64,000 nt of DNA from Candidatus Pseudoruminococcus merdavium (lineage in GTDB: Bacteria; Bacillota; Clostridia; Oscillospirales; Ruminococcaceae). This document shows positions 1 to 64,000 of this stretch, piece by piece. Position numbers and translations under genes: made by a program. The notes under the pieces were generated by a model. It did not search any database. It was not told the DNA's origin and was given only the letters and a program-made list of their open reading frames with translations. The stretch is taken from NCBI GenBank assembly GCA_904419745.1, contig CAJFSS010000010.1:1-64000 (forward strand). Reading direction: 5' to 3'. Position 1 is the stretch's first letter; each line of letters opens with the position of its first letter.

Positions 1-343
1 TCATCTGTCCAAAAAGCGTAAACGTGAGCTTTTGCTCGTTGCGTAACAATATTTGCTGATTTCGGGTCCTATTTTTTCATTTTTACTTTACAGTGCCCTG
101 AATTTTTATTTTTTCTACCCCTATTATAGTACGGGCAGATTCTGTACAGAAGTCTCCATTCGTTATGCAGTTATTACCCAAAGGTTATGTCTTGATACCT
201 ATGCGGCATATTTGTCAGCCATCCCTGGTACGACAATGTCCTGAATGTAATGCATCTCCGGTGATTTTCTTACCACAATCAGCTGATATGCCATTAGACA
301 AACAATCTGATTCATTTTTTGTCATCATCTGTGAAAAGTGGGA
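1..343. other. Stretch without a supported gene
   Basis: I see no gene here that I can support. Two short overlapping plus-strand frames (53-244 and 165-371) have no Shine-Dalgarno site, no recognisable domain and low-complexity content. The AT-rich part around 80-135 could hold a promoter for something to the left, but no clear -35/-10 pair at good spacing stands out. Nothing is called. Confidence 0.5.
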
Positions 344-1174
344 TTACTTTTCTGGTTTTAACGGACCATAAAAATAGGAAGCTGTGGCGCCGCCATCGAT
401 GAGAAAATCAGCCCCGGTAATAAAGGATCCCCTCTCGCTCATCAGTAATTCTGCCACATTCGCAACCTCATCCGCTGTTCCAGGACGCCCTGCCGGACAT
501 TTTGCAAACATGTTTTTGTAAAAATCTCCTCTTGGACCGTTCAATTCATCGATCGCCAACGGAGTGACTATAATTCCAGGAGAAATGGAGTTGATACGAG
601 CGCCTCTTTTCCCCCACTTCACCGATTCGGCCATCACCCGTTTTTCATTGCAGCGCTTAGCCATCTGATAAGCGTGCAGAGTGTCCCGGATATGATCCGG
701 ACGGAGCACTTCCAAATCCAGCAATTCTTCCGTAGGAGTACAGGCAAGCTGTTCATCCACCTCTGGCGGAAGGGCGGGCATCCGGTGACCGGACTGGCTG
801 GAAATCGTCACTCCTACGCCGCCTTTTCCAATTACTTTTCCTACCTCTTCGAGAAGGACTGCCATACCATATAAGTCCACTTTCAAGATTGTCTCGATTG
901 AGGCCTGACTGGGCGATACTCCAGCTGAATTAATCAGCATTGTGATTTCTCCATATTTCTGAGCCCGTGTAATCAGTTCCTTAATGGACTCACGGGAAGA
1001 TAGATCCGCCTCTGCCGCTTCTATGTCAAAGCCGGCGTCCCGCATAATTTTTGCAATAGCCTGTGCATTGTCTCACTTTTTGTCCCCTACAACGATCTTT
1101 TTGTTATATCCCATCCTGCGCGCTATCGCCATACCAATTTGTCCGGCGCCTATCCAGAGCATCACTTCTTGCAT
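344..1174 (-). pseudogene. SDR-family oxidoreductase, interrupted by an in-frame TGA
   Basis: Classical short-chain dehydrogenase/reductase, an NAD(P)-dependent cytosolic oxidoreductase of unknown substrate. Read from the ATG at 1174, which has an AGAGG-type ribosome site, the frame starts MQEVMLWIGAGQIG, a Rossmann nucleotide-binding loop. It then meets TGA at 1073-1075 (codon 34) and stays open in the same frame to TAA at 344. Past the stop the frame keeps the NSAG motif (about 82-85), the catalytic Y169-x3-K173 pair and the C-terminal ITGADFLIDGG signature. Total length would be 276 residues, normal for the family. CGA to TGA is a single-base change, so this is either a nonsense mutation or a base error. 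A shorter start at 1045 would lack the cofactor loop. The gene is divergent from a MerR regulator and has a MerR-type promoter. Confidence 0.85.
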
Positions 1175-1191
1175 TTATAAAACCTCTTTTC

Positions 1192-1220
1192 TTTACAAAA
1201 CCAATCGAACTTGCTATAAT
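1192..1220 (+). promoter_or_regulatory. Predicted sigma-A promoter of the merR gene
   Basis: TTTACA at 1192-1197, a 17-bp spacer, and a perfect TATAAT at 1215-1220. Transcription would begin near 1227, inside the oppositely directed MerR-type promoter of the SDR gene, so the two promoters are face to face and interfere sterically. Confidence 0.7.
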
Positions 1221-1221
1221 C

Positions 1222-1252
1222 ATCATACAAGTTAGACCCAACTTCAAGTCAA
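1222..1252 (-). promoter_or_regulatory. MerR-type promoter/operator with 19-bp spacer
   Basis: On the minus strand TTGACT (1247-1252) and TATGAT (1222-1227) are separated by exactly 19 bp. That overlong spacer is the hallmark of promoters activated by MerR-family DNA distortion. Within the spacer lies a near-perfect dyad (CAAGTT/AACTTC on the plus strand, 1228-1245), the expected regulator-binding site. It drives the interrupted SDR gene. Confidence 0.8.
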
Positions 1253-1274
1253 GTCTTTTTTGGAGGATTTTTTT

Positions 1275-1736
1275 ATGTCTTATACTGTTGGCGAAATAGC
1301 AAAGCTTATCGGGATTACTCCATCAACCCTTCGCTATTATGATAAGGAGGGACTGCTTCCATTTGTAAAGCGTTCCTCCGGGGGAATCCGGATATTTGAA
1401 CAAAAAGATTATGAATGGCTTCAAATCATTGAGTGTCTCAAGCACACTGGGATGCAACTGAGGGATATCCGGAAGTATATTGATCTTGCCATGCAGGGGG
1501 ATGAAACCATTCAATCGCGCCTGCAATTGTTTATAAAACAACGTGAAATTGTAAAAAAGCAAATGGCTGTTCTTCAACAAACCCTGGATATATTGGATTT
1601 TAAATGCTGGTATTATGAAACCGCAAAAGCGGCTGGAACCACCGCCGTCCCCCGCGAAATGCAGCTGGACGAAATTCCTGAGCAATACCGACAGGCACGA
1701 AAAAAACTCCTACACATTCCCATATCAGAATCATGA
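1275..1736 (+). CDS. MerR-family transcriptional regulator
   Basis: Dimeric DNA-binding regulator of 153 residues. The winged helix-turn-helix spans roughly residues 1-70 (YTVGEIAKLIGI, then STLRYYDKEGLL). A long dimerisation helix follows at about 78-112 (SRLQLFIKQREIVKKQM), then a short C-terminal tail. The start is the ATG at 1275, 8 nt after GGAGG; a TTG 15 nt upstream lacks a ribosome site. The tail has no metal-binding cysteine pattern typical of MerR or CueR, so an organic or redox ligand is more likely. The divergent SDR gene with its 19-bp-spacer promoter is the obvious target. A strong bidirectional hairpin lies downstream at 1878-1919. Confidence 0.9.
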   Translation: MSYTVGEIAKLIGITPSTLRYYDKEGLLPFVKRSSGGIRIFEQKDYEWLQIIECLKHTGMQLRDIRKYIDLAMQGDETIQSRLQLFIKQREIVKKQMAVLQQTLDILDFKCWYYETAKAAGTTAVPREMQLDEIPEQYRQARKKLLHIPISES

Positions 1737-1877
1737 ATGCTTCATTCATTGTTTTTTTAAGATTACCGCTTAATCCATTTTTGTGTTTCGGCCTAATCTC
1801 TTATTTCTGATTGGAATGGGGTTCCTAAAATGCCGTTGACTGTCTTTTTTATCTTGCATTTCCTTTCCCCCAAGGGA

Positions 1878-1919
1878 TATCAAAAACCGGGACTTCGATT
1901 GAAGTCCCGGTTTTTGATA
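1878..1919. terminator. Bidirectional intrinsic terminator
   Basis: Near-perfect inverted repeat: TATCAAAAACCGGGACTTC, loop GATT, and the exact complement, with T-rich flanks on both strands. It separates the convergent merR and lysR genes. Confidence 0.9.
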
Positions 1920-1947
1920 CGGACTATTCAGGTTAAATCAAAGTATA

Positions 1948-2841
1948 TTATAAATTCAGGGCCTTCTGGACAGCGTCCAAAAACTGCCCGACTGCCGGTG
2001 ACGGCTCCGGAGAATGGAGCAACCCATAGGGAATAGTATATCCCCAGTCCATGGGCAATATTTTCAACAGAGGATGGACATATTTCCAAGCATCGATAGC
2101 CATCAGGACACGGTTGCCGTTTTCACACTGGTTAAATGCTTCCATATCGTAAAAATCAAAATTAACAATGTGAATTTGCGGGTAATCTCTCCACAGATCA
2201 TCCCGGAGAATATCAACATAATGGCTCCACTCACGCCGCATAAGCATAAAATCCTCCCCATAGAGATCCTCAATAGTAAGGCGATCTTTTGATGCCAGAC
2301 GATGGTGGATGGAAACTGCGCAGCGAATAGGCTCCCGGGAGATTTCCAGGCCGGCGCACCGGCGCAAATCCAATAGGGTTTCATCAAAAATTCCCGCTAC
2401 AACGTCAATATTCTGTCCCAAATTCCCCAAGATTTCCCTTGCATTTTCCGGTGTGTTGTCAAAAGGGATTAGCTGAAACTTGATATTTGGGCAAAATTTC
2501 TGGAGTTTTGGCCATAAATCCACTAAAATCTGTGCAGGGGTCATGGGAGAAGTTCCAATCCGTATGATACTTTCATTTTCGTGCATGGCGTTTTTTGCCC
2601 TGGCTACAGAATCTTTGCAATACTGAATGATATATTTGCAATCCCGGTAAAAAGATTCCCCCGCTTTTGTTAAAACCAATCCACGGTGAGTTCGGATAAA
2701 AAGCTGTAAATCCAAATTGTCCTCTAACAAGTTGATTTGTTTAATCACAGCCGGCGGGGTGATATACAGCCTTTCCGCCGCCTTATTAAAACTCCCTGAT
2801 TCAACCACGCAAATAAAAGTTTCCAGTTGAGGGTTATACAT
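1948..2841 (-). CDS. LysR-family transcriptional regulator
   Basis: LysR-type regulator of 297 residues, the usual family length. The N-terminal winged helix-turn-helix occupies about residues 1-60 (FNKAAERLYITPPAVIKQIN). The linker helix and a two-lobed periplasmic-binding-protein-like effector domain fill about 90-297. The start is the ATG at 2841, preceded by AAAGGGGGA. It is divergent from the flavin reductase gene across about 500 bp, which makes that reductase and its coupled partner plausible targets. No LysR box (T-N11-A) was identified with confidence. The inducer cannot be inferred. Confidence 0.92.
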   Translation of the reverse strand: MYNPQLETFICVVESGSFNKAAERLYITPPAVIKQINLLEDNLDLQLFIRTHRGLVLTKAGESFYRDCKYIIQYCKDSVARAKNAMHENESIIRIGTSPMTPAQILVDLWPKLQKFCPNIKFQLIPFDNTPENAREILGNLGQNIDVVAGIFDETLLDLRRCAGLEISREPIRCAVSIHHRLASKDRLTIEDLYGEDFMLMRREWSHYVDILRDDLWRDYPQIHIVNFDFYDMEAFNQCENGNRVLMAIDAWKYVHPLLKILPMDWGYTIPYGLLHSPEPSPAVGQFLDAVQKALNL

Positions 2842-3283
2842 GATGAAAATCCCCCTTTCAAAATCCGATTTCTATGAATCAAAACTATTTTCCACTTGCA
2901 AACGACTTTTGATACCCGTATAATTCATCTCCAACACCGCGTCGATCTTTTACAACCCTTTCCTCAACTGCTGCTTATTCTTCCACCGAAATCCAGCTTC
3001 CCGATCACCTGTTATAATAATTATTTCTTATTATAGGCTGATTAAAGAAAAAAATCAAAGATTGCCTCTGTTCTGTAAAAAACCCTGTTTGTTTTTTTCT
3101 GTTGCCTTGCCGCTTGCGTTGATAGAAGGTATCTGCTGTATAACAGTCAGACACCAGGCTCTAAGCCTGGACGTACTTCGCGTCCGAGGTTTGGCCTTTT
3201 CTTTTTGCATACTGCTCGCGTTTGGGGCGGGTATCTATTTTGTCAACGCTCCCCAATTTGGCCGCCAGATATCCAGGAAATCG
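2842..3283. other. Long intergenic region between lysR and the flavin reductase gene
   Basis: No supported gene. A weak plus-strand frame (3062-3298) lacks a ribosome site and domain similarity. The region contains two adjoining small hairpins: CCAGGCT-cta-AGCCTGG (3154-3170) and GGACG/CGTCC (3169-3185). They share two bases, so they are mutually exclusive at the junction or coaxially stacked. They lie about 100 bp upstream of the reductase promoter and have no T-run directly after them. Their role is unknown. Confidence 0.45.
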
Positions 3284-3331
3284 ATGACAGTTTCTTGAAA
3301 ACATGGTACAATAAAGTACAAAAGCTGTACA
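3284..3331 (+). promoter_or_regulatory. Promoter of the flavin reductase operon with three GTACA repeats
   Basis: ATGACA (3284-3289), a 17-bp spacer and TACAAT (3307-3312) form a good sigma-A promoter. GTACA occurs three times, at 3306-3310, 3316-3320 and 3327-3331. The copies are spaced 10 and 11 bp apart, about one helical turn, from the -10 element into the start region. This phasing on one face of DNA suggests an operator for a repressor. Which protein binds is not known. Confidence 0.6.
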
Positions 3332-3348
3332 TATAAGGAGAAACGATT

Positions 3349-3981
3349 ATGAGCAAAGCCATCTGGAAGCCCACTACTCTGCTTGGGCCCATACCTCCTG
3401 CTTTGGTTTCCTGCGGCACTGTGGAGCATCCCAACGCACTGACCGTCGCATGGACTGGAATTGTCAATACCCATCCTCCAATGACTTATGTCTCTGTCCG
3501 TCCTTCAAGATTTTCCTATGATCTTATCAAAAACAGCGGGGAATTTGTGGTGAATCTCCCTTCTTCCCCACTCACGAAAGCTGTGGATTTTTGTGGCGTA
3601 CGCTCTGGAAAAGATATCGATAAATTCGCTCTGATGGGACTAAATGCATCCCCCGGCCAGTTTGTCAGTGCGCCGCTTATCGAGGAATGCCCGGTCAATC
3701 TGGAGTGCAAGGTCACCCAGGTTCTTCCACTGGGAAGCCACGATATGTTTTTGGCAGAAATTCTTGCCGTCCATGTGGAGGACAGTCTGATCGACGCCAC
3801 GGGAAAACTCCACTTGGAGCGTGCAAAATTACTTGGTTTTGCCCATGGGGAATACTACGAACTCGGACACAGGACAGGAACGTTTGGCTTTTCTGTTCGG
3901 AAAAAACCTAAAAACCACAGGCACAGAAAAAATCCCTCCGGGAAAAAAATGCCCGGTTGCCAGAAACGGGGAAAGCAATGA
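3349..3981 (+). CDS. Flavin reductase family protein (flavoredoxin-like)
   Basis: 210-residue member of the flavin-reductase-like FMN-binding split-barrel family, which carries flavin and passes electrons from NAD(P)H or other donors. The N-terminal half shows the family pattern PALVSCGT, NALTVAWTGIVNTHPP and TYVSVRPSRFSYDLI. The domain ends near residue 182 at GTFGFSVRKKPK. A basic tail of about 25 residues follows, rich in K, R and H, that is not part of the domain. The start is the ATG at 3349 with AAGGAG upstream. Its stop codon overlaps the ATG of the next gene (ATGA, 3978-3981), so the two are translationally coupled. The natural electron acceptor cannot be read from the sequence. Confidence 0.88.
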   Translation: MSKAIWKPTTLLGPIPPALVSCGTVEHPNALTVAWTGIVNTHPPMTYVSVRPSRFSYDLIKNSGEFVVNLPSSPLTKAVDFCGVRSGKDIDKFALMGLNASPGQFVSAPLIEECPVNLECKVTQVLPLGSHDMFLAEILAVHVEDSLIDATGKLHLERAKLLGFAHGEYYELGHRTGTFGFSVRKKPKNHRHRKNPSGKKMPGCQKRGKQ

Positions 3982-4631
3982 AATTATTCAAAACTCTGCG
4001 GAATACCTCTTCCATTGGGATTATTGGAGGAGCCGATGGACCGACTGCTATTTTTATTTCGAAAAAGAAAAAACATGGTCAACCTGCCAAACAGGATGAC
4101 TTTCTCTGGCGCGCCCAGCAAAGTATTTTGCCATGCGAACGCAGTTTTTCACAACTTGCAGCACACCTTGTGGAAATCCATCACGCTACTCCCTGTACTC
4201 TCTCTCCTGGGGAATTGGAAAACTTGAAAGTGAATGTACTGCTCAACCATTATCCAAAACTCCTAGAGGAAATCCCGGCTCCTGAGGGTATGTCCGAATT
4301 TGAAATTCCCTTTTTCAGGGCGCATGCCTATCCTGTCGAAAAATTGGAGTTTCATCCAAAAGCGTTTACTTTACCGGATATCTTTCCGCAACCGCGCCCT
4401 GTAAAAAAATCCCTATGGAAAAGACGCAGGGCGTCCGTCCAGTCTTTGCAACCCGCCATCGTCCAATGGGAAGAAACCAGCGGCTATCTCTGTATCCATA
4501 ATGGGGACGACAAGATTATGGATGAAATTATTCTTTTTCTCGGCGTCAGTGAACAGGACATTCGTGAGAAATCTCCGCGTTTTGTTTCCTATGCTTACAC
4601 GCTCAAAAAACTCGGAAAACTGGAAAATTAG
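3978..4631 (+). CDS. Unknown protein with decarboxylase-beta-like GIIGGADGPTA signature
   Basis: I do not recognise this 217-residue protein as a known family. The chosen start (ATG 3978) overlaps the reductase stop as ATGA and gives MKLFKTLRNTSSIG; an in-frame ATG at 3957 is possible. Residues about 13-26 read IGIIGGADGPTAIF. This closely resembles a conserved stretch of the membrane beta subunit of Na+-translocating decarboxylases such as OadB and GcdB. The rest has no transmembrane segment: a basic KKKK patch follows, then a soluble, proline-rich body with a charged C-terminus ending KKLGKLEN. The signature is therefore out of its usual membrane context. Coupling to a flavin reductase suggests a redox or cofactor-related role. 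That is inference only. Confidence 0.75.
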   Translation: MKLFKTLRNTSSIGIIGGADGPTAIFISKKKKHGQPAKQDDFLWRAQQSILPCERSFSQLAAHLVEIHHATPCTLSPGELENLKVNVLLNHYPKLLEEIPAPEGMSEFEIPFFRAHAYPVEKLEFHPKAFTLPDIFPQPRPVKKSLWKRRRASVQSLQPAIVQWEETSGYLCIHNGDDKIMDEIILFLGVSEQDIREKSPRFVSYAYTLKKLGKLEN

Positions 4632-4665
4632 CGGCTGTGCTCTCCTTTTTTCATCTAAACAAGCA

Positions 4666-4705
4666 AACCCCCTCTTTCAAGAACATGTTCTTGAAAGAGG
4701 GGGTT
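4666..4705. terminator. Perfect 40-nt inverted repeat, bidirectional terminator
   Basis: A perfect palindrome with 20-bp arms (AACCCCCTCTTTCAAGAACA and complement) sits between the convergent unknown gene (stop 4631) and dnaJ (stop 4710). On the minus strand it begins 4 nt after the dnaJ stop and is followed by a TTTGCTTGTTT stretch. Confidence 0.85.
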
Positions 4706-4709
4706 CTTA

Positions 4710-5882
4710 TCATGACCGATCGTCCCGCCCGCTCATAAAGTCTTTGAGCTTATCAAAAAAGTTTTTCCGCTTTTCATAGTTCATATTGTCTGAAGTCAGG
4801 GAATCAAACTCCTTGAGCGCTTCCTTCTGTTTAGAAGAAAGATTACGCGGCACTTCGATATTCACTTTCACATACTGGTCGCCTTTTCCACGGCCGTTGA
4901 CATAGGGAATCCCTTTTCCTCTCAAACGGAAGGTTGTGCCAGGTTGGGTTCCCTCCTGTACATTGTATTTCACTTTTCCGTCGATTGTCGGGACGGTCAC
5001 TTCGCAGCCAAGAACCGCCTGTGTAAAGGTCAGTGGGATCTCACACCAGACATCATATCCATCGCGGTCAAACAGCGGATCCGGACGTACAGAGACCGTG
5101 ACATTCAAATCGCCCGCCGGTCCCCCATTGGTTCCTGCATCCCCTTGCCCGCGCACGACAAAGGTCTGCCCATCATCGATACCTGCTGGAATATTGACTT
5201 CCAGTTTTTTACTTTTCCGGACACGGCCCGTTCCATGACAGGATTTACATGGATTTTTAATAATGCGCCCCGTCCCATGGCAGCGGGAACACGCCCTTTG
5301 CGTCTGTACCATGCCAAAGGGAGTTCTCTGACTCATACGTACCTGCCCCGTTCCATTACAGTCCGGACAGACTTCTGGGGAACTCCCATTTGCACATCCA
5401 TTCCCATGGCAATCCGGGCACTGCTCCAGATGGGAAACCGTGATGTCCTTTTTGCAGCCCTTCGCCGCTTCCAAAAAGCTTAGGTTAATGGAAGAACGAG
5501 TATCTGCTCCCCGCATCGGAGCATTTGGGTTTCTGGTACGGGACTGCCCAAATCCTCCCCCAAAGAAACTTCCGAAAATGTCCCCCAAATCGCCGAGATC
5601 GGAAAAATCAAATCCAGCACCGTAAGAAGCGCCTCCGCCTCCGCCATAGGACGGATCCACACCCGCATGGCCAAACTGGTCGTAGCGTGCGCGCTTCTGG
5701 CTGTCAGAAAGCACTTCATAGGCTTCATTTGCCTCTTTAAACTTTGCCTCCGCTTCCTTATCGCCGGGGTTTAAATCCGGATGGTATTTCTTTGCAAGCT
5801 TCCGGTAAGCTTTTTTCAGTTCGTCGTCAGAACAGCCACGCTCGACGCCAAGAACTTCATAGTAATCTCTTTTATCAGCCAA
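4710..5882 (-). CDS. dnaJ: Chaperone protein DnaJ
   Basis: Hsp40 co-chaperone that delivers substrates to DnaK and stimulates its ATPase. The 390 residues hold all domains of a type-A DnaJ. The J domain has HPD at 34-36. A Gly/Phe-rich linker follows at about 72-115 ([14 protein letters not shown]). Four CxxCxGxG zinc repeats are present ([32 protein letters not shown]), then two beta-sandwich substrate domains. I chose TTG at 5882, which gives the canonical N-terminus [10 protein letters not shown] with AGGGTGG 5 nt upstream. An upstream GTG at 5891 abuts the ribosome site and is unlikely. Last gene of the CIRCE-controlled heat-shock operon, separated from dnaK by 113 bp with a strong hairpin. 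Confidence 0.97.
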
Positions 5883-5951
5883 TGAAACCACCCTTTAAGT
5901 CTCTTTCTCAGCGCAGCCTGAAAACACATTGCGGTGCGCTTTCCGGGCAAA

Positions 5952-5979
5952 GGGCCGCCAAAGCACTGTTTGGCAGCCC
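5952..5979 (-). other. Stable hairpin between dnaK and dnaJ
   Basis: On the minus strand GGGCUGCCAAA pairs with UUUGGCGGCCC (11 bp including one U-G) around the loop CAGUGC. Only a short UUU follows, so it is at most a partial terminator. It could instead be an mRNA processing or stabilising element that sets the dnaK:dnaJ ratio. This is inferred. Confidence 0.6.
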
Positions 5980-5995
5980 CACCGGTTTTCTTGCT

Positions 5996-7903
<1,908 letters not shown>

Positions 7904-8455
7904 TTAATTCGCAACTTTTACCATAGCAAACCGAATCACCCGGTCGCCCAGTTTATAGCCCTTTTGGAACACTTCGCAGATGGTATTTTCCGCAAAGTTT
8001 TCATCTTCCACATGCATAACTGCACTGTGCAGATTGGGATCGAACGCCTGGCCAAGGGCAGGAATTTCTTCAATTCCCAATTTTGTAAGGGCCTCATTGA
8101 ATGCCTTTTGTATCAGATCCATTCCCTTGCGGAACTCTTCATCTGTACATTCAAAAGCCATTGCGCGCTCAAAATTATCGAGCACCGGAAGGAAATTTTG
8201 CACAGTATCTGCAACCGCGTCGGGATAAATAGATTCCTTTTCCTTCTGGCTGCGTTTGCGGAAATTATCATATTCCGCCAGGGTTCGTAGTAGCTTATCC
8301 TTCAGCTGTGCATTTTCCTCTTCTAAAGCAGAAGGCTTGGTTTCCGCTTCCGGTTCCTGTGCAGCAGTTTTTTCCTCCTTTTCAGGAGTATTCGCTTCCG
8401 CTTCCTGTTTTGCCTTTTTTTCAGGGTCATTTTTGCCCATCTTCTTGTTTGGCAC
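7904..8455 (-). CDS. grpE: Nucleotide exchange factor GrpE
   Basis: Exchanges ADP on DnaK. The 183 residues comprise an acidic, disordered N-terminus (about 1-50, rich in E, K and A), a long dimerisation coiled coil (LEEENAQLKDKLLRTLAEYD, then NFRKRSQKEKE) and the C-terminal beta domain. The beta domain carries the signature AFDPNLHSAVMHV and ends FQKGYKLGDRVIRFAMVKV. The start is probably GTG 8455, preceded by AAAGGAG at 10 nt. An ATG at 8440 is in frame but has no clear ribosome site. Second gene of the heat-shock operon, between hrcA and dnaK. Confidence 0.97.
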   Translation of the reverse strand: MPNKKMGKNDPEKKAKQEAEANTPEKEEKTAAQEPEAETKPSALEEENAQLKDKLLRTLAEYDNFRKRSQKEKESIYPDAVADTVQNFLPVLDNFERAMAFECTDEEFRKGMDLIQKAFNEALTKLGIEEIPALGQAFDPNLHSAVMHVEDENFAENTICEVFQKGYKLGDRVIRFAMVKVAN

Positions 8456-8534
8456 TTAAACGTAGCTCCTTTCCTATAAGCCGCACTGGGCGGCTCCATA
8501 TTGGCGCTGGATCAAAGCGCCGCGATTTTGTATG

Positions 8535-9563
8535 TTATCCCACTGTCTCTGTCAAAATCTTTGACAAGACCGAGGAAAAATACTCAATTTTGGGTAAAAG
8601 CTTGGGATAATCCATTCTAGACGGCCCGATTACGCCCACACAACCGGCCATATATTCTGGAACTGAATAACGCGCAACCACAATACTGACATCCGTCAGT
8701 TCCTCTTTTTGGGTTTCTCTTCCGATTAAGATGTTGATATCATGCGTTGCATGGGAGAGCAGTTCCAACAACTCCTGTTTGTTTTCCAAAAAACTCAAAA
8801 GTTCTCTTGCATGGCCTTCCAGTTCTCTATATGCCAACAGATTCGTTTCCCCAGTCAAATAGACATTATCACGACAGGCACTCTGGGCCAAATCATAAAT
8901 CTGTACCAAAAGTGGGGTAAACATCAGCGTATATTCCCCCAGCTGTACAGCAATAGCCTGAATAAATTCCCTGGTAATCCGGGTAAGCTTTAACCCACAG
9001 AACCTGTCATTGACAAGCCTTGTAAAAAAGGCCAGTGCTTCAAACGGCATATCCAGTTCCAAACTGCACCGTTTGCTACGCAGCTGTCCAGCTGATGTTA
9101 CCAGAAGCAAAAGGAAATTTTTCTTGTTAATCTGGATTACATCAATTTTGGCAACCTGTGCATCCTGCGGTGCCAACATGGTCACAACTGCCGCACAGTC
9201 AGTCAGATAGGAAAGCATTTTTCCGCATTCAGACAGTAACCGGACCGGATCCGGATCCCGGATATTGAAATAGGAATCTATTAAGTCCCGATCTTCCTGG
9301 GAAAGCGGTTCTGCCCGCATCAGTTCATTGAGATAAAGCCGAATACCACGATGAGAAGGAATTCTCCCTGCCGAAGTATGCGGTTGTTCCAGATAGCCAA
9401 GCTTGATTAACGCTGCCATTTCATTACGGATTGTTGCGGAAGAAACAGGAATACGCAGCATGGAGGAAACAGCCTTTGAACCAACCGGCAGGCTGGTGGC
9501 GATGTAAGTCCTGACAACCGCGCCAAGAATATCCAACTTTCTTGCATCCAGCTCGGAACCCAC
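8535..9563 (-). CDS. hrcA: Heat-inducible transcription repressor HrcA
   Basis: Repressor that binds CIRCE operators and is kept folded by GroEL in the family's known mechanism. The 342 residues start with a winged helix-turn-helix (VPVGSKAVSS-like region, SSATIRNEMAALIKLGYLEQ), then HTSAGRIPSHRGIRLYL, the strongly conserved family motif. A GAF-like middle domain follows. The C-terminus contains the typical SIVVARYSVPEYMAGCVGVI and GPSRMDYPK. The start is GTG 9563, with GAGGTGAT 5-6 nt upstream. First gene of the operon. A perfect CIRCE lies 46 bp upstream, so the operon is autoregulated. Confidence 0.98.
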   Translation of the reverse strand: MGSELDARKLDILGAVVRTYIATSLPVGSKAVSSMLRIPVSSATIRNEMAALIKLGYLEQPHTSAGRIPSHRGIRLYLNELMRAEPLSQEDRDLIDSYFNIRDPDPVRLLSECGKMLSYLTDCAAVVTMLAPQDAQVAKIDVIQINKKNFLLLLVTSAGQLRSKRCSLELDMPFEALAFFTRLVNDRFCGLKLTRITREFIQAIAVQLGEYTLMFTPLLVQIYDLAQSACRDNVYLTGETNLLAYRELEGHARELLSFLENKQELLELLSHATHDINILIGRETQKEELTDVSIVVARYSVPEYMAGCVGVIGPSRMDYPKLLPKIEYFSSVLSKILTETVG

Positions 9564-9608
9564 ACCACATCACCTCTTTTTCCAAAGACGGTTTCAAAGC
9601 TTTTCTTT

Positions 9609-9635
9609 TTAGCACTCTATTTATCAGAGTGCTAA
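9609..9635 (-). promoter_or_regulatory. CIRCE operator
   Basis: Perfect match to the consensus TTAGCACTC-N9-GAGTGCTAA. It lies about 15 bp downstream of the -10 element of the hrcA promoter, where bound HrcA blocks transcription of hrcA-grpE-dnaK-dnaJ. Confidence 0.98.
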
Positions 9636-9649
9636 TTCTGACAGTTATA

Positions 9650-9678
9650 AATGTATCACGAAGGCTTCCAATTGTCAA
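9650..9678 (-). promoter_or_regulatory. Sigma-A promoter of the hrcA operon
   Basis: TTGACA (complement of 9673-9678), a 17-bp spacer and TACATT (complement of 9650-9655). It lies directly upstream of CIRCE, as expected for a class I heat-shock operon. Confidence 0.88.
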
Positions 9679-9718
9679 GCACATTCACAATATTTTAATA
9701 GTTTATTTGGTTTCGGCT

Positions 9719-9757
9719 TAAAAAACACAAAACAGAGGCTAAATAATATGCCCCTGT
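9719..9757 (-). terminator. Terminator after the ATPase gene
   Basis: On the minus strand ACAGGGGC pairs with GCCTCTGT (8 bp, one G-U) around an AT-rich loop. It is followed by TTTTGTGTTTTTT. It ends the polymerase/ATPase transcript before the hrcA promoter. Confidence 0.7.
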
Positions 9758-9803
9758 AAAAAAATTGAAATCATGCCAGTCCTATTCCATTTTCCTTTTC
9801 TTA

Positions 9804-10544
9804 CTACAATAGGCAATCCAAAAACCTTTTAGGGTTTTCAAGAAACCGTCTGGTCAGTTGGTAGTGCTGTGTCTGTTCATAGGTTACCTGTTGAATTCCT
9901 TCTTCTGATAACTGATAAATAACAGCGCCTGGGAAACTGAGTAAAATGGGAGAATGGGTAGCAATAATAAACTGTGAGCGCTTTTTCAACAGGTCTCCCA
10001 TCGCGGAAATGAGGGCAAACTGCCCTGTTGGAGACAACGCTGATTCCGGTTCATCCAACAAATAAAGCCCCTCCCCCCCAAATCGTTCCCTGACCAGCGT
10101 CAGAAAACTTTCTCCATGGGAATATCTGTGCAGGGATTTTCCTCCATAAGAGCGCAAAAGCTTCCCATCCGTTTCATCAAGAGTATCAATTTCTGAAGAG
10201 ACGTTGTAAAAACTTTCAGCACGCAAGAAAAATCCATCTTTGGCAAGATGAATTCCCCTGGTTAATACCAAATATTTATATAACTCAGAGTGGGTTTCTT
10301 TGGTAGAAAAGCGAAAATTGCGCGTTCCCCCTTCCGGATTAAATCCATATGCTATGGCAATCGCTTCGAGCAATGTGGATTTTCCCGTCCCATTTTCCCC
10401 CACCAAAAAGGTGACGGGAGCGGAAAGGGAAAGTTCTTTTCGGTGTATCAAATTTTGTACAACAGGAATAGAGAAAGGGTACCCTTTTTCCAATGAAATT
10501 CCCGGCTTTATCCGGATCGATAATAAGTACTGCTCGCCAAACAT
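9804..10544 (-). CDS. Single-domain ABC/AAA-type ATPase
   Basis: 246-residue soluble P-loop ATPase of the AAA_21/SMC-like class without transmembrane parts. Visible are Walker A (GENGTGKSTLLEAIA), an ABC-like signature (YSHGESFL), Walker B (LYLLDEPESALSP) and the switch His (IIATHSP). Such proteins act in DNA repair, defence or RNA biology rather than transport; the exact role is unknown. The start at ATG 10544 has AGGAGAG at good spacing. It begins 11 nt after the stop of the polymerase gene, so the two are almost certainly co-transcribed and may work together. A longer frame from 10571 overlaps the polymerase and lacks a ribosome site. Confidence 0.85.
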   Translation of the reverse strand: MFGEQYLLSIRIKPGISLEKGYPFSIPVVQNLIHRKELSLSAPVTFLVGENGTGKSTLLEAIAIAYGFNPEGGTRNFRFSTKETHSELYKYLVLTRGIHLAKDGFFLRAESFYNVSSEIDTLDETDGKLLRSYGGKSLHRYSHGESFLTLVRERFGGEGLYLLDEPESALSPTGQFALISAMGDLLKKRSQFIIATHSPILLSFPGAVIYQLSEEGIQQVTYEQTQHYQLTRRFLENPKRFLDCLL

Positions 10545-10555
10545 AAAGATCTCTC

Positions 10556-12295
10556 CTATTTTCCTGCCCAATTGAGTGAAACACTCACGTCTGCCACCAC
10601 AGGTACCTGCTTGAGATAACTGGCCCCCGCTTCTTCCATTGTGGATTTCAGCAACTTTGCCATCGTCTCCCCCATTTCCTGGGGGGTTTCAAGCAGGATC
10701 TCATCATGCACCATTCCAATCAGCTTAGTATCCACAGGTAGACATTGTGCCAACATGCCAAGGGCTTTCTTGGCAATATCCGCTGCTGTCCCTTGTACAG
10801 GAGTATTGTACATACCGGAAATCCCGATTTTTCCCCCTGAATAAGTATTTTTCCGGCCTCCCAGGGTTCTTGTTTCCCGTGGAGGATTCTTTCGAATGCG
10901 CTCGTGCCATTCCTGTATCCCAGTGTAGGCTTCAAAAAAGCGTTTGCGGAACAGTTCCGCCTGCTCTAAACTCATTGGTACACCATAAGTTTCCTGTGCA
11001 TAAGTCTGCAATCCTTTTGCACCCATTGCATAAATAAGGCCAAAATTAATAGCTTTTGCCGCTTGGCGTTCCTGTTTGCTGATTTCTTCTATAGGTTTTC
11101 CTAACACCAAAGAAGCGGTCAGACAATGCAAATCCTGCCCTTCCTGATAAGCGCTAATCATCCGTCTGTCCCGCGCCATCTCCGCGGCTACCCGTAGCTC
11201 AATCTGAGAATAATCTGCAATGACAAGCGTACGGCCAGTAGGTGCGCAAAAACATTCCCGGAAAGCATAATCCCTTGGAATCTGCTGAATATTAGGGCTC
11301 CCACAGCTCATCCGTCCGCTGGGCGCCCCAATCTGTCCGTAATGTGCATGCAGGCGTTGGGTGACAGGGTTTCTCATCTGGGGAATCGGTAGTAAAAAGC
11401 TGTTTAGGAATTTGGAGGCACGCCGGTACTCCAAAAGACCTCTTACAAGCGGATGTGCCTGGTATTCCATAAGGGCGTGTCTGGAAGTAGCGTCCACTTG
11501 TATTCCGTTTGCATACAAAATGTCCTGTACCTGTCTGGGGCTGTCTAAATTCATCCCCGTGCTGATTTCTTCTCCCCACAAGGTGAGCTGTGCAATGGGA
11601 CGACCCGTATACTGATAAATTTGTTCTAACGCCTGCTGATGTTCTCTCTGGACTCTCTGTGTCAAAGCCTCCCATTTTTGTATGTCCAGATGGATTCCAT
11701 AATATTCCATCTGAGCCACTGCAAAAACACAGTCAAATTCCAGTTTTGCAACCTCGATCAAGCGGTTTTTTATAAGGTGAGGCACCAGCGCTTCCCGTAG
11801 CCGCAGAGTAATCTCTGCATCCTTTGCCGCATAGAGCAGCTGCTCTTCCCGAAGAACCCCTCCCCAGTTGGTCTCACGTTCTTCTTTCGAGACATCCTCT
11901 GATAAGTAATACTCCGCCAGTGTTTTCAAGGATACGCTCCGGGGGCCGCCGGAGGAACGTAGAAGAGCACCGGCCAGCATGGTATCAAATACCGGCGGCA
12001 TGATGTCGATTCCATTCGCCCATAAAAACTGTAAATCAAATTTTGCATTCTGGAATACTTTTACGCGCTCCCTTCCAAGCAACTCCCTTAGAAGGGTTCC
12101 TCCTTCCGGTAGGAAATGATCGCAGTCAATGACCAGTGCCGGAACCTCTTTTGTATAGAGTTGAATCAGGCGTAGGCGGCTAGTATGGGGATCGAAACCG
12201 GTTGTCTCTGTATCCACAGCAATCTGTTTTGCTCGCATCAATTGGGGAAAATACGGTTTTAACTCTTCTGCAGATAAAATCAACCGATACTCCAC
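10556..12295 (-). CDS. DNA polymerase I-like protein (3'-5' exonuclease plus polymerase, no 5' nuclease)
   Basis: Family A DNA polymerase of 579 residues, against 850-930 for full-length PolA. The N-terminal 5'-3' nuclease domain is absent, so it is a natural Klenow-like enzyme. The proofreading exonuclease looks intact: Exo I AVDTETTGFD (D28, E30), Exo II FQNAKFDLQF and Exo III YAAKDAEIT. The polymerase motifs are also intact: motif A VIADYSQIELR, motif B RQAAKAINFGLIYAMG and motif C MVHDEI. The start is GTG 12295 after GGGAGGGA. It is co-transcribed with the downstream ATPase gene and sits between the ribosomal-protein and heat-shock operons. Similar short enzymes occur in phages and in some chromosomes as accessory polymerases. 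Whether a full polA exists elsewhere in this genome is unknown. Confidence 0.92.
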   Translation of the reverse strand: MEYRLILSAEELKPYFPQLMRAKQIAVDTETTGFDPHTSRLRLIQLYTKEVPALVIDCDHFLPEGGTLLRELLGRERVKVFQNAKFDLQFLWANGIDIMPPVFDTMLAGALLRSSGGPRSVSLKTLAEYYLSEDVSKEERETNWGGVLREEQLLYAAKDAEITLRLREALVPHLIKNRLIEVAKLEFDCVFAVAQMEYYGIHLDIQKWEALTQRVQREHQQALEQIYQYTGRPIAQLTLWGEEISTGMNLDSPRQVQDILYANGIQVDATSRHALMEYQAHPLVRGLLEYRRASKFLNSFLLPIPQMRNPVTQRLHAHYGQIGAPSGRMSCGSPNIQQIPRDYAFRECFCAPTGRTLVIADYSQIELRVAAEMARDRRMISAYQEGQDLHCLTASLVLGKPIEEISKQERQAAKAINFGLIYAMGAKGLQTYAQETYGVPMSLEQAELFRKRFFEAYTGIQEWHERIRKNPPRETRTLGGRKNTYSGGKIGISGMYNTPVQGTAADIAKKALGMLAQCLPVDTKLIGMVHDEILLETPQEMGETMAKLLKSTMEEAGASYLKQVPVVADVSVSLNWAGK

Positions 12296-12377
12296 AAAAA
12301 TCCCTCCCTGTTATCAGCTTAACATGGGAACTAATGTTCATCAAGTGTTTTCTTCTATCCAGCCCATTTACCGGAAC

Positions 12378-12411
12378 AAAAAAAGAGCTGTGCAAGCTTG
12401 CACAGCTCTTT
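12378..12411 (-). terminator. Terminator after rplL
   Basis: A perfect hairpin AAAGAGCTGTGCAAG with its exact complement is followed on the minus strand by seven T. It ends the rplJ-rplL transcript before the polymerase gene. Confidence 0.93.
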
Positions 12412-12429
12412 CCAATGCTAAGAATCAAC

Positions 12430-12804
12430 TTACTTGAGTTCGACAGTAGCGCCAGCCTCTTCGAGTTTCTTCTTCATTTCCTCAGCGTCAGCCTTGGAAA
12501 CACCCTCTTTGATGGTCTTCGGAGCTTCGTCAACCAGAGCCTTGGACTCTTTCAGGCCGAGACCAGTGATCTCTTTGACGATTTTGATAACGCCCATCTT
12601 GCTGCCGCCAGCGTTAGCCAGGACAACATCAAACTCAGATTTCTCTTCCGCTGCTGCTGCGCCGCCAGCTGCTGGAGCTGCAACTGCAACTGCTGCTGCG
12701 GAAACGCCAAACTCTTCCTCAAGAGCTTTGACAAGCTCGTTGAGCTCGAGGACGGTAAGAGATTTTACTTCTTCAATCATGTTCAAAATTTTCTCTGAAG
12801 CCAT
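12430..12804 (-). CDS. rplL: Ribosomal protein L7/L12
   Basis: Stalk protein of the large ribosomal subunit that recruits translation factors; 124 residues, standard length. It has the N-terminal dimerisation domain ([16 protein letters not shown]), an Ala-rich flexible hinge (about 38-55) and a C-terminal factor-binding domain ([10 protein letters not shown]-like [18 protein letters not shown], ending [14 protein letters not shown]). The start is ATG 12804, 8 nt after GGAGG; the longer frame from 12828 is not needed. Last gene of the rplJL transcript. Confidence 0.98.
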
Positions 12805-12836
12805 GGTATTTACCTCCGTATGTTTCAAAAATAAAA

Positions 12837-13358
12837 TTATTCAGCAGAAACTTCTGCCGGTTCCTGTTTCTTTGCAATCTGATCAAGAACGATAGCAAAG
12901 TTTGCGATGCTTGCATTCAAGCTGCTGAGCATCTGAGCAATAAGGGTCTCTTTGGGCGGGATTTTTGCAATTTCATTGACAGTGTCTACACTGATCACTG
13001 CGCCATCCATAAAGCCGCTCTTGATTTTAAAAGTGTCGCCCGGGATAGAATCGGCATATTTTGCAAGGATTCTTGCGGGAGCGATTGGATCGTTCTCAGA
13101 AACTGCCAGAGCAGTGGTTCCTTCCAAAACGGATGCCATCTCTTCAAGGCCAGCCTCTTTGACTGCAAAACGGAGCAGAGTGTTTTTGACAACGGAATAT
13201 TCAACACCAGCCTCACGGAGCTCCTTACGGAGTTTCGTATCATCAGCAACATTGATTCCTTTATAGTCAACGAGTACGCCTGCAGCTGAATTGTTCAGTT
13301 TTGCAACGAGATCAGCGACGACCTGTTTCTTTGACGCGAGTACCTTCTCACTTGGCAA
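12837..13358 (-). CDS. rplJ: Ribosomal protein L10
   Basis: Base of the ribosomal stalk, binding L7/L12 dimers and 23S rRNA; 173 residues. The family pattern ALASKKQVV...[14 protein letters not shown] and the C-terminal helix that carries L7/L12 are visible. The start codon is TTG (13358), supported by GGAGGTGA 7 nt upstream; no in-frame ATG fits. In the known autoregulation, an L10-L12 complex binds the leader RNA. That leader and an attenuator lie directly upstream. Confidence 0.97.
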
Positions 13359-13389
13359 AACGTGTCACCTCCTGAAAGTTGTTAGACAT

Positions 13390-13423
13390 AAAAAGGCTCT
13401 TTCCCCATGCCAAGGAAAGAGCC
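13390..13423 (-). terminator. Attenuator terminator of the L10 leader
   Basis: On the minus strand GGCTCTTTCC pairs with GGAAAGAGCC and is followed by TTTTTATG, 30 nt before the rplJ ribosome site. It sits directly after the L10 leader core and matches the known attenuation arrangement of the rplJL operon. Confidence 0.88.
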
Positions 13424-13502
13424 TGATTCACAATGAAAATCAAAGCTAACCTCGGCAGGCGGGAAAACCCATTATGCAAATGCACCTGCTGTCTTTGGAC
13501 AG
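13424..13502 (-). ncRNA. Ribosomal protein L10 leader
   Basis: The minus strand contains the hallmark elements of this cis-regulatory RNA: CCAAAGACAGCAGGTG, then TGCATAATGGG, then CCTGCCGAGG and CTTTG closing the outer stem. It lies between rplA and rplJ, immediately ahead of a terminator hairpin. Binding of the L10(L12)4 complex to this fold is the known way the operon balances stalk-protein synthesis. Confidence 0.9.
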
Positions 13503-13549
13503 CTATTCAAGTATATACGTTTTATTGCAAAATGTCAAGAGAAATCTTC

Positions 13550-14245
13550 TTATACAGAATATTTCGTCGTATTGACGCGGATACCAGGTCCCATGGTGGT
13601 TGCGACTGTGCAGGATCTGATATACTGACCTTTTGCAGCAGCCGGTTTTGCCTTTGCAATTGCAGAGAGCAGGGTGTCAAAGTTCTCGCTGAGCTTCTCT
13701 GTTCCAAAGGATGCTTTACCGATCGGGCAGTGAATGATGTTGGTTTTATCAAGACGGTACTCAATTTTACCAGCCTTAGCCTCGGTAACAGCTTTTGCAA
13801 CATCCGGGGTAACTGTGCCGGCTTTTGGGTTCGGCATCAAGCCGCGCGGCCCAAGGATTTTACCAAGGCGTCCAACAATCCCCATCATGTCCGGGGAAGC
13901 GATGACGACGTCAAAATCAAGCCAGCCTTCGCTCTGGATTTTCTGCATATACTCTTCTGCACCGACATACTCAGCGCCTGCATCCTGTGCCGCTTTGACA
14001 TTGTCGCCTTTTGCAAATACAAGGACACGGACGGTTTTACCGGTACCGTTCGGCAGGACAACCGCGCCGCGGACCTGCTGGTCAGCATGGCGGGAGTCAA
14101 CGCCTAATCTGATATGAGCTTCTACAGTTTCATCAAACTTTGCTTTTGCCGTATCACAGCAGAGCTTCAGGGCTTCATCGCAGTCATAAAGCTTGGAACG
14201 GTCAATCAGTTTGGAACTGTCTGTATATTTTTTACCGTGTTTCAA
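13550..14245 (-). CDS. rplA: Ribosomal protein L1
   Basis: L1 stalk protein of the 50S subunit, 231 residues, the standard length. The start is TTG 14245, giving [10 protein letters not shown], the usual L1 beginning, with AGGGAGG 7 nt upstream; the longer frame to 14266 would add seven foreign residues. Conserved segments include [33 protein letters not shown] and PNPKAGTVT. It lies between rplK and the L10 leader. L1 is a known translational repressor of its own operon in other bacteria; no specific site is claimed here. Confidence 0.98.
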
Positions 14246-14311
14246 GTTGATTTCCTCCCTATTCATTGTGGTTCATAACGGATTTTTAAAGTGGTCCTCC
14301 CACAGGGAGCA

Positions 14312-14737
14312 TTAGTCTTCGACAGTGATGCCCATGCTGCGAGCGGTTCCAGCGATCATGCTCATAGCAGATTCGATGGATGCAGCATTCAAATCCGGCA
14401 TTTTCTGCTCTGCGATTTTCTTGACCTGCTCCTTAGTAATCTTTGCTACCTTGTTCTTGTTAGGAACGCCGGAAGCCTTGTCAATGCCGCAAGCCTTTTT
14501 AATGAGGACTGCTGCCGGCGGGGTTTTGGTGACAAAGGTGAAGGAACGGTCTGCATATACAGTAATGACAACCGGGATAATCAGGCCCGCGTCATTTTTT
14601 GTACGTTCGTTAAAATCCTTTGTAAATGCCATAATGTTTACACCATGCTGGCCGAGTGCAGGGCCGACAGGTGGCGCCGGGGTTGCTTTGCCGGCTGGGA
14701 TCTGGAGCTTAATAAAGCCCACAACCTTTTGAGCCAT
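14312..14737 (-). CDS. rplK: Ribosomal protein L11
   Basis: L11 of the GTPase-associated centre, 141 residues. It begins [20 protein letters not shown], the classic N-terminus, with [15 protein letters not shown] and the C-terminal rRNA-binding domain ([10 protein letters not shown]-like [12 protein letters not shown]). ATG 14737 follows GGAGGTG. The upstream nusG-rplK gap of 154 bp carries two small perfect hairpins, GGTGCGC/GCGCACC (14808-14824) and TACAGGC/GCCTGTA (14831-14848). They may be part of a leader for rplKA. Confidence 0.98.
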
Positions 14738-14891
14738 TTGTTTGCACCTCCAAAATTATGTGGTAAATGTCGGAACGCTTTTGATGGATTTAACGTTCCT
14801 CCCACGCGGTGCGCACTGCGCACCAAAACATACAGGCACAAGCCTGTACCAGAACATTTTCCGGATAGTTTCCGGCAATGTTTTGTAGCAG

Positions 14892-15410
14892 TTACACTGT
14901 TTCGACCTGGTCGAGTTCCAGCTCGACGGGGGTCTCTCTTCCGAACATGGAAACCTTCACCTTGACCATATCTTTTTCGGTGTCGATTTCCTCGACAACG
15001 CCGACAAAGCTTTCCAGCGGACCATCGACAATCCGCACAGTGTCGCCGACTGCATAATCAATCTCGATCTCCCGGGTTTCAATCCCAAGGTTTAAAACTT
15101 CTTCCTCCGTCAGGGGAAGCGGCTTGGATTCCGGTCCAACGAAACCGGTAACACCTCTGGTGTTGCGGACAACATACCAGGAATCATCGGTCATAACCAT
15201 TTTCACCAGAACATAACCGGGAAAAATTTTGCGTTCCACTTCACGCTTTTTGTTATCTTTGATTTCTGTCACAGTCTCTGTCGGAACCCGGACTTCATGA
15301 ATCAAATCCTGAAGGCCCCGGTTCTGAACAACGGTTTCAATGTTCATGGCAACCTTATTCTCATACCCGGAATAAGTGTGCACAACGTACCATTTTGCGG
15401 TATCAGACAT
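14892..15410 (-). CDS. nusG: Transcription elongation/termination factor NusG
   Basis: Binds RNA polymerase and couples it with ribosomes or Rho. The 172 residues comprise an NGN domain (AKWYVVHTYSGYENKVA, then FPGYVLVKMVMTDDSWYVVR and NTRGVTGFVG) and a C-terminal KOW domain (GDTVRIVDGPLESFVGVVEE). The start is ATG 15410, eight nt after GGAGG; the longer frame from 15425 contains that ribosome site itself. It follows secE by 43 bp in the conserved secE-nusG-rplKA order. Confidence 0.98.
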   Translation of the reverse strand: MSDTAKWYVVHTYSGYENKVAMNIETVVQNRGLQDLIHEVRVPTETVTEIKDNKKREVERKIFPGYVLVKMVMTDDSWYVVRNTRGVTGFVGPESKPLPLTEEEVLNLGIETREIEIDYAVGDTVRIVDGPLESFVGVVEEIDTEKDMVKVKVSMFGRETPVELELDQVETV

Positions 15411-15453
15411 GAGTGAATCCTCCAAGCATCGCGTAAATCGGTTTTCTTAAAAG

Positions 15454-15696
15454 TTACGCACTTTTCAGGAAAGCGTTGACGGCAAGGGAAAGCAGGCTGT
15501 CAAAGCCCCAGACAAACAAGCCGGCCACAGCAACAACAACAATAACAACCACTGTGTTATTCAATGCCTGCTTTTTGGTTGGCCAGACGACTTTTTTCAT
15601 CTCACCGGTCATGTCTTTTAAGAAACGGACGGCTTTGCTGGCGAAATTTTTAAACTTGCCCTTCTTGGTCTCTTTTTTATCCTTTTTCTGAGCCAT
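15454..15696 (-). CDS. secE: Preprotein translocase subunit SecE
   Basis: Small essential subunit of the SecYEG translocon, 80 residues. A Lys-rich N-terminus is followed by an amphipathic helix with the family motif EMKKVVWPTKKQ, then one transmembrane helix (NTVVVIVVVAVAGLFVWGFD). ATG 15696 begins MAQKKDKK. It lies between rpmG and nusG, the arrangement found throughout Bacillota. Confidence 0.97.
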   Translation of the reverse strand: MAQKKDKKETKKGKFKNFASKAVRFLKDMTGEMKKVVWPTKKQALNNTVVVIVVVAVAGLFVWGFDSLLSLAVNAFLKSA

Positions 15697-15720
15697 GATA
15701 CAAGTCCCCGCCTTTCCGCC

Positions 15721-15870
15721 TTACTTGGTTTCCTTGTGAAGAGTGTGTTTCTTACAGAACTTGCAGTACTTGTTCATTTCAAGTCTGTCAGGATCATTCT
15801 TCTTGTTCTTCATTGTGTTATAATTACGTTGTTTGCACTCTGAGCAAGCTAATGTAACTCTAACTCTCAT
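15721..15870 (-). CDS. rpmG: Ribosomal protein L33
   Basis: 49-residue protein read directly from the sequence: [19 protein letters not shown] at the N-terminus, then [16 protein letters not shown] at the C-terminus. The two CxxC pairs (CSEC and CKFC) mark it as the zinc-binding (C+) form of L33. ATG 15870 follows AGGAGGTGC. It is the first gene of the rpmG-secE-nusG-rplKA-rplJL cluster, behind a strong promoter at 16055-16083. Confidence 0.97.
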
Positions 15871-16054
15871 TGTTCGGCACCTCCTGAATGCGGAAAATTT
15901 TTGCCTCCCTCATAAAAGGAACCATGGACATCCACAGCTTACAGACGCCACCGCATGATTTTAAAACGTCCCTCAGCAATGGATGTTATTTTTCCATGCC
16001 CCAGGTAATCCCGAAAAAAGGCACAAAAAAATAAACCCTCTTAGAGGTATCCAA

Positions 16055-16083
16055 AGTATATCACACTTTCCTACGTCCGTCAA
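16055..16083 (-). promoter_or_regulatory. Sigma-A promoter of the rpmG-secE-nusG cluster
   Basis: TTGACG (complement of 16078-16083), a 17-bp spacer and TATACT (complement of 16055-16060). The transcript would have about 180 nt of leader before rpmG. Confidence 0.82.
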
Positions 16084-16240
16084 GAAAATGCGCTATCTTT
16101 GGCAGATAGATGAAAAAAGCCCGGATTTCTTTTCCTGTCCTACGAAGAATATACAAAGAAAACGATAGGAACACGGAGAAAAATGAAAAAACAATAATTT
16201 TTTCCCACCCTTTTATCCTTGTTTTTCTAATTCTCAGCAG

Positions 16241-16277
16241 AAAAAATACCGCTTTCCATAATTGGAAAGCGGTATTT
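16241..16277 (-). terminator. Terminator after the membrane protein gene
   Basis: AAATACCGCTTTCCA and its complement form a 15-bp stem with a 3-nt loop, followed on the minus strand by TTTTTT. It begins 7 nt after the stop of the gene at 16284-16709. Confidence 0.93.
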
Positions 16278-16283
16278 CATCAC

Positions 16284-16709
16284 TTACTGCTGGCTCATAT
16301 TGGTATAGACTTTCTGCTCCACAATTCCATAGGCACGGTGAGCAAACTGTTTAGCAAGAGGAACTCCCGCCTCTTTGCCCCTGCACACATTGACCAATGC
16401 AACAATGGCAAAAATAAGGATTAACAGGGAAATGACGCCGGAAATAATTCCGAAAATAACGGAAAACGCATTTCCTACCAGGGGGATCCTTTCCAGCGGA
16501 TCAAAAATACCGAGCACGACATTTACAATTGCATTGAAAAAGCACAGACAAAATGCCTGGATTACTTGTCTGGTCAGCCATTCATCACGTTCCGCAATAA
16601 TGACAAACCCGAGCAAGAGACCACACAGCAATGTCTGTCCTAAAATCGCAAGGATGAACGCCAGTGCCGCGTAAAACCACAAATAAAGCCCATACTTTCC
16701 CTTCTGCAT
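16284..16709 (-). CDS. Small membrane protein, DUF4870-like
   Basis: 141-residue protein of unknown function with three hydrophobic segments: about 9-38 (a helix or helical hairpin), 49-69, and a long one near 85-112. A soluble tail contains VCRGKEAGVPLAKQ and RAYGIVEQK. The pattern of a helical membrane bundle followed by a short tail with an alternating Ala/Gly end resembles DUF4870-type proteins, but I am not certain of the family. The start is ATG 16709, 5 nt after AGGGGTG; an ATG at 16727 has no ribosome site. It stands alone with its own terminator. Confidence 0.75.
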   Translation of the reverse strand: MQKGKYGLYLWFYAALAFILAILGQTLLCGLLLGFVIIAERDEWLTRQVIQAFCLCFFNAIVNVVLGIFDPLERIPLVGNAFSVIFGIISGVISLLILIFAIVALVNVCRGKEAGVPLAKQFAHRAYGIVEQKVYTNMSQQ

Positions 16710-16856
16710 AAAAACACCCCTATTCATATATTAAACCTTATTATTAGAGTACTGTGTTTCCATGTGATTGTCAAGAAAATCAGGGTAAAAACTGTATCGG
16801 AAAATGATTCTCTCAACAGTTTTCACAAACACCTATGCGACGCCAAATAAAACAGC

Positions 16857-17192
16857 TCAACGACGGTTCTGCTCGCCCCACTCACACATGGCGTCCAGTA
16901 TTGGGATAAGGGACTTGCCCCTTTCTGACAAACTGTACTCCACCTTAGGAGGAATTTGCGGGTATTCTCTGCGAATAATCAAATCGTCTGTCTCTAACTC
17001 CTTCAAAGAAAGACTCAACGTTTTATGGGAAATTGTCCCTATATACCGTTTGAGTTCATTGTACCGGATCACTTTGTATTCTGCTAACCAGTACAGGATA
17101 ATCATTTTATATTTTCCATTGATCAGGGAAAGAGTGTATCCAAAGCCAGTCTCTCCTATTTTTGTTCCAGGTGCTGTACATGCGATTGCCAT
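16857..17192 (-). CDS. HxlR-family transcriptional regulator
   Basis: 111-residue winged-helix regulator with one domain. The family's hallmark features are visible: LSLINGKYKMIILYWLA, YNELKRYIGTISHKTLSLSL, then LEYPQIPPKVEYSLSE-like REYPQIPPKVEYSLSERG. HxlR proteins often sense quinones, aldehydes or other electrophiles, commonly through cysteine. This one has cysteines at 5 and near 104. It is divergent from a flavodoxin-type reductase gene, a common pairing in which the regulator represses the reductase until stress occurs. Confidence 0.93.
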   Translation of the reverse strand: MAIACTAPGTKIGETGFGYTLSLINGKYKMIILYWLAEYKVIRYNELKRYIGTISHKTLSLSLKELETDDLIIRREYPQIPPKVEYSLSERGKSLIPILDAMCEWGEQNRR

Positions 17193-17297
17193 GTCTTAAC
17201 TCTCCTTTATGTGAGTATCTAACATAAATGTGCGTACTTTTTATTATCAGTATACCAGATTATAATTGAGTGTATCAACTGGAAAGGGAGTTTTTAC

Positions 17298-17846
17298 ATG
17301 AGCAAAAAAATCCTAATTTTAAATGGAAGTCCTCGTCCAAATGGGAATACTTCTGCACTGATTGAAGCTTTTACAAAAGGTGCAGAGGAAGCAGGCAATT
17401 CTGTCACCACGTTTTTGCTTGACCGCATGGATATCCATGGCTGTAAAGGCTGTTGGCAGGGTGGAAAAAATCCGGATCACCCTTGTGTTCAGCGGGATGA
17501 CATGGACAAAATTTATCCGGTCTATCGCCAAGCTGACGTTGTGGTTCTGGCTTCTCCCCTGTATTATTGGACACTCAGCGGACAGCTACGGACTGCTTTT
17601 GACCGTTTATTCGCCGTAGCGGAATGTGATCCGGAATATCGCAACCCGCAGAAAGCAGGAGTCCTGTTAATGGCTGCAGAGGGAAACGGATTTGAAGAAT
17701 CGGTCTACTATTATTCGAGATTAATGCAGCATATCAAATGGAAGGACTTGGGTCAGATTCTAGTCGGCGGTGTTACCCAGCCAGGCGATATTCAGGGAAA
17801 TGAAGGATTACAGCGCGCCTACGATCTTGGGAAATCCATCCAATAA
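17298..17846 (+). CDS. Flavodoxin-fold NAD(P)H-dependent FMN reductase
   Basis: 182-residue cytosolic flavoprotein of the multimeric flavodoxin/FMN-reductase superfamily. The phosphate-binding loop for FMN is LILNGSPRPNGNTSAL near the N-terminus. CKGCWQGG and the PLYYWTLSGQLRTAFDR motif follow, both characteristic of the family. The start is ATG 17298 after AAAGGGAG. It is divergent from an HxlR regulator, with a perfect TATAAT at 17261-17266 in between but a poor -35, consistent with regulated expression. A quinone or nitro-compound reductase is the likely type; the substrate is not known. Confidence 0.9.
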   Translation: MSKKILILNGSPRPNGNTSALIEAFTKGAEEAGNSVTTFLLDRMDIHGCKGCWQGGKNPDHPCVQRDDMDKIYPVYRQADVVVLASPLYYWTLSGQLRTAFDRLFAVAECDPEYRNPQKAGVLLMAAEGNGFEESVYYYSRLMQHIKWKDLGQILVGGVTQPGDIQGNEGLQRAYDLGKSIQ

Positions 17847-17901
17847 TCGGATGAAACGAATATCCATGGTGCTGATTTTAAAAAGCATTTCCAAATTTTA
17901 A

Positions 17902-17940
17902 AACAAGAGGCCGAGATGAAAAACATCTCAGCCTCTTGTT
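17902..17940. terminator. Bidirectional terminator
   Basis: AACAAGAGGC-C-GAGATG pairs with CATCTC-A-GCCTCTTGTT around an A-rich loop. It lies between the convergent flavodoxin-type gene and the HAD phosphatase gene. Confidence 0.85.
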
Positions 17941-17950
17941 CACTATTTTT

Positions 17951-18598
17951 CTAACCAATTAAGCCCTGGACTGCCTTTACAATATCCCGCGCACTATTGA
18001 CCATCACATTAGCCGCAGCCATTTCTTCTTCTTTTCCATAACCATACGCACAGCCGATAAAAGGAATCCCGTTTTCTATTGCCGCATCCATATCATAAAA
18101 CCGGTCTCCAACCATTACGGCTGCATCCGGATGGACATGGTTGAGCAACAGGGACAGCGTACCGGTTTTGTCTTTTCCCTCAACAAGTTCTTGTATTTCG
18201 TCCACAAAACGGCTTAATTCCAGCACATCAAGCACCATACGGATATACTGGCTGGAAGAATTGGAACATACTGCAATACGATATTCCAATCCTTTCAGAG
18301 TGGAAAGCATTTCTGTAACTCCCTCATACTCGCCATGGTGCTCTTTGATAAAATAAGCTTCCAGCTCTGCAACCCTTGCAAGGTGTTGCCGGCCTTGCTC
18401 CGGATCAAGATGCGGGACCATGTTCTTCAAATACTCCGAATCGCCGGCTCCAAAATTGGAGATGATTTCCTCATCCGTAATCCCAAACATTCCTAGTTCT
18501 TCAAAAGCAGTTCGGTGGGCCGGAACAGAGTAGAGATCCGTCCGGTTGAGCGTGCCATCAAGGTCAAAAACTACAAGTTTATTTTGGACTGAATCCAT
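17951..18598 (-). CDS. HAD-superfamily phosphatase (phosphoglycolate phosphatase-like)
   Basis: 215-residue haloacid dehalogenase-type hydrolase. Motif I is VVFDLDGTLNRTD with both catalytic Asp residues. A helical cap domain occupies about residues 20-85. Motif II is IAVCSNSS, the lysine of motif III lies in EGKDKTG, and motif IV is MVGDRFYDMDAA. It resembles the Gph/PgmB group; the substrate is not predictable. The start is ATG 18598, 8 nt after GGAGG; upstream in-frame ATGs at 18613 and 18622 overlap that ribosome site. Single gene. Confidence 0.9.
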   Translation of the reverse strand: MDSVQNKLVVFDLDGTLNRTDLYSVPAHRTAFEELGMFGITDEEIISNFGAGDSEYLKNMVPHLDPEQGRQHLARVAELEAYFIKEHHGEYEGVTEMLSTLKGLEYRIAVCSNSSSQYIRMVLDVLELSRFVDEIQELVEGKDKTGTLSLLLNHVHPDAAVMVGDRFYDMDAAIENGIPFIGCAYGYGKEEEMAAANVMVNSARDIVKAVQGLIG

Positions 18599-18701
18599 AG
18601 AAATTTCCTCCATATTACCCAAAAAGCTTCCAATATCCTGTACAGAATCATTATATCAATCTCTGGAAATGAAAAAAAGAGCTAAAATAGCAAAAGAGAG
18701 T

Positions 18702-18729
18702 TTGTTTTTGGGACGGATAATGATATAAT
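18702..18729 (+). promoter_or_regulatory. Predicted promoter of the DivIVA-like gene
   Basis: TTGTTT (18702-18707), a 16-bp spacer and a perfect TATAAT (18724-18729). It lies 32 bp upstream of the ATG. Confidence 0.55.
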
Positions 18730-18761
18730 TACTACAAGAATTCTCCAAAGGGGGCAACGGC

Positions 18762-19436
18762 ATGGCTGAAAATGTAATCTTTCAGACAAAAACATTCGGG
18801 GGCTTTGATAAAAAATCGGTTCTTGAATATATTGATAAAGCGGCAGAACAGGCAAGAAAAAAAGAAGAAGAGTTTGATAGGCAGCTTTCACAGATGCAGC
18901 AAAAAAACCAGGAACTTGAACAGGAAAAGGACGTCCTGACACAACAATTGGAAGATTCGGGAAAAAAGAATGAAGAACTTTCCCAACTGCTGGAGAAAAT
19001 TGAAACGGAACTTTCCGCCTGTAAACAGGATAGAGACGCCCAAAACGAAAAAATGGCACAAGCTGTAAAGCAGAACCTGGAACTCAAAAATGCGCTTTCC
19101 CTCCATAAAGAAAAAAGCCGGAAATATGACGAGATCAGCTCCCGCCTGAGCGAGACAATCCTTCATGCGCAAAAAACGGCAGAAGACATGGTGGAAGAAG
19201 CTAAAGAAGCTGCTGAAAGGATTTCTTCACAATCCAGACAGGATTGTGAAGAAATCCGTCAAAAAATGAAACGCTTTCAAAAAGAGGTTTCAGATCTGAA
19301 ATATTGCATTGGAGAAGCGTTTGCTTCCTTGGACAAACAAATGGTCATGCTCAGCGAAGCAGTGAACAAGGTGGCTGGTACCATGGAAGAGGAAATTCGG
19401 GAAAAAGAGGATGGATCCCCCTCCCCTCTTTGCTGA
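18762..19436 (+). CDS. DivIVA-like coiled-coil protein, probably frameshifted near its end
   Basis: 224-residue, highly charged protein. The N-terminus (TKTFGGFDKKSVLEYIDKA) matches the DivIVA-type lipid-binding motif. A nearly continuous coiled coil follows to about residue 200. Such proteins mark curved membranes or poles in Gram-positive cells and organise division or wall growth. The start is ATG 18762 with AAAGGGGG upstream. The frame ends abruptly at SPSPLC (TGA 19434-19436), just after a C-rich run (CCCCCTCCCC, 19418-19427). In the +1 frame an open segment continues to 19620: FAEPEPIKNPRKANEV, Pro/Lys-rich, ending in a hydrophobic helix-like LFQTFAGLIRELLQ. One lost or gained C would join the two into about 286 residues. 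Confidence 0.8.
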   Translation: MAENVIFQTKTFGGFDKKSVLEYIDKAAEQARKKEEEFDRQLSQMQQKNQELEQEKDVLTQQLEDSGKKNEELSQLLEKIETELSACKQDRDAQNEKMAQAVKQNLELKNALSLHKEKSRKYDEISSRLSETILHAQKTAEDMVEEAKEAAERISSQSRQDCEEIRQKMKRFQKEVSDLKYCIGEAFASLDKQMVMLSEAVNKVAGTMEEEIREKEDGSPSPLC

Positions 19437-19627
19437 ACCGGAACCCATAAAAAATCCACGAAAAGCAAATGAGGTTCCGGAAAAATCCAATGACTGTTCT
19501 CCCAACCCAAAACACTCCGCCACAAAAAAGGTTTATGAAGTCCATAAAACAAAGGACAGGATACGACAGCACGGCCTGTTTCAAACCTTTGCCGGGCTCA
19601 TCCGAGAACTACTCCAATGAGTCTGCC

Positions 19628-19680
19628 ATTCCCGCTTTTGTCTGGCTAAAACCGGCGAGAGCGGGAATCTCTGCTTTTTT
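19628..19680 (+). terminator. Terminator after the DivIVA-like gene
   Basis: ATTCCCGCT pairs with AGCGGGAAT (9 bp) around a longer loop, followed by a CTCTGCTTTTTT tract. It lies 8 nt after the stop of the shifted frame at 19620, which supports the idea that 19620 was the true gene end. Confidence 0.75.
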
Positions 19681-19752
19681 ATCCAATTGTATTCATGCAA
19701 TTCCTATCTTGGCTATTCAATTGCTACTTTCACAGAATGGGGTCACATATGT

Positions 19753-21648
19753 ATGAAAAAACTACACCGGGTTTTCTCTACCACTGGATTAATACTCTGG
19801 GACATCCTGTCGGCAGTGCTTTCTGTATACGGCGGATTCCGCCTGAAATTCGGTGTATATCCCTCCATGCCTGCCCATTTTGCCAGAAGCCTCCTGCTTT
19901 ATATGGCGGTCATTGCGGGCATGATTATCCTCGGCAATTTGTTGTTTGATTGCTACAATACCCTATGGAAATATGTTGGCGTATCTGAATTTTTTCGGTT
20001 GGCCTGCTCTGTAGGTACCATCTGCGTCGTCATTTTGCTGCTTGACCGTATTTTTCTGCTTCGGCTTCCTGCAACTGTTGTGGTCATTATGTCCGCATTT
20101 TTGCTTCTCTTTACTGCGTTCGGACGACTGGTAGCTTATTTTTTCCAGATGATCCATGTCAAATTCATTACCTGGAGACAAAAGGAAACAAAACGTGTTT
20201 TAATTTATGGGGCAGGTTCCGTCGGATCCCATCTTGTTCAAGAACTCAAATCCGACCCGGACATGAAACGGAAACCGGTCGCCATTATTGACGACGACCT
20301 TGGAATGAAAGGGGTCCGTATCAATGGCGTTAAAGTGGTTGGTCCCCGAAAAGAACTCGAAGAAGCGATCCAGGATTACCATGTCAAGGAGGTAATCCTA
20401 GCTATTAACCATGTCAGTCAGGACTTTGTTGCGCAGCTTGTCCGTGACTGTGCGGATTTGGGATGTCCTGTGATGCGATATGGCGTTATGGATGATATGA
20501 AAGAGAAGAGCCTGGAAAATGCCAGACTTGCCACAATACATTTGGAAGATCTGCTTCGGCGTGACAGTATTACACTCAATATGGATGCTGTGCGGGATTT
20601 TATCAAAGACAAGACCGTGCTGGTCACTGGCGGAGCAGGCTCCATTGGCTCTGAGCTGTGCCGACAGGCCCTAAAATTTGGGGCAAAAAAACTGATCATC
20701 TTTGATTTTAATGAAAACGGCCTGTTTGATATTGACAATGAATTTAAAAAAAGTTTTCCAAAGGCAGATTATGAAACGGTACTCGGCTCGATCCGGGACA
20801 GGGCAAGGTTGGAAAATGTCTTTCATACCTATAATCCACAGGTCGTTTTTCATGCGGCGGCGCATAAACATGTACCTATGATGGAGCTAAATCCGCGCGA
20901 AGCGGTAAAAAACAATGTTTTCGGCACCATCAACACCGCTTATACGGCCATGAAATTCCATGCAGAAAAATTTATTCTCATTTCCACTGACAAGGCAGTC
21001 AATCCCACCAATATCATGGGGGCTTCCAAACGGATCGCAGAGCTTGCCATTCAGCGGTTGGAAGGTAAATCCAACACCAGTTTTGCGGCGGTACGTTTTG
21101 GCAATGTGCTCGGCTCCAACGGGAGTGTGGTTCCCTTTTTCCGCAAACAGATTGAAGAGGGCGGCCCAGTGACCGTAACTCATCCGGATATGCGTCGTTA
21201 CTTTATGACGATTCCAGAAGCTGTCCAGCTGGTGATGGAAGCGGGGGCCATGGCTTCCGGCGGCGAGATCTTTGTGCTTGATATGGGCGATCCGGTACGC
21301 ATTTATGATCTTGCCTGCGACATGATTCGGCTCATGGGACTGCAGCCGGAACGGGATATCAAAATTGTCTATACTGGCCTGCGCCCGGGAGAAAAACTCT
21401 TCGAAGAACTCAGCCTACAAGAAGAAGATGTCACTAAAACAAACAACAGTAAAATTTATATCTGTGCCCCAGTCAAAGAGGATTTTGACAATTTTGCTCA
21501 TCAACTTGGGAAACTGCGGGATGCCCTAATCGACCAGAATAATGAAGAGCTTTTTCAGGCCGTCGGGGAAATTGTCTCCACCTTTCACCACAAGCCCCTA
21601 CCGGATAAAACAAAGGATTCCCCCAACAAAAGCAAAAAACAGATTTAA
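19753..21648 (+). CDS. Membrane-bound nucleotide-sugar 4,6-dehydratase/epimerase (CapD/WbpM-like)
   Basis: 631-residue polysaccharide biosynthesis protein. Four transmembrane helices occupy about residues 8-140. A first Rossmann domain follows (VLIYGAGSVGSHLVQEL). The catalytic SDR domain starts near residue 295 (VLVTGGAGSIGSELCRQ). It contains VFHAAAHKHVP and STDKAVNPTNIMGASKR, signatures of the UDP-GlcNAc 4,6-dehydratase/C6-dehydratase group. The enzyme would make a 4-keto-6-deoxy UDP-sugar at the membrane for rare amino sugars. The start ATG 19753 has a modest GGGG at 9 nt; an in-frame ATG at 19687 lacks a ribosome site. First gene of a five-gene glycan operon. Confidence 0.92.
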   Translation: MKKLHRVFSTTGLILWDILSAVLSVYGGFRLKFGVYPSMPAHFARSLLLYMAVIAGMIILGNLLFDCYNTLWKYVGVSEFFRLACSVGTICVVILLLDRIFLLRLPATVVVIMSAFLLLFTAFGRLVAYFFQMIHVKFITWRQKETKRVLIYGAGSVGSHLVQELKSDPDMKRKPVAIIDDDLGMKGVRINGVKVVGPRKELEEAIQDYHVKEVILAINHVSQDFVAQLVRDCADLGCPVMRYGVMDDMKEKSLENARLATIHLEDLLRRDSITLNMDAVRDFIKDKTVLVTGGAGSIGSELCRQALKFGAKKLIIFDFNENGLFDIDNEFKKSFPKADYETVLGSIRDRARLENVFHTYNPQVVFHAAAHKHVPMMELNPREAVKNNVFGTINTAYTAMKFHAEKFILISTDKAVNPTNIMGASKRIAELAIQRLEGKSNTSFAAVRFGNVLGSNGSVVPFFRKQIEEGGPVTVTHPDMRRYFMTIPEAVQLVMEAGAMASGGEIFVLDMGDPVRIYDLACDMIRLMGLQPERDIKIVYTGLRPGEKLFEELSLQEEDVTKTNNSKIYICAPVKEDFDNFAHQLGKLRDALIDQNNEELFQAVGEIVSTFHHKPLPDKTKDSPNKSKKQI

Positions 21649-21705
21649 ACACCACAGCTTGCAATTATTAAAACAAAAGACTCGCTTATGGGAGGGAGAA
21701 CGCCA

Positions 21706-22413
21706 ATGCTACTTCCAAAATATGAACAGCTCCCGCCAAATTTGCAGATACCGGAAGTCAAACCCTATTATGACTCCTTAAAACACAAACAGGGCCAGCT
21801 ACTGTGCAAACGCCTGTTTGATCTATTTGCCGCACTGGTTTTGCTCATCCTACTCAGCCCACTTTTCCTTGGGGTTGCCATTTGGATAAAATGTGATTCC
21901 AGTGGCCCGGTATTTTTCCGCCAAACACGAATCACCCAATTTGGAAAACCGTTTTGCATCTTAAAATTTCGCACAATGGTTGAAAATGCCCCTCTACTGG
22001 GAGCACAGGTCACTTCCAAGGAAGACGTCCGGGTAACAAAAAGCGGAAAAATTCTCCGCAGTTTCCGCCTGGATGAACTCCCCCAGCTGCTCAACATCCT
22101 GTCCGGGAAGATGTCCCTGGTTGGCGTCCGCCCGGAGGTTCCCTATTATGTCCGGAAATATACTCCTGAAATGATGGCCACCCTGTTGCTCCCGGCTGGC
22201 GTTACTTCCCCGGCAAGCATTGCCTTTGCCAGGGAAGCAGAACTGTTAACCCATACGGATAACCTGGAAACCACTTACATACAACAGATCCTTCCTCAAA
22301 AAATGGCGCAAAATCTCAATTATCTGAAAAAGTTTTCATTTTTCAGCGACATGCAAATTTTATGGGATACCGTTCAGGCGGTGTTTTTCCCCAGAAAGGA
22401 GAAAGGGATATGA
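21706..22413 (+). CDS. Undecaprenyl-phosphate sugar phosphotransferase (PglC-type)
   Basis: 235-residue monotopic phosphoglycosyl transferase that puts the first sugar-1-phosphate on undecaprenyl phosphate at the inner membrane face. It has one hydrophobic re-entrant segment (LFDLFAALVLLILLSPLFLG). Family motifs follow: PVFFRQTRITQFGKPFCI, KFRTMVENA, then the SFRLDELPQLLNILSGKMSL/VGVRPE block. The start is ATG 21706 with GGGAGGGAG upstream. Its stop overlaps the next ATG (ATGA, 22410-22413). The likely substrate is the UDP-sugar made by the preceding dehydratase line. Confidence 0.93.
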   Translation: MLLPKYEQLPPNLQIPEVKPYYDSLKHKQGQLLCKRLFDLFAALVLLILLSPLFLGVAIWIKCDSSGPVFFRQTRITQFGKPFCILKFRTMVENAPLLGAQVTSKEDVRVTKSGKILRSFRLDELPQLLNILSGKMSLVGVRPEVPYYVRKYTPEMMATLLLPAGVTSPASIAFAREAELLTHTDNLETTYIQQILPQKMAQNLNYLKKFSFFSDMQILWDTVQAVFFPRKEKGI

Positions 22414-23423
22414 ACTACACGCCCTTTGTGTCCATCATTATCCCCGTGCGCAATGAACAAAACTATCTGGACGCCTGTATCCGCTCGATTTTGGAACAGG
22501 ACTATCCCCACGAGCACATGGAGGTATTTTTTGTAGATGGGCAATCCACGGATTCTACCCGTTGTATTCTGGCCCAGTACCAAAACCGGTTTCCTCCCCT
22601 TTTTCATATCCTGGACAATCCTCACCATACCGTACCCTATGCTATGAATCGCGGCATTCGCGCCAGTAAGGGGGAGTTTATTATCCGGCTGGATGCACAC
22701 GCCGAATACGCCAAAGATTACATCTCCCAATGCGTACGGTATCTTCAACAGACTGATGCGGATAATGTCGGCGGTGCCGTTATTACCAAAAGCAAGGGAT
22801 TCATGGGAGGTGCAATCGCCCAAATGCTCTCCTCTCCATTTGGGGTGGGCAATTCCGCCTTCCGCACCAACGGCAAAGACGGCTATGTTGATACTGTTCC
22901 CTTCGGTGCTTTCCGACGGGAGGTTTTTGACAAATACGGGTACTATGATGAAAGGCTGACCCGCAACCAGGATAACGAGATGAACTACCGTATCCGTAAG
23001 GGAGGCGGAAAAATCCTGATGAGCCATGATATCCAGCTCTCCTATTATTGCCGAAACACTCTCAGGGGAATCCTAAAAATGGGAGTTCAGAATGGAAAGT
23101 GGAATATTATCACGCTTTTTCTCTGTCCTGGCGCTATGTCTCTGCGGCATTTTGTTCCTTTTTTCTTTGTTTTTTCCCTGATCACATTGCCCCTGCTCGG
23201 TATGATTTGCCCTCTCTTTTGGTGGCTCCTTTCCGTGGAGGGTTGTTGCTATTTCTTGCTTGACCTTTTTTGTTCCATTCGTTGCGCTTTCAAAAGCAGG
23301 GGGGGATATTTCCCTCTGCTGCTCGTATTGTTCCCATTGTTTCACATCAGTTATGGACTTGGCTCCTTTGCCGGGTTCCTTGTATTGCCCAAAATCTTAT
23401 CGAAAGGACGGAAATCCACATGA
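22410..23423 (+). CDS. Glycosyltransferase family 2 (ExoA-like)
   Basis: 337-residue inverting glycosyltransferase of the GT-A fold. It starts FVSIIIPVRNEQNYLD, with FFVDGQSTDST and the donor-binding IRLDAHAEY (D-x-H in place of DxD). A mid-domain RNQDNEMNYRIRKGGGK follows. Two or three C-terminal transmembrane helices (FVPFFFVFSLITLPLLG and following) anchor it to the membrane, as in ExoA-type enzymes. It is translationally coupled at both ends: ATG 22410 overlaps the previous stop, and its own TGA overlaps the next ATG (23420-23423). It adds a sugar to the lipid-linked glycan. Confidence 0.9.
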   Translation: MNYTPFVSIIIPVRNEQNYLDACIRSILEQDYPHEHMEVFFVDGQSTDSTRCILAQYQNRFPPLFHILDNPHHTVPYAMNRGIRASKGEFIIRLDAHAEYAKDYISQCVRYLQQTDADNVGGAVITKSKGFMGGAIAQMLSSPFGVGNSAFRTNGKDGYVDTVPFGAFRREVFDKYGYYDERLTRNQDNEMNYRIRKGGGKILMSHDIQLSYYCRNTLRGILKMGVQNGKWNIITLFLCPGAMSLRHFVPFFFVFSLITLPLLGMICPLFWWLLSVEGCCYFLLDLFCSIRCAFKSRGGYFPLLLVLFPLFHISYGLGSFAGFLVLPKILSKGRKST

Positions 23424-24739
23424 GCTTATACGAACAACTAAAAAAACGGAATGAAAAAATTTCCGTAGTCGGCCTGGGCTATGTTGGGCTTCCCCTGGCA
23501 ATTGCCTTTGCCAAATACATGGATGTTATTGGGTTTGATATCAATAAAAAAAAGATTGACCGCTATCTCCACGGTCAGGACCCCACCGGCGAAGTAGGAA
23601 ATCGGGCAATCTGTTCCAGCACTGTGGAGTTTACCGCTGACGAATCCGCCTTACGGCGGGCACGTTTTCACATTGTTGCTGTGCCTACTCCAATCAATTC
23701 TGACAAGACGCCGGACTTATCTCCAGTGGAACAGGCAAGTACCCTAGTTGGCCGTAATCTGCTCCCTGGTTCTATTGTCGTATATGAGTCGACTGTCTAT
23801 CCCGGAGTCACAGAGGACATTTGTGTGCCGATTTTGGAACGGGAATCCGGCCTTTGTTGTGGAAAAGATTTTACTATTGGTTATTCGCCGGAAAGAATCA
23901 ACCCTGGGGATAAAATTCATCGTCTGCAGACTATCCAAAAAATTGTTTCCGCAATGGATTCTGATACCCTGGAAGAAATTGCACAGGTGTATGGCCTTAT
24001 TATTGAGGCAGGCGTTCACCGGGTCAGCAATATCAAAACCGCAGAGGCGGCAAAAGTCGTAGAAAACAGCCAGAGGGATATCAACATTGCCTTTATGAAT
24101 GAACTGGCCATGGTCTTTGATCGCATGGGGATTGACACAAAAGAAGTCATTGAAGCAATGAACACCAAATGGAATGCACTGGGATTTTACCCCGGCCTTG
24201 TGGGTGGACACTGTATTGGAGTTGATCCCTATTATTTTGTCTATCAAGCAGAACGGCTGGGATACCATTCCCAGATTGTACTGGCAGGGCGGAAAATCAA
24301 CGATTCTATGGGGACTTTTGTCGCTGATGCAGCCATCAAACAGATGGTACTGGCAGAAAAAACAGTACGTCGAGCAAAGGTAGCTGTTCTTGGCCTAACA
24401 TTTAAGGAAAACTGCGCGGATATCCGCAATTCCAGAGTAGTGGATATCATCGAAAGGCTCAAAGAATATGGCATCATACCCTTTATCACCGATCCGATTG
24501 CCGACTCGGAAGAAGTCCTTCGGGATTATCAAATCCCCCTCACCCCCCTGGAAGAGATTCAGGGGATGGACTGTATCATTGTTGCAGTCGCCCATCGGGA
24601 ATACCGTTCGTTTTCCAAAGAAAATCTGGACAGGCTTTTTGCTTCCCTCCCGCCTAATCAAAGAGTCCTGATTGATGTAAAAAGCATTTATGATAAGTCA
24701 GAAATGGAGCGTATGGGATATGCCTACTGGCGGCTATAA
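23420..24739 (+). CDS. Nucleotide-sugar dehydrogenase (UDP-HexNAc 6-dehydrogenase, TviB/WbpO-like)
   Basis: 439-residue NAD-dependent dehydrogenase that oxidises the C6 hydroxyl of a UDP-sugar to a uronic acid in two steps. It has the N-terminal Rossmann loop ISVVGLGYVGLPLAIAFAK, the middle helical dimerisation domain (TAEAAKVVENSQRDINIAFM) and the catalytic Cys in GGHCIGVDPYYF. The C-terminal UDP-binding domain (VLGLTFKENCADIRNSRV) completes it. These features fit the WbpA/WbpO/TviB branch, giving a HexNAcA. ATG 23420 overlaps the preceding stop. It implies an acidic sugar in the product. Confidence 0.93.
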   Translation: MSLYEQLKKRNEKISVVGLGYVGLPLAIAFAKYMDVIGFDINKKKIDRYLHGQDPTGEVGNRAICSSTVEFTADESALRRARFHIVAVPTPINSDKTPDLSPVEQASTLVGRNLLPGSIVVYESTVYPGVTEDICVPILERESGLCCGKDFTIGYSPERINPGDKIHRLQTIQKIVSAMDSDTLEEIAQVYGLIIEAGVHRVSNIKTAEAAKVVENSQRDINIAFMNELAMVFDRMGIDTKEVIEAMNTKWNALGFYPGLVGGHCIGVDPYYFVYQAERLGYHSQIVLAGRKINDSMGTFVADAAIKQMVLAEKTVRRAKVAVLGLTFKENCADIRNSRVVDIIERLKEYGIIPFITDPIADSEEVLRDYQIPLTPLEEIQGMDCIIVAVAHREYRSFSKENLDRLFASLPPNQRVLIDVKSIYDKSEMERMGYAYWRL

Positions 24740-24751
24740 GGAGGAAGTATG

Positions 24752-25795
24752 ATGGCCTATCGAGTTGGAATCTGCGGGCATTTTGGAGGACAGCAAACTT
24801 TTTTAGACGGGCAGACGGTCAAAACAAAGGTGATTTTCCAAGCCCTGTGCCAAAAATATGGGGAAAATTCCGTTATTAAAGTGGACACCTATGGATACAA
24901 GCGCCACCCCTTACGACTTTTCCGCCAGATACGAAAAATGGTGTGCAGCTGTAAAGATGTTCTGATACTCCCAGCACAAAACGGAGTAAAAGTGTTGTTT
25001 CCCCTTTTTGCATTCTTGAACAAAAAAGGGAATTGTAATTTACATGACATCGCGATTGGCGGGTGGCTTCCAGGCATGCTGCGCGCACATGACGGGCTGC
25101 GCCAGAAAGCTGGAACATTGGAGACTATTTTTGTAGAAAGCCATCGCATGGCAGAAGAACTCCACCGGCTTCATCTGGACAATGCCGTTGTTTTGCCAAA
25201 CTGCAAACCCCTCTCCATCGCATCCGTGCAACACCAGCCTTCTTTTAAACATCCTCCCTTTCCTCTGTGTACGTTTTCCCGAATATCCCGAGAAAAAGGT
25301 ATCACGGACGCCATACAGGCTGTGAAAAAAATCAATCATAAAATGGGAAAAACAGTCTTTACACTCACCATCTATGGACAGGTGGACGATGGATACCAAC
25401 AGGAATTTGACAATTTAAAAAAAGAGTTTGATCGCACTATTTGTTATGGTGGAGAAATCCCCTATGAACAGGGTTCTCTGATTGTCGGACAGTATTTTGC
25501 CCTGCTGTTCCCTACACGCTATCCTACGGAGGGGATCCCCGGTACCATCCTGGACGCCTATGCAGGGGGGACTCCTGTCCTTGCTGCTGAATGGGAAAAT
25601 GCACGGGAAATCATTGAAGATGGCAAAACCGGTTGGCTCTATCCCCTTGGAAATACCCAGGCATTGGAAAACAAGCTGTATGAACTGCTGGAACATCCGG
25701 AAATGTTCACTGAAATGCGGGAAAAATGCCTTTTAAAAGCAGAAAATTATCAGGCAGATAAAGTGTTGGACATTTTGTTCCAACAGTTAGAATAG
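24752..25795 (+). CDS. Glycosyltransferase family 4 (GT-B fold)
   Basis: 347-residue retaining glycosyltransferase. The N-terminal acceptor domain begins YRVGICGHFGGQQ. The C-terminal donor domain shows CTFSRISREKGITDAIQAVK, LTIYGQVDDGY and FPTRYPTEGIPGTILDAYAGGTPV, the E-x7-E region of the family. I chose the second ATG (24752), 7 nt after GGAGG; the first (24749) is only 4 nt away. Last gene of the glycan operon, followed by a strong terminator. No flippase or polymerase gene lies in the operon. Confidence 0.9.
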   Translation: MAYRVGICGHFGGQQTFLDGQTVKTKVIFQALCQKYGENSVIKVDTYGYKRHPLRLFRQIRKMVCSCKDVLILPAQNGVKVLFPLFAFLNKKGNCNLHDIAIGGWLPGMLRAHDGLRQKAGTLETIFVESHRMAEELHRLHLDNAVVLPNCKPLSIASVQHQPSFKHPPFPLCTFSRISREKGITDAIQAVKKINHKMGKTVFTLTIYGQVDDGYQQEFDNLKKEFDRTICYGGEIPYEQGSLIVGQYFALLFPTRYPTEGIPGTILDAYAGGTPVLAAEWENAREIIEDGKTGWLYPLGNTQALENKLYELLEHPEMFTEMREKCLLKAENYQADKVLDILFQQLE

Positions 25796-25799
25796 TACG

Positions 25800-25843
25800 C
25801 AACAGGCCCTTTACCCATCCTAGGCAAAGGGCCTGTTGTTTTT
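25800..25843 (+). terminator. Terminator of the glycan operon
   Basis: AACAGGCCCTTT pairs with AAAGGGCCTGTT (12 bp), followed by GTTTTTAT. Confidence 0.92.
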
Positions 25844-25918
25844 ATATTACCGTATTCTTTTAAAATCATTTTTGATATCCTAAAAATATTCTATAGGATC
25901 ACGAATTTCCGGCCTTTA

Positions 25919-26344
25919 TCATCTTATCACTCCCTCTCCACCCATTAGTAGGGTCATCTCTTTGATCCGTTCCAAGGGGAAAGGAGGAAGGCAGAGAGGT
26001 TTCATGGCAATCGACATCAGCTTCATTGGATTGTCATCTGCGGCAATTCGATTGGAACTCAGGGCGCCGCATCGCCGACAACGATGGACAATTGCCCATT
26101 CCCCGTTTTTCCGTACCCATACGGCAATCGGATCCATAATGCCCCCACAGTCTGCATCCCGATCTCCAGGTTCCCGATCCACATGCAAGCTGGCAAGACA
26201 ATTGGGGCAGTGGTTGCGGTGATCGCTTCCCGCTCCGCCGGAAACGACGGGCCGCCCACATACCTTGCAAGTAAAACTTTCTGTACAAGCATGTGTTTTA
26301 TAATAACCTTTTTCATATTTTTTTCGCTTATTTTCTCTGTTCAT
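25919..26344 (-). CDS. RNHCP domain protein
   Basis: 141-residue protein of the RNHCP family (named after a motif like that in DHRNHCPNCLASLHVD here). Function is not established for the family. Four zinc-type cysteine pairs are visible or partial: CKVCGR, CPNC, and CRRCGAL near residue 90, which is consistent with zinc ribbons. The N-terminus is strongly basic (MNRENKRKKYEKGYYK), suggesting nucleic acid contact. ATG 26344 has AAGGAG upstream. A long structured leader RNA with its own promoter and a terminator ends 61 nt before the ATG, so expression is probably controlled by termination or read-through. Confidence 0.88.
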   Translation of the reverse strand: MNRENKRKKYEKGYYKTHACTESFTCKVCGRPVVSGGAGSDHRNHCPNCLASLHVDREPGDRDADCGGIMDPIAVWVRKNGEWAIVHRCRRCGALSSNRIAADDNPMKLMSIAMKPLCLPPFPLERIKEMTLLMGGEGVIR

Positions 26345-26404
26345 GGAATGACTCCTTATCCTAAATCATGTACAAAATATTGTTTCAAATTATAAAATTT
26401 AGGA

Positions 26405-26663
26405 CAATAAAAAACGGGTGCCCCTGTCTTTCTGGGTCACCCGAAAACCTATTTTACCAAAACAGACAAAAACAAGAGAATCTCCAACACAATAGACAAA
26501 AGTTGGAAAATCCCTCTAAAATGAAAAGGAGTTTGACTGAATCCGCAAAATAAGTACAACAAGAAAACCCATCCCATATTCAAGATGAGAAACTATTCAT
26601 TGTCCTAACTTTAGCGGATTGCCGACATCAACATTCCTCCTTTCATAGTATAGATATATTTTA
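26405..26663 (-). ncRNA. Candidate structured leader RNA or small RNA upstream of the RNHCP gene
   Basis: I do not recognise the class. On the minus strand a promoter (26658-26686) precedes about 255 nt that fold into three parts. First is a long rod: AUGAAAGGAG (26637-26646) pairs with CUCCUUUUCAU (26521-26531), and inside it AUCCGC (26614-26619) pairs with GCGGAU (26541-26546), with further short helices. Second is a hairpin closed by UCCAAC/GUUGGA (26482-26507). Third is a terminator (26408-26443). The rod hides GGAGG and a five-codon frame, ATG TCG GCA ATC CGC TAA, at ideal spacing. It may be a leader peptide attenuator, a riboswitch or a free RNA. These pairings were read by eye, not computed. 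Confidence 0.5.
26408..26443 (-). terminator. Terminator ending the structured leader RNA
   Basis: CGGGTG/CACCCG with an inner CCC/GGG helix is followed by TTTTTTATT on the minus strand only. This fixes the direction of transcription towards the RNHCP gene. Confidence 0.8.
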
Positions 26664-26686
26664 TCATAACAAAACCTTAATTACAA
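26658..26686 (-). promoter_or_regulatory. Predicted promoter of the structured leader RNA
   Basis: TTGTAA (complement of 26681-26686), a 17-bp spacer and TAAAAT (complement of 26658-26663) on the minus strand, in an otherwise AT-rich stretch. Confidence 0.6.
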
Positions 26687-26751
26687 GCATAAAAAATTCT
26701 TTCCTACATGGCTGAAAAATAAATGATGGCATGAATATTTTAAAAACCGTT

Positions 26752-26760
26752 GGACATACT
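26752..26760 (+). promoter_or_regulatory. Possible sigma-F -10 element of spoIIR
   Basis: GGACATACT matches the sigma-F -10 consensus GGNNANANT exactly and lies 32 bp upstream of the spoIIR ATG. A -35-like GCATG/GAATA lies 14-18 bp upstream, which is not ideal spacing. spoIIR is a known forespore sigma-F target, which supports the call. Confidence 0.5.
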
Positions 26761-26792
26761 CTTGTCAACGACATCAAAGGAGTATACCAATT

Positions 26793-27422
26793 ATGACACA
26801 GCGTAAAAAACTTGTTTTATCTGTTTTCGCCGGACTAATTTTGTCCATCCTGATTTCCATGACCGCAGACTTCACTGCTTTTGCCGGAGAGTGTTCCGAC
26901 ATCCGTGATGAAGTAGTAAGAATTCATATCCTGGCCAACTCCAATACACGGGAAGATCAGGAATTGAAGATTAAAATCCGTGACCGTATTTTAACTGAAT
27001 GTTCGGATATTTTTGCTCCAAATGGAACAAAACAGGACGCATTGAATGCACTTTCCCATTATCTTCCACAGATAAAACTGGCCGCGGAAGAAGAATTGGA
27101 ACGCTTGGGTTATGCTTATCCAGTCAATGTGAGTTTAGAAAAAACCTATTTTACCACTCGATTTTATGAAAACCTAACCCTTCCTGCGGGAACCTATGAT
27201 GCCCTTCGTGTTGAAATTGGAAAAGCATCCGGGCATAATTGGTGGTGTATCGCTTTTCCTCAAATGTGCTTACCGGCCGCAGAACAAAAAACTCCTCCTG
27301 ATCAAGTATTCTCCGAACAGCAGGAGGATATTATGGAAAATTCTCAGAAATATGAAGTCAAATTTGCCATTGTAGAATTTTTTGAATCCATTGGTCAAAA
27401 AATTTCAAAGCTATTTGAATAG
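26793..27422 (+). CDS. spoIIR: Stage II sporulation protein R
   Basis: Secreted forespore protein that signals across the septum to activate the SpoIIGA protease and so pro-sigma-E in the mother cell, as known from Bacillus. The 209 residues begin with a signal peptide or anchor (KLVLSVFAGLILSILISMTA, then cleavage near TAFA). The conserved block is VVRIHILANSNTREDQELK and KIRDRIL. LPAGTYDALRVEIG and HNWWCIAFPQMCLP follow, the diagnostic SpoIIR segment. ATG 26793 is preceded by AAAGGAG. Its presence means the organism can probably form endospores. Confidence 0.95.
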   Translation: MTQRKKLVLSVFAGLILSILISMTADFTAFAGECSDIRDEVVRIHILANSNTREDQELKIKIRDRILTECSDIFAPNGTKQDALNALSHYLPQIKLAAEEELERLGYAYPVNVSLEKTYFTTRFYENLTLPAGTYDALRVEIGKASGHNWWCIAFPQMCLPAAEQKTPPDQVFSEQQEDIMENSQKYEVKFAIVEFFESIGQKISKLFE

Positions 27423-27492
27423 AGCCCATTCTCACGGTTCATACTAAAGACAGAAATCAAACGGCCAACCGGCCTTAAAAGGAGATGTTATT

Positions 27493-27699
27493 GTGCTCGA
27501 TAAAATCGCACTCATTTTAGTAATCATTGGTGCCCTCAACTGGGGAAGCATCGGTATTTTTTCTTTTGACATTGTCGCATGGCTGTTTGGTGGCCAGGGA
27601 GCAATCATCAGCCGTATCGTATATACGCTCGTCGCAATTGCGGGCATCTGGTGTATTTCCCTTTTGTTCCGTGATAGAGACGCGGCGGACTCCCATTAA
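27493..27699 (+). CDS. DUF378 family small membrane protein
   Basis: 68-residue protein with two transmembrane helices (IALILVIIGALNWGSIGIF and IISRIVYTLVAIAGIWCISLL) and the GALNWG motif typical of DUF378 (YuzA-like). Its function is unknown. The start is GTG 27493, 8 nt after GGAG. It lies 70 bp after spoIIR and may share its transcript. A perfect terminator palindrome follows. Confidence 0.9.
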   Translation: MLDKIALILVIIGALNWGSIGIFSFDIVAWLFGGQGAIISRIVYTLVAIAGIWCISLLFRDRDAADSH

Positions 27700-27722
27700 C
27701 CTCCATACCCTATCCCCTAACC

Positions 27723-27760
27723 CAGACAAGCCGTACCGGAATTCCGGTACGGCTTGTCTG
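27723..27760 (+). terminator. Perfect 38-nt palindromic terminator
   Basis: CAGACAAGCCGTACCGGAA is followed directly by its exact complement, then TTCTTTT. It ends the spoIIR/DUF378 region. Confidence 0.85.
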
Positions 27761-27815
27761 TTCTTTTAAGGTCAAATGGATAAAATGCTGTTCAAAGAAA
27801 TTTTAATATTTCGCA

Positions 27816-27844
27816 TTGAAATCGGGTAAAACTTCTGTTAAATT
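27816..27844 (+). promoter_or_regulatory. Predicted promoter of the downstream SDR gene
   Basis: TTGAAA (27816-27821), a 17-bp spacer and TAAATT (27839-27844). The -10 is weak (4 of 6). Confidence 0.45.
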
Positions 27845-27914
27845 ATTGTATATATCCTATGTTTATGTTTTTATATGAATGGACATATCAAATTTAAAGT
27901 TTGGAGGCAGTACC

Positions 27915-28706
27915 ATGAATCTGAAAGAAAAATATGGGGAATGGGGCGTTATCCTGGGCGCAACCGAAGGCGTTGGCAAAGCCTTTTGCGAAAAAATTGC
28001 AGCGGGCGGCATGAATGTCGTAATGGTTGGCCGTCGGGAGGAAAAGTTAAAAGAGTTGGGACAGGAACTCCATAAGACATATGGGGTGGATTACAAAGTT
28101 GTAAAAGCTGACTTTTCTCAGGAAAATGCAGCAGACATTGTTTTTGAAGCAACAGAGGGTTTGGACATGGGCTTTATGTCCTATGTTGCATGCCTTCACT
28201 CTTTTGGGAAAATTCAAGATACCCCATGGGAAAAACATCAGGCAATGATCAATGTCAATGTTGTTACCTTTATGAAATGCTTTTACCACTACATGAAAAT
28301 ATTTGCCGCACAGGATCGCGGCGCTGTTATCAATGTCTCCTCTATGACAGGCATTTCCAGTTCACCATGGAATGGACAATACGGCGCGGGAAAAGCTTAT
28401 ATTTTAAAGATGACAGAAGCAGTGGCATGCGAAACAGAAAAAACCAATGTTGATGTGGAAGTAATCACCCTTGGAACCACCCTTACACCCAGCCTCCTCA
28501 ACAACCTTCCTGGCGGGCCTCAAGGGGAAGCTGTCATGAAAATTGCCCAGACCCCGGAAGAAGTTGTAGAAGAAGCTTTTGAAAAACTTGGGAAAGAGTT
28601 CTCCGTCATTGCTGGGGAACGAAATAAGAAAAGTGTACATGACTGGAAGGCAAACCATACGGAGGATGAGTACATCCGCTATATGGGCTCGTTTTATCAG
28701 GAATAA
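27915..28706 (+). CDS. SDR-family NAD(P)-dependent oxidoreductase
   Basis: 263-residue short-chain dehydrogenase. The cofactor loop is GATEGVGKAFCEK (a variant of TGxxxGxG), with VVMVGRREEKLKEL for NADP(H) preference. The active site is SSMTGISSSPWNGQYGAGKAY, with Ser, Tyr and Lys in place. The C-terminal part has TLGTTLTPSLLNN and ends with an unusual extension (KSVHDWKANHTEDEYIRYM). The start is ATG 27915 after GGAGG; the longer frame from 27879 contains this ribosome site. Single gene with its own terminator. The substrate is unknown. Confidence 0.9.
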   Translation: MNLKEKYGEWGVILGATEGVGKAFCEKIAAGGMNVVMVGRREEKLKELGQELHKTYGVDYKVVKADFSQENAADIVFEATEGLDMGFMSYVACLHSFGKIQDTPWEKHQAMINVNVVTFMKCFYHYMKIFAAQDRGAVINVSSMTGISSSPWNGQYGAGKAYILKMTEAVACETEKTNVDVEVITLGTTLTPSLLNNLPGGPQGEAVMKIAQTPEEVVEEAFEKLGKEFSVIAGERNKKSVHDWKANHTEDEYIRYMGSFYQE

Positions 28707-28721
28707 AATGGTTATAAGTAA

Positions 28722-28747
28722 GGCCGCCGATTTTCCGGCGGCCTTTT
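28722..28747 (+). terminator. Terminator after the SDR gene
   Basis: GGCCGCCG pairs with CGGCGGCC around ATTTTC, followed by TTTT. Confidence 0.88.
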
Positions 28748-28774
28748 CAACTGATCAATGCTCGTACACATGAA

Positions 28775-28814
28775 AATCCCCAGCAAGCACAAAACCTGTT
28801 GCTTGCTGGGGATT
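28775..28814 (-). terminator. Terminator of the rrf2 gene
   Basis: AATCCCCAGCAAGC pairs with GCTTGCTGGGGATT (14 bp), with T-rich flanks. It lies 17 bp past the stop of the Rrf2 gene. Confidence 0.88.
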
Positions 28815-28831
28815 TGTCTCTTTTCCATGGA

Positions 28832-29239
28832 TTATGTACGGGAAGATGGGCGTTCAAAAGTGACAGAATCCAGCCTTTTTTCCACATCCCTAGAAATCTC
28901 GGCAAAAACCTTATGGAATCGACATGGACCATCGCTATGATCGTTAGTGCATTCAAACCCCGGATTTAGACAACGGCTGAGGACATAGGAGCCCTCCACC
29001 GTTTCAATGACCTCTTTGAGTGTGATATCCTTCGGTTCTTTTGCCAGTTCATAACCACCCTGGGTACCTTTAAAAGACTTGACAATTCCGCTTGCAACCA
29101 GCTTCCGTAGAATTTTCAAAGCAAACCGGAGAGTAACCCCCGTGCTCTCAGAAATTTTACGCGCATCCATTCGGACGCCGGATTTACACAGACAATTGAC
29201 AATGCGAATTGCATAATCAGACTCCAAAGTGATATGCAT
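28832..29239 (-). CDS. Rrf2-family transcriptional regulator, probable Fe-S sensor
   Basis: 135-residue regulator with an N-terminal winged helix (ITLESDYAIRIVNCL, RKISESTGVTLRFALKILRK, GGYELAKEPKDITLKEVIE). Three cysteines, C90, C97 and C106, lie in the region where IscR and NsrR ligate an iron-sulphur cluster. The spacing CX6CX8C is close to the NsrR and RirA pattern, so iron, oxygen or NO sensing is likely but not proven. ATG 29239 follows GGAG. An 11-bp inverted repeat overlaps its own promoter, indicating autoregulation. No isc or suf gene is adjacent, so other targets lie elsewhere. Confidence 0.9.
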   Translation of the reverse strand: MHITLESDYAIRIVNCLCKSGVRMDARKISESTGVTLRFALKILRKLVASGIVKSFKGTQGGYELAKEPKDITLKEVIETVEGSYVLSRCLNPGFECTNDHSDGPCRFHKVFAEISRDVEKRLDSVTFERPSSRT

Positions 29240-29253
29240 GCGCGTCCACTCCT

Positions 29254-29306
29254 TACTATACTAAAATACTACATATTAGTATAGTACAACCTAAAATGAT
29301 TGTCAA
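29254..29306 (-). promoter_or_regulatory. Promoter and Rrf2 operator
   Basis: Consensus TTGACA (complement of 29301-29306), a 17-bp spacer and TATACT (complement of 29278-29283). A perfect inverted repeat TACTATACTAA-N11-TTAGTATAGTA (29254-29264 and 29276-29286) covers the -10 and start site, the expected place for a repressing Rrf2 dimer. Confidence 0.82.
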
Positions 29307-29322
29307 TGGAAAATCTACGAAA

Positions 29323-30396
29323 TTAGTCTAAGAAGTCCTTCAGACGCTTACTACGACTGGGATGGCGCAGTTTTCTCAAGGCCTTTGCTTCAATCTGCCG
29401 GATTCGTTCACGGGTAACATTAAACTCTTTTCCAACTTCCTCCAAAGTACGGGAACGTCCGTCTTCCAAGCCAAAACGCAGACGCAGTACTTTTTCTTCC
29501 CTTGGAGTCAATGTGGAGAGGACATCGGAAAGCTGCTCTTTCAGCAGAGTATGGGAAGCGGCTTCGGCCGGAGCGGGTGCATCATCGTCCGGGATAAAAT
29601 CCCCAAGATGGCTGTCTTCCTCCTCGCCAATCGGGGTCTCCAGAGAAACCGGCTCCTGGGCCACCCGCATAATTTCACGCACTTTATCCACCGGCATATC
29701 CAATTCCGCTGCAATTTCATCTGCAGAAGGATCATGCCCGTTTTTGTGCAGAAGCTGGCTGGTCACTTTTTTTACTTTGTTGATAGTCTCCACCATGTGT
29801 ACCGGAATACGAATGGTCCTTGCCTGGTCCGCAATGGCACGAGTAATTGCCTGGCGGATCCACCAGGTCGCATAGGTGGAGAACTTAAAGCCCTTGGTGT
29901 GATCAAACTTTTCTACCGCTTTAATAAGGCCGAGGTTTCCCTCCTGAATCAGATCCAGAAACTGCATCCCGCGCCCCACATACCGTTTCGCAATACTGAC
30001 AACCAGGCGTAGGTTTGCCTCTGCCAAGCGTTTTCTTGCCTCTTCATCTCCCTGTTCCATTCTGGTGGCAAGGTCGATTTCCTCTTCCGGAGTAAGCAGC
30101 GGAACCCGTCCAATCTCCTTGAGATACACCTTTACTGGGTCATCAATGCTGATTCCCTCAGAGGCAAGGCTGGACTCCAAATCCTCATTTTTCAGTTCCT
30201 CAATTCCTTCGTCTGTGAAATCCTCCACGATTTCCACATTCATACTTTCCAATGTATCGTACAGCTTTTCCACACGTTCCACATCAAAATCCAGTTCTTC
30301 CAACGCGTCGTTAATCTCCTTGGTTGTCAACTGGCCTTTTTGTTTCCCATGTTCGAGCAATTCTTTTAAAACATCTTTTTTTTCCTGATTTGGCAT
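29323..30396 (-). CDS. rpoD: RNA polymerase primary sigma factor RpoD/SigA
   Basis: Housekeeping sigma factor of 357 residues. Region 1.1 is at about 1-80 ([19 protein letters not shown]). Region 1.2 starts [18 protein letters not shown]. Region 2 has [18 protein letters not shown] and FLDLIQEGN plus [18 protein letters not shown]. Region 3 is [12 protein letters not shown], and region 4 has [18 protein letters not shown] with [18 protein letters not shown]. The start is ATG 30396 after GGGAGTGG; the upstream ATG at 30426 has no site. It follows dnaG by 81 bp, the classic macromolecular synthesis arrangement. Confidence 0.98.
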
Positions 30397-30477
30397 AGAC
30401 AATTTCCACTCCCTGCCGCCTCTCATAATACAAGGCGTTGATTTTATCTATCTTAAAACAAAGGGGATTATCCTTTG

Positions 30478-32223
30478 CTATTTGTTTTTCTTTAGCCCTT
30501 CAATATACTGCTTGAGCTGTTCGCTGTCCATCTGTTTGACGTCCTGTACGGATAGTTTTCTCTTTTCCTCTTTGAGAACCCTCACATAATCTGCGACTTC
30601 TTCCCTGGTATGGTTGATGTCGTGGAAAGCTGCGAGGATAGCGCTGATACGTCCCATTTGATCAGAATCAAACACCGAAGACAGCGCCATCAAGTCAATG
30701 GATTTCCCTTCCTTCAACCGTGAGGAGAGTACTTCATAGATTTTCCGGTTAAAATCCGTCACAAATTCTTCGGGTGTAAGTTGCAGCGACAACTCCTTCA
30801 TAAAGTCCGGGTTTTTCATCACTGCGGAAATTAGTCCTTCTTCTGCCCGCGCTGCTTTTGGATAGATCCGGCGCTGAGGATTCACACGGTCGTTTTTTTC
30901 AAACCCTGCCAGATGTAAATCCCTGTGTTCTTCCCGCTGTTTGCGATAAAAGCTCTTTTTCATATAGTCCTGCACCTGGAGCTTGACCGCTTCTTTGGAG
31001 ACCTCTGTTTCTCCTGCAATTTTTGCCGCATAGACATCGATTTCGACAGGGGAACGTATTCCGGCAAGCACTTTGGCCGCCTCTTTAAGATACCCAACCT
31101 TCCCATCCGCAGTCTCAAGATCAAAATTTGCTTTTGCCTTGGCGAGCTCAAATTCTATCGCATTGGAACAGCCTTCTAAAAGGAGTTTAAAACGTGTAGC
31201 CCCAAAACGCTTGATGTATTCGTCCGGATCCTTTGCATCTGGAATCGAGAGGATACGTACCTTGATCCCCGTTTCCTCAAACAGGGAGAGCGCCCGTTTG
31301 GTTGCTGTCTGTCCAGCAGAATCGGAATCGTAGGCAATAATAACCTCCTTTGCATATTGGGAGATCATGCGTGCCTGATCCGCAGTCAAGGAAGTTCCCA
31401 GTGTTGCAACCGCATTGGTAAACCCCGCCTGGTGCATCGCAATAACATCCATATATCCTTCCCCCAAAATCAGGGAGCGCTCCTTAGTGTTCTTTGCAAA
31501 ATTAAGTGCAAAGAGGTTACGGCTTTTTTTAAAGACTGGGGTGTCTGCAGAGTTCAAATATTTTGGTTTGGAGTCGTCCAAAACTCTCCCGCCAAACCCG
31601 ATAACATTGCCGCGCACATCAATGATCGGGAACATGAAACGGTTGCGGAATTGATCATAATAAGATCCATTGCGCCCTTTGGAAATCAGGGCCGCCTGAT
31701 AGAGTTCCTCATCCGAATACCCTTTGGAACGCAAAAAATGATGCAGATCATCCCAGGAGTTTTTGGCAAACCCCAGACCGAAATGCCGAATTGTACGGTC
31801 GGTCAGCCCCCTGTCCCGGATATAGGCCAGTGCCTGAGGCGTATGGATCAGGTTTTCATGAAAGAACCGTGCAGACAGGCGGTTTGCCTCTAAAATCCGG
31901 GTTTTGAGTTTCGCAGTCCCATTGTCCGTTTCCTCTTCAGGGACTGTCATTCCCACCTTGGCGGCGAGAAAGCGGACGGCCTCCACATAGTCCAGGTTTT
32001 CGATATTTCGGATAAAGGTGATAACGTCTCCGCCGGAACCACATCCAAAACAATAATAAGAACCGTTTTCCGGATACACAGTAAATGACGGGGTTTTTTC
32101 ACTGTGGAAAGGGCAAAGCCCTTTCAGATTTCGCCCAGCGCGCTTTAAGTTGACATATCCGCCAACAATGTCTTCAATATAGCACTGGTATTTCAGTTCG
32201 TTGATAAAACTTTCTGGAATCAT
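30478..32223 (-). CDS. dnaG: DNA primase
   Basis: Makes RNA primers for replication; 581 residues. It has an N-terminal CHC2 zinc finger (C37, H40, C58, C61; LCPFHSEKTPSF, YCFGCGSGGD). The catalytic core includes the RNA polymerase domain (FPIIDVRGNVIGFGGR) and the TOPRIM block (LILGEGYMDVIAMHQAG, IIAYDSDSAGQ). The C-terminal helicase-binding region carries typical EERLIRLMLKNP-like EEGLISAVMKNPDF. ATG 32223 follows GGAGGTGA. It lies between the thioesterase gene and rpoD on one transcript. Confidence 0.98.
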   Translation of the reverse strand: MIPESFINELKYQCYIEDIVGGYVNLKRAGRNLKGLCPFHSEKTPSFTVYPENGSYYCFGCGSGGDVITFIRNIENLDYVEAVRFLAAKVGMTVPEEETDNGTAKLKTRILEANRLSARFFHENLIHTPQALAYIRDRGLTDRTIRHFGLGFAKNSWDDLHHFLRSKGYSDEELYQAALISKGRNGSYYDQFRNRFMFPIIDVRGNVIGFGGRVLDDSKPKYLNSADTPVFKKSRNLFALNFAKNTKERSLILGEGYMDVIAMHQAGFTNAVATLGTSLTADQARMISQYAKEVIIAYDSDSAGQTATKRALSLFEETGIKVRILSIPDAKDPDEYIKRFGATRFKLLLEGCSNAIEFELAKAKANFDLETADGKVGYLKEAAKVLAGIRSPVEIDVYAAKIAGETEVSKEAVKLQVQDYMKKSFYRKQREEHRDLHLAGFEKNDRVNPQRRIYPKAARAEEGLISAVMKNPDFMKELSLQLTPEEFVTDFNRKIYEVLSSRLKEGKSIDLMALSSVFDSDQMGRISAILAAFHDINHTREEVADYVRVLKEEKRKLSVQDVKQMDSEQLKQYIEGLKKNK

Positions 32224-32260
32224 CGCCCGTCACCTCCTGTTCAAGAGAAAAGTAGACTGT

Positions 32261-32680
32261 CTACTCCCTGTAAGCCGCCTGCAACGCCTCATAAAGCGCC
32301 GGATGATTCTTTTTCAGGTTCATCGGTTTTAAATTCCTACCCGTCCATGCATGAGTGGTGGTTCCCGTGCAAAGCGGGCCATCTTCGCCCGCTTTGAGTA
32401 CTCGGTAGCCAAATACAACCCTTGCCGGGGTAAGCCGTTCTATATGGGTTTCCACTATCAGCTCATCCTCATAGTGAGAAGGACGTATATAGCGGCAAGT
32501 CAATTCCGCAAGCGGAAGCAGGATTCCCATATGTTCAATCTCGGAATAAGTATATCCAAGCAATTTGATAAAATCCGTCCTTGCGGCTTCAAACCAGATG
32601 GGATAGTTTGCATGGTGGGCAATTCCCATCTGATCCGTTTCCGCATATCGTACAACAATTGCTGTCCTTGATATTACCAT
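32261..32680 (-). CDS. Acyl-CoA thioesterase, 4HBT/YbgC type
   Basis: 139-residue hotdog-fold protein hydrolysing acyl-CoA or related thioesters. The catalytic motif YAETDQMGIAHHANYPIWFE, with the Asp and HxxY pair, is diagnostic for the 4-hydroxybenzoyl-CoA thioesterase/YbgC group. The start is ATG 32680 with GAGGAAAG upstream; the longer frame from 32719 overlaps dgt. It is placed between dgt and dnaG, 37 bp before the dnaG ATG. The substrate is not predictable. Confidence 0.92.
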   Translation of the reverse strand: MVISRTAIVVRYAETDQMGIAHHANYPIWFEAARTDFIKLLGYTYSEIEHMGILLPLAELTCRYIRPSHYEDELIVETHIERLTPARVVFGYRVLKAGEDGPLCTGTTTHAWTGRNLKPMNLKKNHPALYEALQAAYRE

Positions 32681-32703
32681 ATATGTATCTTTCCTCGTTT
32701 CGA

Positions 32704-33708
32704 TTACCAGCCCGTCCAAAATCCTTTGGGAACAAAGAGATTTTCGTACAAGCTGATGCAGTATTGGTCCGTCATTCCCGCAATGTAATCCGTCACCGCC
32801 CGATCTTTCCCCTCCATTTCCGCAATGGTATGGTATTCGGGAGGCATCTGCTCAACATGCCGGAGGAAATAGGAGTACAACCGTTCCAACAGGCTGAATA
32901 CCTTGCGTTCCTCCCGTTTGACGTCCGGATTTAGGTAAACCGTATCAAACATAAACTGTCGCAGACGTTCAAACGCCTCAGCGGTATGTTTTTCGCATTG
33001 GATTTTCTCTTGGCTCGAGTCAATTATGGAGGTTACCATGGTAGTGATCCGTTCCGATTTCGTCCTTCCCAACACATACAGGCTATCCCAAGGCAAATCC
33101 TGTTCACTGAGAACACCGGCGCGCACGGCATCTTCAATGTCATGGTTGACATAGGCGATTTTGTCTGCGAACCGGACTATCTGCCCCTCCAACGTTTTGG
33201 CTTTTGGCTCCGGATTGGTGTGGCAGGCAAAGCCGTTGAGCACCTCCCAGGTAAGATTTAATCCCTTGAGATTGTTTTCCACAAAACAGACTATCCGAAC
33301 GCTGTGCAGATAATGCTTGTATCCCAGCGGGGACAGTTTTGCAAGCGCCGCTTCTCCAGCATGGCCGAATGGAGTATGCCCTAAATCATGTCCCAATGCA
33401 ATGGCCTCTGTCAAATCTTCATTTAAGCGCATTGCCTTGGCGATGGTGCGCGCAATCTGAGAAACTTCCAGCGTATGGGTCAGCCGCGTGCGGTAATGGT
33501 CGCCTTTAGGTGCCAGGAATACCTGGGTTTTGTGCTTCAGGCGCCGGAACGCATTGGAATGCAAAATCCGGTCCCGGTCGCGCTGATACTCTGTGCGGAT
33601 GGGACAGGGGTCTTCATAAACCCTGCGCCCCCTGGTATTTTGAGAAAGCATCGCGCGTTTTGAAAGGATTCTCGCTTCAATCTCACAGGTCTGTTCCCGA
33701 ATCGTCAT
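32704..33708 (-). CDS. dgt: dGTP triphosphohydrolase (HD domain)
   Basis: 334-residue nucleotide hydrolase of the dGTPase family, controlling dNTP pools by cleaving dNTP to deoxynucleoside and triphosphate. The first metal ligand is H78 in TRLTHTLEVSQIA and the HD pair is H107-D108 in LGHDLGHTPFGHAGE. A further Asp follows in ADKIAYVNHDIEDA. The N-terminus FRRLKHKTQVF is conserved in the family. ATG 33708 has GGAGGAA upstream. It is the first gene before the thioesterase, dnaG and rpoD, joining dNTP control with primer synthesis and transcription. Confidence 0.94.
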   Translation of the reverse strand: MTIREQTCEIEARILSKRAMLSQNTRGRRVYEDPCPIRTEYQRDRDRILHSNAFRRLKHKTQVFLAPKGDHYRTRLTHTLEVSQIARTIAKAMRLNEDLTEAIALGHDLGHTPFGHAGEAALAKLSPLGYKHYLHSVRIVCFVENNLKGLNLTWEVLNGFACHTNPEPKAKTLEGQIVRFADKIAYVNHDIEDAVRAGVLSEQDLPWDSLYVLGRTKSERITTMVTSIIDSSQEKIQCEKHTAEAFERLRQFMFDTVYLNPDVKREERKVFSLLERLYSYFLRHVEQMPPEYHTIAEMEGKDRAVTDYIAGMTDQYCISLYENLFVPKGFWTGW

Positions 33709-33816
33709 GGAAGTTCCTCCTTCCTCAAAAGCACAAAATTCCCCTTATATTTTATTATTACTCAGCCAAATCCTTTTTTCCTCTTTTTTTCTAAAATTTT
33801 TTAAAACTTTTTGTAT

Positions 33817-33838
33817 CCCGCAAAATTTCTTTGCAGGG
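33817..33838 (-). terminator. Possible terminator after yigZ
   Basis: On the minus strand CCTGCAAA pairs with TTTGCGGG (one U-G). It is followed after a few bases by A/T-rich sequence without a clean T-run, so this is a weak call. Confidence 0.4.
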
Positions 33839-33873
33839 TCCAAAGTTTTTCCAAAATAGTATGCATGGACATC

Positions 33874-34494
33874 TCATTCCATGTCGTCATATTCTTCTTT
33901 TATCAGCTTTGGAATCAGAGTCCCCGCAGTCAGTTCACTGAGCTGCTTGGAAAATGCCTCTACCCGCTCGGTGCGCATTTTAATGACGAGCGTCACCTGT
34001 TCCCCAAAATCTGAAGAAATCGTTTCAATCTTATAATCCGGCAGTAGGTAACTGATCTTCCCGTACATTGCATAATCAAAGACCAGTTGCAGTGTTTGAC
34101 AGGGAACCATTGTGGCAATCCCTGCGTTGGCCACCGCGATGGACGCCCCGTGGCCATAAGCGCGGATGAGTCCTCCACCGCCAAGCAGAATTCCGCCGAA
34201 ATACCGGGTAACTACCACTACAGCGTCCACAATCCCCGGCTTTGTAAGTACTTCCAGAATGGGGACTCCCGCCGTCCCCTGGGGCTCTCCCGCATCCGAA
34301 TACCTTCTCAGTTGTCCTTCCCTGAGCGAGTAGGCATAAGCTCCATGATGAGCATCCGGGTATTTGGCATGTACTTCCTCCAAAAAAGCAAGCGCTTCTT
34401 CTTCGGTAGTGACCGGCTTTGCCCAGCCGATAAAGCGGGATTTCTTTTCTACAAATTCGTCGGTTCCGATTTTTTTCAGGGTAAGATAGGACAT
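33874..34494 (-). CDS. yigZ: YigZ/IMPACT family protein
   Basis: 206-residue protein of the conserved UPF0029/IMPACT family; its molecular role in bacteria is unclear and a link to translation is suspected. The N-terminal domain shows EFVEKKSRFIGWAKPV and HHGAYAYSLREG. The signature YSDAGEPQGTAGVPILE and VVVVTRYFGGILLGGGGLIRAYG follow. The C-terminal domain is a small ferredoxin-like fold. The start is ATG 34494 after GGAGGAGA; the longer frame from 34554 runs through the rpmE terminator and is not used. Confidence 0.93.
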   Translation of the reverse strand: MSYLTLKKIGTDEFVEKKSRFIGWAKPVTTEEEALAFLEEVHAKYPDAHHGAYAYSLREGQLRRYSDAGEPQGTAGVPILEVLTKPGIVDAVVVVTRYFGGILLGGGGLIRAYGHGASIAVANAGIATMVPCQTLQLVFDYAMYGKISYLLPDYKIETISSDFGEQVTLVIKMRTERVEAFSKQLSELTAGTLIPKLIKEEYDDME

Positions 34495-34544
34495 GACGTT
34501 CTCCTCCTGTTGTTCGACTTTTTTCGCCCGGGTAATACAAGAAA

Positions 34545-34566
34545 GGCGGCGCAAAAATGCGCCGCC
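34545..34566 (-). terminator. Terminator after rpmE
   Basis: GGCGGCGC pairs with GCGCCGCC around AAAAAT, followed on the minus strand by TTTCTTGTATT. Confidence 0.82.
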
Positions 34567-34602
34567 CTAACGACTTGTTTGGAAACTATGAGCCGGTCAA
34601 GC

Positions 34603-34806
34603 TTATTTATCCATGTTGAAGCGCTTTTTGAATCTGTCAACACGTCCGCCGGTATCAACAAGTTTCTGTCTCCCTGTAAAGAACGGATGACATTTCGAAC
34701 AAATTTCTACACGGATATTTTCCTTTGTCGAACGGGTTTCAATCTCATTTCCGCAAGCGCATTTGATGACCGTTTTCTCATACTTCGGATGGATTCCCTC
34801 TTTCAC
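34603..34806 (-). CDS. rpmE: Ribosomal protein L31, zinc-binding form
   Basis: 67-residue large-subunit protein. [19 protein letters not shown] contains the first Cys pair (C16, C18) and [20 protein letters not shown] the second, so it is the zinc-containing L31 type. The C-terminus [12 protein letters not shown] is typical. The start is GTG 34806 with GAGGTGA 6 nt upstream. Single gene with its own terminator. Confidence 0.97.
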
Positions 34807-34930
34807 TGCACGTCACCTCTTTCGATTTGCCATCAGATTAACAAAGCAATGTTATCATAAACTTTTCAAAAAAGCAAGTACTTTTTTCGAGAATCTTTTT
34901 CCTACCCATCCCAGTACAGCGGAAGGGGCA

Positions 34931-36142
34931 TTAACAGCTTGCAATTTGCAACAGGACTTCCACCATCTTTTCCATGGACTGTACGGGGATATACTCAAAA
35001 CGCCCGTGGAAATTGTGCCCGCCGGTGGAAAGGTTCGGGCAGGGCAGCCCCATATAGGACAGACGTGCACCGTCTGTTCCACCGCGGATAGGATTCATCA
35101 GCACTTTCGCCCCAACTGCCTCCATTGCATGTTTTGCACGTTCAAGGATCTCAGGGTGTTCGTTTACGATTTCCATCATATTGTAATAGGAATCCTGGAT
35201 CTCCGTTTCCACAGTGCCTTTCCCATATTTTTCATTTAAAAAGTCCGCCGTTTTTACAAAACGCTCTTTCATCTTCTCAAATTTTTCCCGGTTGTGATCA
35301 CGGATGATGTATTCCATTACAGTCTGTTCTTCCGTCCCCTGCATAAAACCGAGATGAGAAAAACCCTCATGCCCTTCGGTGAATGCCGGGTTTTCAAAGG
35401 CAGGGAGCATTCCTTGAAATTCCATACCAATCAGCAGGGAGTTTTTCATCTTTCCTTTTGCGGAGCCCGGATGAATACTCAGTCCATGGATTACAACTTT
35501 TGCGGAAGCGGCGTTAAAGTTATCACACTCTACTTCTCCAAGTTCCCCTCCGTCAACAGTATAGGCAAAATCCGCTCCGAATTTCTGCACGTCGAACCGA
35601 TTTGCTCCTCTGCCGATTTCCTCATCCGGGGTAAAGCCAATGCAGATTTTTCCGTGCGGTTTTCCGCTGCCAGGCAGTTTCTCCGCCATGGTCAGGATTT
35701 CTGCAATCCCCGCCTTGTCATCCGCACCCAGAAGAGTTGTCCCATCGGTCACAATCAAATCCTGTCCGGCATATTGCTTCAGGCTTTCATATTCAGATGG
35801 TTTTAAATAAATCTGTTTTTCCTCGTTGAGCAGGATATCTCCGCCGTCATAGTCTTTAACAATCTTCGCCTGGATTCCATCGCCTTTTGCAGCGCTGGAA
35901 GTATCCATATGCGCAATAAAGCCGATGGCAGGCTCTTTTTCACGGCCCGGTGTTGCCGGAATAGTCCCATAGACATAACCGTGTTCATCTACATGCGCGT
36001 CGGAAATCCCGAGCCCTTTCATCTCTTCCACCAGGGCCTTGGCAAGTACCAGTTGATTCGGGGTACTCGGACAGGTTTCGCTGGCAGGGTCGGAATTGGT
36101 ACCAAAGGACACATAGTGCAATAATCTTTCTTCTACTCTCAT
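34931..36142 (-). CDS. pepT: Peptidase T (tripeptide aminopeptidase)
   Basis: 403-residue M20 metallopeptidase removing the N-terminal residue of tripeptides in the cytosol. Zinc-site elements are in order: FIAHMDTSSA (His), TTLLGADDKAGIAEI (bridging Asp), FTPDEEIGRGA (catalytic Glu and Glu ligand), GGELGEVECDNFNA (Asp) and STGGHNFHGRFE (His near the C-terminus). Length and motif order match PepT. ATG 36142 begins MRVEERLLHYV. Convergent or parallel neighbours do not suggest an operon. Confidence 0.95.
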   Translation of the reverse strand: MRVEERLLHYVSFGTNSDPASETCPSTPNQLVLAKALVEEMKGLGISDAHVDEHGYVYGTIPATPGREKEPAIGFIAHMDTSSAAKGDGIQAKIVKDYDGGDILLNEEKQIYLKPSEYESLKQYAGQDLIVTDGTTLLGADDKAGIAEILTMAEKLPGSGKPHGKICIGFTPDEEIGRGANRFDVQKFGADFAYTVDGGELGEVECDNFNAASAKVVIHGLSIHPGSAKGKMKNSLLIGMEFQGMLPAFENPAFTEGHEGFSHLGFMQGTEEQTVMEYIIRDHNREKFEKMKERFVKTADFLNEKYGKGTVETEIQDSYYNMMEIVNEHPEILERAKHAMEAVGAKVLMNPIRGGTDGARLSYMGLPCPNLSTGGHNFHGRFEYIPVQSMEKMVEVLLQIASC

Positions 36143-36180
36143 AATTTCCTACTCCTCATAATCTGTTTTTCCGCAGTGAG

Positions 36181-36206
36181 AGCCCGCTGTGCTGGCACAG
36201 CGGGCT
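36181..36206 (-). terminator. Hairpin after the phosphohexomutase gene
   Basis: AGCCCGCTGTGC pairs with GCACAGCGGGCT (12 bp) around a 2-nt loop. The following tract is CTCTCAC rather than a T-run, so termination may be partial and allow read-through into pepT. Confidence 0.6.
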
Positions 36207-36219
36207 TCATGATCTTAAA

Positions 36220-37938
36220 CTATTTCAGGCCAAGTTCCGCTTTCATGGACCGGGAAAGCGACTCCGCAATTTCCTGTGCATGGGCGGTGTCCCGTCCTTT
36301 TGTCGTGTAATAGAATTTGATTTTCGGCTCCGTACCGGATGGGCGGACGATTACGCCTGCGTTATCCTCCAGTTTAAACTCCACCACATCGGAACTCGGG
36401 AGTGTAATGGCATATTCCTCTCCGTCTGATAACCGGCGTCCTTTGGAGGCCTGGTAATCCAAAAATTCCAGAACCTTCAGCCCGCCGATTTCCTTCGGCT
36501 GGTCTGCACGCAGTTTGGCCATCATGTCCGCCATCTCCTGCATACCCTTAGCCCCTTCAAAAGCAAAATTGTCGGTACGGTTATAGTAACGCCCATATTT
36601 TGCATAGGTCTCGTTTAATACGTCGACAAGGCTCTTGCCCTGTTTTTTGTAATAAGCCGCCATCTCGCAGATGAGCATGGAAGCGACTACCGCGTCTTTA
36701 TCACGGACATAAGTCCCGCACAGATAACCGTAGCTCTCTTCAAAGCCTAACAGATACCGTTCTGTCTCCCCTTTTGCTTCCAGGTTTGCAATCTGCTCGC
36801 CAATGAACTTAAACCCAGTCAGGACATTGACCACCTCCACCCCATAATCTTTGGCAATCGCCTCAATGATGTTGGTGGTCACAATCGTCTTTACAACAAT
36901 TGGGTTTTTCGGCATGGTTCCTGCCGCCTGTTTGCAGGAGGCAATATACTGGAACAGCAGCGCACCTACTTCGTTTCCGGTCAGCAGCTTGTACTCTCCC
37001 TCGTCTGCAACGGCAATGCCAACCCGGTCGGCATCCGGATCGGTAGCAAGCAGCAAATCCGGATGAACTTCTTCACACAGCTTTAAACCGCAGGCAAGTG
37101 CCTCTTTGAATTCAGGGTTTGGATAGGGACAGGTTGGGAAATTTCCGTCTGGCATCTCCTGCTCCTTGACCACATGGACGTCGCTGACGCCAGTTTCTTT
37201 GAGAACACGGCGAACTGGGACGTTTCCCGTGCCGTTGAGCGGGGTATAGACCACTTTCAGCCCCGCCGTCTTACAGATACCTGGATTAACCGCCTGTTCT
37301 TTTACTTTTGCAAGGTATCTTGTAAAGATCTCATCGTCAATGTACTCAATAGAGCCATCTTTTAACGCTTCATCGAAATCCTTGACCTTGACGTCTTCAA
37401 ACATATCCAGTTTATTGACAAGTTCAATGACCGCTTCAGAATCCTCCAAATTCATCTGGCAGCCATCCGGTCCATAGGCCTTATATCCATTGTATTTGGA
37501 GGGGTTGTGGCTCGCCGTTACCATGATACCGGCTTTGCATCCAAAATCACGTACCGCAAAGGAGAGCATGGGCGTTGGCATCAGCGTAGAGGCCAGATAG
37601 ACCTTAATACCATTTGCCGCGAGTACTTTTGCCGCCTCTTTTGCAAACAGGTCGGATTTGATGCGCGAATCATAGGAGATTGCCGCAGAGGGGTTTTCAT
37701 ATTTCTCTTTCACAAATTCTGCCAGTCCCTGTGTCGCACGGCGGACTGTATAGATGTTCATCCGGTTTGTACCTGCGCCAATGACTCCACGCAGTCCCCC
37801 GGTGCCAAATTCCAACGCACGATAAAACCGGTCAAAAATACCCTCATCGTCCTGTTCAATTTCTTCAATTTCACGGTTCAAATCTTCGTCTTCCAAATGA
37901 CGTGCTTTCCATTGCAGATAGAGTTCTCTTTCTTTCAT
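36220..37938 (-). CDS. Alpha-phosphoglucomutase/phosphomannomutase
   Basis: 572-residue alpha-D-phosphohexomutase, the large Gram-positive type (PgcA-like) that interconverts hexose 1- and 6-phosphates. The catalytic serine is in TASHNPSKYNGYKAYGPDG. The metal loop is LLATDPDADRVGIAV, the sugar-binding loop GFEESYGYLCGTYVRDKDAV, and the phosphate-binding loop RPSGTEPKIKFYY. The start is ATG 37938, 7 nt after AAGGTGG; the ATG two codons earlier is too close to it. It feeds UDP-glucose and glycan synthesis. Confidence 0.94.
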   Translation of the reverse strand: MKERELYLQWKARHLEDEDLNREIEEIEQDDEGIFDRFYRALEFGTGGLRGVIGAGTNRMNIYTVRRATQGLAEFVKEKYENPSAAISYDSRIKSDLFAKEAAKVLAANGIKVYLASTLMPTPMLSFAVRDFGCKAGIMVTASHNPSKYNGYKAYGPDGCQMNLEDSEAVIELVNKLDMFEDVKVKDFDEALKDGSIEYIDDEIFTRYLAKVKEQAVNPGICKTAGLKVVYTPLNGTGNVPVRRVLKETGVSDVHVVKEQEMPDGNFPTCPYPNPEFKEALACGLKLCEEVHPDLLLATDPDADRVGIAVADEGEYKLLTGNEVGALLFQYIASCKQAAGTMPKNPIVVKTIVTTNIIEAIAKDYGVEVVNVLTGFKFIGEQIANLEAKGETERYLLGFEESYGYLCGTYVRDKDAVVASMLICEMAAYYKKQGKSLVDVLNETYAKYGRYYNRTDNFAFEGAKGMQEMADMMAKLRADQPKEIGGLKVLEFLDYQASKGRRLSDGEEYAITLPSSDVVEFKLEDNAGVIVRPSGTEPKIKFYYTTKGRDTAHAQEIAESLSRSMKAELGLK

Positions 37939-38118
37939 TGTCATACCACCTTCAGTTATGAACTGGAATCGCCTGTAATCACTGGTATTATACAATATTT
38001 AAGTCAATTTGTATAGATGATTTTGGGAGTCCTCCAACTTATTTTGTGTAATATCCCGTTATTTTTTTGTGAAATCTGTGGATTCACGGTAAAAAAGCTT
38101 CTTTTTCCTATTGTTTTG

Positions 38119-38147
38119 TTGCATTCGATCAGGGAAAACTATATGAT
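38119..38147 (+). promoter_or_regulatory. Predicted promoter of the Ca2+-ATPase gene
   Basis: TTGCAT (38119-38124), a 17-bp spacer and TATGAT (38142-38147); the -35 is weak. It lies about 60 bp upstream of the GTG start. Confidence 0.45.
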
Positions 38148-38207
38148 AAAAGATAGACATTTTACAAAAGATAAATTATGACAATTATGAGTACGGGGGG
38201 AATTTTT

Positions 38208-40835
38208 GTGCAGTGGCATACTGCTGAAATCAAGGAAATTGCTGAAAAATTTGCGACAAACCTGCATACGGGCCTTCTTCCAGAACAAGTCGAGGAACTG
38301 GCACAACGTTTTGGGAAAAACGAGTTGGCTGCCAAAAAGAAAAAAACGCTGCTTCAGCGCTTTTTGGCTCAGCTACAAGATTTTATGGTTATCATCTTGC
38401 TTATTGCTGCACTGATTTCTCTTGTACTTGCTTTTATCGGCGGGGAAGGGGATTTTGTTGAGCCATTTATCATTCTTGGGATTGTCATTTTAAATGCTAT
38501 TCTCGGCGTAGTGCAGGAATCCAAAGCAGAACAAGCTCTTGACGCGCTGCAAAACATGGCCGCACCCCACGCAAAAGTATTGAGAAACGGTTCTGTGGAT
38601 ATTATTCCCTCTAAAGATGTCGTCCCAGGGGATATCATTTTAGTAGAAGCCGGGGATTTTATCCCTGCGGACGCCCGGATTTTGGAAGCCGCTTCTCTCA
38701 AATGTGAAGAATCTGCATTGACCGGGGAATCCCTTCCGGTGGAAAAGCGGACCGATGCCCAGGTGGAGACAACCGCCCCGCTTGGCGACCGGCTCAATAT
38801 GCTTTATTCCGGTTGTACGATCAGTTATGGACATGCCAAAGGGCTCGTTGTTGCAACCGGTATGGAAACAGAAATGGGTAAAATCGCCGCCCTGTTGGAA
38901 GGTGAGTCGGACGAAATGACCCCCTTGCAGCACAAGCTCGCTAAAATGGGAAAATACCTTGGGATCCTGGCGCTTGCCATTTGTGTGGTTGTGTTTTTCA
39001 TAGGCTGGCTGACCGGGGAATCTCCGTTGGAAATGTTTATGACCTCTGTGTCCCTGGCCGTTGCCGCCATCCCGGAAGGCCTGCCTGCCATTGTCACTAT
39101 TGTGTTGGCACTTGGGGTTACAAGAATGGTCAAGAAAAACGCGATTATCCGAAAACTGCCCGCTGTGGAAACGCTTGGTAGCGCATCGGTGATCTGCTCC
39201 GATAAGACGGGAACTTTGACACAAAACCGGATGACTTTGACACGCCTTTGGGCGGATCCGGGCGATCTCATCGATATCACCACCGGAGAAGTACTTCCCT
39301 CTTCCGCTACGGCCATGCTAAAACTCGCCACTCTCTGCTGTGACGCCTCTGTGGAAATAGTAGACGGACAGGAAAAACAGATTGGCGACCCGACAGAGAC
39401 CTGTATTGTATCCGCGGCGCAAAAGGCTGGATTTGACAAAGATCAATTGAACCGTGAACTTCCTCGTGTGGCAGAAATCCCTTTTGACTCCGATCGCAAA
39501 TTGATGACCACCGTCAACATGATTGGTGAACGGCCAGTCGTAATTGTAAAAGGTGCGTTTGATGTACTCAGTGCCCTTTGTACCACCGGCGATTTGCAGC
39601 GTGCAAAGGAAGTGAATGCCATGATGGGGCAAGAGGCGCTGCGCGTACTTGCTGTCGCCTATAAAGAAATTGATGAAATTCCTATTTCCCCTACCCCGGA
39701 AGAACTGGAATCCGGACTGACTCTAATTGGATTGCTGGGAATGATCGATCCCCCAAGGGAGGAAGCCCGCAAGGCAGTAGCTACCTGTATTGGCGCGGGA
39801 ATCCGCCCGGTTATGATAACCGGGGATCATGTGGTCACAGCATGTGCCATTGCAAAACAGCTCGGAATCCTTAGAGACGGGGACAAAGCCCTTTCCGGGG
39901 AAGACCTGCATGCCATGAGCGATCAGGAGCTCGCCTCTCATATTCGAGACTACTCTGTCTACGCCCGTGTCTCCCCAGAAGATAAAATCCGGATTGTAAA
40001 AGCCTGGCAATCCGCTGGAGAAATTGTATCTATGACCGGGGACGGCGTCAATGACGCTCCTGCACTCAAAGCCGCGGATATCGGCTGCGCTATGGGCATT
40101 ACTGGAACAGACGTTGCAAAAGGCGCAGCAGACATGGTGCTCACGGACGATAATTTCGCCACCATTGTGGTTGCCGTCCGGGAAGGACGCGGCATTTATG
40201 ACAATATTAAAAAGGCAGTTCAGTTCCTGCTCTCCTGCAACTTGGGCGAAGTACTTACGGTATTCTGCGCCATCCTGTTCGGCTGGGGCGCTCCACTGAT
40301 TGCCATCCAGTTACTGCTGATAAATCTCATTACCGATGGCCTGCCCGCCCTGGCACTTGGCGTGGAGCCGCCAGAACGCGACGTCATGGAACGCAAACCC
40401 AAGCCAAAAACAGAGGGGATTTTTACCAAAGGCTACTCCATCCAAATTGCCCTGCAAGGCCTGTGGTTTGGCGTCATCACACTGGTTGCCTACTATCTTG
40501 GCGCCTTTGTCTTTTCCGCTGGCAACCACACATATGGACAAACCATGGCGTTTACGGTATTAGCAGTTTCCCAGCTGTTCCATTCCTTTAACGTACGTAC
40601 TTCTCACTCGCTGTTCACTATCAATCCCTTTTCCAACAAATACCTTTTGCTTGCTGTCCTTGCATCCCTGGTAATAGTAGCCGCTGTACTCTTTATTCCT
40701 CCACTGACTGCCCTGTTTAAATTGTCGCCGCTTGCTGTGCCCCATCTTGGAATTGCTGTTTTACTCAGTATTTCCCCGCTTGTAGTCGTCGAGCTTGCAA
40801 AACTTTTGATTCATTTCTTTACGAAAAAAGACTAG
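38208..40835 (+). CDS. P-type calcium-transporting ATPase (P2A/P2B)
   Basis: 875-residue cation pump. The actuator motif is TGES at 172-175 and the phosphorylated Asp is D332 in CSDKTGTLTQNRMT. The nucleotide domain includes KGAFDVL, and the hinge is MTGDGVNDAPALKAADIG. Ion-site residues fit Ca2+: TM4 has AIPEGLPAIVTI, TM5 SCNLGEVLTVF and TM6 LINLITDGLPALALG, as in SERCA/PMR1-type pumps. About ten transmembrane helices are visible. The start is GTG 38208, after GGGGGG at 5-10 nt; the frame from 38178 lacks a site. It exports Ca2+ (or Mn2+) from the cytosol. Followed after 12 bp by the ComM-like gene. Confidence 0.94.
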   Translation: MQWHTAEIKEIAEKFATNLHTGLLPEQVEELAQRFGKNELAAKKKKTLLQRFLAQLQDFMVIILLIAALISLVLAFIGGEGDFVEPFIILGIVILNAILGVVQESKAEQALDALQNMAAPHAKVLRNGSVDIIPSKDVVPGDIILVEAGDFIPADARILEAASLKCEESALTGESLPVEKRTDAQVETTAPLGDRLNMLYSGCTISYGHAKGLVVATGMETEMGKIAALLEGESDEMTPLQHKLAKMGKYLGILALAICVVVFFIGWLTGESPLEMFMTSVSLAVAAIPEGLPAIVTIVLALGVTRMVKKNAIIRKLPAVETLGSASVICSDKTGTLTQNRMTLTRLWADPGDLIDITTGEVLPSSATAMLKLATLCCDASVEIVDGQEKQIGDPTETCIVSAAQKAGFDKDQLNRELPRVAEIPFDSDRKLMTTVNMIGERPVVIVKGAFDVLSALCTTGDLQRAKEVNAMMGQEALRVLAVAYKEIDEIPISPTPEELESGLTLIGLLGMIDPPREEARKAVATCIGAGIRPVMITGDHVVTACAIAKQLGILRDGDKALSGEDLHAMSDQELASHIRDYSVYARVSPEDKIRIVKAWQSAGEIVSMTGDGVNDAPALKAADIGCAMGITGTDVAKGAADMVLTDDNFATIVVAVREGRGIYDNIKKAVQFLLSCNLGEVLTVFCAILFGWGAPLIAIQLLLINLITDGLPALALGVEPPERDVMERKPKPKTEGIFTKGYSIQIALQGLWFGVITLVAYYLGAFVFSAGNHTYGQTMAFTVLAVSQLFHSFNVRTSHSLFTINPFSNKYLLLAVLASLVIVAAVLFIPPLTALFKLSPLAVPHLGIAVLLSISPLVVVELAKLLIHFFTKKD

Positions 40836-40847
40836 GAGGATTCCTGT

Positions 40848-42377
40848 ATGTTTGATAAACTCCTCAGTTTTGGCGTCTTTGGACTGGAAAGCTATCCTGT
40901 TACGGTAGAGGTGGATGTATCCGAAGCGCTCCCTTCCTTTGACATTGTAGGGCTGCCGGATACTTCCGTGCGGGAATCGCGCGACAGGGTCAAATCGGCC
41001 ATGAGAAATTGCGGGTTTGATTTTCCACTTGGCCGGGTAACGATCAACCTTGCCCCGGCGGATATTCGCAAGGCCGGCTCTATCTATGACCTGCCCATCC
41101 TGCTCTCCATTCTGCGGGTAACCCATCAGGCGCAGTTTTCCGATGCACGCACCGCTTTTTTTGGGGAACTCTCCCTGGGCGGGGAAATACGTCCGGTAAC
41201 TGGAGTCCTCCCAATGGCATTGTGCGCAAAGGAACATGGGGTTCAACACCTGTTTGTTCCATTTGATAACGCCTATGAAGCTGCCGTTGTCGAAGGGATT
41301 TCCATTTACCCGGTCCGCCATTTTCAGGAAGTCCTCGGACATCTGAGTGGAGAAAAAACACTGTGTCCTGTCAAACCCTCTCCCCAGCAAATAAATGCTG
41401 CCCCTTTAGATGCCCTTGACTTCGCAGATGTCAAGGGGCAGTTTGAAGCAAGGCGTGCACTGGAAATTGTCGCGGCTGGCAGCCACAACGCCCTCCTGAT
41501 TGGGCCTCCCGGTTCCGGAAAATCCATGCTTGCTAAACGCCTGCCTTCCATATTGCCAAAAATGACGTTTGAAGAGGCGCTGGAGACCACAAAAATCTAT
41601 TCAGTAGCGGGGTTATTGAACGCACAGGAAGGGCTAATTAAGTCAAGGCCTTTCCGTTCCCCCCACCACACCATTTCCGGAGTGGGACTTTCCGGGGGCG
41701 GGTCCGTGCCAAAACCAGGGGAAATTTCCCTAGCGCATAACGGAGTTCTTTTTTTGGACGAGTTACCTGAGTTCTCTCGTTCCTCCTTGGAAATTCTTCG
41801 ACAGCCAATGGAAGACGGAAAAGTTACAATTTCCCGTGTCAGTGGAACGCTGACATACCCCTGTTCCATGATTGTCCTGGCAGCAATGAATCCATGCCCC
41901 TGCGGTTATTTTGGACATCCGACCAGAAGTTGTACCTGTTCAGCGTCCGCGGTCTCCCGCTATCTTGCTCGTATCTCCGGCCCTTTGCTGGACCGGCTGG
42001 ATTTACATATTGACGTTGCCCCTGTGGAGTATGACGATCTTACCTCTACGCAGAAAAGCGAACCCACGGTAGACATCGCCAAACGAGTACAGGCAGCGAG
42101 AAATATCCAGCAAAAACGCTTTTCGGGAACACAGATCCATGCAAACGCCCAGATGGGCCCAGCAGAACTGAGAAAATTCTGTACTCTCACCGATGCAGCC
42201 AACACATTACTGAAAAATGCCTTTGAACGCCTTTCCCTCTCCGCAAGGGCCTATGACCGGATTGTCAAGGTAGCCCGGACTATTGCAGATTTGGGCGGGT
42301 TTGAGACCATTGACAGCGCACATATTGCAGAAGCCATCCAGTACCGCAGTTTAGACCGCAAATACTGGAGTAAATAA
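40848..42377 (+). CDS. YifB/ComM family Mg-chelatase-like AAA+ ATPase
   Basis: 509-residue protein. The N-terminal Lon-like/S5 domain (ALPSFDIVGLPDTSVRES, INLAPADIRKAGSIYDLP) precedes an AAA+ module with Walker A IGPPGSGKSMLAKRLP, Walker B GVLFLDELPEFSR and sensor LAAMNPCPCGYFGHP, which contains a Cys-rich insert (PCPCGYF, CTCS). The C-terminal helical domain is of the Mg-chelatase type. Members (ComM) act as hexameric helicases promoting branch migration during recombination and transformation. ATG 40848 follows AGGAGG. Co-transcription with the calcium pump is likely from the 12-bp gap. Confidence 0.94.
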   Translation: MFDKLLSFGVFGLESYPVTVEVDVSEALPSFDIVGLPDTSVRESRDRVKSAMRNCGFDFPLGRVTINLAPADIRKAGSIYDLPILLSILRVTHQAQFSDARTAFFGELSLGGEIRPVTGVLPMALCAKEHGVQHLFVPFDNAYEAAVVEGISIYPVRHFQEVLGHLSGEKTLCPVKPSPQQINAAPLDALDFADVKGQFEARRALEIVAAGSHNALLIGPPGSGKSMLAKRLPSILPKMTFEEALETTKIYSVAGLLNAQEGLIKSRPFRSPHHTISGVGLSGGGSVPKPGEISLAHNGVLFLDELPEFSRSSLEILRQPMEDGKVTISRVSGTLTYPCSMIVLAAMNPCPCGYFGHPTRSCTCSASAVSRYLARISGPLLDRLDLHIDVAPVEYDDLTSTQKSEPTVDIAKRVQAARNIQQKRFSGTQIHANAQMGPAELRKFCTLTDAANTLLKNAFERLSLSARAYDRIVKVARTIADLGGFETIDSAHIAEAIQYRSLDRKYWSK

Positions 42378-42420
42378 AAAACACATTTTCACACAACAAC
42401 TCAGAAAGGACGGAACATTC

Positions 42421-42717
42421 ATGGTAAAACACATCGTATTTTGGAATCTCAAAGAGCAAACAAAAAATGGGGTTAAAGCGGAAAATGCTTTAAAAATCAA
42501 AGAAGGACTCGAATCCCTCGTCGGCGTCATTCCGGGGCTGTTAAAAGCAGAAGTTGGAATTGGTATTCCAGAAAACGGCTGGGATCTCTGCCTTTGTACA
42601 GAATTTGACACCAAGGAACACCTCGCAGCCTATCGGGATCATCCAGCCCATAAGAAAGTGCAGGAATTTGTTCATCAAGTCATTACCGAACGGGCAGCCT
42701 GCGACTATGTCATCTAA
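42421..42717 (+). CDS. Dabb (stress-responsive A/B barrel) domain protein
   Basis: 98-residue single-domain protein of the ferredoxin-like dimeric A/B barrel family. Visible features are the N-terminal MVKHIVFWNLKEQT, which contains the His that is usual for the family, LVGVIPGLLKAEVG, and the C-terminal YRDHPAHKKVQEFVHQVI. Members are small dimeric proteins of mostly unknown function, some binding or processing small polyketide-like molecules. ATG 42421 follows AGAAAGGA. It follows the ComM-like gene by 43 bp. Confidence 0.9.
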   Translation: MVKHIVFWNLKEQTKNGVKAENALKIKEGLESLVGVIPGLLKAEVGIGIPENGWDLCLCTEFDTKEHLAAYRDHPAHKKVQEFVHQVITERAACDYVI

Positions 42718-42765
42718 TCTATTCCCTTGGAGGTTCCAACCATACTGGAAATCATTTCCTACGAA

Positions 42766-43056
42766 ATGAAATATAAACGTACGGTTTTCCCTTTCTCCAC
42801 CATCCATCTGGGGCCCCTGTCATAGGATCTGCTTGAACAGTACCGGATTGTCTATAACAGGTGCTTCTATTCCACGAGGAAAGCGCTGAAGATCACTCCG
42901 TTTTCTTTTACTTCTCTGCCAAACAGATACAAGGAAAGAGGAAAAATCTTTTTATACTGATGGAAAAAGGAAACCTGGTTGGAATGGAACGAACATGCAG
43001 TTAAGTTGTATGAACAAATGGGATTTGTGTGCACAAAACAACTCATCATCCAATAA
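42766..43056 (+). pseudogene. Remnant of a GNAT-family N-acetyltransferase gene
   Basis: One reading frame from ATG 42766 to TAA 43056 carries recognisable GNAT-type segments (FPFSTIHLGPLS, DLLEQYRIVYNRCFYS, RKALKI, then EWNEHAVKLYEQMGF). It is cut by TAG at 42823-42825 and TGA at 42958-42960. The central acetyl-CoA-binding part (motif A, Q/R-x-x-G-x-G/A) that should precede EWNEHAVKLYEQMGF is missing, so an internal deletion of about 50 codons is likely. At 96 codons it is well short of the usual 145-160. No function is expected. Confidence 0.8.
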
Positions 43057-43062
43057 TCATGA

Positions 43063-43100
43063 AAAAAGCGCCGACAGGATTCTCCTTGTCGGCGCTTTTT
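43063..43100 (+). terminator. Terminator after the GNAT remnant
   Basis: AAAAAGCGCCGACA pairs with TGTCGGCGCTTTTT, ending in a T-run. It lies 7 nt after the remnant's stop. Confidence 0.9.
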
Positions 43101-43348
43101 CCAATGGTGTTTTTCAAATGTGAGTTCGTTTATCTGGAGTTACTCCACTCTCTGTTTCGCACAATTTTTTTATAATTTTTTTCCGTTTAAATCATCAAAA
43201 ACAAAATCTTTTTAGGATTCCTGTAACAATTACCAGTAGTTTTCGAAAAAACTTAGCAGTATTATAGAATTGTTGGGCAAATTCCCACTATTCTTTGCCC
43301 AGCGTTATCGATATGTTTATTACCCACCAATTGCGAAAGGAAGGAATT

Positions 43349-45049
43349 ATGCAACTGACTCACGCATACGATCATTTTTACCGCTATGAGGAAATTACTT
43401 CGATTCTCAAAGGATATGAAAAGGATTTTTCCGAGCTGTGCCGTTTGAGTTCTCTAGCTACCACACCGGAAGGACGCAGTATCTGGCTGATGGAAGTCAC
43501 AAACCTGAAAACCGGAAATTATTGCGAAAAACCCGCCTATTTTGTTAACGGAAATATCCATACCGGAGAAGTTACCGGTTCCATGGTGGCCATGGGGCTT
43601 CTTGATTCCCTTTTTACCGGCTACCAAAATGGGGATGAAAATGTCCTGTATCTGCTCGACCACTTCACGTTCTACGTTGTACCACGGATCACTCCGGATG
43701 GCTCAGAATGTTATCTGACCACACCAGAAGTGATTCGTTCTGCCAATCGGATGTATCCCTATTCGGAACTGATGCCGGGCCTTCAGCCAAAGGATCTGGA
43801 TGGGGACGGCGTCATTCGCAAGATGCGCATCAAATCCCCCTATGGTGCCTGGAAAGTCTCTGACCGTGACCCAAGACTTATGACCAAACGCCGTCCGGAT
43901 GAGGTAAAGGGCGAATTCTACGACGTCTACACAGAAGGCGAGATCCTGGACTTTGATGGGGTCACTATCCAATCAGCTCCCCGGAAGTGGAACAACGACT
44001 TCAACCGCAATTTCCCCTTTAATTGGATGGATGAGAGCGTCCAGTCCGGTGCAGGTGCTTACCCACTGGCTAACGTGGAAACCAAAGCCATGGCTGATTT
44101 TGTTACAACCCATAAAAATATCTGCTGTGCCCTAGAAATGCATACAATGACCGGCATCTATCTCCATCCGCCGGGGGCCATGCATAAATCAGAAGTGGAT
44201 TCCCGTGATATTAGAACTTTCCAACTGATCGGGGAAATGGCAACAGAAGAAACCGGGTACCCGGTTGTCAATGTCCGTGACGACTATGTGCCATCCTCCA
44301 CCAAAATCGGCTCTGCCGGCACATTCAATGATTTCAATTTCTTTATGCACGGAATCATTGATTATACAGTTGAGTGTTGGGATTTGGATCCGCGCGCTGG
44401 CATCACCTTCCCGCATCCAGTGATGGAACCACAGTCTGATCAGGCAAATGAAGACCAATACCTGAAATACCTGCAGTGGATTGACCGAGAAAACGACGGC
44501 GAGGGAGTACAGCCCTGGACCAAATTTAACCATCCACAGCTCGGTGAAGTGGAAATCGGCGGTATTGATTATAAGTTTGTTGTACAAAACCCACCGCTTA
44601 AATTTTTGCGCCAGGAAGTCGAAAAGCATGTCCGTTTTATGCTCCGGGAAGCAAACTGCCTGCCGCAGGTCTCTTTCCGCAAAGTCAACGTTAAACAGAT
44701 TGAAGAAACCTTTTATCAGATCGACGCACATGTTATGAACACGGGATTCCTCCCCACCCAGATTACTGAGGAAAGTTTGCGTCGTAAAATCGCCGAAGAC
44801 TTGAAAGTTACACTGGACGGAGAAAATATTCTCTTTATTTCCGGAAAACAGACCCAGGAAATTGGGCAGCTGGAGGGATACTCTGCCATCTCATCCGTCA
44901 GTGCTTCTGTAAATGGACTTAGCAGTGAACGTGCAAGGCCGAGCGAGAAAAAAGTCACTTGGATTGTCAAAGCCGCTCCTGGCACACATCTTACCATTAC
45001 CTGCAAAAACAGCCGGATCGGTACCTGCAAAACAGAAGTTACTCTGTAA
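43349..45049 (+). CDS. M14-family zinc carboxypeptidase, tandem copy 1
   Basis: 566-residue metallocarboxypeptidase of peptidase family M14. Zinc ligands H71 and E74 lie in NGNIHTGEVTGS and the third ligand H265 in ALEMHTMTG. The substrate motif is DFNRNFP, and the general base E342 lies in YTVECWDLDPRAG. There is no signal peptide or membrane segment, so it should be cytosolic. A C-terminal domain of about 200 residues (PWTKFNHPQLGEVEIGGIDY and following) is beta-rich and unlike classical M14 prodomains. The start is ATG 43349 after AAGGAAGG; the frame from 43295 lacks a site. A hairpin follows at 45080. Substrate unknown. Confidence 0.9.
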   Translation: MQLTHAYDHFYRYEEITSILKGYEKDFSELCRLSSLATTPEGRSIWLMEVTNLKTGNYCEKPAYFVNGNIHTGEVTGSMVAMGLLDSLFTGYQNGDENVLYLLDHFTFYVVPRITPDGSECYLTTPEVIRSANRMYPYSELMPGLQPKDLDGDGVIRKMRIKSPYGAWKVSDRDPRLMTKRRPDEVKGEFYDVYTEGEILDFDGVTIQSAPRKWNNDFNRNFPFNWMDESVQSGAGAYPLANVETKAMADFVTTHKNICCALEMHTMTGIYLHPPGAMHKSEVDSRDIRTFQLIGEMATEETGYPVVNVRDDYVPSSTKIGSAGTFNDFNFFMHGIIDYTVECWDLDPRAGITFPHPVMEPQSDQANEDQYLKYLQWIDRENDGEGVQPWTKFNHPQLGEVEIGGIDYKFVVQNPPLKFLRQEVEKHVRFMLREANCLPQVSFRKVNVKQIEETFYQIDAHVMNTGFLPTQITEESLRRKIAEDLKVTLDGENILFISGKQTQEIGQLEGYSAISSVSASVNGLSSERARPSEKKVTWIVKAAPGTHLTITCKNSRIGTCKTEVTL

Positions 45050-45079
45050 TTGACGAGAATTTTTTTAGTCTGAGGTTAG

Positions 45080-45111
45080 GCGCCCCGACGGAATTGGATC
45101 CGTCGGGGTGC
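45080..45111 (+). terminator. Terminator after M14 copy 1
   Basis: GCGCCCCGACGG pairs with CCGTCGGGGTGC (12 bp, one G-T). A TCATACAGCAAAAAGTTTTT tract follows, so the T-run is displaced. Confidence 0.6.
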
Positions 45112-45200
45112 TCATACAGCAAAAAGTTTTTACGTTTCCAAATGCAACCTCATACAAAATTCCAACTAAAATCCTGTGCATTTTACCATTGCAACAGGAA

Positions 45201-45229
45201 TTGACATCCTTTTGACAGAAGCGTACAAT
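45201..45229 (+). promoter_or_regulatory. Sigma-A promoter of M14 copy 2
   Basis: TTGACA (45201-45206), a 17-bp spacer and TACAAT (45224-45229), with about 70 bp to the ATG. Copy 2 therefore has its own promoter. Confidence 0.8.
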
Positions 45230-45302
45230 AAATATCAGTGCTTTAACTTGCTACTATTGCACAATATTACAAGCAATTTTATAGAAAGGGAGTTTTTAGC
45301 GA

Positions 45303-47000
45303 ATGAATTTGACCTACAAATATGACCATTTCTATCGCTATGAGGAAATCACTTCGATTCTCAAAAAATATGAAGCAGAATTTCCAAATTTGTGCCGCCT
45401 GACAGCTCTCAATCAGACCCCGGAAGGGCGCAACATCTGGGCGATTGAAGTCACCAACCTTGCCACTGGTGATTTTTCTGAAAAGCCGGCATATTTTGTC
45501 AATGCCAACATCCATTGTGGGGAAGTTACCGGTTCCATGACCGCAATGTGCCTGCTTGACAACATTTTTACCAATTATAAAACGGACGAAAATATTCAGA
45601 AAATTCTGGATCACTATACTTTTTATGTCATTCCGCGTATTAGCCCGGATGGATCAGAAGCATATCTTACAACTCCGGATACCATTCGTTCTGTAAACCG
45701 GATGTATCCCTATTCTGACCTGATGCCCGGACTCCAGCCGAAAGATATGGACGGGGATGGGGTCATCCTGAAAATGAGAGTAAAATCCCCCTATGGCGCA
45801 TGGAAGGTTTCGGATCGTGATCCGCGGCTCATGACCAAACGCACTCCGGATGACGTGGAAGGGGACTTTTACAACGTCTACACAGAAGGAGAAATTCTCG
45901 ATTACGATGGAATCAACATCAAATCTGCACCACAAAAATGGGGAAATGACTTCAACCGCAATTTCCCTTGTGGATGGCAGCACAGCAGTATCCAGAAGGG
46001 CTCCGGTATCTACCCACTCTCCAATATTGAAACAAAAACCGTTGCCGATTTTATTATCAACCATAAAAATATCTGCAGTTCTCTGAACCTGCATACCATG
46101 ACCGGCGTTTACCTCTATCCACCGGGATTAAAACATAAAAAAGACGCCGATCCTGCAGACATGGCCCGGTATGAAGCAATGGGTAAAATCGGTACGGAGG
46201 AATCCGGTTATCCAGCAGTTTGTATTTTGGACGGCTATCTGCCGGAGGGCACCGCAGCAGGCGCCGCTGTCGGTTCCTTGGACGACTTCAATCATTTCAA
46301 TATGGGCATTGTCGATTTCACAATTGAGTGCTGGGATCTGGACCCGCGTGCCGGGATCCCCTTCGGCTCCCCCATTATGAGGGAAGAAACCGATGAAGAG
46401 GCAGAAGAACATCATCTGAAATATTTGCAGTGGATTGACCGTGAAAACGACGGAGAAGGCGTAAAACCCTGGACAAAATTTAATCATCCACAGCTTGGCG
46501 AAGTGGAAATCGGCGGTATTGACTACAAGCATGTTGTGCAGAACCCACCGCCAAAATTCCTGCCGCAGGAAGTCGAAAAGCACACCCGCTTTATTCTCCG
46601 CCATGTCAAAGCCCTGCCCAGAGTCCAATTCCGCAAGGTCGATACAGTAAAAGTCGACGAGTCCACTTTCAAAATTGACGCCTATGTCATGAACACGGGC
46701 TTCCTTCCGACTCAAGTCACCAATGAAGCATTTAAACTGAAAATCGACGAGGATTTGAAGGTTTCTCTGTGTGGAAACGATCTTGAATTTGTAGAAGGAA
46801 AACAGATTCAGGAAATTGGACAGCTCGAAGGTTATTCCGGAATTGTTGCAAGAGGCGGCTCTCTCGGTGCAAGTTCTGAAATTGTCCGTCCCTGTGAGAA
46901 AAAAGTCACCTGGATTGTCAAAGCAAAACCTGGTACTGAACTGACAATTACTTGCTATAACAGTAAAATTGGCAAACGCGCCACAACAGTCACCCTGTAA
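45303..47000 (+). CDS. M14-family zinc carboxypeptidase, tandem copy 2
   Basis: 565 residues, co-linear with the copies on either side over the whole length. Zinc ligands H71 and E74 (NANIHCGEVTG), the third His (LNLHTMTG), DFNRNFP and the catalytic Glu in FTIECWDLDPRAG are all kept, so the enzyme should be active. A Cys stands right after the first zinc His (H-C-G-E), unlike copy 1 (H-T-G-E) and copy 3 (H-A-G-E). ATG 45303 is 10 nt after GGGAG. Its own promoter lies upstream and a strong terminator follows only 8 nt after the stop. Confidence 0.9.
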   Translation: MNLTYKYDHFYRYEEITSILKKYEAEFPNLCRLTALNQTPEGRNIWAIEVTNLATGDFSEKPAYFVNANIHCGEVTGSMTAMCLLDNIFTNYKTDENIQKILDHYTFYVIPRISPDGSEAYLTTPDTIRSVNRMYPYSDLMPGLQPKDMDGDGVILKMRVKSPYGAWKVSDRDPRLMTKRTPDDVEGDFYNVYTEGEILDYDGINIKSAPQKWGNDFNRNFPCGWQHSSIQKGSGIYPLSNIETKTVADFIINHKNICSSLNLHTMTGVYLYPPGLKHKKDADPADMARYEAMGKIGTEESGYPAVCILDGYLPEGTAAGAAVGSLDDFNHFNMGIVDFTIECWDLDPRAGIPFGSPIMREETDEEAEEHHLKYLQWIDRENDGEGVKPWTKFNHPQLGEVEIGGIDYKHVVQNPPPKFLPQEVEKHTRFILRHVKALPRVQFRKVDTVKVDESTFKIDAYVMNTGFLPTQVTNEAFKLKIDEDLKVSLCGNDLEFVEGKQIQEIGQLEGYSGIVARGGSLGASSEIVRPCEKKVTWIVKAKPGTELTITCYNSKIGKRATTVTL

Positions 47001-47008
47001 ACATTGCT

Positions 47009-47038
47009 GGCGGCGGCAAAAGCCGCCGCCGATTTTTT
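47009..47038 (+). terminator. Terminator between M14 copies 2 and 3
   Basis: GGCGGCGGC-AAAA-GCCGCCGCC is followed by GATTTTTTG. It is a textbook terminator placed inside the 66-bp gap between two apparently co-directional paralogues, with no separate promoter seen for copy 3. Confidence 0.9.
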
Positions 47039-47066
47039 GAATGATTAGAAAGGAGGATTGCATCCT

Positions 47067-48764
47067 TTGAAGAAAGTGAGAAACACTTACGATCATTACT
47101 ACCGCTATGAGGAGATCACTTCCATCCTCAAAGGATATGAGGCAGAATTCCCGGAAATGGTCCGTTTAACTGCCTTGAACCAAACCCCGGAAGGGCGCAA
47201 TATTTGGGCAATTGAATTTACCGATCGCACAACCGGCGATTATCTGGACAAACCGGCTTATTATATTGAGGCAAATATCCATGCAGGAGAAGTGGCAGGC
47301 TGTATGAGCGCCATGTACTTTTTGGATTATATGTTTACCAACTACAAAACCGATCCGGAAGTACAAAGCTTGCTCAAAAAATATACGTTTTATATGGTTC
47401 CCCGCGTCTCTCCAGATGGTTCAGAATGTTATCTGACAACTCCGGACACCATCCGTTCTGTCAATCGGCTCTATCCGTATTCAGAATTGATGCCCGGGCT
47501 TCAGCCGAAGGATATGGACGGGGACGGTGTAATCCGTAAAATGAGAGTAAAATCCCCCTATGGCGCATGGAAAGTATCCGATAAAGATCCAAGATTGATG
47601 GTCAAACGTGCCCCGGATGATATGGATGGGGAATTTTACAATGTTTTTACCGAAGGAGAAATCCTGGACTTTGATGGGTATACCGTCAAATCCGCTCCAC
47701 AAAAATGGGGAAATGACTTCAATCGCAACTTCCCGGCTATGTGGAAACATGAAAGTGAACAGCGTGGCGCCGGGAACTATCCGCTGAGCAACATTGAGAC
47801 AAAAACTGTGGCGGATTTTATCATCGGCCATAAGAACATTTGCAGCATCATTGATTTCCACACCATGACCGGAGCCTATTTGTATCCACCGGGAATCAAA
47901 CCAAGAAGCGAGGCGGACAAAGCGGATATGCGCCGCTATGTGGAAATTGGAAAAATGGCAACACAGGAGACCACTTATCCCCCAGTGAATGCACATGACG
48001 AGTATGTCCCTGCAGACGCACGGGTGGACGTCGGCGCCTTTGATGATTTTAACCACTTCACGCTGGGTATTCCTGCCTACACCATTGAATGTTGGGATCT
48101 GGATCCACGTGCGGGAATCCCCTTCACTTATCCGATTATGAAGGATGAGACGGACGAGGAAGCTGCGGAGCACCACCTGAAATATATTCAGTGGATTGAA
48201 CGGGAAAATGATGGAGAAGGCTATCTGCCGTGGACAAAATTTAACCATCCGCAACTTGGTGAGGTGGAGATCGGCGGCATTGACTATAAACATGTCGTCC
48301 AAAACCCACCGCCTAAGTTTTTACCACAGGAAGTCGAAAAACACACCCGTTTCCTGCTCCGGCATGTCAAATCCCTTCCGATGATCCAGTTCCATAAAGT
48401 CGATGTGCAGCACATTGACGGTTGTGTATATAAGATTGACGCCTATGTCATGAATACCGGTTATCTACCTACCTATATTACAAGAGAGGCATTGAAACTC
48501 CAAGTGGAACAGCCGATCAAGGTTTCCCTTTCTGGAGAAGGGATTGCCTTTGTTCAGGGAAAACAGGAACAAGATATTGGACAACTGGAAGGCTATTCCG
48601 CAATTGTTGCCCAGAATGTCTCTGTAAACGGACTCAGCACAGAATATGATTTGCCCTGTGAAAAGCGGGTTTCCTGGATAATCACGGCAAAAGAGGGAAC
48701 AACATTGACAATTACCTGCCACAGCGATAAAGTAGGCACTTATAAAAAAGAGATTTGTGTATAA
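47067..48764 (+). CDS. M14-family zinc carboxypeptidase, tandem copy 3
   Basis: 565 residues, the same architecture as copies 1 and 2. Zinc ligands H72 and E75 (EANIHAGEVAG), the third His (IDFHTMTG), DFNRNFP and Glu in YTIECWDLDPRAG are conserved. The start is TTG 47067, 10 nt after AGGAGG. It gives MKKVRNTYDH and a length equal to the paralogues; a TTG at 47058 is 1 nt from the ribosome site. No own promoter fits in the 66-bp gap behind the terminator, so it depends on read-through. A convergent terminator lies between it and cbiC. Confidence 0.9.
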   Translation: MKKVRNTYDHYYRYEEITSILKGYEAEFPEMVRLTALNQTPEGRNIWAIEFTDRTTGDYLDKPAYYIEANIHAGEVAGCMSAMYFLDYMFTNYKTDPEVQSLLKKYTFYMVPRVSPDGSECYLTTPDTIRSVNRLYPYSELMPGLQPKDMDGDGVIRKMRVKSPYGAWKVSDKDPRLMVKRAPDDMDGEFYNVFTEGEILDFDGYTVKSAPQKWGNDFNRNFPAMWKHESEQRGAGNYPLSNIETKTVADFIIGHKNICSIIDFHTMTGAYLYPPGIKPRSEADKADMRRYVEIGKMATQETTYPPVNAHDEYVPADARVDVGAFDDFNHFTLGIPAYTIECWDLDPRAGIPFTYPIMKDETDEEAAEHHLKYIQWIERENDGEGYLPWTKFNHPQLGEVEIGGIDYKHVVQNPPPKFLPQEVEKHTRFLLRHVKSLPMIQFHKVDVQHIDGCVYKIDAYVMNTGYLPTYITREALKLQVEQPIKVSLSGEGIAFVQGKQEQDIGQLEGYSAIVAQNVSVNGLSTEYDLPCEKRVSWIITAKEGTTLTITCHSDKVGTYKKEICV

Positions 48765-48798
48765 AAAGGGCTTTCAGTCTGATAAAATTAAGTATGGA

Positions 48799-48832
48799 AA
48801 ATCCCCTGTGAGTTTTACCTCACAGGGGATTT
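48799..48832. terminator. Bidirectional terminator between M14 copy 3 and the cobalamin operon
   Basis: AAATCCCCTGTGAG pairs with CTCACAGGGGATTT around TTTTAC, with T-runs on both strands. It ends the cobalamin operon from the other side. Confidence 0.92.
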
Positions 48833-48843
48833 GTTCTGTTTTT

Positions 48844-49488
48844 CTATAGCATGCGCCCCATTGCCTGATACAGCAGGGCATTGACAATGGCAGCCGCCAC
48901 ATTGCTGCCACCTTTTCTTCCACGTGCTACGATATAGGGAACCCCGCTACTCATAATGAGTTCCTTGGATTCCACTACATTGACAAACCCTACCGGAACG
49001 CCGATGACAAGCTTCGGATGGATTTTCCCCTCTGTAATCAGTTCATACAGCCTGACCAGGGCCGTTGGGGCATTTCCTACCGCAAATATCAAGTTTCCGG
49101 AAAGAGTACTCGCCTTGTTCATACTTGCAACGGCACGGGTTGTCCCCTGTTGCTTTGCAGCAAGGGCAACATCTTCATCCGACATAAAACAGTGGATTTC
49201 TCCCCGGAGTTTCTGTAAGGCCGATTTATTTACTCCGGAAAAAGCCATTTTTGTGTCTGTCACCAGGACGGCGCCCTGTCTGAATATCTCCACTGCCCTT
49301 GTTACCGCATGTTCCGAAAAACAGAGAGTATCCGCATAATCAAAATCTGCCGTTGTATGAATGACTCGTTTGATAACCGGTTCATTTTCCCTATCCAGGT
49401 TTTTATCCCCAAGCTCCTGGGAGATAATTTCAAAACTGCGCTTTTCAATTTCATTTGGTAAAACCTTCTGCAATGTCACCTTGCTCAA
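48844..49488 (-). CDS. cbiC: Cobalt-precorrin-8 methylmutase
   Basis: 214 residues. It moves a methyl group from C11 to C12 of the corrin ring, giving cobyrinic acid. The family signature is the region IHTTADFDYADTL (His active site) with GAVLVTDTKMAFSGVNK and AVGNAPTALVRLYELI. It ends VPVGFVNVVESKELI. It overlaps cobO by 4 nt. Last gene of the operon, ahead of a bidirectional terminator. Confidence 0.96.
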   Translation of the reverse strand: MSKVTLQKVLPNEIEKRSFEIISQELGDKNLDRENEPVIKRVIHTTADFDYADTLCFSEHAVTRAVEIFRQGAVLVTDTKMAFSGVNKSALQKLRGEIHCFMSDEDVALAAKQQGTTRAVASMNKASTLSGNLIFAVGNAPTALVRLYELITEGKIHPKLVIGVPVGFVNVVESKELIMSSGVPYIVARGRKGGSNVAAAIVNALLYQAMGRML

Positions 49489-50015
49489 TATTCAATTCCC
49501 TCCCTGGCAACAATTCCCCTGTCTAAGGGATGCCGTTCCTTTTCCATCCTGGTGATATAATCTGCGCACTCCCTTATCACAGGAGAGGCTTCCCTTCCAG
49601 TAAGTACTACTTCTAAAAAGGGAGGACGGTTTTCCAAAAAGGACAGCAGCATTTTTTCCTCAAACATTTCCTTTGCCACTGCATCCAGGATTTCGTCCAG
49701 AATTAACAGTTCGCATTTTCCCTCCACTACCAATTGTTGGGCATGGGCAAAATTTTTTTCATGAATTTTCCGGGTTTTCTTCCGTTCCTCTTCTGTCATG
49801 GAAGAGGTAAAATGATCCCCTGCTTTCCCCCGAAAAATACGGATATGATCCAGTTGCTCGAGCAGTTTAATCTCCCCGGTTGCATGGTTTTTCAGAAACT
49901 GAACTACTACAACCTGCTGACCCTGCCCCAGGGCACGAAGGGCAAGCCCCATAGCGGCCGTCGTTTTCCCCTTACCGTTTCCACAATAGATGTGAACGAG
50001 TCCCCTTTCTCTCAT
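49485..50015 (-). CDS. cobO: Cob(I)yrinic acid a,c-diamide adenosyltransferase
   Basis: 176-residue CobA/CobO/BtuR-type enzyme that attaches the 5'-deoxyadenosyl group to cobalt. It has the family P-loop [31 protein letters not shown] (Walker B-like), and the C-terminal [20 protein letters not shown]. The N-terminal helix of some homologues is missing, which is common for the short form. ATG 50015 overlaps cbiP by 4 nt and its stop overlaps cbiC. Confidence 0.95.
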
Positions 50016-51517
50016 GCACCCGCCTCCAGAATGTGATAAATCTTTTCCATATCCAGGCTTTTTCGGAGAATATCCGCTAATTTATCGTATTCCTGTTCTC
50101 TCAGCTGGACAATATCCATTGCCCGGACTTCTTTCCCATCAAAGCCCTTTTCCTGCAAGAGAGATTTGGCAAATGCGGAGGTAATATCTCCGGATTCAAA
50201 CAGTCCGTGCAAATAGGTACCATAGAGGTTCCCCTGGCAACAACCGTCCCGTTTCTGTTCACAACCTGGAACCGATACCGTGGAAAAAACAGCTTCCCCG
50301 CCAAGATGCACAGTATCTCCCATATGAATTTCATATCCTTCGACTGGGAGATTTGATATCCCAGAAAGGATTCCGGGAATAGCGCCTATGGTTCCTGCCG
50401 CCTGCGTGCGCACCTTTTCCTGTGAGAAAACGGTTTTTGTATCAAACAGGCCAAGACCTCGCAGACTTCCGCCTTCCTCTACCCCATGAGGATCTTCCAA
50501 CAAACGGCCCATCATCTGATAACCACCACAGATTCCGAGGACTCCTTTTCCAGCGGCAGCGTGTTTGAGAACCAGGGATTCCATCCCATTTTGACGCAGC
50601 CATTTTAAATCCCCCATCGTGTTTTTGGTGCCGGGCAAAATCACAAAATCCGGAAAACCAAATTGGGAGGCTTCTGAAACATACCGGACGCCAATTCCAT
50701 CCAGGGATTGCAGAGGGTTGAAGTCCGTAAAATTAGAAATATGGGGAAACCGGATTACCGCAATGTCTACCAGGGCATCTGTTTTTGTTGCCTGCAGCCG
50801 GGTGGAAAGGCTGTCCTCATCTTCCAAATCCAGTGGAGCATAGGGTACCACTCCCAAAACCTGTTTCCCACAAAGCTGTTCCATCATAGTAAGACCGGGG
50901 CGGAGGATCTCCACATCTCCACGGAATTTGTTGATGATAAGACCTTTGATCAGTTCCTGCTCCTCTGGTTCCAACAGTTTAACTGTTCCATACAGGCTTG
51001 CAAAGACGCCGCCGCGATCAATATCCCCCACCAGCAGGACAGGGGCATGGACAAGCTTTGCAAGCCCCATATTGACAATATCATCCGCTTTGAGGTTGAT
51101 TTCCGCCGGAGAACCCGCCCCCTCAATCACCACAATATCATTTTGGCTGCTCAGGATCTGATAGGCGTTGAGGATATCCGGGATCAGCGATTTCTTTTTC
51201 CGAAAGTAATCCACCGCCCGCATATTTCCCAAAACTTTCCCATTGACGATCACTTGGCTGCCAACATCGCTGGACGGTTTGAGCAGGATCGGGTTCATAG
51301 AAACAGTAGGCTCAATTCCAGCCGCCTGAGCCTGCATGACTTGCGCGCGGCCCATTTCCAGCCCGTCCTTGGTAATATAGGAATTGAGCGCCATATTCTG
51401 ACTTTTAAAAGGAGCTACCCTGTATCCATCCTGATGAAAAATCCGGCATAATCCGGCGGCTATCACGCTTTTTCCGGCATTGGACATCGTGCCCTGTATC
51501 ATAATCGGTTTTGCCAT
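50012..51517 (-). CDS. cbiP: Cobyric acid synthase
   Basis: 501-residue glutamine-dependent amidotransferase that amidates the b, d, e and g side chains of adenosylcobyrinic acid a,c-diamide. The N-terminal synthetase domain has [19 protein letters not shown] and [10 protein letters not shown]. The GATase1 domain has the nucleophilic Cys in [11 protein letters not shown] and a C-terminal His in the GTYLHGLFE region. ATG 51517 follows GGAGGGAATTGCG. 14 nt lie between it and the CobD gene. Confidence 0.96.
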
Positions 51518-51531
51518 CGCAATTCCCTCCG

Positions 51532-52587
51532 CTAAATCCGTTCAAATGCGCCGAGCAGTTTGATGTTATCCTCGTGCCTGCGGATGGCAATCCGGTAATA
51601 TCCCGGCCCCAACCCTCGGTAGTTCTCACATCCGCGGATCAAAATCCCTTCCTGTCTCATTTTCTGGACAAGTTGTGTATCCTGCGCGAGGAAAAACAGG
51701 TAGTTAGCGTGGGATTCAAAAACTTTATAACCGCAGCAGGTCAAACCATAACGCAGAAATTCCCGTTCCCGTTTCAAATATTTTCTAGTCTTTTCCAAGT
51801 ATTCTGCTGCGTTTTGCAGTGCCGCTTCCCCCGCCGCCTGGGCCAATGTGGATACTGGCCACGGCTGGCCTGCCGCTGCAATCTGTTCCAGCAAATCCCT
51901 GTTGGAACAGAGGATATATCCCAGCCGGGCCCCAGCCAGCGCAAAGGTCTTGGTAAACGCCTTGAGCACAATCAAATATGGGTTATTTTGCAGATATTTT
52001 TTGACGGTAAGTTCCTGGAAGTGTTCAGAAAAATCCAAAAAGCACTCATCCACCACCAGCAAAATCTGATTTTCCCTACACTTTTTGACGATTTTTTCCA
52101 TCAAATTTGCCGGAATGATCTGCCCGGTCGGATTATTCGGGTTACACAAGAATAAGATGTCGTATCCTGATGTCAATTCCTCCAAAAAAGCTTCCGTCAG
52201 CTGGAACTGTTCGGTTGCTTCCAAACGTGCAAACTGGATTCGGCATTTTCCAGCACGGAGCGCCGCTTCATATTCACTAAACGACGGAGCGAGCAACAGG
52301 GCACGCTTGGGCCTATATGCATAGACAATCCGGTAAATCAAATCCGCAGCGCCGCCAGAACACAGCACCCAATCCTGTGCAACCTGCTCAAACTGCGCAA
52401 GTTTCCGGCACAGGGATGTCGAATGGGGATCCGGATAGCAATCCGCATGGATAGCCGCTTCACATAAAGCCGCCAGCACCGCCTTTTGCATCCTTAACGG
52501 ATTGATATTGGAAGAAAAATCAAGCGGTTTTTCCCCATATTCCCGTTCATAGGAATAGATATCTCCCCCATGCATAGATTCTGGCAT
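51532..52587 (-). CDS. cobD: Threonine-phosphate decarboxylase (CobD-type aminotransferase)
   Basis: 351-residue PLP enzyme of fold type I. The N-terminus [20 protein letters not shown] and SSNINP is typical for CobD, which makes (R)-1-amino-2-propanol phosphate. The substrate-binding NPNNPTG is at 149-155, the PLP Asp at 180 (VVDECFLDF) and the Schiff-base Lys at 213 ([15 protein letters not shown]). It resembles histidinol-phosphate aminotransferase, but the location in the cobalamin operon decides. ATG 52587 has GGAGG upstream and starts one base after the cbiB stop. Confidence 0.94.
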
Positions 52588-52588
52588 A

Positions 52589-53566
52589 TTAAAATCCTCC
52601 TTGTAGCATCAAGCATACTGAAAATCGTACGGCAAGGCAGAAAAGCAGGGTTAGAATTGCCGTGGCAATCATCAGCCGGTTGGCCCGGCGGATATCCTCC
52701 GGTTCAATTTCCCGCAGTGCATCCCCGATGGTCGGTTTATGAACAGGTTTTCCAAAATAACTTGCATCCCCTGCAAGCTGAAGGCCAAGCGCGCCTGCAC
52801 ACACCGCTTCGGTCTGCGCAGAATTCGGGCTGGCATGGCAAAAACGATCCCGCCGGAAAATCCTCCATGCACCGCGTCCATCCATACGCAGAAGAAAAGC
52901 CGAAAGCACCATCAGCAGAGCGCTCAGGCGCGCGGGGATAAAATTGACGGCGTCGTCCAGCCTTGCCGGGACAAAGCCAAAATTCAGGTATGTTTCATTT
53001 TTATATCCCACCATACTGTCCATGGTATTGACTGCTTTATAGGCAAGGGCAAGCGGGGCGCCTCCAATCATCAAGTAAAACAGCGGAGCCACCACCCCGT
53101 CGCTGGTATTTTCCGCGACCGTTTCCACGGCGGCTTTGGCGATTCCTTTTTCATCAAGCGACTGGGTGTCCCGCCCAACAATCATACTTACCGCATACCG
53201 CGCCCCGGGGATATCCCCTGCTCGCAGGGCATGGTACACCTTCATGCTCTCAACCTTCAGGGATTTTGCGGCCAGCACCTGATAACAGAGCAGACTCTGT
53301 ACGACTAAGACAAGCCATTTTCCTACCAAAGAACACAGCCACAGGAGTAGGACGGCCAGAGCCCAGGAGCAGAGTGGGAGGATGATGGCAAGCATTGCTC
53401 CCGCTGTACGTTCTCCATTTTTGGTTGTAGGAAACAGCCGGCGAAGCCTTATTTCCAGTAAGGCAATCGCGTGGCCCATCCACCGCACGGGGTGCGGCAG
53501 CCAATGGGGATCGCCAAAAATCATATCCAGCACAAAGCCAGCCAAAATGGAACAACCGATCAACAT
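52589..53566 (-). CDS. cbiB: Adenosylcobinamide-phosphate synthase
   Basis: 325-residue integral membrane protein that attaches aminopropanol phosphate to adenosylcobyric acid. It begins FVLDMIFGDPHWLPHPVRWMG, the diagnostic CbiB signature. Multiple hydrophobic helices follow, then VETVAENTSDGVVAPLFYL and YKAVNTMDSMVGYKNETY, both highly conserved. The C-terminus has the DGRGAWRIFRRDR block and ends in a transmembrane helix. ATG 53566 overlaps the cobC stop (53560) by 7 nt. Confidence 0.95.
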   Translation of the reverse strand: MLIGCSILAGFVLDMIFGDPHWLPHPVRWMGHAIALLEIRLRRLFPTTKNGERTAGAMLAIILPLCSWALAVLLLWLCSLVGKWLVLVVQSLLCYQVLAAKSLKVESMKVYHALRAGDIPGARYAVSMIVGRDTQSLDEKGIAKAAVETVAENTSDGVVAPLFYLMIGGAPLALAYKAVNTMDSMVGYKNETYLNFGFVPARLDDAVNFIPARLSALLMVLSAFLLRMDGRGAWRIFRRDRFCHASPNSAQTEAVCAGALGLQLAGDASYFGKPVHKPTIGDALREIEPEDIRRANRLMIATAILTLLFCLAVRFSVCLMLQGGF

Positions 53567-54141
53567 GAGAGTTCCTCCATAATTTTTATTTGAGCCCGCC
53601 CGTTTTGCATGGTAAGCTGTGTCAAAAAACCGCCGCAGTTTTTTACCTGGTATTCATAATATCCCCGTCTGGGCAAGGCATACCGTTCCAGCAGCGCCAT
53701 CAATGTTCCGCCATGGGCAACCACCGCGCATGCGGCGCATCCCAGCAGTTCAGGCAGGATTTCCTCAAAAGCACGGCAGGTGCGCCGGCAAAATTCCTCT
53801 TTGGATTCTCCAGAGGGAAACGGGAGTTCTCCCCCGCTGTCAATCCACGCCTGATAGCGGGGATCGCCACTCAGTTCCTGGTAGCTTTTCCCTTCGAATT
53901 CCCCGAAATCGCATTCCTGAAACCCTTCCACAACCGTCTGTTGTGCCTGTGGAAAGACAATCCGAGCCGTCTGGACGCAGCGGGAAAGCGGACTGACAAA
54001 CACCCTGTCTACCGCTCCAAGCGAAAGCCGGCTCGCCTGGACAACCCCCTCTTTACATAGTGGTTCATCTGTTCTTCCAAGATACCGCCCACAGAGGTTC
54101 GAGGACGTACAGGCATGGCGCAGCAAATACAGCGCTGTCAT
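53560..54141 (-). CDS. cobC: Histidine phosphatase, probable alpha-ribazole phosphatase
   Basis: 193-residue phosphoglycerate-mutase-like histidine phosphatase. The catalytic RH motif is LYLLRHACTSSN (H near residue 9; RHA instead of the usual RHG/RHGE). The second His is in VVAHGGTLMALLERY, with FEGKSYQEL for the proton donor region. In the cobalamin operon it most likely dephosphorylates alpha-ribazole 5'-phosphate or the completed coenzyme phosphate, by context rather than by unique residues. The start is ATG 54141, overlapping the previous stop (ATGA, 54138-54141); the frame from 54285 runs inside the next gene's region. Confidence 0.88.
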   Translation of the reverse strand: MTALYLLRHACTSSNLCGRYLGRTDEPLCKEGVVQASRLSLGAVDRVFVSPLSRCVQTARIVFPQAQQTVVEGFQECDFGEFEGKSYQELSGDPRYQAWIDSGGELPFPSGESKEEFCRRTCRAFEEILPELLGCAACAVVAHGGTLMALLERYALPRRGYYEYQVKNCGGFLTQLTMQNGRAQIKIMEELSC

Positions 54142-54530
54142 TCCACGTTCTCCTTTTCCGTATTTCCCGCGAAAGACGGCCGGGAGGACTCTTTGAGTAC
54201 CATGGGGATTCCGCAGGTGACGCGGACAACCCGCCGGGCATGGCGTGCAAGGAACTGACAGGCATGCCCGACTTCTTCCCGCCACCGACGTTCAAAGGCG
54301 TCCGCAGGCACCACGCCGCAACCGATTTCATCACAGACAACGGCCTGTTTGGGAAGCATTTGTTCCAACCATGTGGAAAGCTCCCGCCCCTGTGCCAGAC
54401 GTTCCCGGATAAGCAGGTGCAAGCTGTCCACAATGAGTCCGTCTTCCCCGACATCCTGTACGGTACAGCCGGTCTGTTCCAGGGCAATGTTTAGTTTTCC
54501 CTGCCCGGCGCCGCCGACAATCAAAAGCAT
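54138..54530 (-). CDS. CobU-like protein with altered P-loop
   Basis: 130-residue relative of adenosylcobinamide kinase/guanylyltransferase (CobU, about 180). The P-loop is GGAGQGKLNIAL: the Ser/Thr that should follow the lysine is Leu, so nucleotide binding is probably impaired. The end matches the CobU C-terminus (VVCDEIGCGVVPADAF, then RRWREEVGHACQFLA, HARRVVRVTCGIPMVLK). The middle, including the region of the guanylylated His, is shortened. The canonical CobU lies two genes upstream. It may be a diverged partner or regulator, or an enzyme for another step. The start is ATG 54530 after GGGAGGGAAAGGAA. Its stop overlaps the cobC ATG. Confidence 0.8.
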   Translation of the reverse strand: MLLIVGGAGQGKLNIALEQTGCTVQDVGEDGLIVDSLHLLIRERLAQGRELSTWLEQMLPKQAVVCDEIGCGVVPADAFERRWREEVGHACQFLARHARRVVRVTCGIPMVLKESSRPSFAGNTEKENVE

Positions 54531-54600
54531 TTCCTTTCCCTCCCAGTCAACACAAATATCAGGCAAAGATTGCCTTTATTCTAACATATTCTTCCATACT

Positions 54601-55365
54601 TTAAAACAGTTTTTGCACAAAAAGAACTGCAAGGAGCTGGGAACACTCACAAATCTGAAGAAAATATCCGGCCAGATCCCCAGTAATCCCGCCAAACTGC
54701 CGCTTCGCCATCCAGTAATACCAGCCAAAACAGAGCAGGGATGCTCCCGCACAGATACCGCCTTCCAGCGGACTGACAACGATCATTCCTGTGGTACACA
54801 AAACCGCAAAAACGGCGAGCCAGAGACGAACGCGCTTTTTCGCGGACATACTCGCAAATGTGTGGACCAGCCCGGTATCCTTTGCCAGAGGAAAGGCGGC
54901 TACTGCAAATCCACTTAGACAACGGGAAAGTACAAATCCGATCCCCAGGACGGACAGGGTGCTCCAATTGGAATCCAGTTCCTGCCACAGGGCAAATAAT
55001 ATAAGAAACAGACAACACAGACCGATGATGGCAAATGCCCCGGTATGAGGGTCTTTTAAAATCTTTAATTTTTTCTCCCTGGTCTGATGGCTGGAGAGCG
55101 CATCGACCGTATCGCAAAACCCATCCAGATGGATTCCCCCGGTCACAAGCACAGGAAGCAGAACCGCCCCTACTGCAAACAGGATTTGAGACAGGCCGAG
55201 CAGAGAACAGGCAAACCGCCACAGCGCTATACCCGCTCCGATCACAACCCCTATAAAGGGAAAAAAACACATGGCATACTGCATATTTTCCCGGCTCCAT
55301 TCCACCCGGGGCATGGGCAGGGAGGAATACATGGCGAATGCAATGACAAACGACTGGATTAACAT
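54601..55365 (-). CDS. cobS: Adenosylcobinamide-GDP ribazoletransferase (cobalamin synthase)
   Basis: 254-residue membrane enzyme that joins alpha-ribazole to adenosylcobinamide-GDP, the last ring-assembly step. It begins LIQSFVIAFAMYSSLPMPRV and shows PFIGVVIGAGIALW, the conserved GGIHLDGFCDTVDALSSHQTR with the metal-binding Asp residues, and DPHTGAFAIIGL. Six or more hydrophobic helices are present. The start is ATG 55365 after GGAGG; the longer frame from 55440 lies in the cobU coding region and has no site. It overlaps the cobU stop by 7 nt. Confidence 0.95.
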   Translation of the reverse strand: MLIQSFVIAFAMYSSLPMPRVEWSRENMQYAMCFFPFIGVVIGAGIALWRFACSLLGLSQILFAVGAVLLPVLVTGGIHLDGFCDTVDALSSHQTREKKLKILKDPHTGAFAIIGLCCLFLILFALWQELDSNWSTLSVLGIGFVLSRCLSGFAVAAFPLAKDTGLVHTFASMSAKKRVRLWLAVFAVLCTTGMIVVSPLEGGICAGASLLCFGWYYWMAKRQFGGITGDLAGYFLQICECSQLLAVLFVQKLF

Positions 55366-55889
55366 GCCTGTCCTCCTTTGTGGTAAATGGGAATGCCACA
55401 GACAACCTCCACTACCAGATCTGCGAAACCTGCGATCCACTGATGAAGCCCGTCCATCAGCGAAAGATAGTCCGCCATTTCCCCTCCATACTGTTCACAG
55501 CCGGAAAAAATATCATTGGAGACAATCACAATGCGCTCTGCTTGCGCACACAGTGTGGAAATCCCTTCCCTGATTTCCCAGTACGCGCGGGAACCTCCAC
55601 AGCCGGCGGGGGAAAACATTTCGTTTGCGCAAAGGTTCCCCAGATCTTCCAGCAACACTGTGCTCCCTGATTCCACATGTAAAGATTTGAGCGCCGTATA
55701 TTGTTCCAGGGTGACAAAACCTTTCTCTCTGCGCAGCAGGCGGTGGCGGGCAATCCGGTTTTGTCCCTCCTGTCCGAAGGGTTCCATCGTTGCAAGATAA
55801 ATCCTTGTCCGCTGCTTTCCCTGCGCGGCAAGGGTTTCTGCAAATTCACTTTTCCCGCTCGCCGTACCCCCAAACACCAACGCCGTCAT
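55359..55889 (-). CDS. cobU: Adenosylcobinamide kinase/guanylyltransferase
   Basis: 176-residue bifunctional enzyme that phosphorylates adenosylcobinamide and adds GMP. Its P-loop is intact: LVFGGTASGKSEFAETLA (K followed by S). IYLATMEPFGQEGQNRIARHRLLR carries the region of the guanylylated His. LLEDLGNLCANEMF and IVIVSNDIFSG complete the fold. The start is ATG 55889 after GGGGGGAAG; a TTG directly upstream is in frame but less likely. It lies between cobT and cobS, the natural order of the loop-assembly steps. Confidence 0.94.
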   Translation of the reverse strand: MTALVFGGTASGKSEFAETLAAQGKQRTRIYLATMEPFGQEGQNRIARHRLLRREKGFVTLEQYTALKSLHVESGSTVLLEDLGNLCANEMFSPAGCGGSRAYWEIREGISTLCAQAERIVIVSNDIFSGCEQYGGEMADYLSLMDGLHQWIAGFADLVVEVVCGIPIYHKGGQAC

Positions 55890-55909
55890 CAAAACTTCCC
55901 CCCACGTCC

Positions 55910-56968
55910 CTATTCCAAAGGGCGGTATTCTTCCAGCTCAATATCCTCAAAAGTGCTCATGCCTTCATAGACTGCAAGCGCCATATCCAGCAGTGGGAAC
56001 AGGGACACAGCTCCCGTCCCCTCTCCCAGATGCATTCCAGCGGTGATAATCGGGGAAAGCTCCAGGGCATCCAGCACTAATTTTCCCGCCGGCTCCCCGC
56101 TCACATGGCTTGCCAGAAGATAGCCCTGCGCAGCGGGACATAATCTCACCGCGGTCAGCGCCGCAACAGAGGAGATAAACCCATCCACGACAACGGGAAC
56201 CCCGCAGGCCGCCGCGCCGAGGGCAAAACCCGCCATGCCGGCAATATCAAAACCCCCGAGTTTGGCAAGCACGTCAAGGGGATCCCTCCTGTTGGGCCGA
56301 TTGAGCCGAATCGCCTGTTCAATAACGGAAATCTTCCTGCAAAGTCCCTCGCTGCTCAGGCCCGCACCGCGTCCAGTCATCTCCTCGACCGGGCGGCAGA
56401 GGAGCACGCTCGCCATCGCACTGCTGGTTGTGGTGTTGCCGATCCCCATCTCTCCAGTGGCAAAAATCCGGTATCCCTCTTTGGCAAGGCGACAGGCAAG
56501 GGAAATTCCCCGTTCAAGTGCCAGTACCGCCTGCGCGCGGGTCATGGCCGGGCCACGCGCCAGGTTCTGCGTCCCCCGTGCAACTGCGCAGTCAATCATC
56601 CCCGGCTCTTCCACTGGGGTGTTCATCCCCATATCAACCGGATAGACGTCCACGTTTGCCACCTGTGCCATTTTACTGACGCTGGTAGCTCCATGACAGA
56701 GGTTCCCGGCAACCAACGCAGTGACCTCGCTTCCTGTCTGGGTAACGCCTTCCCGAACGACCCCATTGTCCGCGCAGAACACCGCCAGGGCACGTCTTTG
56801 AATCCGCACCTGTGCTGTCCCCTGGGCTCCTGCAATTCGACAGATGGCATCTTCCAGAAGCCCAAGCCCATGCAGGGGCTTGGCGATACTGTCCCAGCGG
56901 CGCGCCGCTTGTTTGTATGCCATCTGTTTTGGTGGGGAAATCCCCTGTACCGTCTGTTCAAGCGTCAT
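55910..56968 (-). CDS. cobT: Nicotinate-nucleotide dimethylbenzimidazole phosphoribosyltransferase
   Basis: 352-residue enzyme that makes alpha-ribazole phosphate from nicotinate mononucleotide and the lower-ligand base. Signatures are FCADNGVVREGVTQTG, FATGEMGIGNTTTSSAM and the catalytic Glu in GMHLGEGTGAVSLFPLL near the C-terminus. The start is ATG 56968 after GGAGGGATC; this removes six residues from the longer frame to 56986. It overlaps the cbiA stop by 11 nt. No bluB or bza gene is visible in the window, so the lower ligand base must come from elsewhere. Confidence 0.96.
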   Translation of the reverse strand: MTLEQTVQGISPPKQMAYKQAARRWDSIAKPLHGLGLLEDAICRIAGAQGTAQVRIQRRALAVFCADNGVVREGVTQTGSEVTALVAGNLCHGATSVSKMAQVANVDVYPVDMGMNTPVEEPGMIDCAVARGTQNLARGPAMTRAQAVLALERGISLACRLAKEGYRIFATGEMGIGNTTTSSAMASVLLCRPVEEMTGRGAGLSSEGLCRKISVIEQAIRLNRPNRRDPLDVLAKLGGFDIAGMAGFALGAAACGVPVVVDGFISSVAALTAVRLCPAAQGYLLASHVSGEPAGKLVLDALELSPIITAGMHLGEGTGAVSLFPLLDMALAVYEGMSTFEDIELEEYRPLE

Positions 56969-58340
56969 GTTCTGATCCCTCCGCATAGGTTTTCATGGCC
57001 TCCACAAACCCCTGGGCAAACTTTGGGTTTGCATAGAAATAGAGATGGGGGAAGCCCGCAACCAGGTTGTATTTTGTATAGATGCAATCCCAAGAAATCT
57101 GGCGAGAACTTTTTGCCGCAGTAAACGCATCCCCTTCCTGGCTGCTCTGGTAATAGTGAAACTCATGCGCAGAAATTTTTTCCCCCGCTTTGCAAAAAAA
57201 GGTATCCCGGTTTGCACTTAGCGTAATATATCCAAAATGGCGCAGGCGTTCCCCTTTGACTGCGCGCCCGGGGACAAGCCCAGCCATCCTATGTTCTTTT
57301 CCCTGTTCGTCGCACAAAAATTCATGCAAGTACAGAAATCCGCCGCACTCTGCAAAGGTGGGAACCCCATCCTGTACGGCGCTGCGGATGGATTCCAGCA
57401 TGGAACGGTTTGCAGCCAATTTTGCCGCAAAAACCTCCGGATATCCCCCGCCCAGATAGATCCCGTCGATATTCTCCGGGAGTTTTTTATCGCATAAGGG
57501 AGAGAAGGGGAGTAACTCCACACCAAACGATTTGAGTAAATCCAGATTCTCCCCATAATAAAAGCAAAACGCCTTGTCCTGCGCGACGGCCAGGCGTAGG
57601 GTTTTCTCCGGCTTCAGCGGAGCCGAAAGCGGTTCATACTCCACAGCAGGTGCGTTCCTTGCAAATCCCAGCAGTTTTTCAAGGTCCACAGTCTGTTCAA
57701 AAACGCTGACCAAGTGGACAAGTTTTTCCTTCAGCTTGGACACTTCTTTGGGAGGAATCAGCCCCAGGTGGCGGCTTAAAAGGGAAAATCCTTCGTCAAA
57801 TGGAAGATACCCCACAACTTCCACTCCGCACTCCCGCTCGATGACTGGCTTGAGCATCTCATACACCTGCTTCGAGCACCGGTTGAGCAAAACAGCCCGG
57901 ATTTGGGATCTTGTCCGGAAATCTGCAAACCCTTTCACCAGCGCGGCAAGGGATAAAGCCGCCCCTTTCGCATCCACTACCAGCAGAGCCGGTACTCCCA
58001 GCGCATGGGATACATGGTAGCTGCTGGCACATGCGCCTGTGCCGACGCCGTCATAGTAGCCCATAACCCCCTCAAATACGGCGAGATCACAGCCCTGTGA
58101 CCGCTGTGCCGCCAAACAAACCGCCGTATTCTCCTGGACAAAAAACAAATCCGTATTGGAGCTGACCGTCCCGAAAATTTCCCGGTGGAACATGGGATCA
58201 ATATAATCCGGGCCGCACTTGAACGCCGCGGGCGCAAGCCCTCTCCTGCGCAGCGCCCCCAACAGGGCGCAGGTCACTGTCGTCTTCCCCCCGCCGCTGG
58301 CGGGGGCGGTCACCATTATACGTGGAAGTTCCCATTTCAT
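56958..58340 (-). CDS. cbiA: Cobyrinate a,c-diamide synthase
   Basis: 460-residue glutamine amidotransferase acting on the a and c side chains of cobyrinic acid. It has the N-terminal P-loop VTAPASGGGKTTVTCALL and CGPDYIDPMFH (family motif). The GATase1 domain has the Cys in FAECGGFLYLHEFL and a C-terminal His in VAGFPHLYFYANP. ATG 58340 overlaps cbiET by 4 nt. This is the first amidation, before cbiP. Confidence 0.96.
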   Translation of the reverse strand: MKWELPRIMVTAPASGGGKTTVTCALLGALRRRGLAPAAFKCGPDYIDPMFHREIFGTVSSNTDLFFVQENTAVCLAAQRSQGCDLAVFEGVMGYYDGVGTGACASSYHVSHALGVPALLVVDAKGAALSLAALVKGFADFRTRSQIRAVLLNRCSKQVYEMLKPVIERECGVEVVGYLPFDEGFSLLSRHLGLIPPKEVSKLKEKLVHLVSVFEQTVDLEKLLGFARNAPAVEYEPLSAPLKPEKTLRLAVAQDKAFCFYYGENLDLLKSFGVELLPFSPLCDKKLPENIDGIYLGGGYPEVFAAKLAANRSMLESIRSAVQDGVPTFAECGGFLYLHEFLCDEQGKEHRMAGLVPGRAVKGERLRHFGYITLSANRDTFFCKAGEKISAHEFHYYQSSQEGDAFTAAKSSRQISWDCIYTKYNLVAGFPHLYFYANPKFAQGFVEAMKTYAEGSEHDA

Positions 58341-59548
58341 CCGTCATTCCTCCCCGCTGCACTGATAACAAAAACCGGGTTATTTGCCATCAAAAGATTG
58401 GAACGCCCGGCACGCTTTGTTTTGGATATGGACACCTGAACCGCCTCGATCTCCTCAAAACTCAATTCTGCGAGGAGTTTGAGGGAATCGCATGCGGTTT
58501 CCAGGGTAATAGCGCTGATACAGACCCGCACAGCCGGATTCTTTTGGCGCAGCAGGGACAGGATCTCCTCCAGCTTTCCCTTGCTCCCGCCGATAAAAGC
58601 CGCGTCCGGCGCAGGCAAGCCTTCGCATACATGCGGCGCCATCCCCTGTATCAGGCTGAGGTTATAGAGCCCTAAGCGCTGCGCATTTTGCCGGATCAGG
58701 CTGCATCCTTCATCTGAGCACTCCACTGCATAGACCTTTCCAAACCGGGCAAACAGCGCCATTTCCACACTGACCGAACCGGTCCCAGCCCCGATATCCC
58801 AGAGGGTATCCGTCTCCTTCAGGCGGAGTTTGGACAAAATCACACTGCGTACTTCAGATTTTGTCATCGGGACGTCCCCACGGAGAAACTCCCCGTCCGG
58901 CAGGCCAAACGAAGAGGCTTTCCTCTCACAGGCGCGCGGATTCATCACCAGCAGGACGCTCAAAGGGGCGAACCTCATTTTTCCAAGTTCCCGTACAGTC
59001 CCATGGAAAACAGCTTCCTGTGGGCTGGAGAGGTTTTGCCCCACATAGGCGGCGCACTCCCCAAAGCCGGCGGCATCCAGCTCCCGGCACAGGGAATCCG
59101 GCGTCTGCGCGCCCCCGGTAAGGGCAAACGTCTTTTCAAAATTCGCCACATGCGCCGCGATCTCACAGGCAGTCCCATGCGCGCTGACCAGGTGCCAGTC
59201 CTGCCATGGGATCCCCAGGCGGGAGGAAAAGCAGGACACGCTGGAAATCCCGGGGTAAACCTCCGTCTGCTCTGCCCCAAAGTGCTCGACAAGCTTTTTT
59301 GCACCGCTGTAAAGGCCGGCGTCCCCGCTGAGCAACACACAGGGGGTTTGAAACTCCGGGTGGGCGTGCAGATATTCGATGATTTGTTCCGGCAGGGCAA
59401 GCGGAACCTGCGGTGCCCGATGTTCCGGGAAGTTTGCAAGCAGCCGGGAAGCCCCCATAAGGCAGTCCGCACGGGAAACAGCCTGTACGGCAGCGTAGGT
59501 CATCTGGGAAAGATCCCCCGGGCCGGACGAAACCAAGGACAATTTCAT
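58337..59548 (-). CDS. cbiET: Fused cobalt-precorrin-7 C5- and precorrin-6/8 C15-methyltransferase
   Basis: 403-residue fusion of CbiE and CbiT. The N-terminal half (about 1-200) is a class III tetrapyrrole methyltransferase: LVSSGPGDLSQMTYAAV, LLSGDAGLYSGAKKLVEH, VYPGISSVSCFSSRLG. The C-terminal half (about 205-400) is a class I SAM methyltransferase: DTLWDIGAGTGSVSVEMALF and DAAFIGGSKGKLEEIL. It methylates C5 and C15 and removes the acetate side chain carboxyl at C12. ATG 59548 follows GAGGGGAAC. It is coupled to both neighbours by 4-nt overlaps. Confidence 0.95.
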   Translation of the reverse strand: MKLSLVSSGPGDLSQMTYAAVQAVSRADCLMGASRLLANFPEHRAPQVPLALPEQIIEYLHAHPEFQTPCVLLSGDAGLYSGAKKLVEHFGAEQTEVYPGISSVSCFSSRLGIPWQDWHLVSAHGTACEIAAHVANFEKTFALTGGAQTPDSLCRELDAAGFGECAAYVGQNLSSPQEAVFHGTVRELGKMRFAPLSVLLVMNPRACERKASSFGLPDGEFLRGDVPMTKSEVRSVILSKLRLKETDTLWDIGAGTGSVSVEMALFARFGKVYAVECSDEGCSLIRQNAQRLGLYNLSLIQGMAPHVCEGLPAPDAAFIGGSKGKLEEILSLLRQKNPAVRVCISAITLETACDSLKLLAELSFEEIEAVQVSISKTKRAGRSNLLMANNPVFVISAAGRNDG

Positions 59549-60303
59549 GATGTTCCCCTCTTTTCTGTGAGAATTCGGACAATTTCTGCAAAGGAATTGC
59601 CCACTTCCTTCGGACGTGCGATAACAATTACGGGAATCTCCGCTTTTCTGGCGGCGGAAAGTTTTTCCTCATATCCGCCTTCCCGTCCGCTCTCCTTTGT
59701 GACCAGGCAGCGGATAGAAAACTGCCGGATCAGCGCGAGGTTCAGCTCCTCGCAGAAAGGCCCCTGCATGGCGATGATATGGCTGCGTTCATATCCGAGT
59801 GCGAGGCAGGCCCTCAACGAGGATTCCATTGGGAGTACCCGGGGGTAGATCCTCTCCCGGTAACCGGGGATGGCACAGAACCGGGCGAGTTCCTTTGCCC
59901 CGGTCGTCAGCAGGATATTCCCCGGCATTCGGCAGAGCGCCTGCACCGCTTCCTCCGTACCGGGGACAAGCAGGCTGTTTGAATCCGGCGGCGGGGATTC
60001 CCGGATCAGGCGCAGGTACGGCACTGCCGCATGGGTACAGGCCAGCCGGAGATTTTCCGTTACTTCGCGCGCATAAGGGTGCGTGGCGTCCACCACTACG
60101 TTATACCCGTTTTCTGTGAGCAGATGTTCCATCTCGGAACAGGACAGCCGCCCTTCCAACAGCGTGCAGCCGGGAACGCCCTCCATACTGTGCGCGCCGT
60201 ATTCGGTCGCCACGCTCACAGTGACCTGGAAGTCGCCGATGGAAAGCAGGGTCTGCGCAAGGCGCTTTCCCTCGGTGGTTCCGGAAAAAATCAATACCTT
60301 CAT
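59545..60303 (-). CDS. cbiJ: Cobalt-precorrin-6A reductase
   Basis: 252-residue NAD(P)H-dependent reductase of the CobK/CbiJ family. The nucleotide loop is VLIFSGTTEGKRLAQTLL. VVDATHPYAREVTENLR and YLRLIRESP, IYPRVLPMESSL and CLVTKESGREGGYEEKL are the family's conserved blocks. ATG 60303 overlaps cbiH by 4 nt. It reduces the macrocycle double bond before the C5/C15 methylations. Confidence 0.95.
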   Translation of the reverse strand: MKVLIFSGTTEGKRLAQTLLSIGDFQVTVSVATEYGAHSMEGVPGCTLLEGRLSCSEMEHLLTENGYNVVVDATHPYAREVTENLRLACTHAAVPYLRLIRESPPPDSNSLLVPGTEEAVQALCRMPGNILLTTGAKELARFCAIPGYRERIYPRVLPMESSLRACLALGYERSHIIAMQGPFCEELNLALIRQFSIRCLVTKESGREGGYEEKLSAARKAEIPVIVIARPKEVGNSFAEIVRILTEKRGTS

Positions 60304-61037
60304 AAGGTCCCCCTGGCCTCATAGCCGCGCGGGGTCACCATCTTCCCGCCGATCACCTTTGTCATGCTGTTGCCAATAAAAACCGTGGTAAACATATCCG
60401 CAGGAGTCTGGCTGAGCTGTTCAAGCGTCAGAATCCGGGAACTCTCCCCCTGCCTGCCAATATTGCGCACAATCGCACAGACTGTCTGCGGGGATTTTGT
60501 CTCCAACAGGATTTCGCAGGCGCGGTGCAGGTAATCTGCGCGCTTTTTGCTGGCTGGATTATACAGGCACACCGCAAAATCCGCCTGCGCCGCCGCGCGC
60601 AGCCTTGCTGCGATCGTCTCCCACGGGGTGAGCAGGTCGCTGAGGCTGATCACCGCAAAATCATGCGCCAGGGGTGCGCCGAGCACCGCCGCGCCTGAGA
60701 GCGCCGCCGTGACGCCGGGGACAATCTCCACATCCAGTTCCGGATGTCCCTTTGCCACTTCCAGGATTAGCCCGGCCATCCCATAGACCCCGGCGTCCCC
60801 GGAGCAGACCATTGCAACCGTATGCCCTGCCAGCGCCTGTTCCACCGCCATGGTACAGCGCTCGATTTCCCGTTTCATAGGGGTTGTCAAAACCCGTTCC
60901 CCTTCAAAAAGGGGTTTTACCAAATCCACATAGACCGGGTATCCGACCAGCGTATCGCAGGCCTTGAGCGCGTTGACCGCGCGCAGGGTCATATCCTCCC
61001 CGCCGCCCGGCCCGATTCCGATGACATAGAGTTTCAT
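60300..61037 (-). CDS. cbiH: Cobalt-precorrin-3B C17-methyltransferase
   Basis: 245-residue class III SAM-dependent methyltransferase catalysing C17 methylation with ring contraction. Signature KLYVIGIGPGGGEDMTLRAV, MVCSGDAGVYGMAGLILE, VEIVPGVTAALSGAAVLG and CLYNPASKKRADYL are typical of CobJ/CbiH. The start is ATG 61037 after CGGAGGTG; the longer frame to 61073 lacks a better site. Unlike its neighbours it is not coupled on its 5' side: a 151-nt gap with a hairpin separates it from cbiG. Confidence 0.95.
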   Translation of the reverse strand: MKLYVIGIGPGGGEDMTLRAVNALKACDTLVGYPVYVDLVKPLFEGERVLTTPMKREIERCTMAVEQALAGHTVAMVCSGDAGVYGMAGLILEVAKGHPELDVEIVPGVTAALSGAAVLGAPLAHDFAVISLSDLLTPWETIAARLRAAAQADFAVCLYNPASKKRADYLHRACEILLETKSPQTVCAIVRNIGRQGESSRILTLEQLSQTPADMFTTVFIGNSMTKVIGGKMVTPRGYEARGTL

Positions 61038-61110
61038 TGCACACCTCCGGAAATTCTTAAATGTGAAAAACATCCCACGCCCGCCGGGGCAGGCCGGACA
61101 ATGGTTCCGC

Positions 61111-61147
61111 CGCAGGAGCCTCTCAGCAAATAGAGGGGCCTCCTGCG
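61111..61147 (-). other. Hairpin in the cbiG-cbiH gap
   Basis: CGCAGGAG-CCTCT pairs with AGAGG-GGCCTCCTGCG (bulged stem), next to a second GC-rich repeat (CCGGCCTG-CCCCGGCGGG). No T-run follows, so it is not a simple terminator. It lies in the only long gap of the operon and could be a processing or stability element. Confidence 0.5.
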
Positions 61148-61188
61148 TTTTGAAAAAGTTTTTATCTGGAGCACCCCTGCTTTCCCGC

Positions 61189-62226
61189 TCAAACCGGTTT
61201 CTCCGTCTCCAGATGAAAACAGACAGTCTGCGCTGTGACAGCGGCCGCCAGGGTCACGCCCTCGAACACCGTCTTTTTCACCAGCAATTTTCCGCCCGAC
61301 CCGGCCCCAAGCACCGCCGCGCGCTCGCAGACATTATCTACGCCCGTCACCTTGCTGACAAACGCAGAGGAGGTAAACGCCCCCTGCAAAGCGGCAAGCT
61401 GCTGCGCGGAGTAGGTGACAAATTCCAATCCATGTTGGGAGCAGAAGGAGAGGATTCCCGCTTCTTTCTGCTTGAGATCAATGCTGCACACCCTGGAAAA
61501 CGCGTGGGGGGAAAGCCGGTTTTCCCGGCAAAAGGAGGAAAACGCCTGCTCAATTTTTTCTGCGGGGGTCTGTTTGCGGCAGCCAATCCCGAGCACGGCA
61601 AACGGCGGGACAATATGCAGAATCTCCGGGTCTCCCTCCCCGGTGTGCAGCGTCACACGGAAATCGGGCGGGAATTTTCCCTGAATAACGCCCGCGGGGA
61701 GATTCCCCTCCAACGGGAAATCACAACAGACCCCGACAGGCTTGCCGGCAAGCAGATTCGCGGAAATCCGTTTGGCCGCCCCGGGGTTTTCCAGAAAATA
61801 GCCCTGACGTGCCGCCCAGTCGTCCACGGCAAACAGGCCGTGGACGTCCGTCGCCGTCGTCACAACGGCAACCGCGCCGGTAATCTCCGCAATCCGGCGG
61901 GCAAAACGGTTTGCCCCTCCGATATGTCCGGAGAGCAAGGGAATACAAAATTGTGCCCCGTCGTCCACCGACACCACCGCCGGATCGGTCAGCTTGGAGT
62001 GTATATATGGGGCAATCGCGCGCACGGCAATCCCCGCTGCCCCTACAAAGACAAGCAGATCGGACTCTGCAAACGCCTGTCGGGTAAAGGCGTGCAAATC
62101 CACCTTTTTCTCCCCAAAGCAGGCGGACACGTCTGCCGTATCCCCGTATTCCTGCGGCAGGTTTGCGGCAATCTTCTGCGCCAGCGCGAGGCCCCGCCGG
62201 GAAAAAGCGATCAGAGACGCTTTCAT
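61189..62226 (-). CDS. cbiG: Cobalt-precorrin-5A hydrolase
   Basis: 345-residue enzyme specific to the anaerobic route that opens the delta-lactone ring, releasing acetaldehyde. The N-terminal half has DLLVFVGAAGIAVRAIAPYI, DPAVVSVDDGAQFCIPLLSGHIGGAN and VTTATDVHGLFAVDD, diagnostic for CbiG. The C-terminal domain begins FAVLGIGCRKQTPAEKIEQA. ATG 62226 overlaps cbiF by 4 nt. A 402-codon open frame on the other strand here is a shadow. Confidence 0.95.
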   Translation of the reverse strand: MKASLIAFSRRGLALAQKIAANLPQEYGDTADVSACFGEKKVDLHAFTRQAFAESDLLVFVGAAGIAVRAIAPYIHSKLTDPAVVSVDDGAQFCIPLLSGHIGGANRFARRIAEITGAVAVVTTATDVHGLFAVDDWAARQGYFLENPGAAKRISANLLAGKPVGVCCDFPLEGNLPAGVIQGKFPPDFRVTLHTGEGDPEILHIVPPFAVLGIGCRKQTPAEKIEQAFSSFCRENRLSPHAFSRVCSIDLKQKEAGILSFCSQHGLEFVTYSAQQLAALQGAFTSSAFVSKVTGVDNVCERAAVLGAGSGGKLLVKKTVFEGVTLAAAVTAQTVCFHLETEKPV

Positions 62227-62981
62227 ATCTCCGTTCCTTTCCGGTACCCGGTCGTAAAGGCGGGGTCATAGAGCTTGGATCGCTCATAGGACTTTCCCAG
62301 GAACCCGCCGACTGTGATCAAAGCCGTTTTGCTGATATGGTTTTTTTCCGCCGTCTGCGCCAGCGTGCCGACCGTACAGCGAAATACCTGCTCGTCCGGC
62401 CAGGTGGCCTTGTACACGATGGCCGCCGGGGTATCTGGCGCATAGCCGCCCTCTAACAATTCCGCCTGCGTTTGTCTGAGCAGTCCCGCACTCAAAAACA
62501 GCACCATCGTGGCCCCGTGTTTCGCAAGGTTTTTGACCTCCTGCCCCTGCGGGACTGGAGTACGCCCCGCCATACGAGAGATAATCACAGCCTGGCTAAC
62601 TCCAGGGAGCGTATACTCCGCCCGCAGGGCAGCAGCCGCTCCGCACAGGCTGGAAACGCCGGGGACAATCTCATACTCCACGCCGGCTTGCTCCAGACAA
62701 TCCATCTGCTCCCGGATGGCGCCGTAGATGCTGGGATCGCCGGTGTGCAGGCGCACGCACAGGCCGCCCTCCCGCTCGCATTCGAGCATGGAGGAAACCA
62801 CCTGCTCGAGCGTCATGGACGCACTGTCCTGTATGACACAGCCGGGTTTTGCCACTTCCAGAAGTTGCGGATTGACAAGGCTGCCCGCATAGATGATTCT
62901 GTCCGCTTTTTTTAACAGGTTCTGTCCGCGCACGGTGATCAAATCCGGCGCGCCGCTGCCCGCCCCTACAAAGAAAATCAT
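62223..62981 (-). CDS. cbiF: Cobalt-precorrin-4 C11-methyltransferase
   Basis: 252-residue class III methyltransferase. It starts IFFVGAGSGAPDLITVRG, with RIIYAGSLVNPQLL, VRLHTGDPSIYGAIREQMD and YEIVPGVSSLCGAAAALR, matching CbiF/CobM. The motif VYKATWPDEQVFRCTVGTL closes the domain. ATG 62981 overlaps the cbiL stop. It adds the methyl at C11 from SAM. Confidence 0.96.
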   Translation of the reverse strand: MIFFVGAGSGAPDLITVRGQNLLKKADRIIYAGSLVNPQLLEVAKPGCVIQDSASMTLEQVVSSMLECEREGGLCVRLHTGDPSIYGAIREQMDCLEQAGVEYEIVPGVSSLCGAAAALRAEYTLPGVSQAVIISRMAGRTPVPQGQEVKNLAKHGATMVLFLSAGLLRQTQAELLEGGYAPDTPAAIVYKATWPDEQVFRCTVGTLAQTAEKNHISKTALITVGGFLGKSYERSKLYDPAFTTGYRKGTEI

Positions 62982-63685
62982 CGCTTGTTCCCCTTTTCCT
63001 CTGGAATGACCACTGTGGTAAAGTACCCGGTTTTGGGCAGTTCCCCGGTCAAGTCCCGGCAGATCACCTCATCGGAAAGCCCGCAGTTTTGAATCAACGC
63101 GGCCTGTTCCAGCAGTCCCCGTTCCCGCAGAATTTCTGCAAGGCCCTGTAAATCCTTTCCCGCTTTCATCAGCACCTTGGCGCCGGGCTGGGAAAGTCCG
63201 TCCTCCCAGCCTGCATGCCCAACCGGCAGGACATGGAGCTGCTGACAGCCCTCCGTCAGGCTCCGCCCAAGCCGGGCGGCAACCGCGCAGAAACTCGGCA
63301 CACCGGGGATCATCCTGGTTTCACAGCCGGATTCCCTGACAAAGGGTTCCAAGTGGCCATAGGTGGAATACAGGGTGACGTCTCCCAGGGTGATCATGGC
63401 GACGTCCCGTCCCGCCCGCAGTTCGGAAAGGATCAGCCCTGCAGTTTCCCGATGGGCTTTTTCCCGTGCCTCCCGGTTCCCCCGCATGGAAAAGGGTAGG
63501 TACAAAATCCGTTTTCCCTCAATCGGCACCGCGCTTTTCACAATATCGAGCGCCAGGTTTTTCTCCCCTTCGGTCTGAGGGCAGGCGATGACCGGGCACT
63601 CCTGCAAAACCCGCACCGCTTTGAGGGTGAGGAGTTCCGGATCTCCCGGACCAATTCCAACGCCGTACAAAATCCCCTGTTTCAA
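62978..63685 (-). CDS. cbiL: Cobalt-precorrin-2 C20-methyltransferase
   Basis: 235-residue class III methyltransferase acting first in the branch, on cobalt-sirohydrochlorin. The signature YGVGIGPGDPELLTLKAVRVLQ, VIACPQTEGEKNLALDIV and MITLGDVTLYSTYGHLEPF, MIPGVPSFCAVAARLG is typical of CbiL/CobI. ATG 63685 overlaps the cbiD stop by 4 nt. It lies directly after cbiD. Confidence 0.96.
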   Translation of the reverse strand: MKQGILYGVGIGPGDPELLTLKAVRVLQECPVIACPQTEGEKNLALDIVKSAVPIEGKRILYLPFSMRGNREAREKAHRETAGLILSELRAGRDVAMITLGDVTLYSTYGHLEPFVRESGCETRMIPGVPSFCAVAARLGRSLTEGCQQLHVLPVGHAGWEDGLSQPGAKVLMKAGKDLQGLAEILRERGLLEQAALIQNCGLSDEVICRDLTGELPKTGYFTTVVIPEEKGNKR

Positions 63686-64000
63686 TCCTGATTCCTCCTT
63701 ATGATTGCTTTTGCCTGTTTCGTCAATCCGAGCAGCCCCCGCGCCCCAAAGAGCACGGCGCCTGCGCGAATCCCCTCCCCGGCAAACCGGGAGAGTGTGC
63801 TTTCTATTTTTTCAAGGATCATCGGGACAACCGCCCCGAGCAGGCCCTGTTCTTCTAAAATGCGTACCGCTTCGTCCGTAGTGGCGCTTTCCATCAGTTC
63901 CCGCGCCGTCTGTTCCGTACAGCCGGAAAGCGCCGCATAGGCGGTCAGCACCTCCAGCCGACAGTCCGCAAAACGCGAATGGGTATTGCGCACCCCGGCG
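63682..64000 (-). CDS. cbiD: Cobalt-precorrin-5B C1-methyltransferase, 3' end only
   Basis: Partial gene: the last 105 codons; the frame continues through the window edge, so the 5' part lies outside. The visible part reads AGVRNTHSRFADCRLEVLTA, then AALSGCTEQTARELMESATT and DEAVRILEEQGLLGAVVP, matching the C-terminus of CbiD. CbiD methylates C1 in the anaerobic pathway and has no counterpart in the aerobic route, so its presence here marks the oxygen-independent route. The GTG at 63993 is internal, not a start. The stop overlaps the cbiL ATG. Confidence 0.88.
   Translation of the reverse strand, partial: AGVRNTHSRFADCRLEVLTAYAALSGCTEQTARELMESATTDEAVRILEEQGLLGAVVPMILEKIESTLSRFAGEGIRAGAVLFGARGLLGLTKQAKAIIRRNQD

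Follow-up and report, generated by a model that had tools for sequence, protein, structure and literature searches.

A leader RNA conserved ahead of RNHCP genes in gut Clostridia is very likely a mef(A)/mef(E)-type transcription attenuator

What is the long, folded RNA that lies directly ahead of a gene of the RNHCP family (PF12647), a family without known function that no paper in the open PMC literature was found to name? We addressed this question in a 64,000-nt stretch of Candidatus Pseudoruminococcus merdavium (contig CAJFSS010000010.1, positions 1 to 64,000), referred to as the window, whose minus strand carries at 26663-26399 an extended −10 promoter, an SD, a five-codon ORF encoding MSAIR, a rod-shaped fold and an intrinsic terminator. 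The regulated gene, for a 141-aa RNHCP protein (E 4.6e-40), follows at 25919-26344 on the same strand. An earlier note, read by eye, had left a leader peptide attenuator, a new riboswitch and a free RNA as options; every part that it described, namely the rod helices, the GGAGG, the five-codon ORF and the terminator, was confirmed on the minus strand. The first option is now strongly supported by a conserved ORF, a covarying rod, an alternative antiterminator and homology to the mef(A) attenuator, and these comparisons make it very likely that RNHCP expression is governed by a mef(A)/mef(E)-type transcription attenuator driven by ribosome stalling.

The element, all of it on the minus strand, opens with a promoter-like site (26658-26686) in which TTGTAA and TAAAAT are spaced by 17 nt and an extended −10 TG-N precedes the latter, placing the predicted transcription start near 26650. 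The promoter that had been claimed here is borne out by the homologues, most of which carry an extended −10 about 30 nt 5' of the leader ATG. Both the leader SD (GGAGG, 26636-26640) and the leader ORF (AUG UCG GCA AUC CGC UAA, 26611-26628) are buried in a rod of about 110 nt (26521-26646), the candidate anti-antiterminator. It is made up of an outer leader-SD helix (AUGAAAGGAG with CUCCUUUUCAU, 26646-26637:26531-26521), helix A:A' (AUCCGC with GCGGAU, 26619-26614:26546-26541), whose strand A consists of the final codons of the ORF, and helices B:E and C:D. Segment B (AGGACAAUGAAUA, 26594-26606) has E as its partner in the rod and B' as its alternative. T1 (CUCAUC...GAUGGG with a U-rich tail, 26561-26589) is a weak internal hairpin with its stem-loop at 26589-26568, is conserved in all homologues, and may serve as a pause hairpin or a weak early terminator. 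The switching strand D-E-A' (GAUGGGUUUUCUUGUUGUACUUAUUUUGCGGAU, 26541-26573) can pair either with the 5' strand of the rod or with the 5' flank of the terminator T2, where its antiterminator partner (26434-26458) comprises GGUAAAAUAGGU (26458-26447) and the T2 5' arm GACCCA. T2 itself (CGGGUGACCCAGAAAGACAGGGGCACCCG UUUUUU, that is CGGGUGACCC...GGGGCACCCG UUUUUU; 26409-26443; −14.5 kcal/mol) has an equivalent in nearly all homologues and ends 64 nt before the RNHCP start. Finally, segment B' (26399-26414), composed of the U-tract and AUUGUCCUAA, covers the U-tract and the next AUUGUCC and can pair with B or with the RNHCP translation start region (26352-26366), where AUUUAGGA pairs with UCCUAAAU of B' and the SD reads AAGGAG.

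The 276-nt stretch is predicted to fold far more stably than its dinucleotide shuffles (−81.9 versus −60.9 ± 4.7 kcal/mol; z = −4.45, 0/200). The rod drawn in the earlier note is present, but the full stretch is predicted to reach its minimum free energy in a different, competing fold that the note's reader had overlooked. UUAGGACAAU:AUUGUCCUAA closes this fold, which gave the first hint of a switch. In fold predictions for the window RNA, T2 disappeared once a ribosome footprint (−4 to +28) at the leader stop was masked; with the footprint at the start codon, T2 stayed.

Nucleotide search alone found one clear relative within the family (G072). In the regions ahead of the RNHCP genes of the family and order, G072 and four other genera have a leader that begins AUGUCGGC, with an identical succession of segments after it. 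A search pattern derived from these five seed elements yielded 48 stretches when the species collection was scanned, 34 of which match covariance model R1 at ≥56.8 bits, while chance pattern matches received no R1 score. The pattern demanded AUGUCNGCN(A/G)U, so conservation of those letters across the 34 loci partly reflects how the loci were selected; the five seed genera were found independently of that requirement. The loci fall mostly in Lachnospiraceae and Oscillospirales, with carriers in Lachnospiraceae (Blautia, Mediterraneibacter, Lachnoclostridium, Merdimonas, Roseburia and others), Butyricicoccus, Agathobaculum and Ruminococcaceae-like genomes. The parts vary in their retention: T2 is not recognisable in L102, the U-tract is broken in L095, and B' is absent from L083 and part of the Lachnospiraceae homologues. 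A weak R1 match (L081) inside a long open frame was set aside as chance-like, as were weak matches (L133-L135) to a second model, R2; neither RNHCP nor a resistance leader lies near any of them. Scanning IMG/VR with the pattern gave two viral matches only, neither of which fits the element.

In all 34 loci the leader ORF has five or six codons and reads MSA[IVM][RC](K/R), with the K/R optional. Synonymous changes occur (UCG/UCC, GCU/GCA/GCC), and the stop, right after codon 5 or codon 6, may be UAA, UGA or UAG; because the in-frame stop is held in place by these different codons, we take the leader to be translated. RNHCP, as a single gene or a tandem pair, lies directly downstream in 34/34 R1-matching loci. 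This constancy bears on the idea of a free small RNA, for example a 6S-like one, that merely adjoins RNHCP, which the element's own promoter and terminator and its rod shape would suit. Given also that the alternative pairings extend into the terminator and the RNHCP start, and that the genome has its own 6S RNA elsewhere, we regard a free RNA as extremely unlikely. A specific assignment to 6S RNA (RF00013) was rejected, with no Rfam match here and the genome's 6S on another contig.

We then asked whether the rod is maintained by compensatory change, as the earlier note had proposed to check. A structure-free MAFFT alignment of 31 sequences, folded with RNAalifold, returned a consensus that contains the rod helices leader-SD, A:A' (in which leader codons pair with GCGGAU), B:E and C:D. 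Relative to a null of 400 simulations in which each alignment column evolved on its own along the inferred tree, covariation was high for both A:A' (score 195, null 18 ± 24) and the leader-SD helix (score 302, null 51 ± 38), and neither score was exceeded in any simulation (0/400). A lack of covariation, which the earlier note had named as counting against its reading, was not what this check showed. Shuffle and slid-partner controls agree, and an earlier five-sequence version of the analysis also exists. Compensation in A:A' is exemplified by CGC-GCG, CGU-ACG and UGC-GCA; B:E and C:D are nearly invariant and thus too conserved to covary. Since the rod is so conserved, an all-against-all covariation scan with an R-scape-like null was without power and returned zero significant rod pairs; the named-pair tests took its place. 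A repeat or mobile-element reading of the 17-nt inverted repeat was also rejected, as the repeat is single copy in the genome and covaries as an RNA pairing.

The alternative pairings were assessed by comparing each sequence's own partner with partners swapped in from other homologues, without phylogeny correction and with a divergent subset used to limit the effect of kinship. D-E-A' pairs with its own T2 flank and 5' arm at −24.7 kcal/mol on average, versus −20.4 kcal/mol when swapped (11 most divergent sequences, p < 1/5000), and the duplex of D-E-A' with the T2 flank in the window amounts to −24.5 kcal/mol. Own partners were likewise preferred for B:B' (−15.3 versus −12.9 kcal/mol, p < 1/5000), the preference at both pairings extending to the divergent subset, and for B' with the RNHCP SD (−10.7 versus −8.0 kcal/mol, p = 0.0002). 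The rod and the alternative pairings are mutually exclusive, and both are supported by these comparisons.

In the attenuator that we propose, transcription would start near 26650. Where nothing disturbs translation of the leader, the ribosome would read MSAIR and leave, the rod would form through the leader-SD helix, A:A', B:E and C:D, and, with the 3' strand of the rod occupied, T2 would fold and stop transcription near 26409. A ribosome held on the leader by a ribosome-targeting drug, most likely at the last codon or the stop, would instead cover strands A and B and keep the rod from forming; the freed D-E-A' could then pair with the T2 5' flank and 5' arm as an antiterminator, and RNHCP would be transcribed. 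At the level of sequence, comparison shows the promoter, the ORF, the rod, the alternative pairings, their conservation and the homology to mef; from there we infer stalling as the trigger, a drug as its cause and a role for RNHCP in the response. A second, translational layer is probably added at the RNHCP start, because segment B', overlapping the U-tract, is a possible partner of B and otherwise can fold onto the RNHCP ribosome-binding site. Against both layers acting at once, a B segment covered by a stop-held ribosome would exclude simultaneous B:B' pairing. Control might even be mainly translational, with B' on the RNHCP SD, B freeing it and the terminator secondary: the B':SD pairing is specific, and a purely translational leader of the same logic precedes other RNHCP genes. 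We consider this improbable given that conservation is strongest in T2 and its competing partner, whereas part of the Lachnospiraceae lack B'.

Where does such an attenuator belong? When 391 genomes of the class were searched blind with model R2, its best match besides the window was L132 (37.3 bits, E 1e-6 per genome), which, like the weaker match L136, lies upstream of an MFS pump most similar to Mef(A); their leader peptides are MYSVRLR and MTASIRLR. The mef leaders besides L132 had modest scores of 14-24 bits, on a par with the 21 bits that the reverse strand of the window itself receives. Leader position, B:B', D-E:T2 and spacing are the same in mef(A) of phage phi1207.3, phage phi1605 and an Enterococcus plasmid. 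The mef(E) leader has been dissected experimentally: macrolide induction is controlled by its 8-codon ORF MTASMRLR, a first stem, a terminator and two distal repeats, of which dIR1 follows the leader and dIR2 lies on the U-tract (Chancey 2015, PMC4335068). Deleting dIR1 of mef(E) made expression constitutive. As in mef(E)/mel and mef(A)/msr(D), the RNHCP element has, close to the transcript 5' end, a short leader ORF served by an SD of its own; the ORF lies inside a first stem (R1/R2) to be disrupted, here the covarying rod; dIR1, just past the stop, corresponds to B, and dIR2, over the U-tract, to B', except in those Lachnospiraceae homologues that have none; and an intrinsic terminator, T2, stands 5' of the regulated gene. 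The switching strand UUUUUUGUUGUGCUUAUUU, the order of parts and the leader-to-terminator distance are shared as well. Unlike its mef counterparts, the element has a leader of 5-6 codons, MSAIR(K/R), regulates RNHCP rather than an efflux pump, and is chromosomal in many gut genera, with no signs of mobile elements noted. The RNA and RNHCP thus form a unit, as had been suggested; its suggested novelty did not hold, and the element is most likely a member of the known mef/mel kind acting on an uncharacterised gene family rather than a new kind of regulator.

The same comparison leaves little room for a ligand-binding riboswitch in which the ORF is incidental, an idea prompted by a conserved structured RNA and terminator upstream of a single gene family. 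ORF, SD and stop are conserved despite varying stop codons and lengths, the ORF is exactly what the rod buries, a leader-peptide attenuator proven by experiment has the same architecture, and no Rfam 15 riboswitch class matches at gathering score or at E<=5, in agreement with the earlier statement that no known class fits; we judge a riboswitch very unlikely. A permissive Rfam scan of 24-29 kb gave nothing beyond chance-like matches around the element.

Other attenuators resemble the element more loosely. In vmlR of Bacillus subtilis, a uORF (MIN) hairpin, a pause hairpin, an intrinsic terminator and an SD-sequestering hairpin are combined (PMC9226507); this four-part logic of buried-uORF anti-antiterminator, pause hairpin, terminator and SD hairpin is shared with the RNHCP element at the level of layout, but the sequence differs, the leader has 3 codons and an ABC-F ATPase is regulated. 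In the erm(K)/erm(D) attenuators (MTHSMRLRFPTLNQ), likened here by description, a leader peptide controls termination 5' of a ribosome-related resistance gene, and the leader RNAs of mef(E) and erm(K) are reported to show no homology (PMC4335068).

The macrolide arrest motif R/K-x-R/K does not occur in the leaders MSAIR, MSAIRK and MSAIRR. This motif defines macrolide sensing and not the attenuator architecture, and our claim concerns the mechanism, not macrolide sensing; lacking the +x+ motif of MTASMRLR, MSAIR may respond to a different inducer.

The RNHCP family itself offers further clues. The protein is a zinc-finger protein whose predicted structure (pLDDT 77) has no fold match in the PDB, so its function cannot be read from its fold; a PDB sequence search gave weak zinc-site matches only. 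RNHCP is fused in a single protein to RsgA, the 30S-subunit assembly GTPase, (L033:442-1872 (+), G096; Pfam). A possible leader ORF, MLSRVVKVVFFKK followed by a stop, precedes the RsgA-RNHCP fusion, and several further RNHCP matches, with open frames of 471-508 aa, may represent this fusion too.

Among 41 RNHCP proteins sampled regardless of leader class, the MSAIR-type element precedes five genes, whereas 16 carry a second leader that looks like a translational attenuator (L019, L022-L025, L027, L029, L030, L032, L035, L039, L053, L056, L059, L065, L067). Its ORF, for the most part 11-18 codons long, has GGGAGG at its end or directly beyond; CCUCCC and the RNHCP SD GGAGG follow, and the pairings of this leader favour own over swapped partners. 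The ORF mostly ends in E[IRS]V, with the SD-mimic GGGAGG 2-3 nt past the stop or inside the ORF end. Seven of the 41 have a MarR-like gene directly upstream, a winged-helix gene assigned by sequence motif (L018, L026, L034, L051, L052, L054, L073; for example L026:1864-2325 (-)). Tandem RNHCP pairs, a shorter CPNCGW-type paralogue followed by an MNRENK-type one, occur in L083, L085, L089-L091, L095, L103-L108, L113, L114, L116-L122, L129, L073 and L028. Upstream of RNHCP in L036 we observed yet another leader type, unmatched by the models, with the ORF MTCVMGEARG, a terminator and AUUGUCCGG. Within the window, a perfect long GC-rich hairpin at 27720-27763 (GAACAGACAAGCCGUACCGGA / UCCGGUACGGCUUGUCUGGGU), between DUF378 and short-chain dehydrogenase genes, is probably a terminator; its Rfam mir-9338 match was rejected as a perfect hairpin distinct from the RNHCP element.

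The RsgA fusion also bears on what the leader senses. By the same RNA mechanism, it could register general translation stress (slow initiation, assembly defects, shortage of charged Arg or Ile tRNA, slow termination), which would suit both the partnership with an assembly GTPase and the absence of a known drug-arrest motif from MSAIR. VmlR, moreover, is induced by ribosome assembly defects as well (PMC9226507). The leader has no run of a single amino acid typical of amino-acid attenuators, however, and its nearest relatives by model search are drug-resistance leaders, which leaves general stress a possible but rather unlikely signal.

The drug-responsive mef-type reading suggests that RNHCP proteins are part of the cell's response to ribosome-blocking drugs. 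More broadly, the mef-type leader, the second leader class and the RsgA fusion converge to suggest that RNHCP expression is tied to the status of the ribosome. Tentatively, and with somewhat less than even confidence, we propose that RNHCP is an unrecognised drug-inducible, ribosome-acting stress or resistance family of gut Clostridia, silenced by leader-peptide attenuators of two or more independent kinds (mef-type, and translational with an SD-mimic past the leader stop), and that the mobile mef attenuator and this chromosomal RNA lineage are related. Mef-type gating in many gut genera gives rise to the hypothesis that RNHCP works at or near the ribosome and is produced in response to stalling by drugs or other stress, and the RsgA-RNHCP fusion and the second, unrelated leader class point the same way. 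The analysis also yields a covariance model, together with a testable marker by which silent but inducible genes for translation stress might be recognised in commensal Clostridia.
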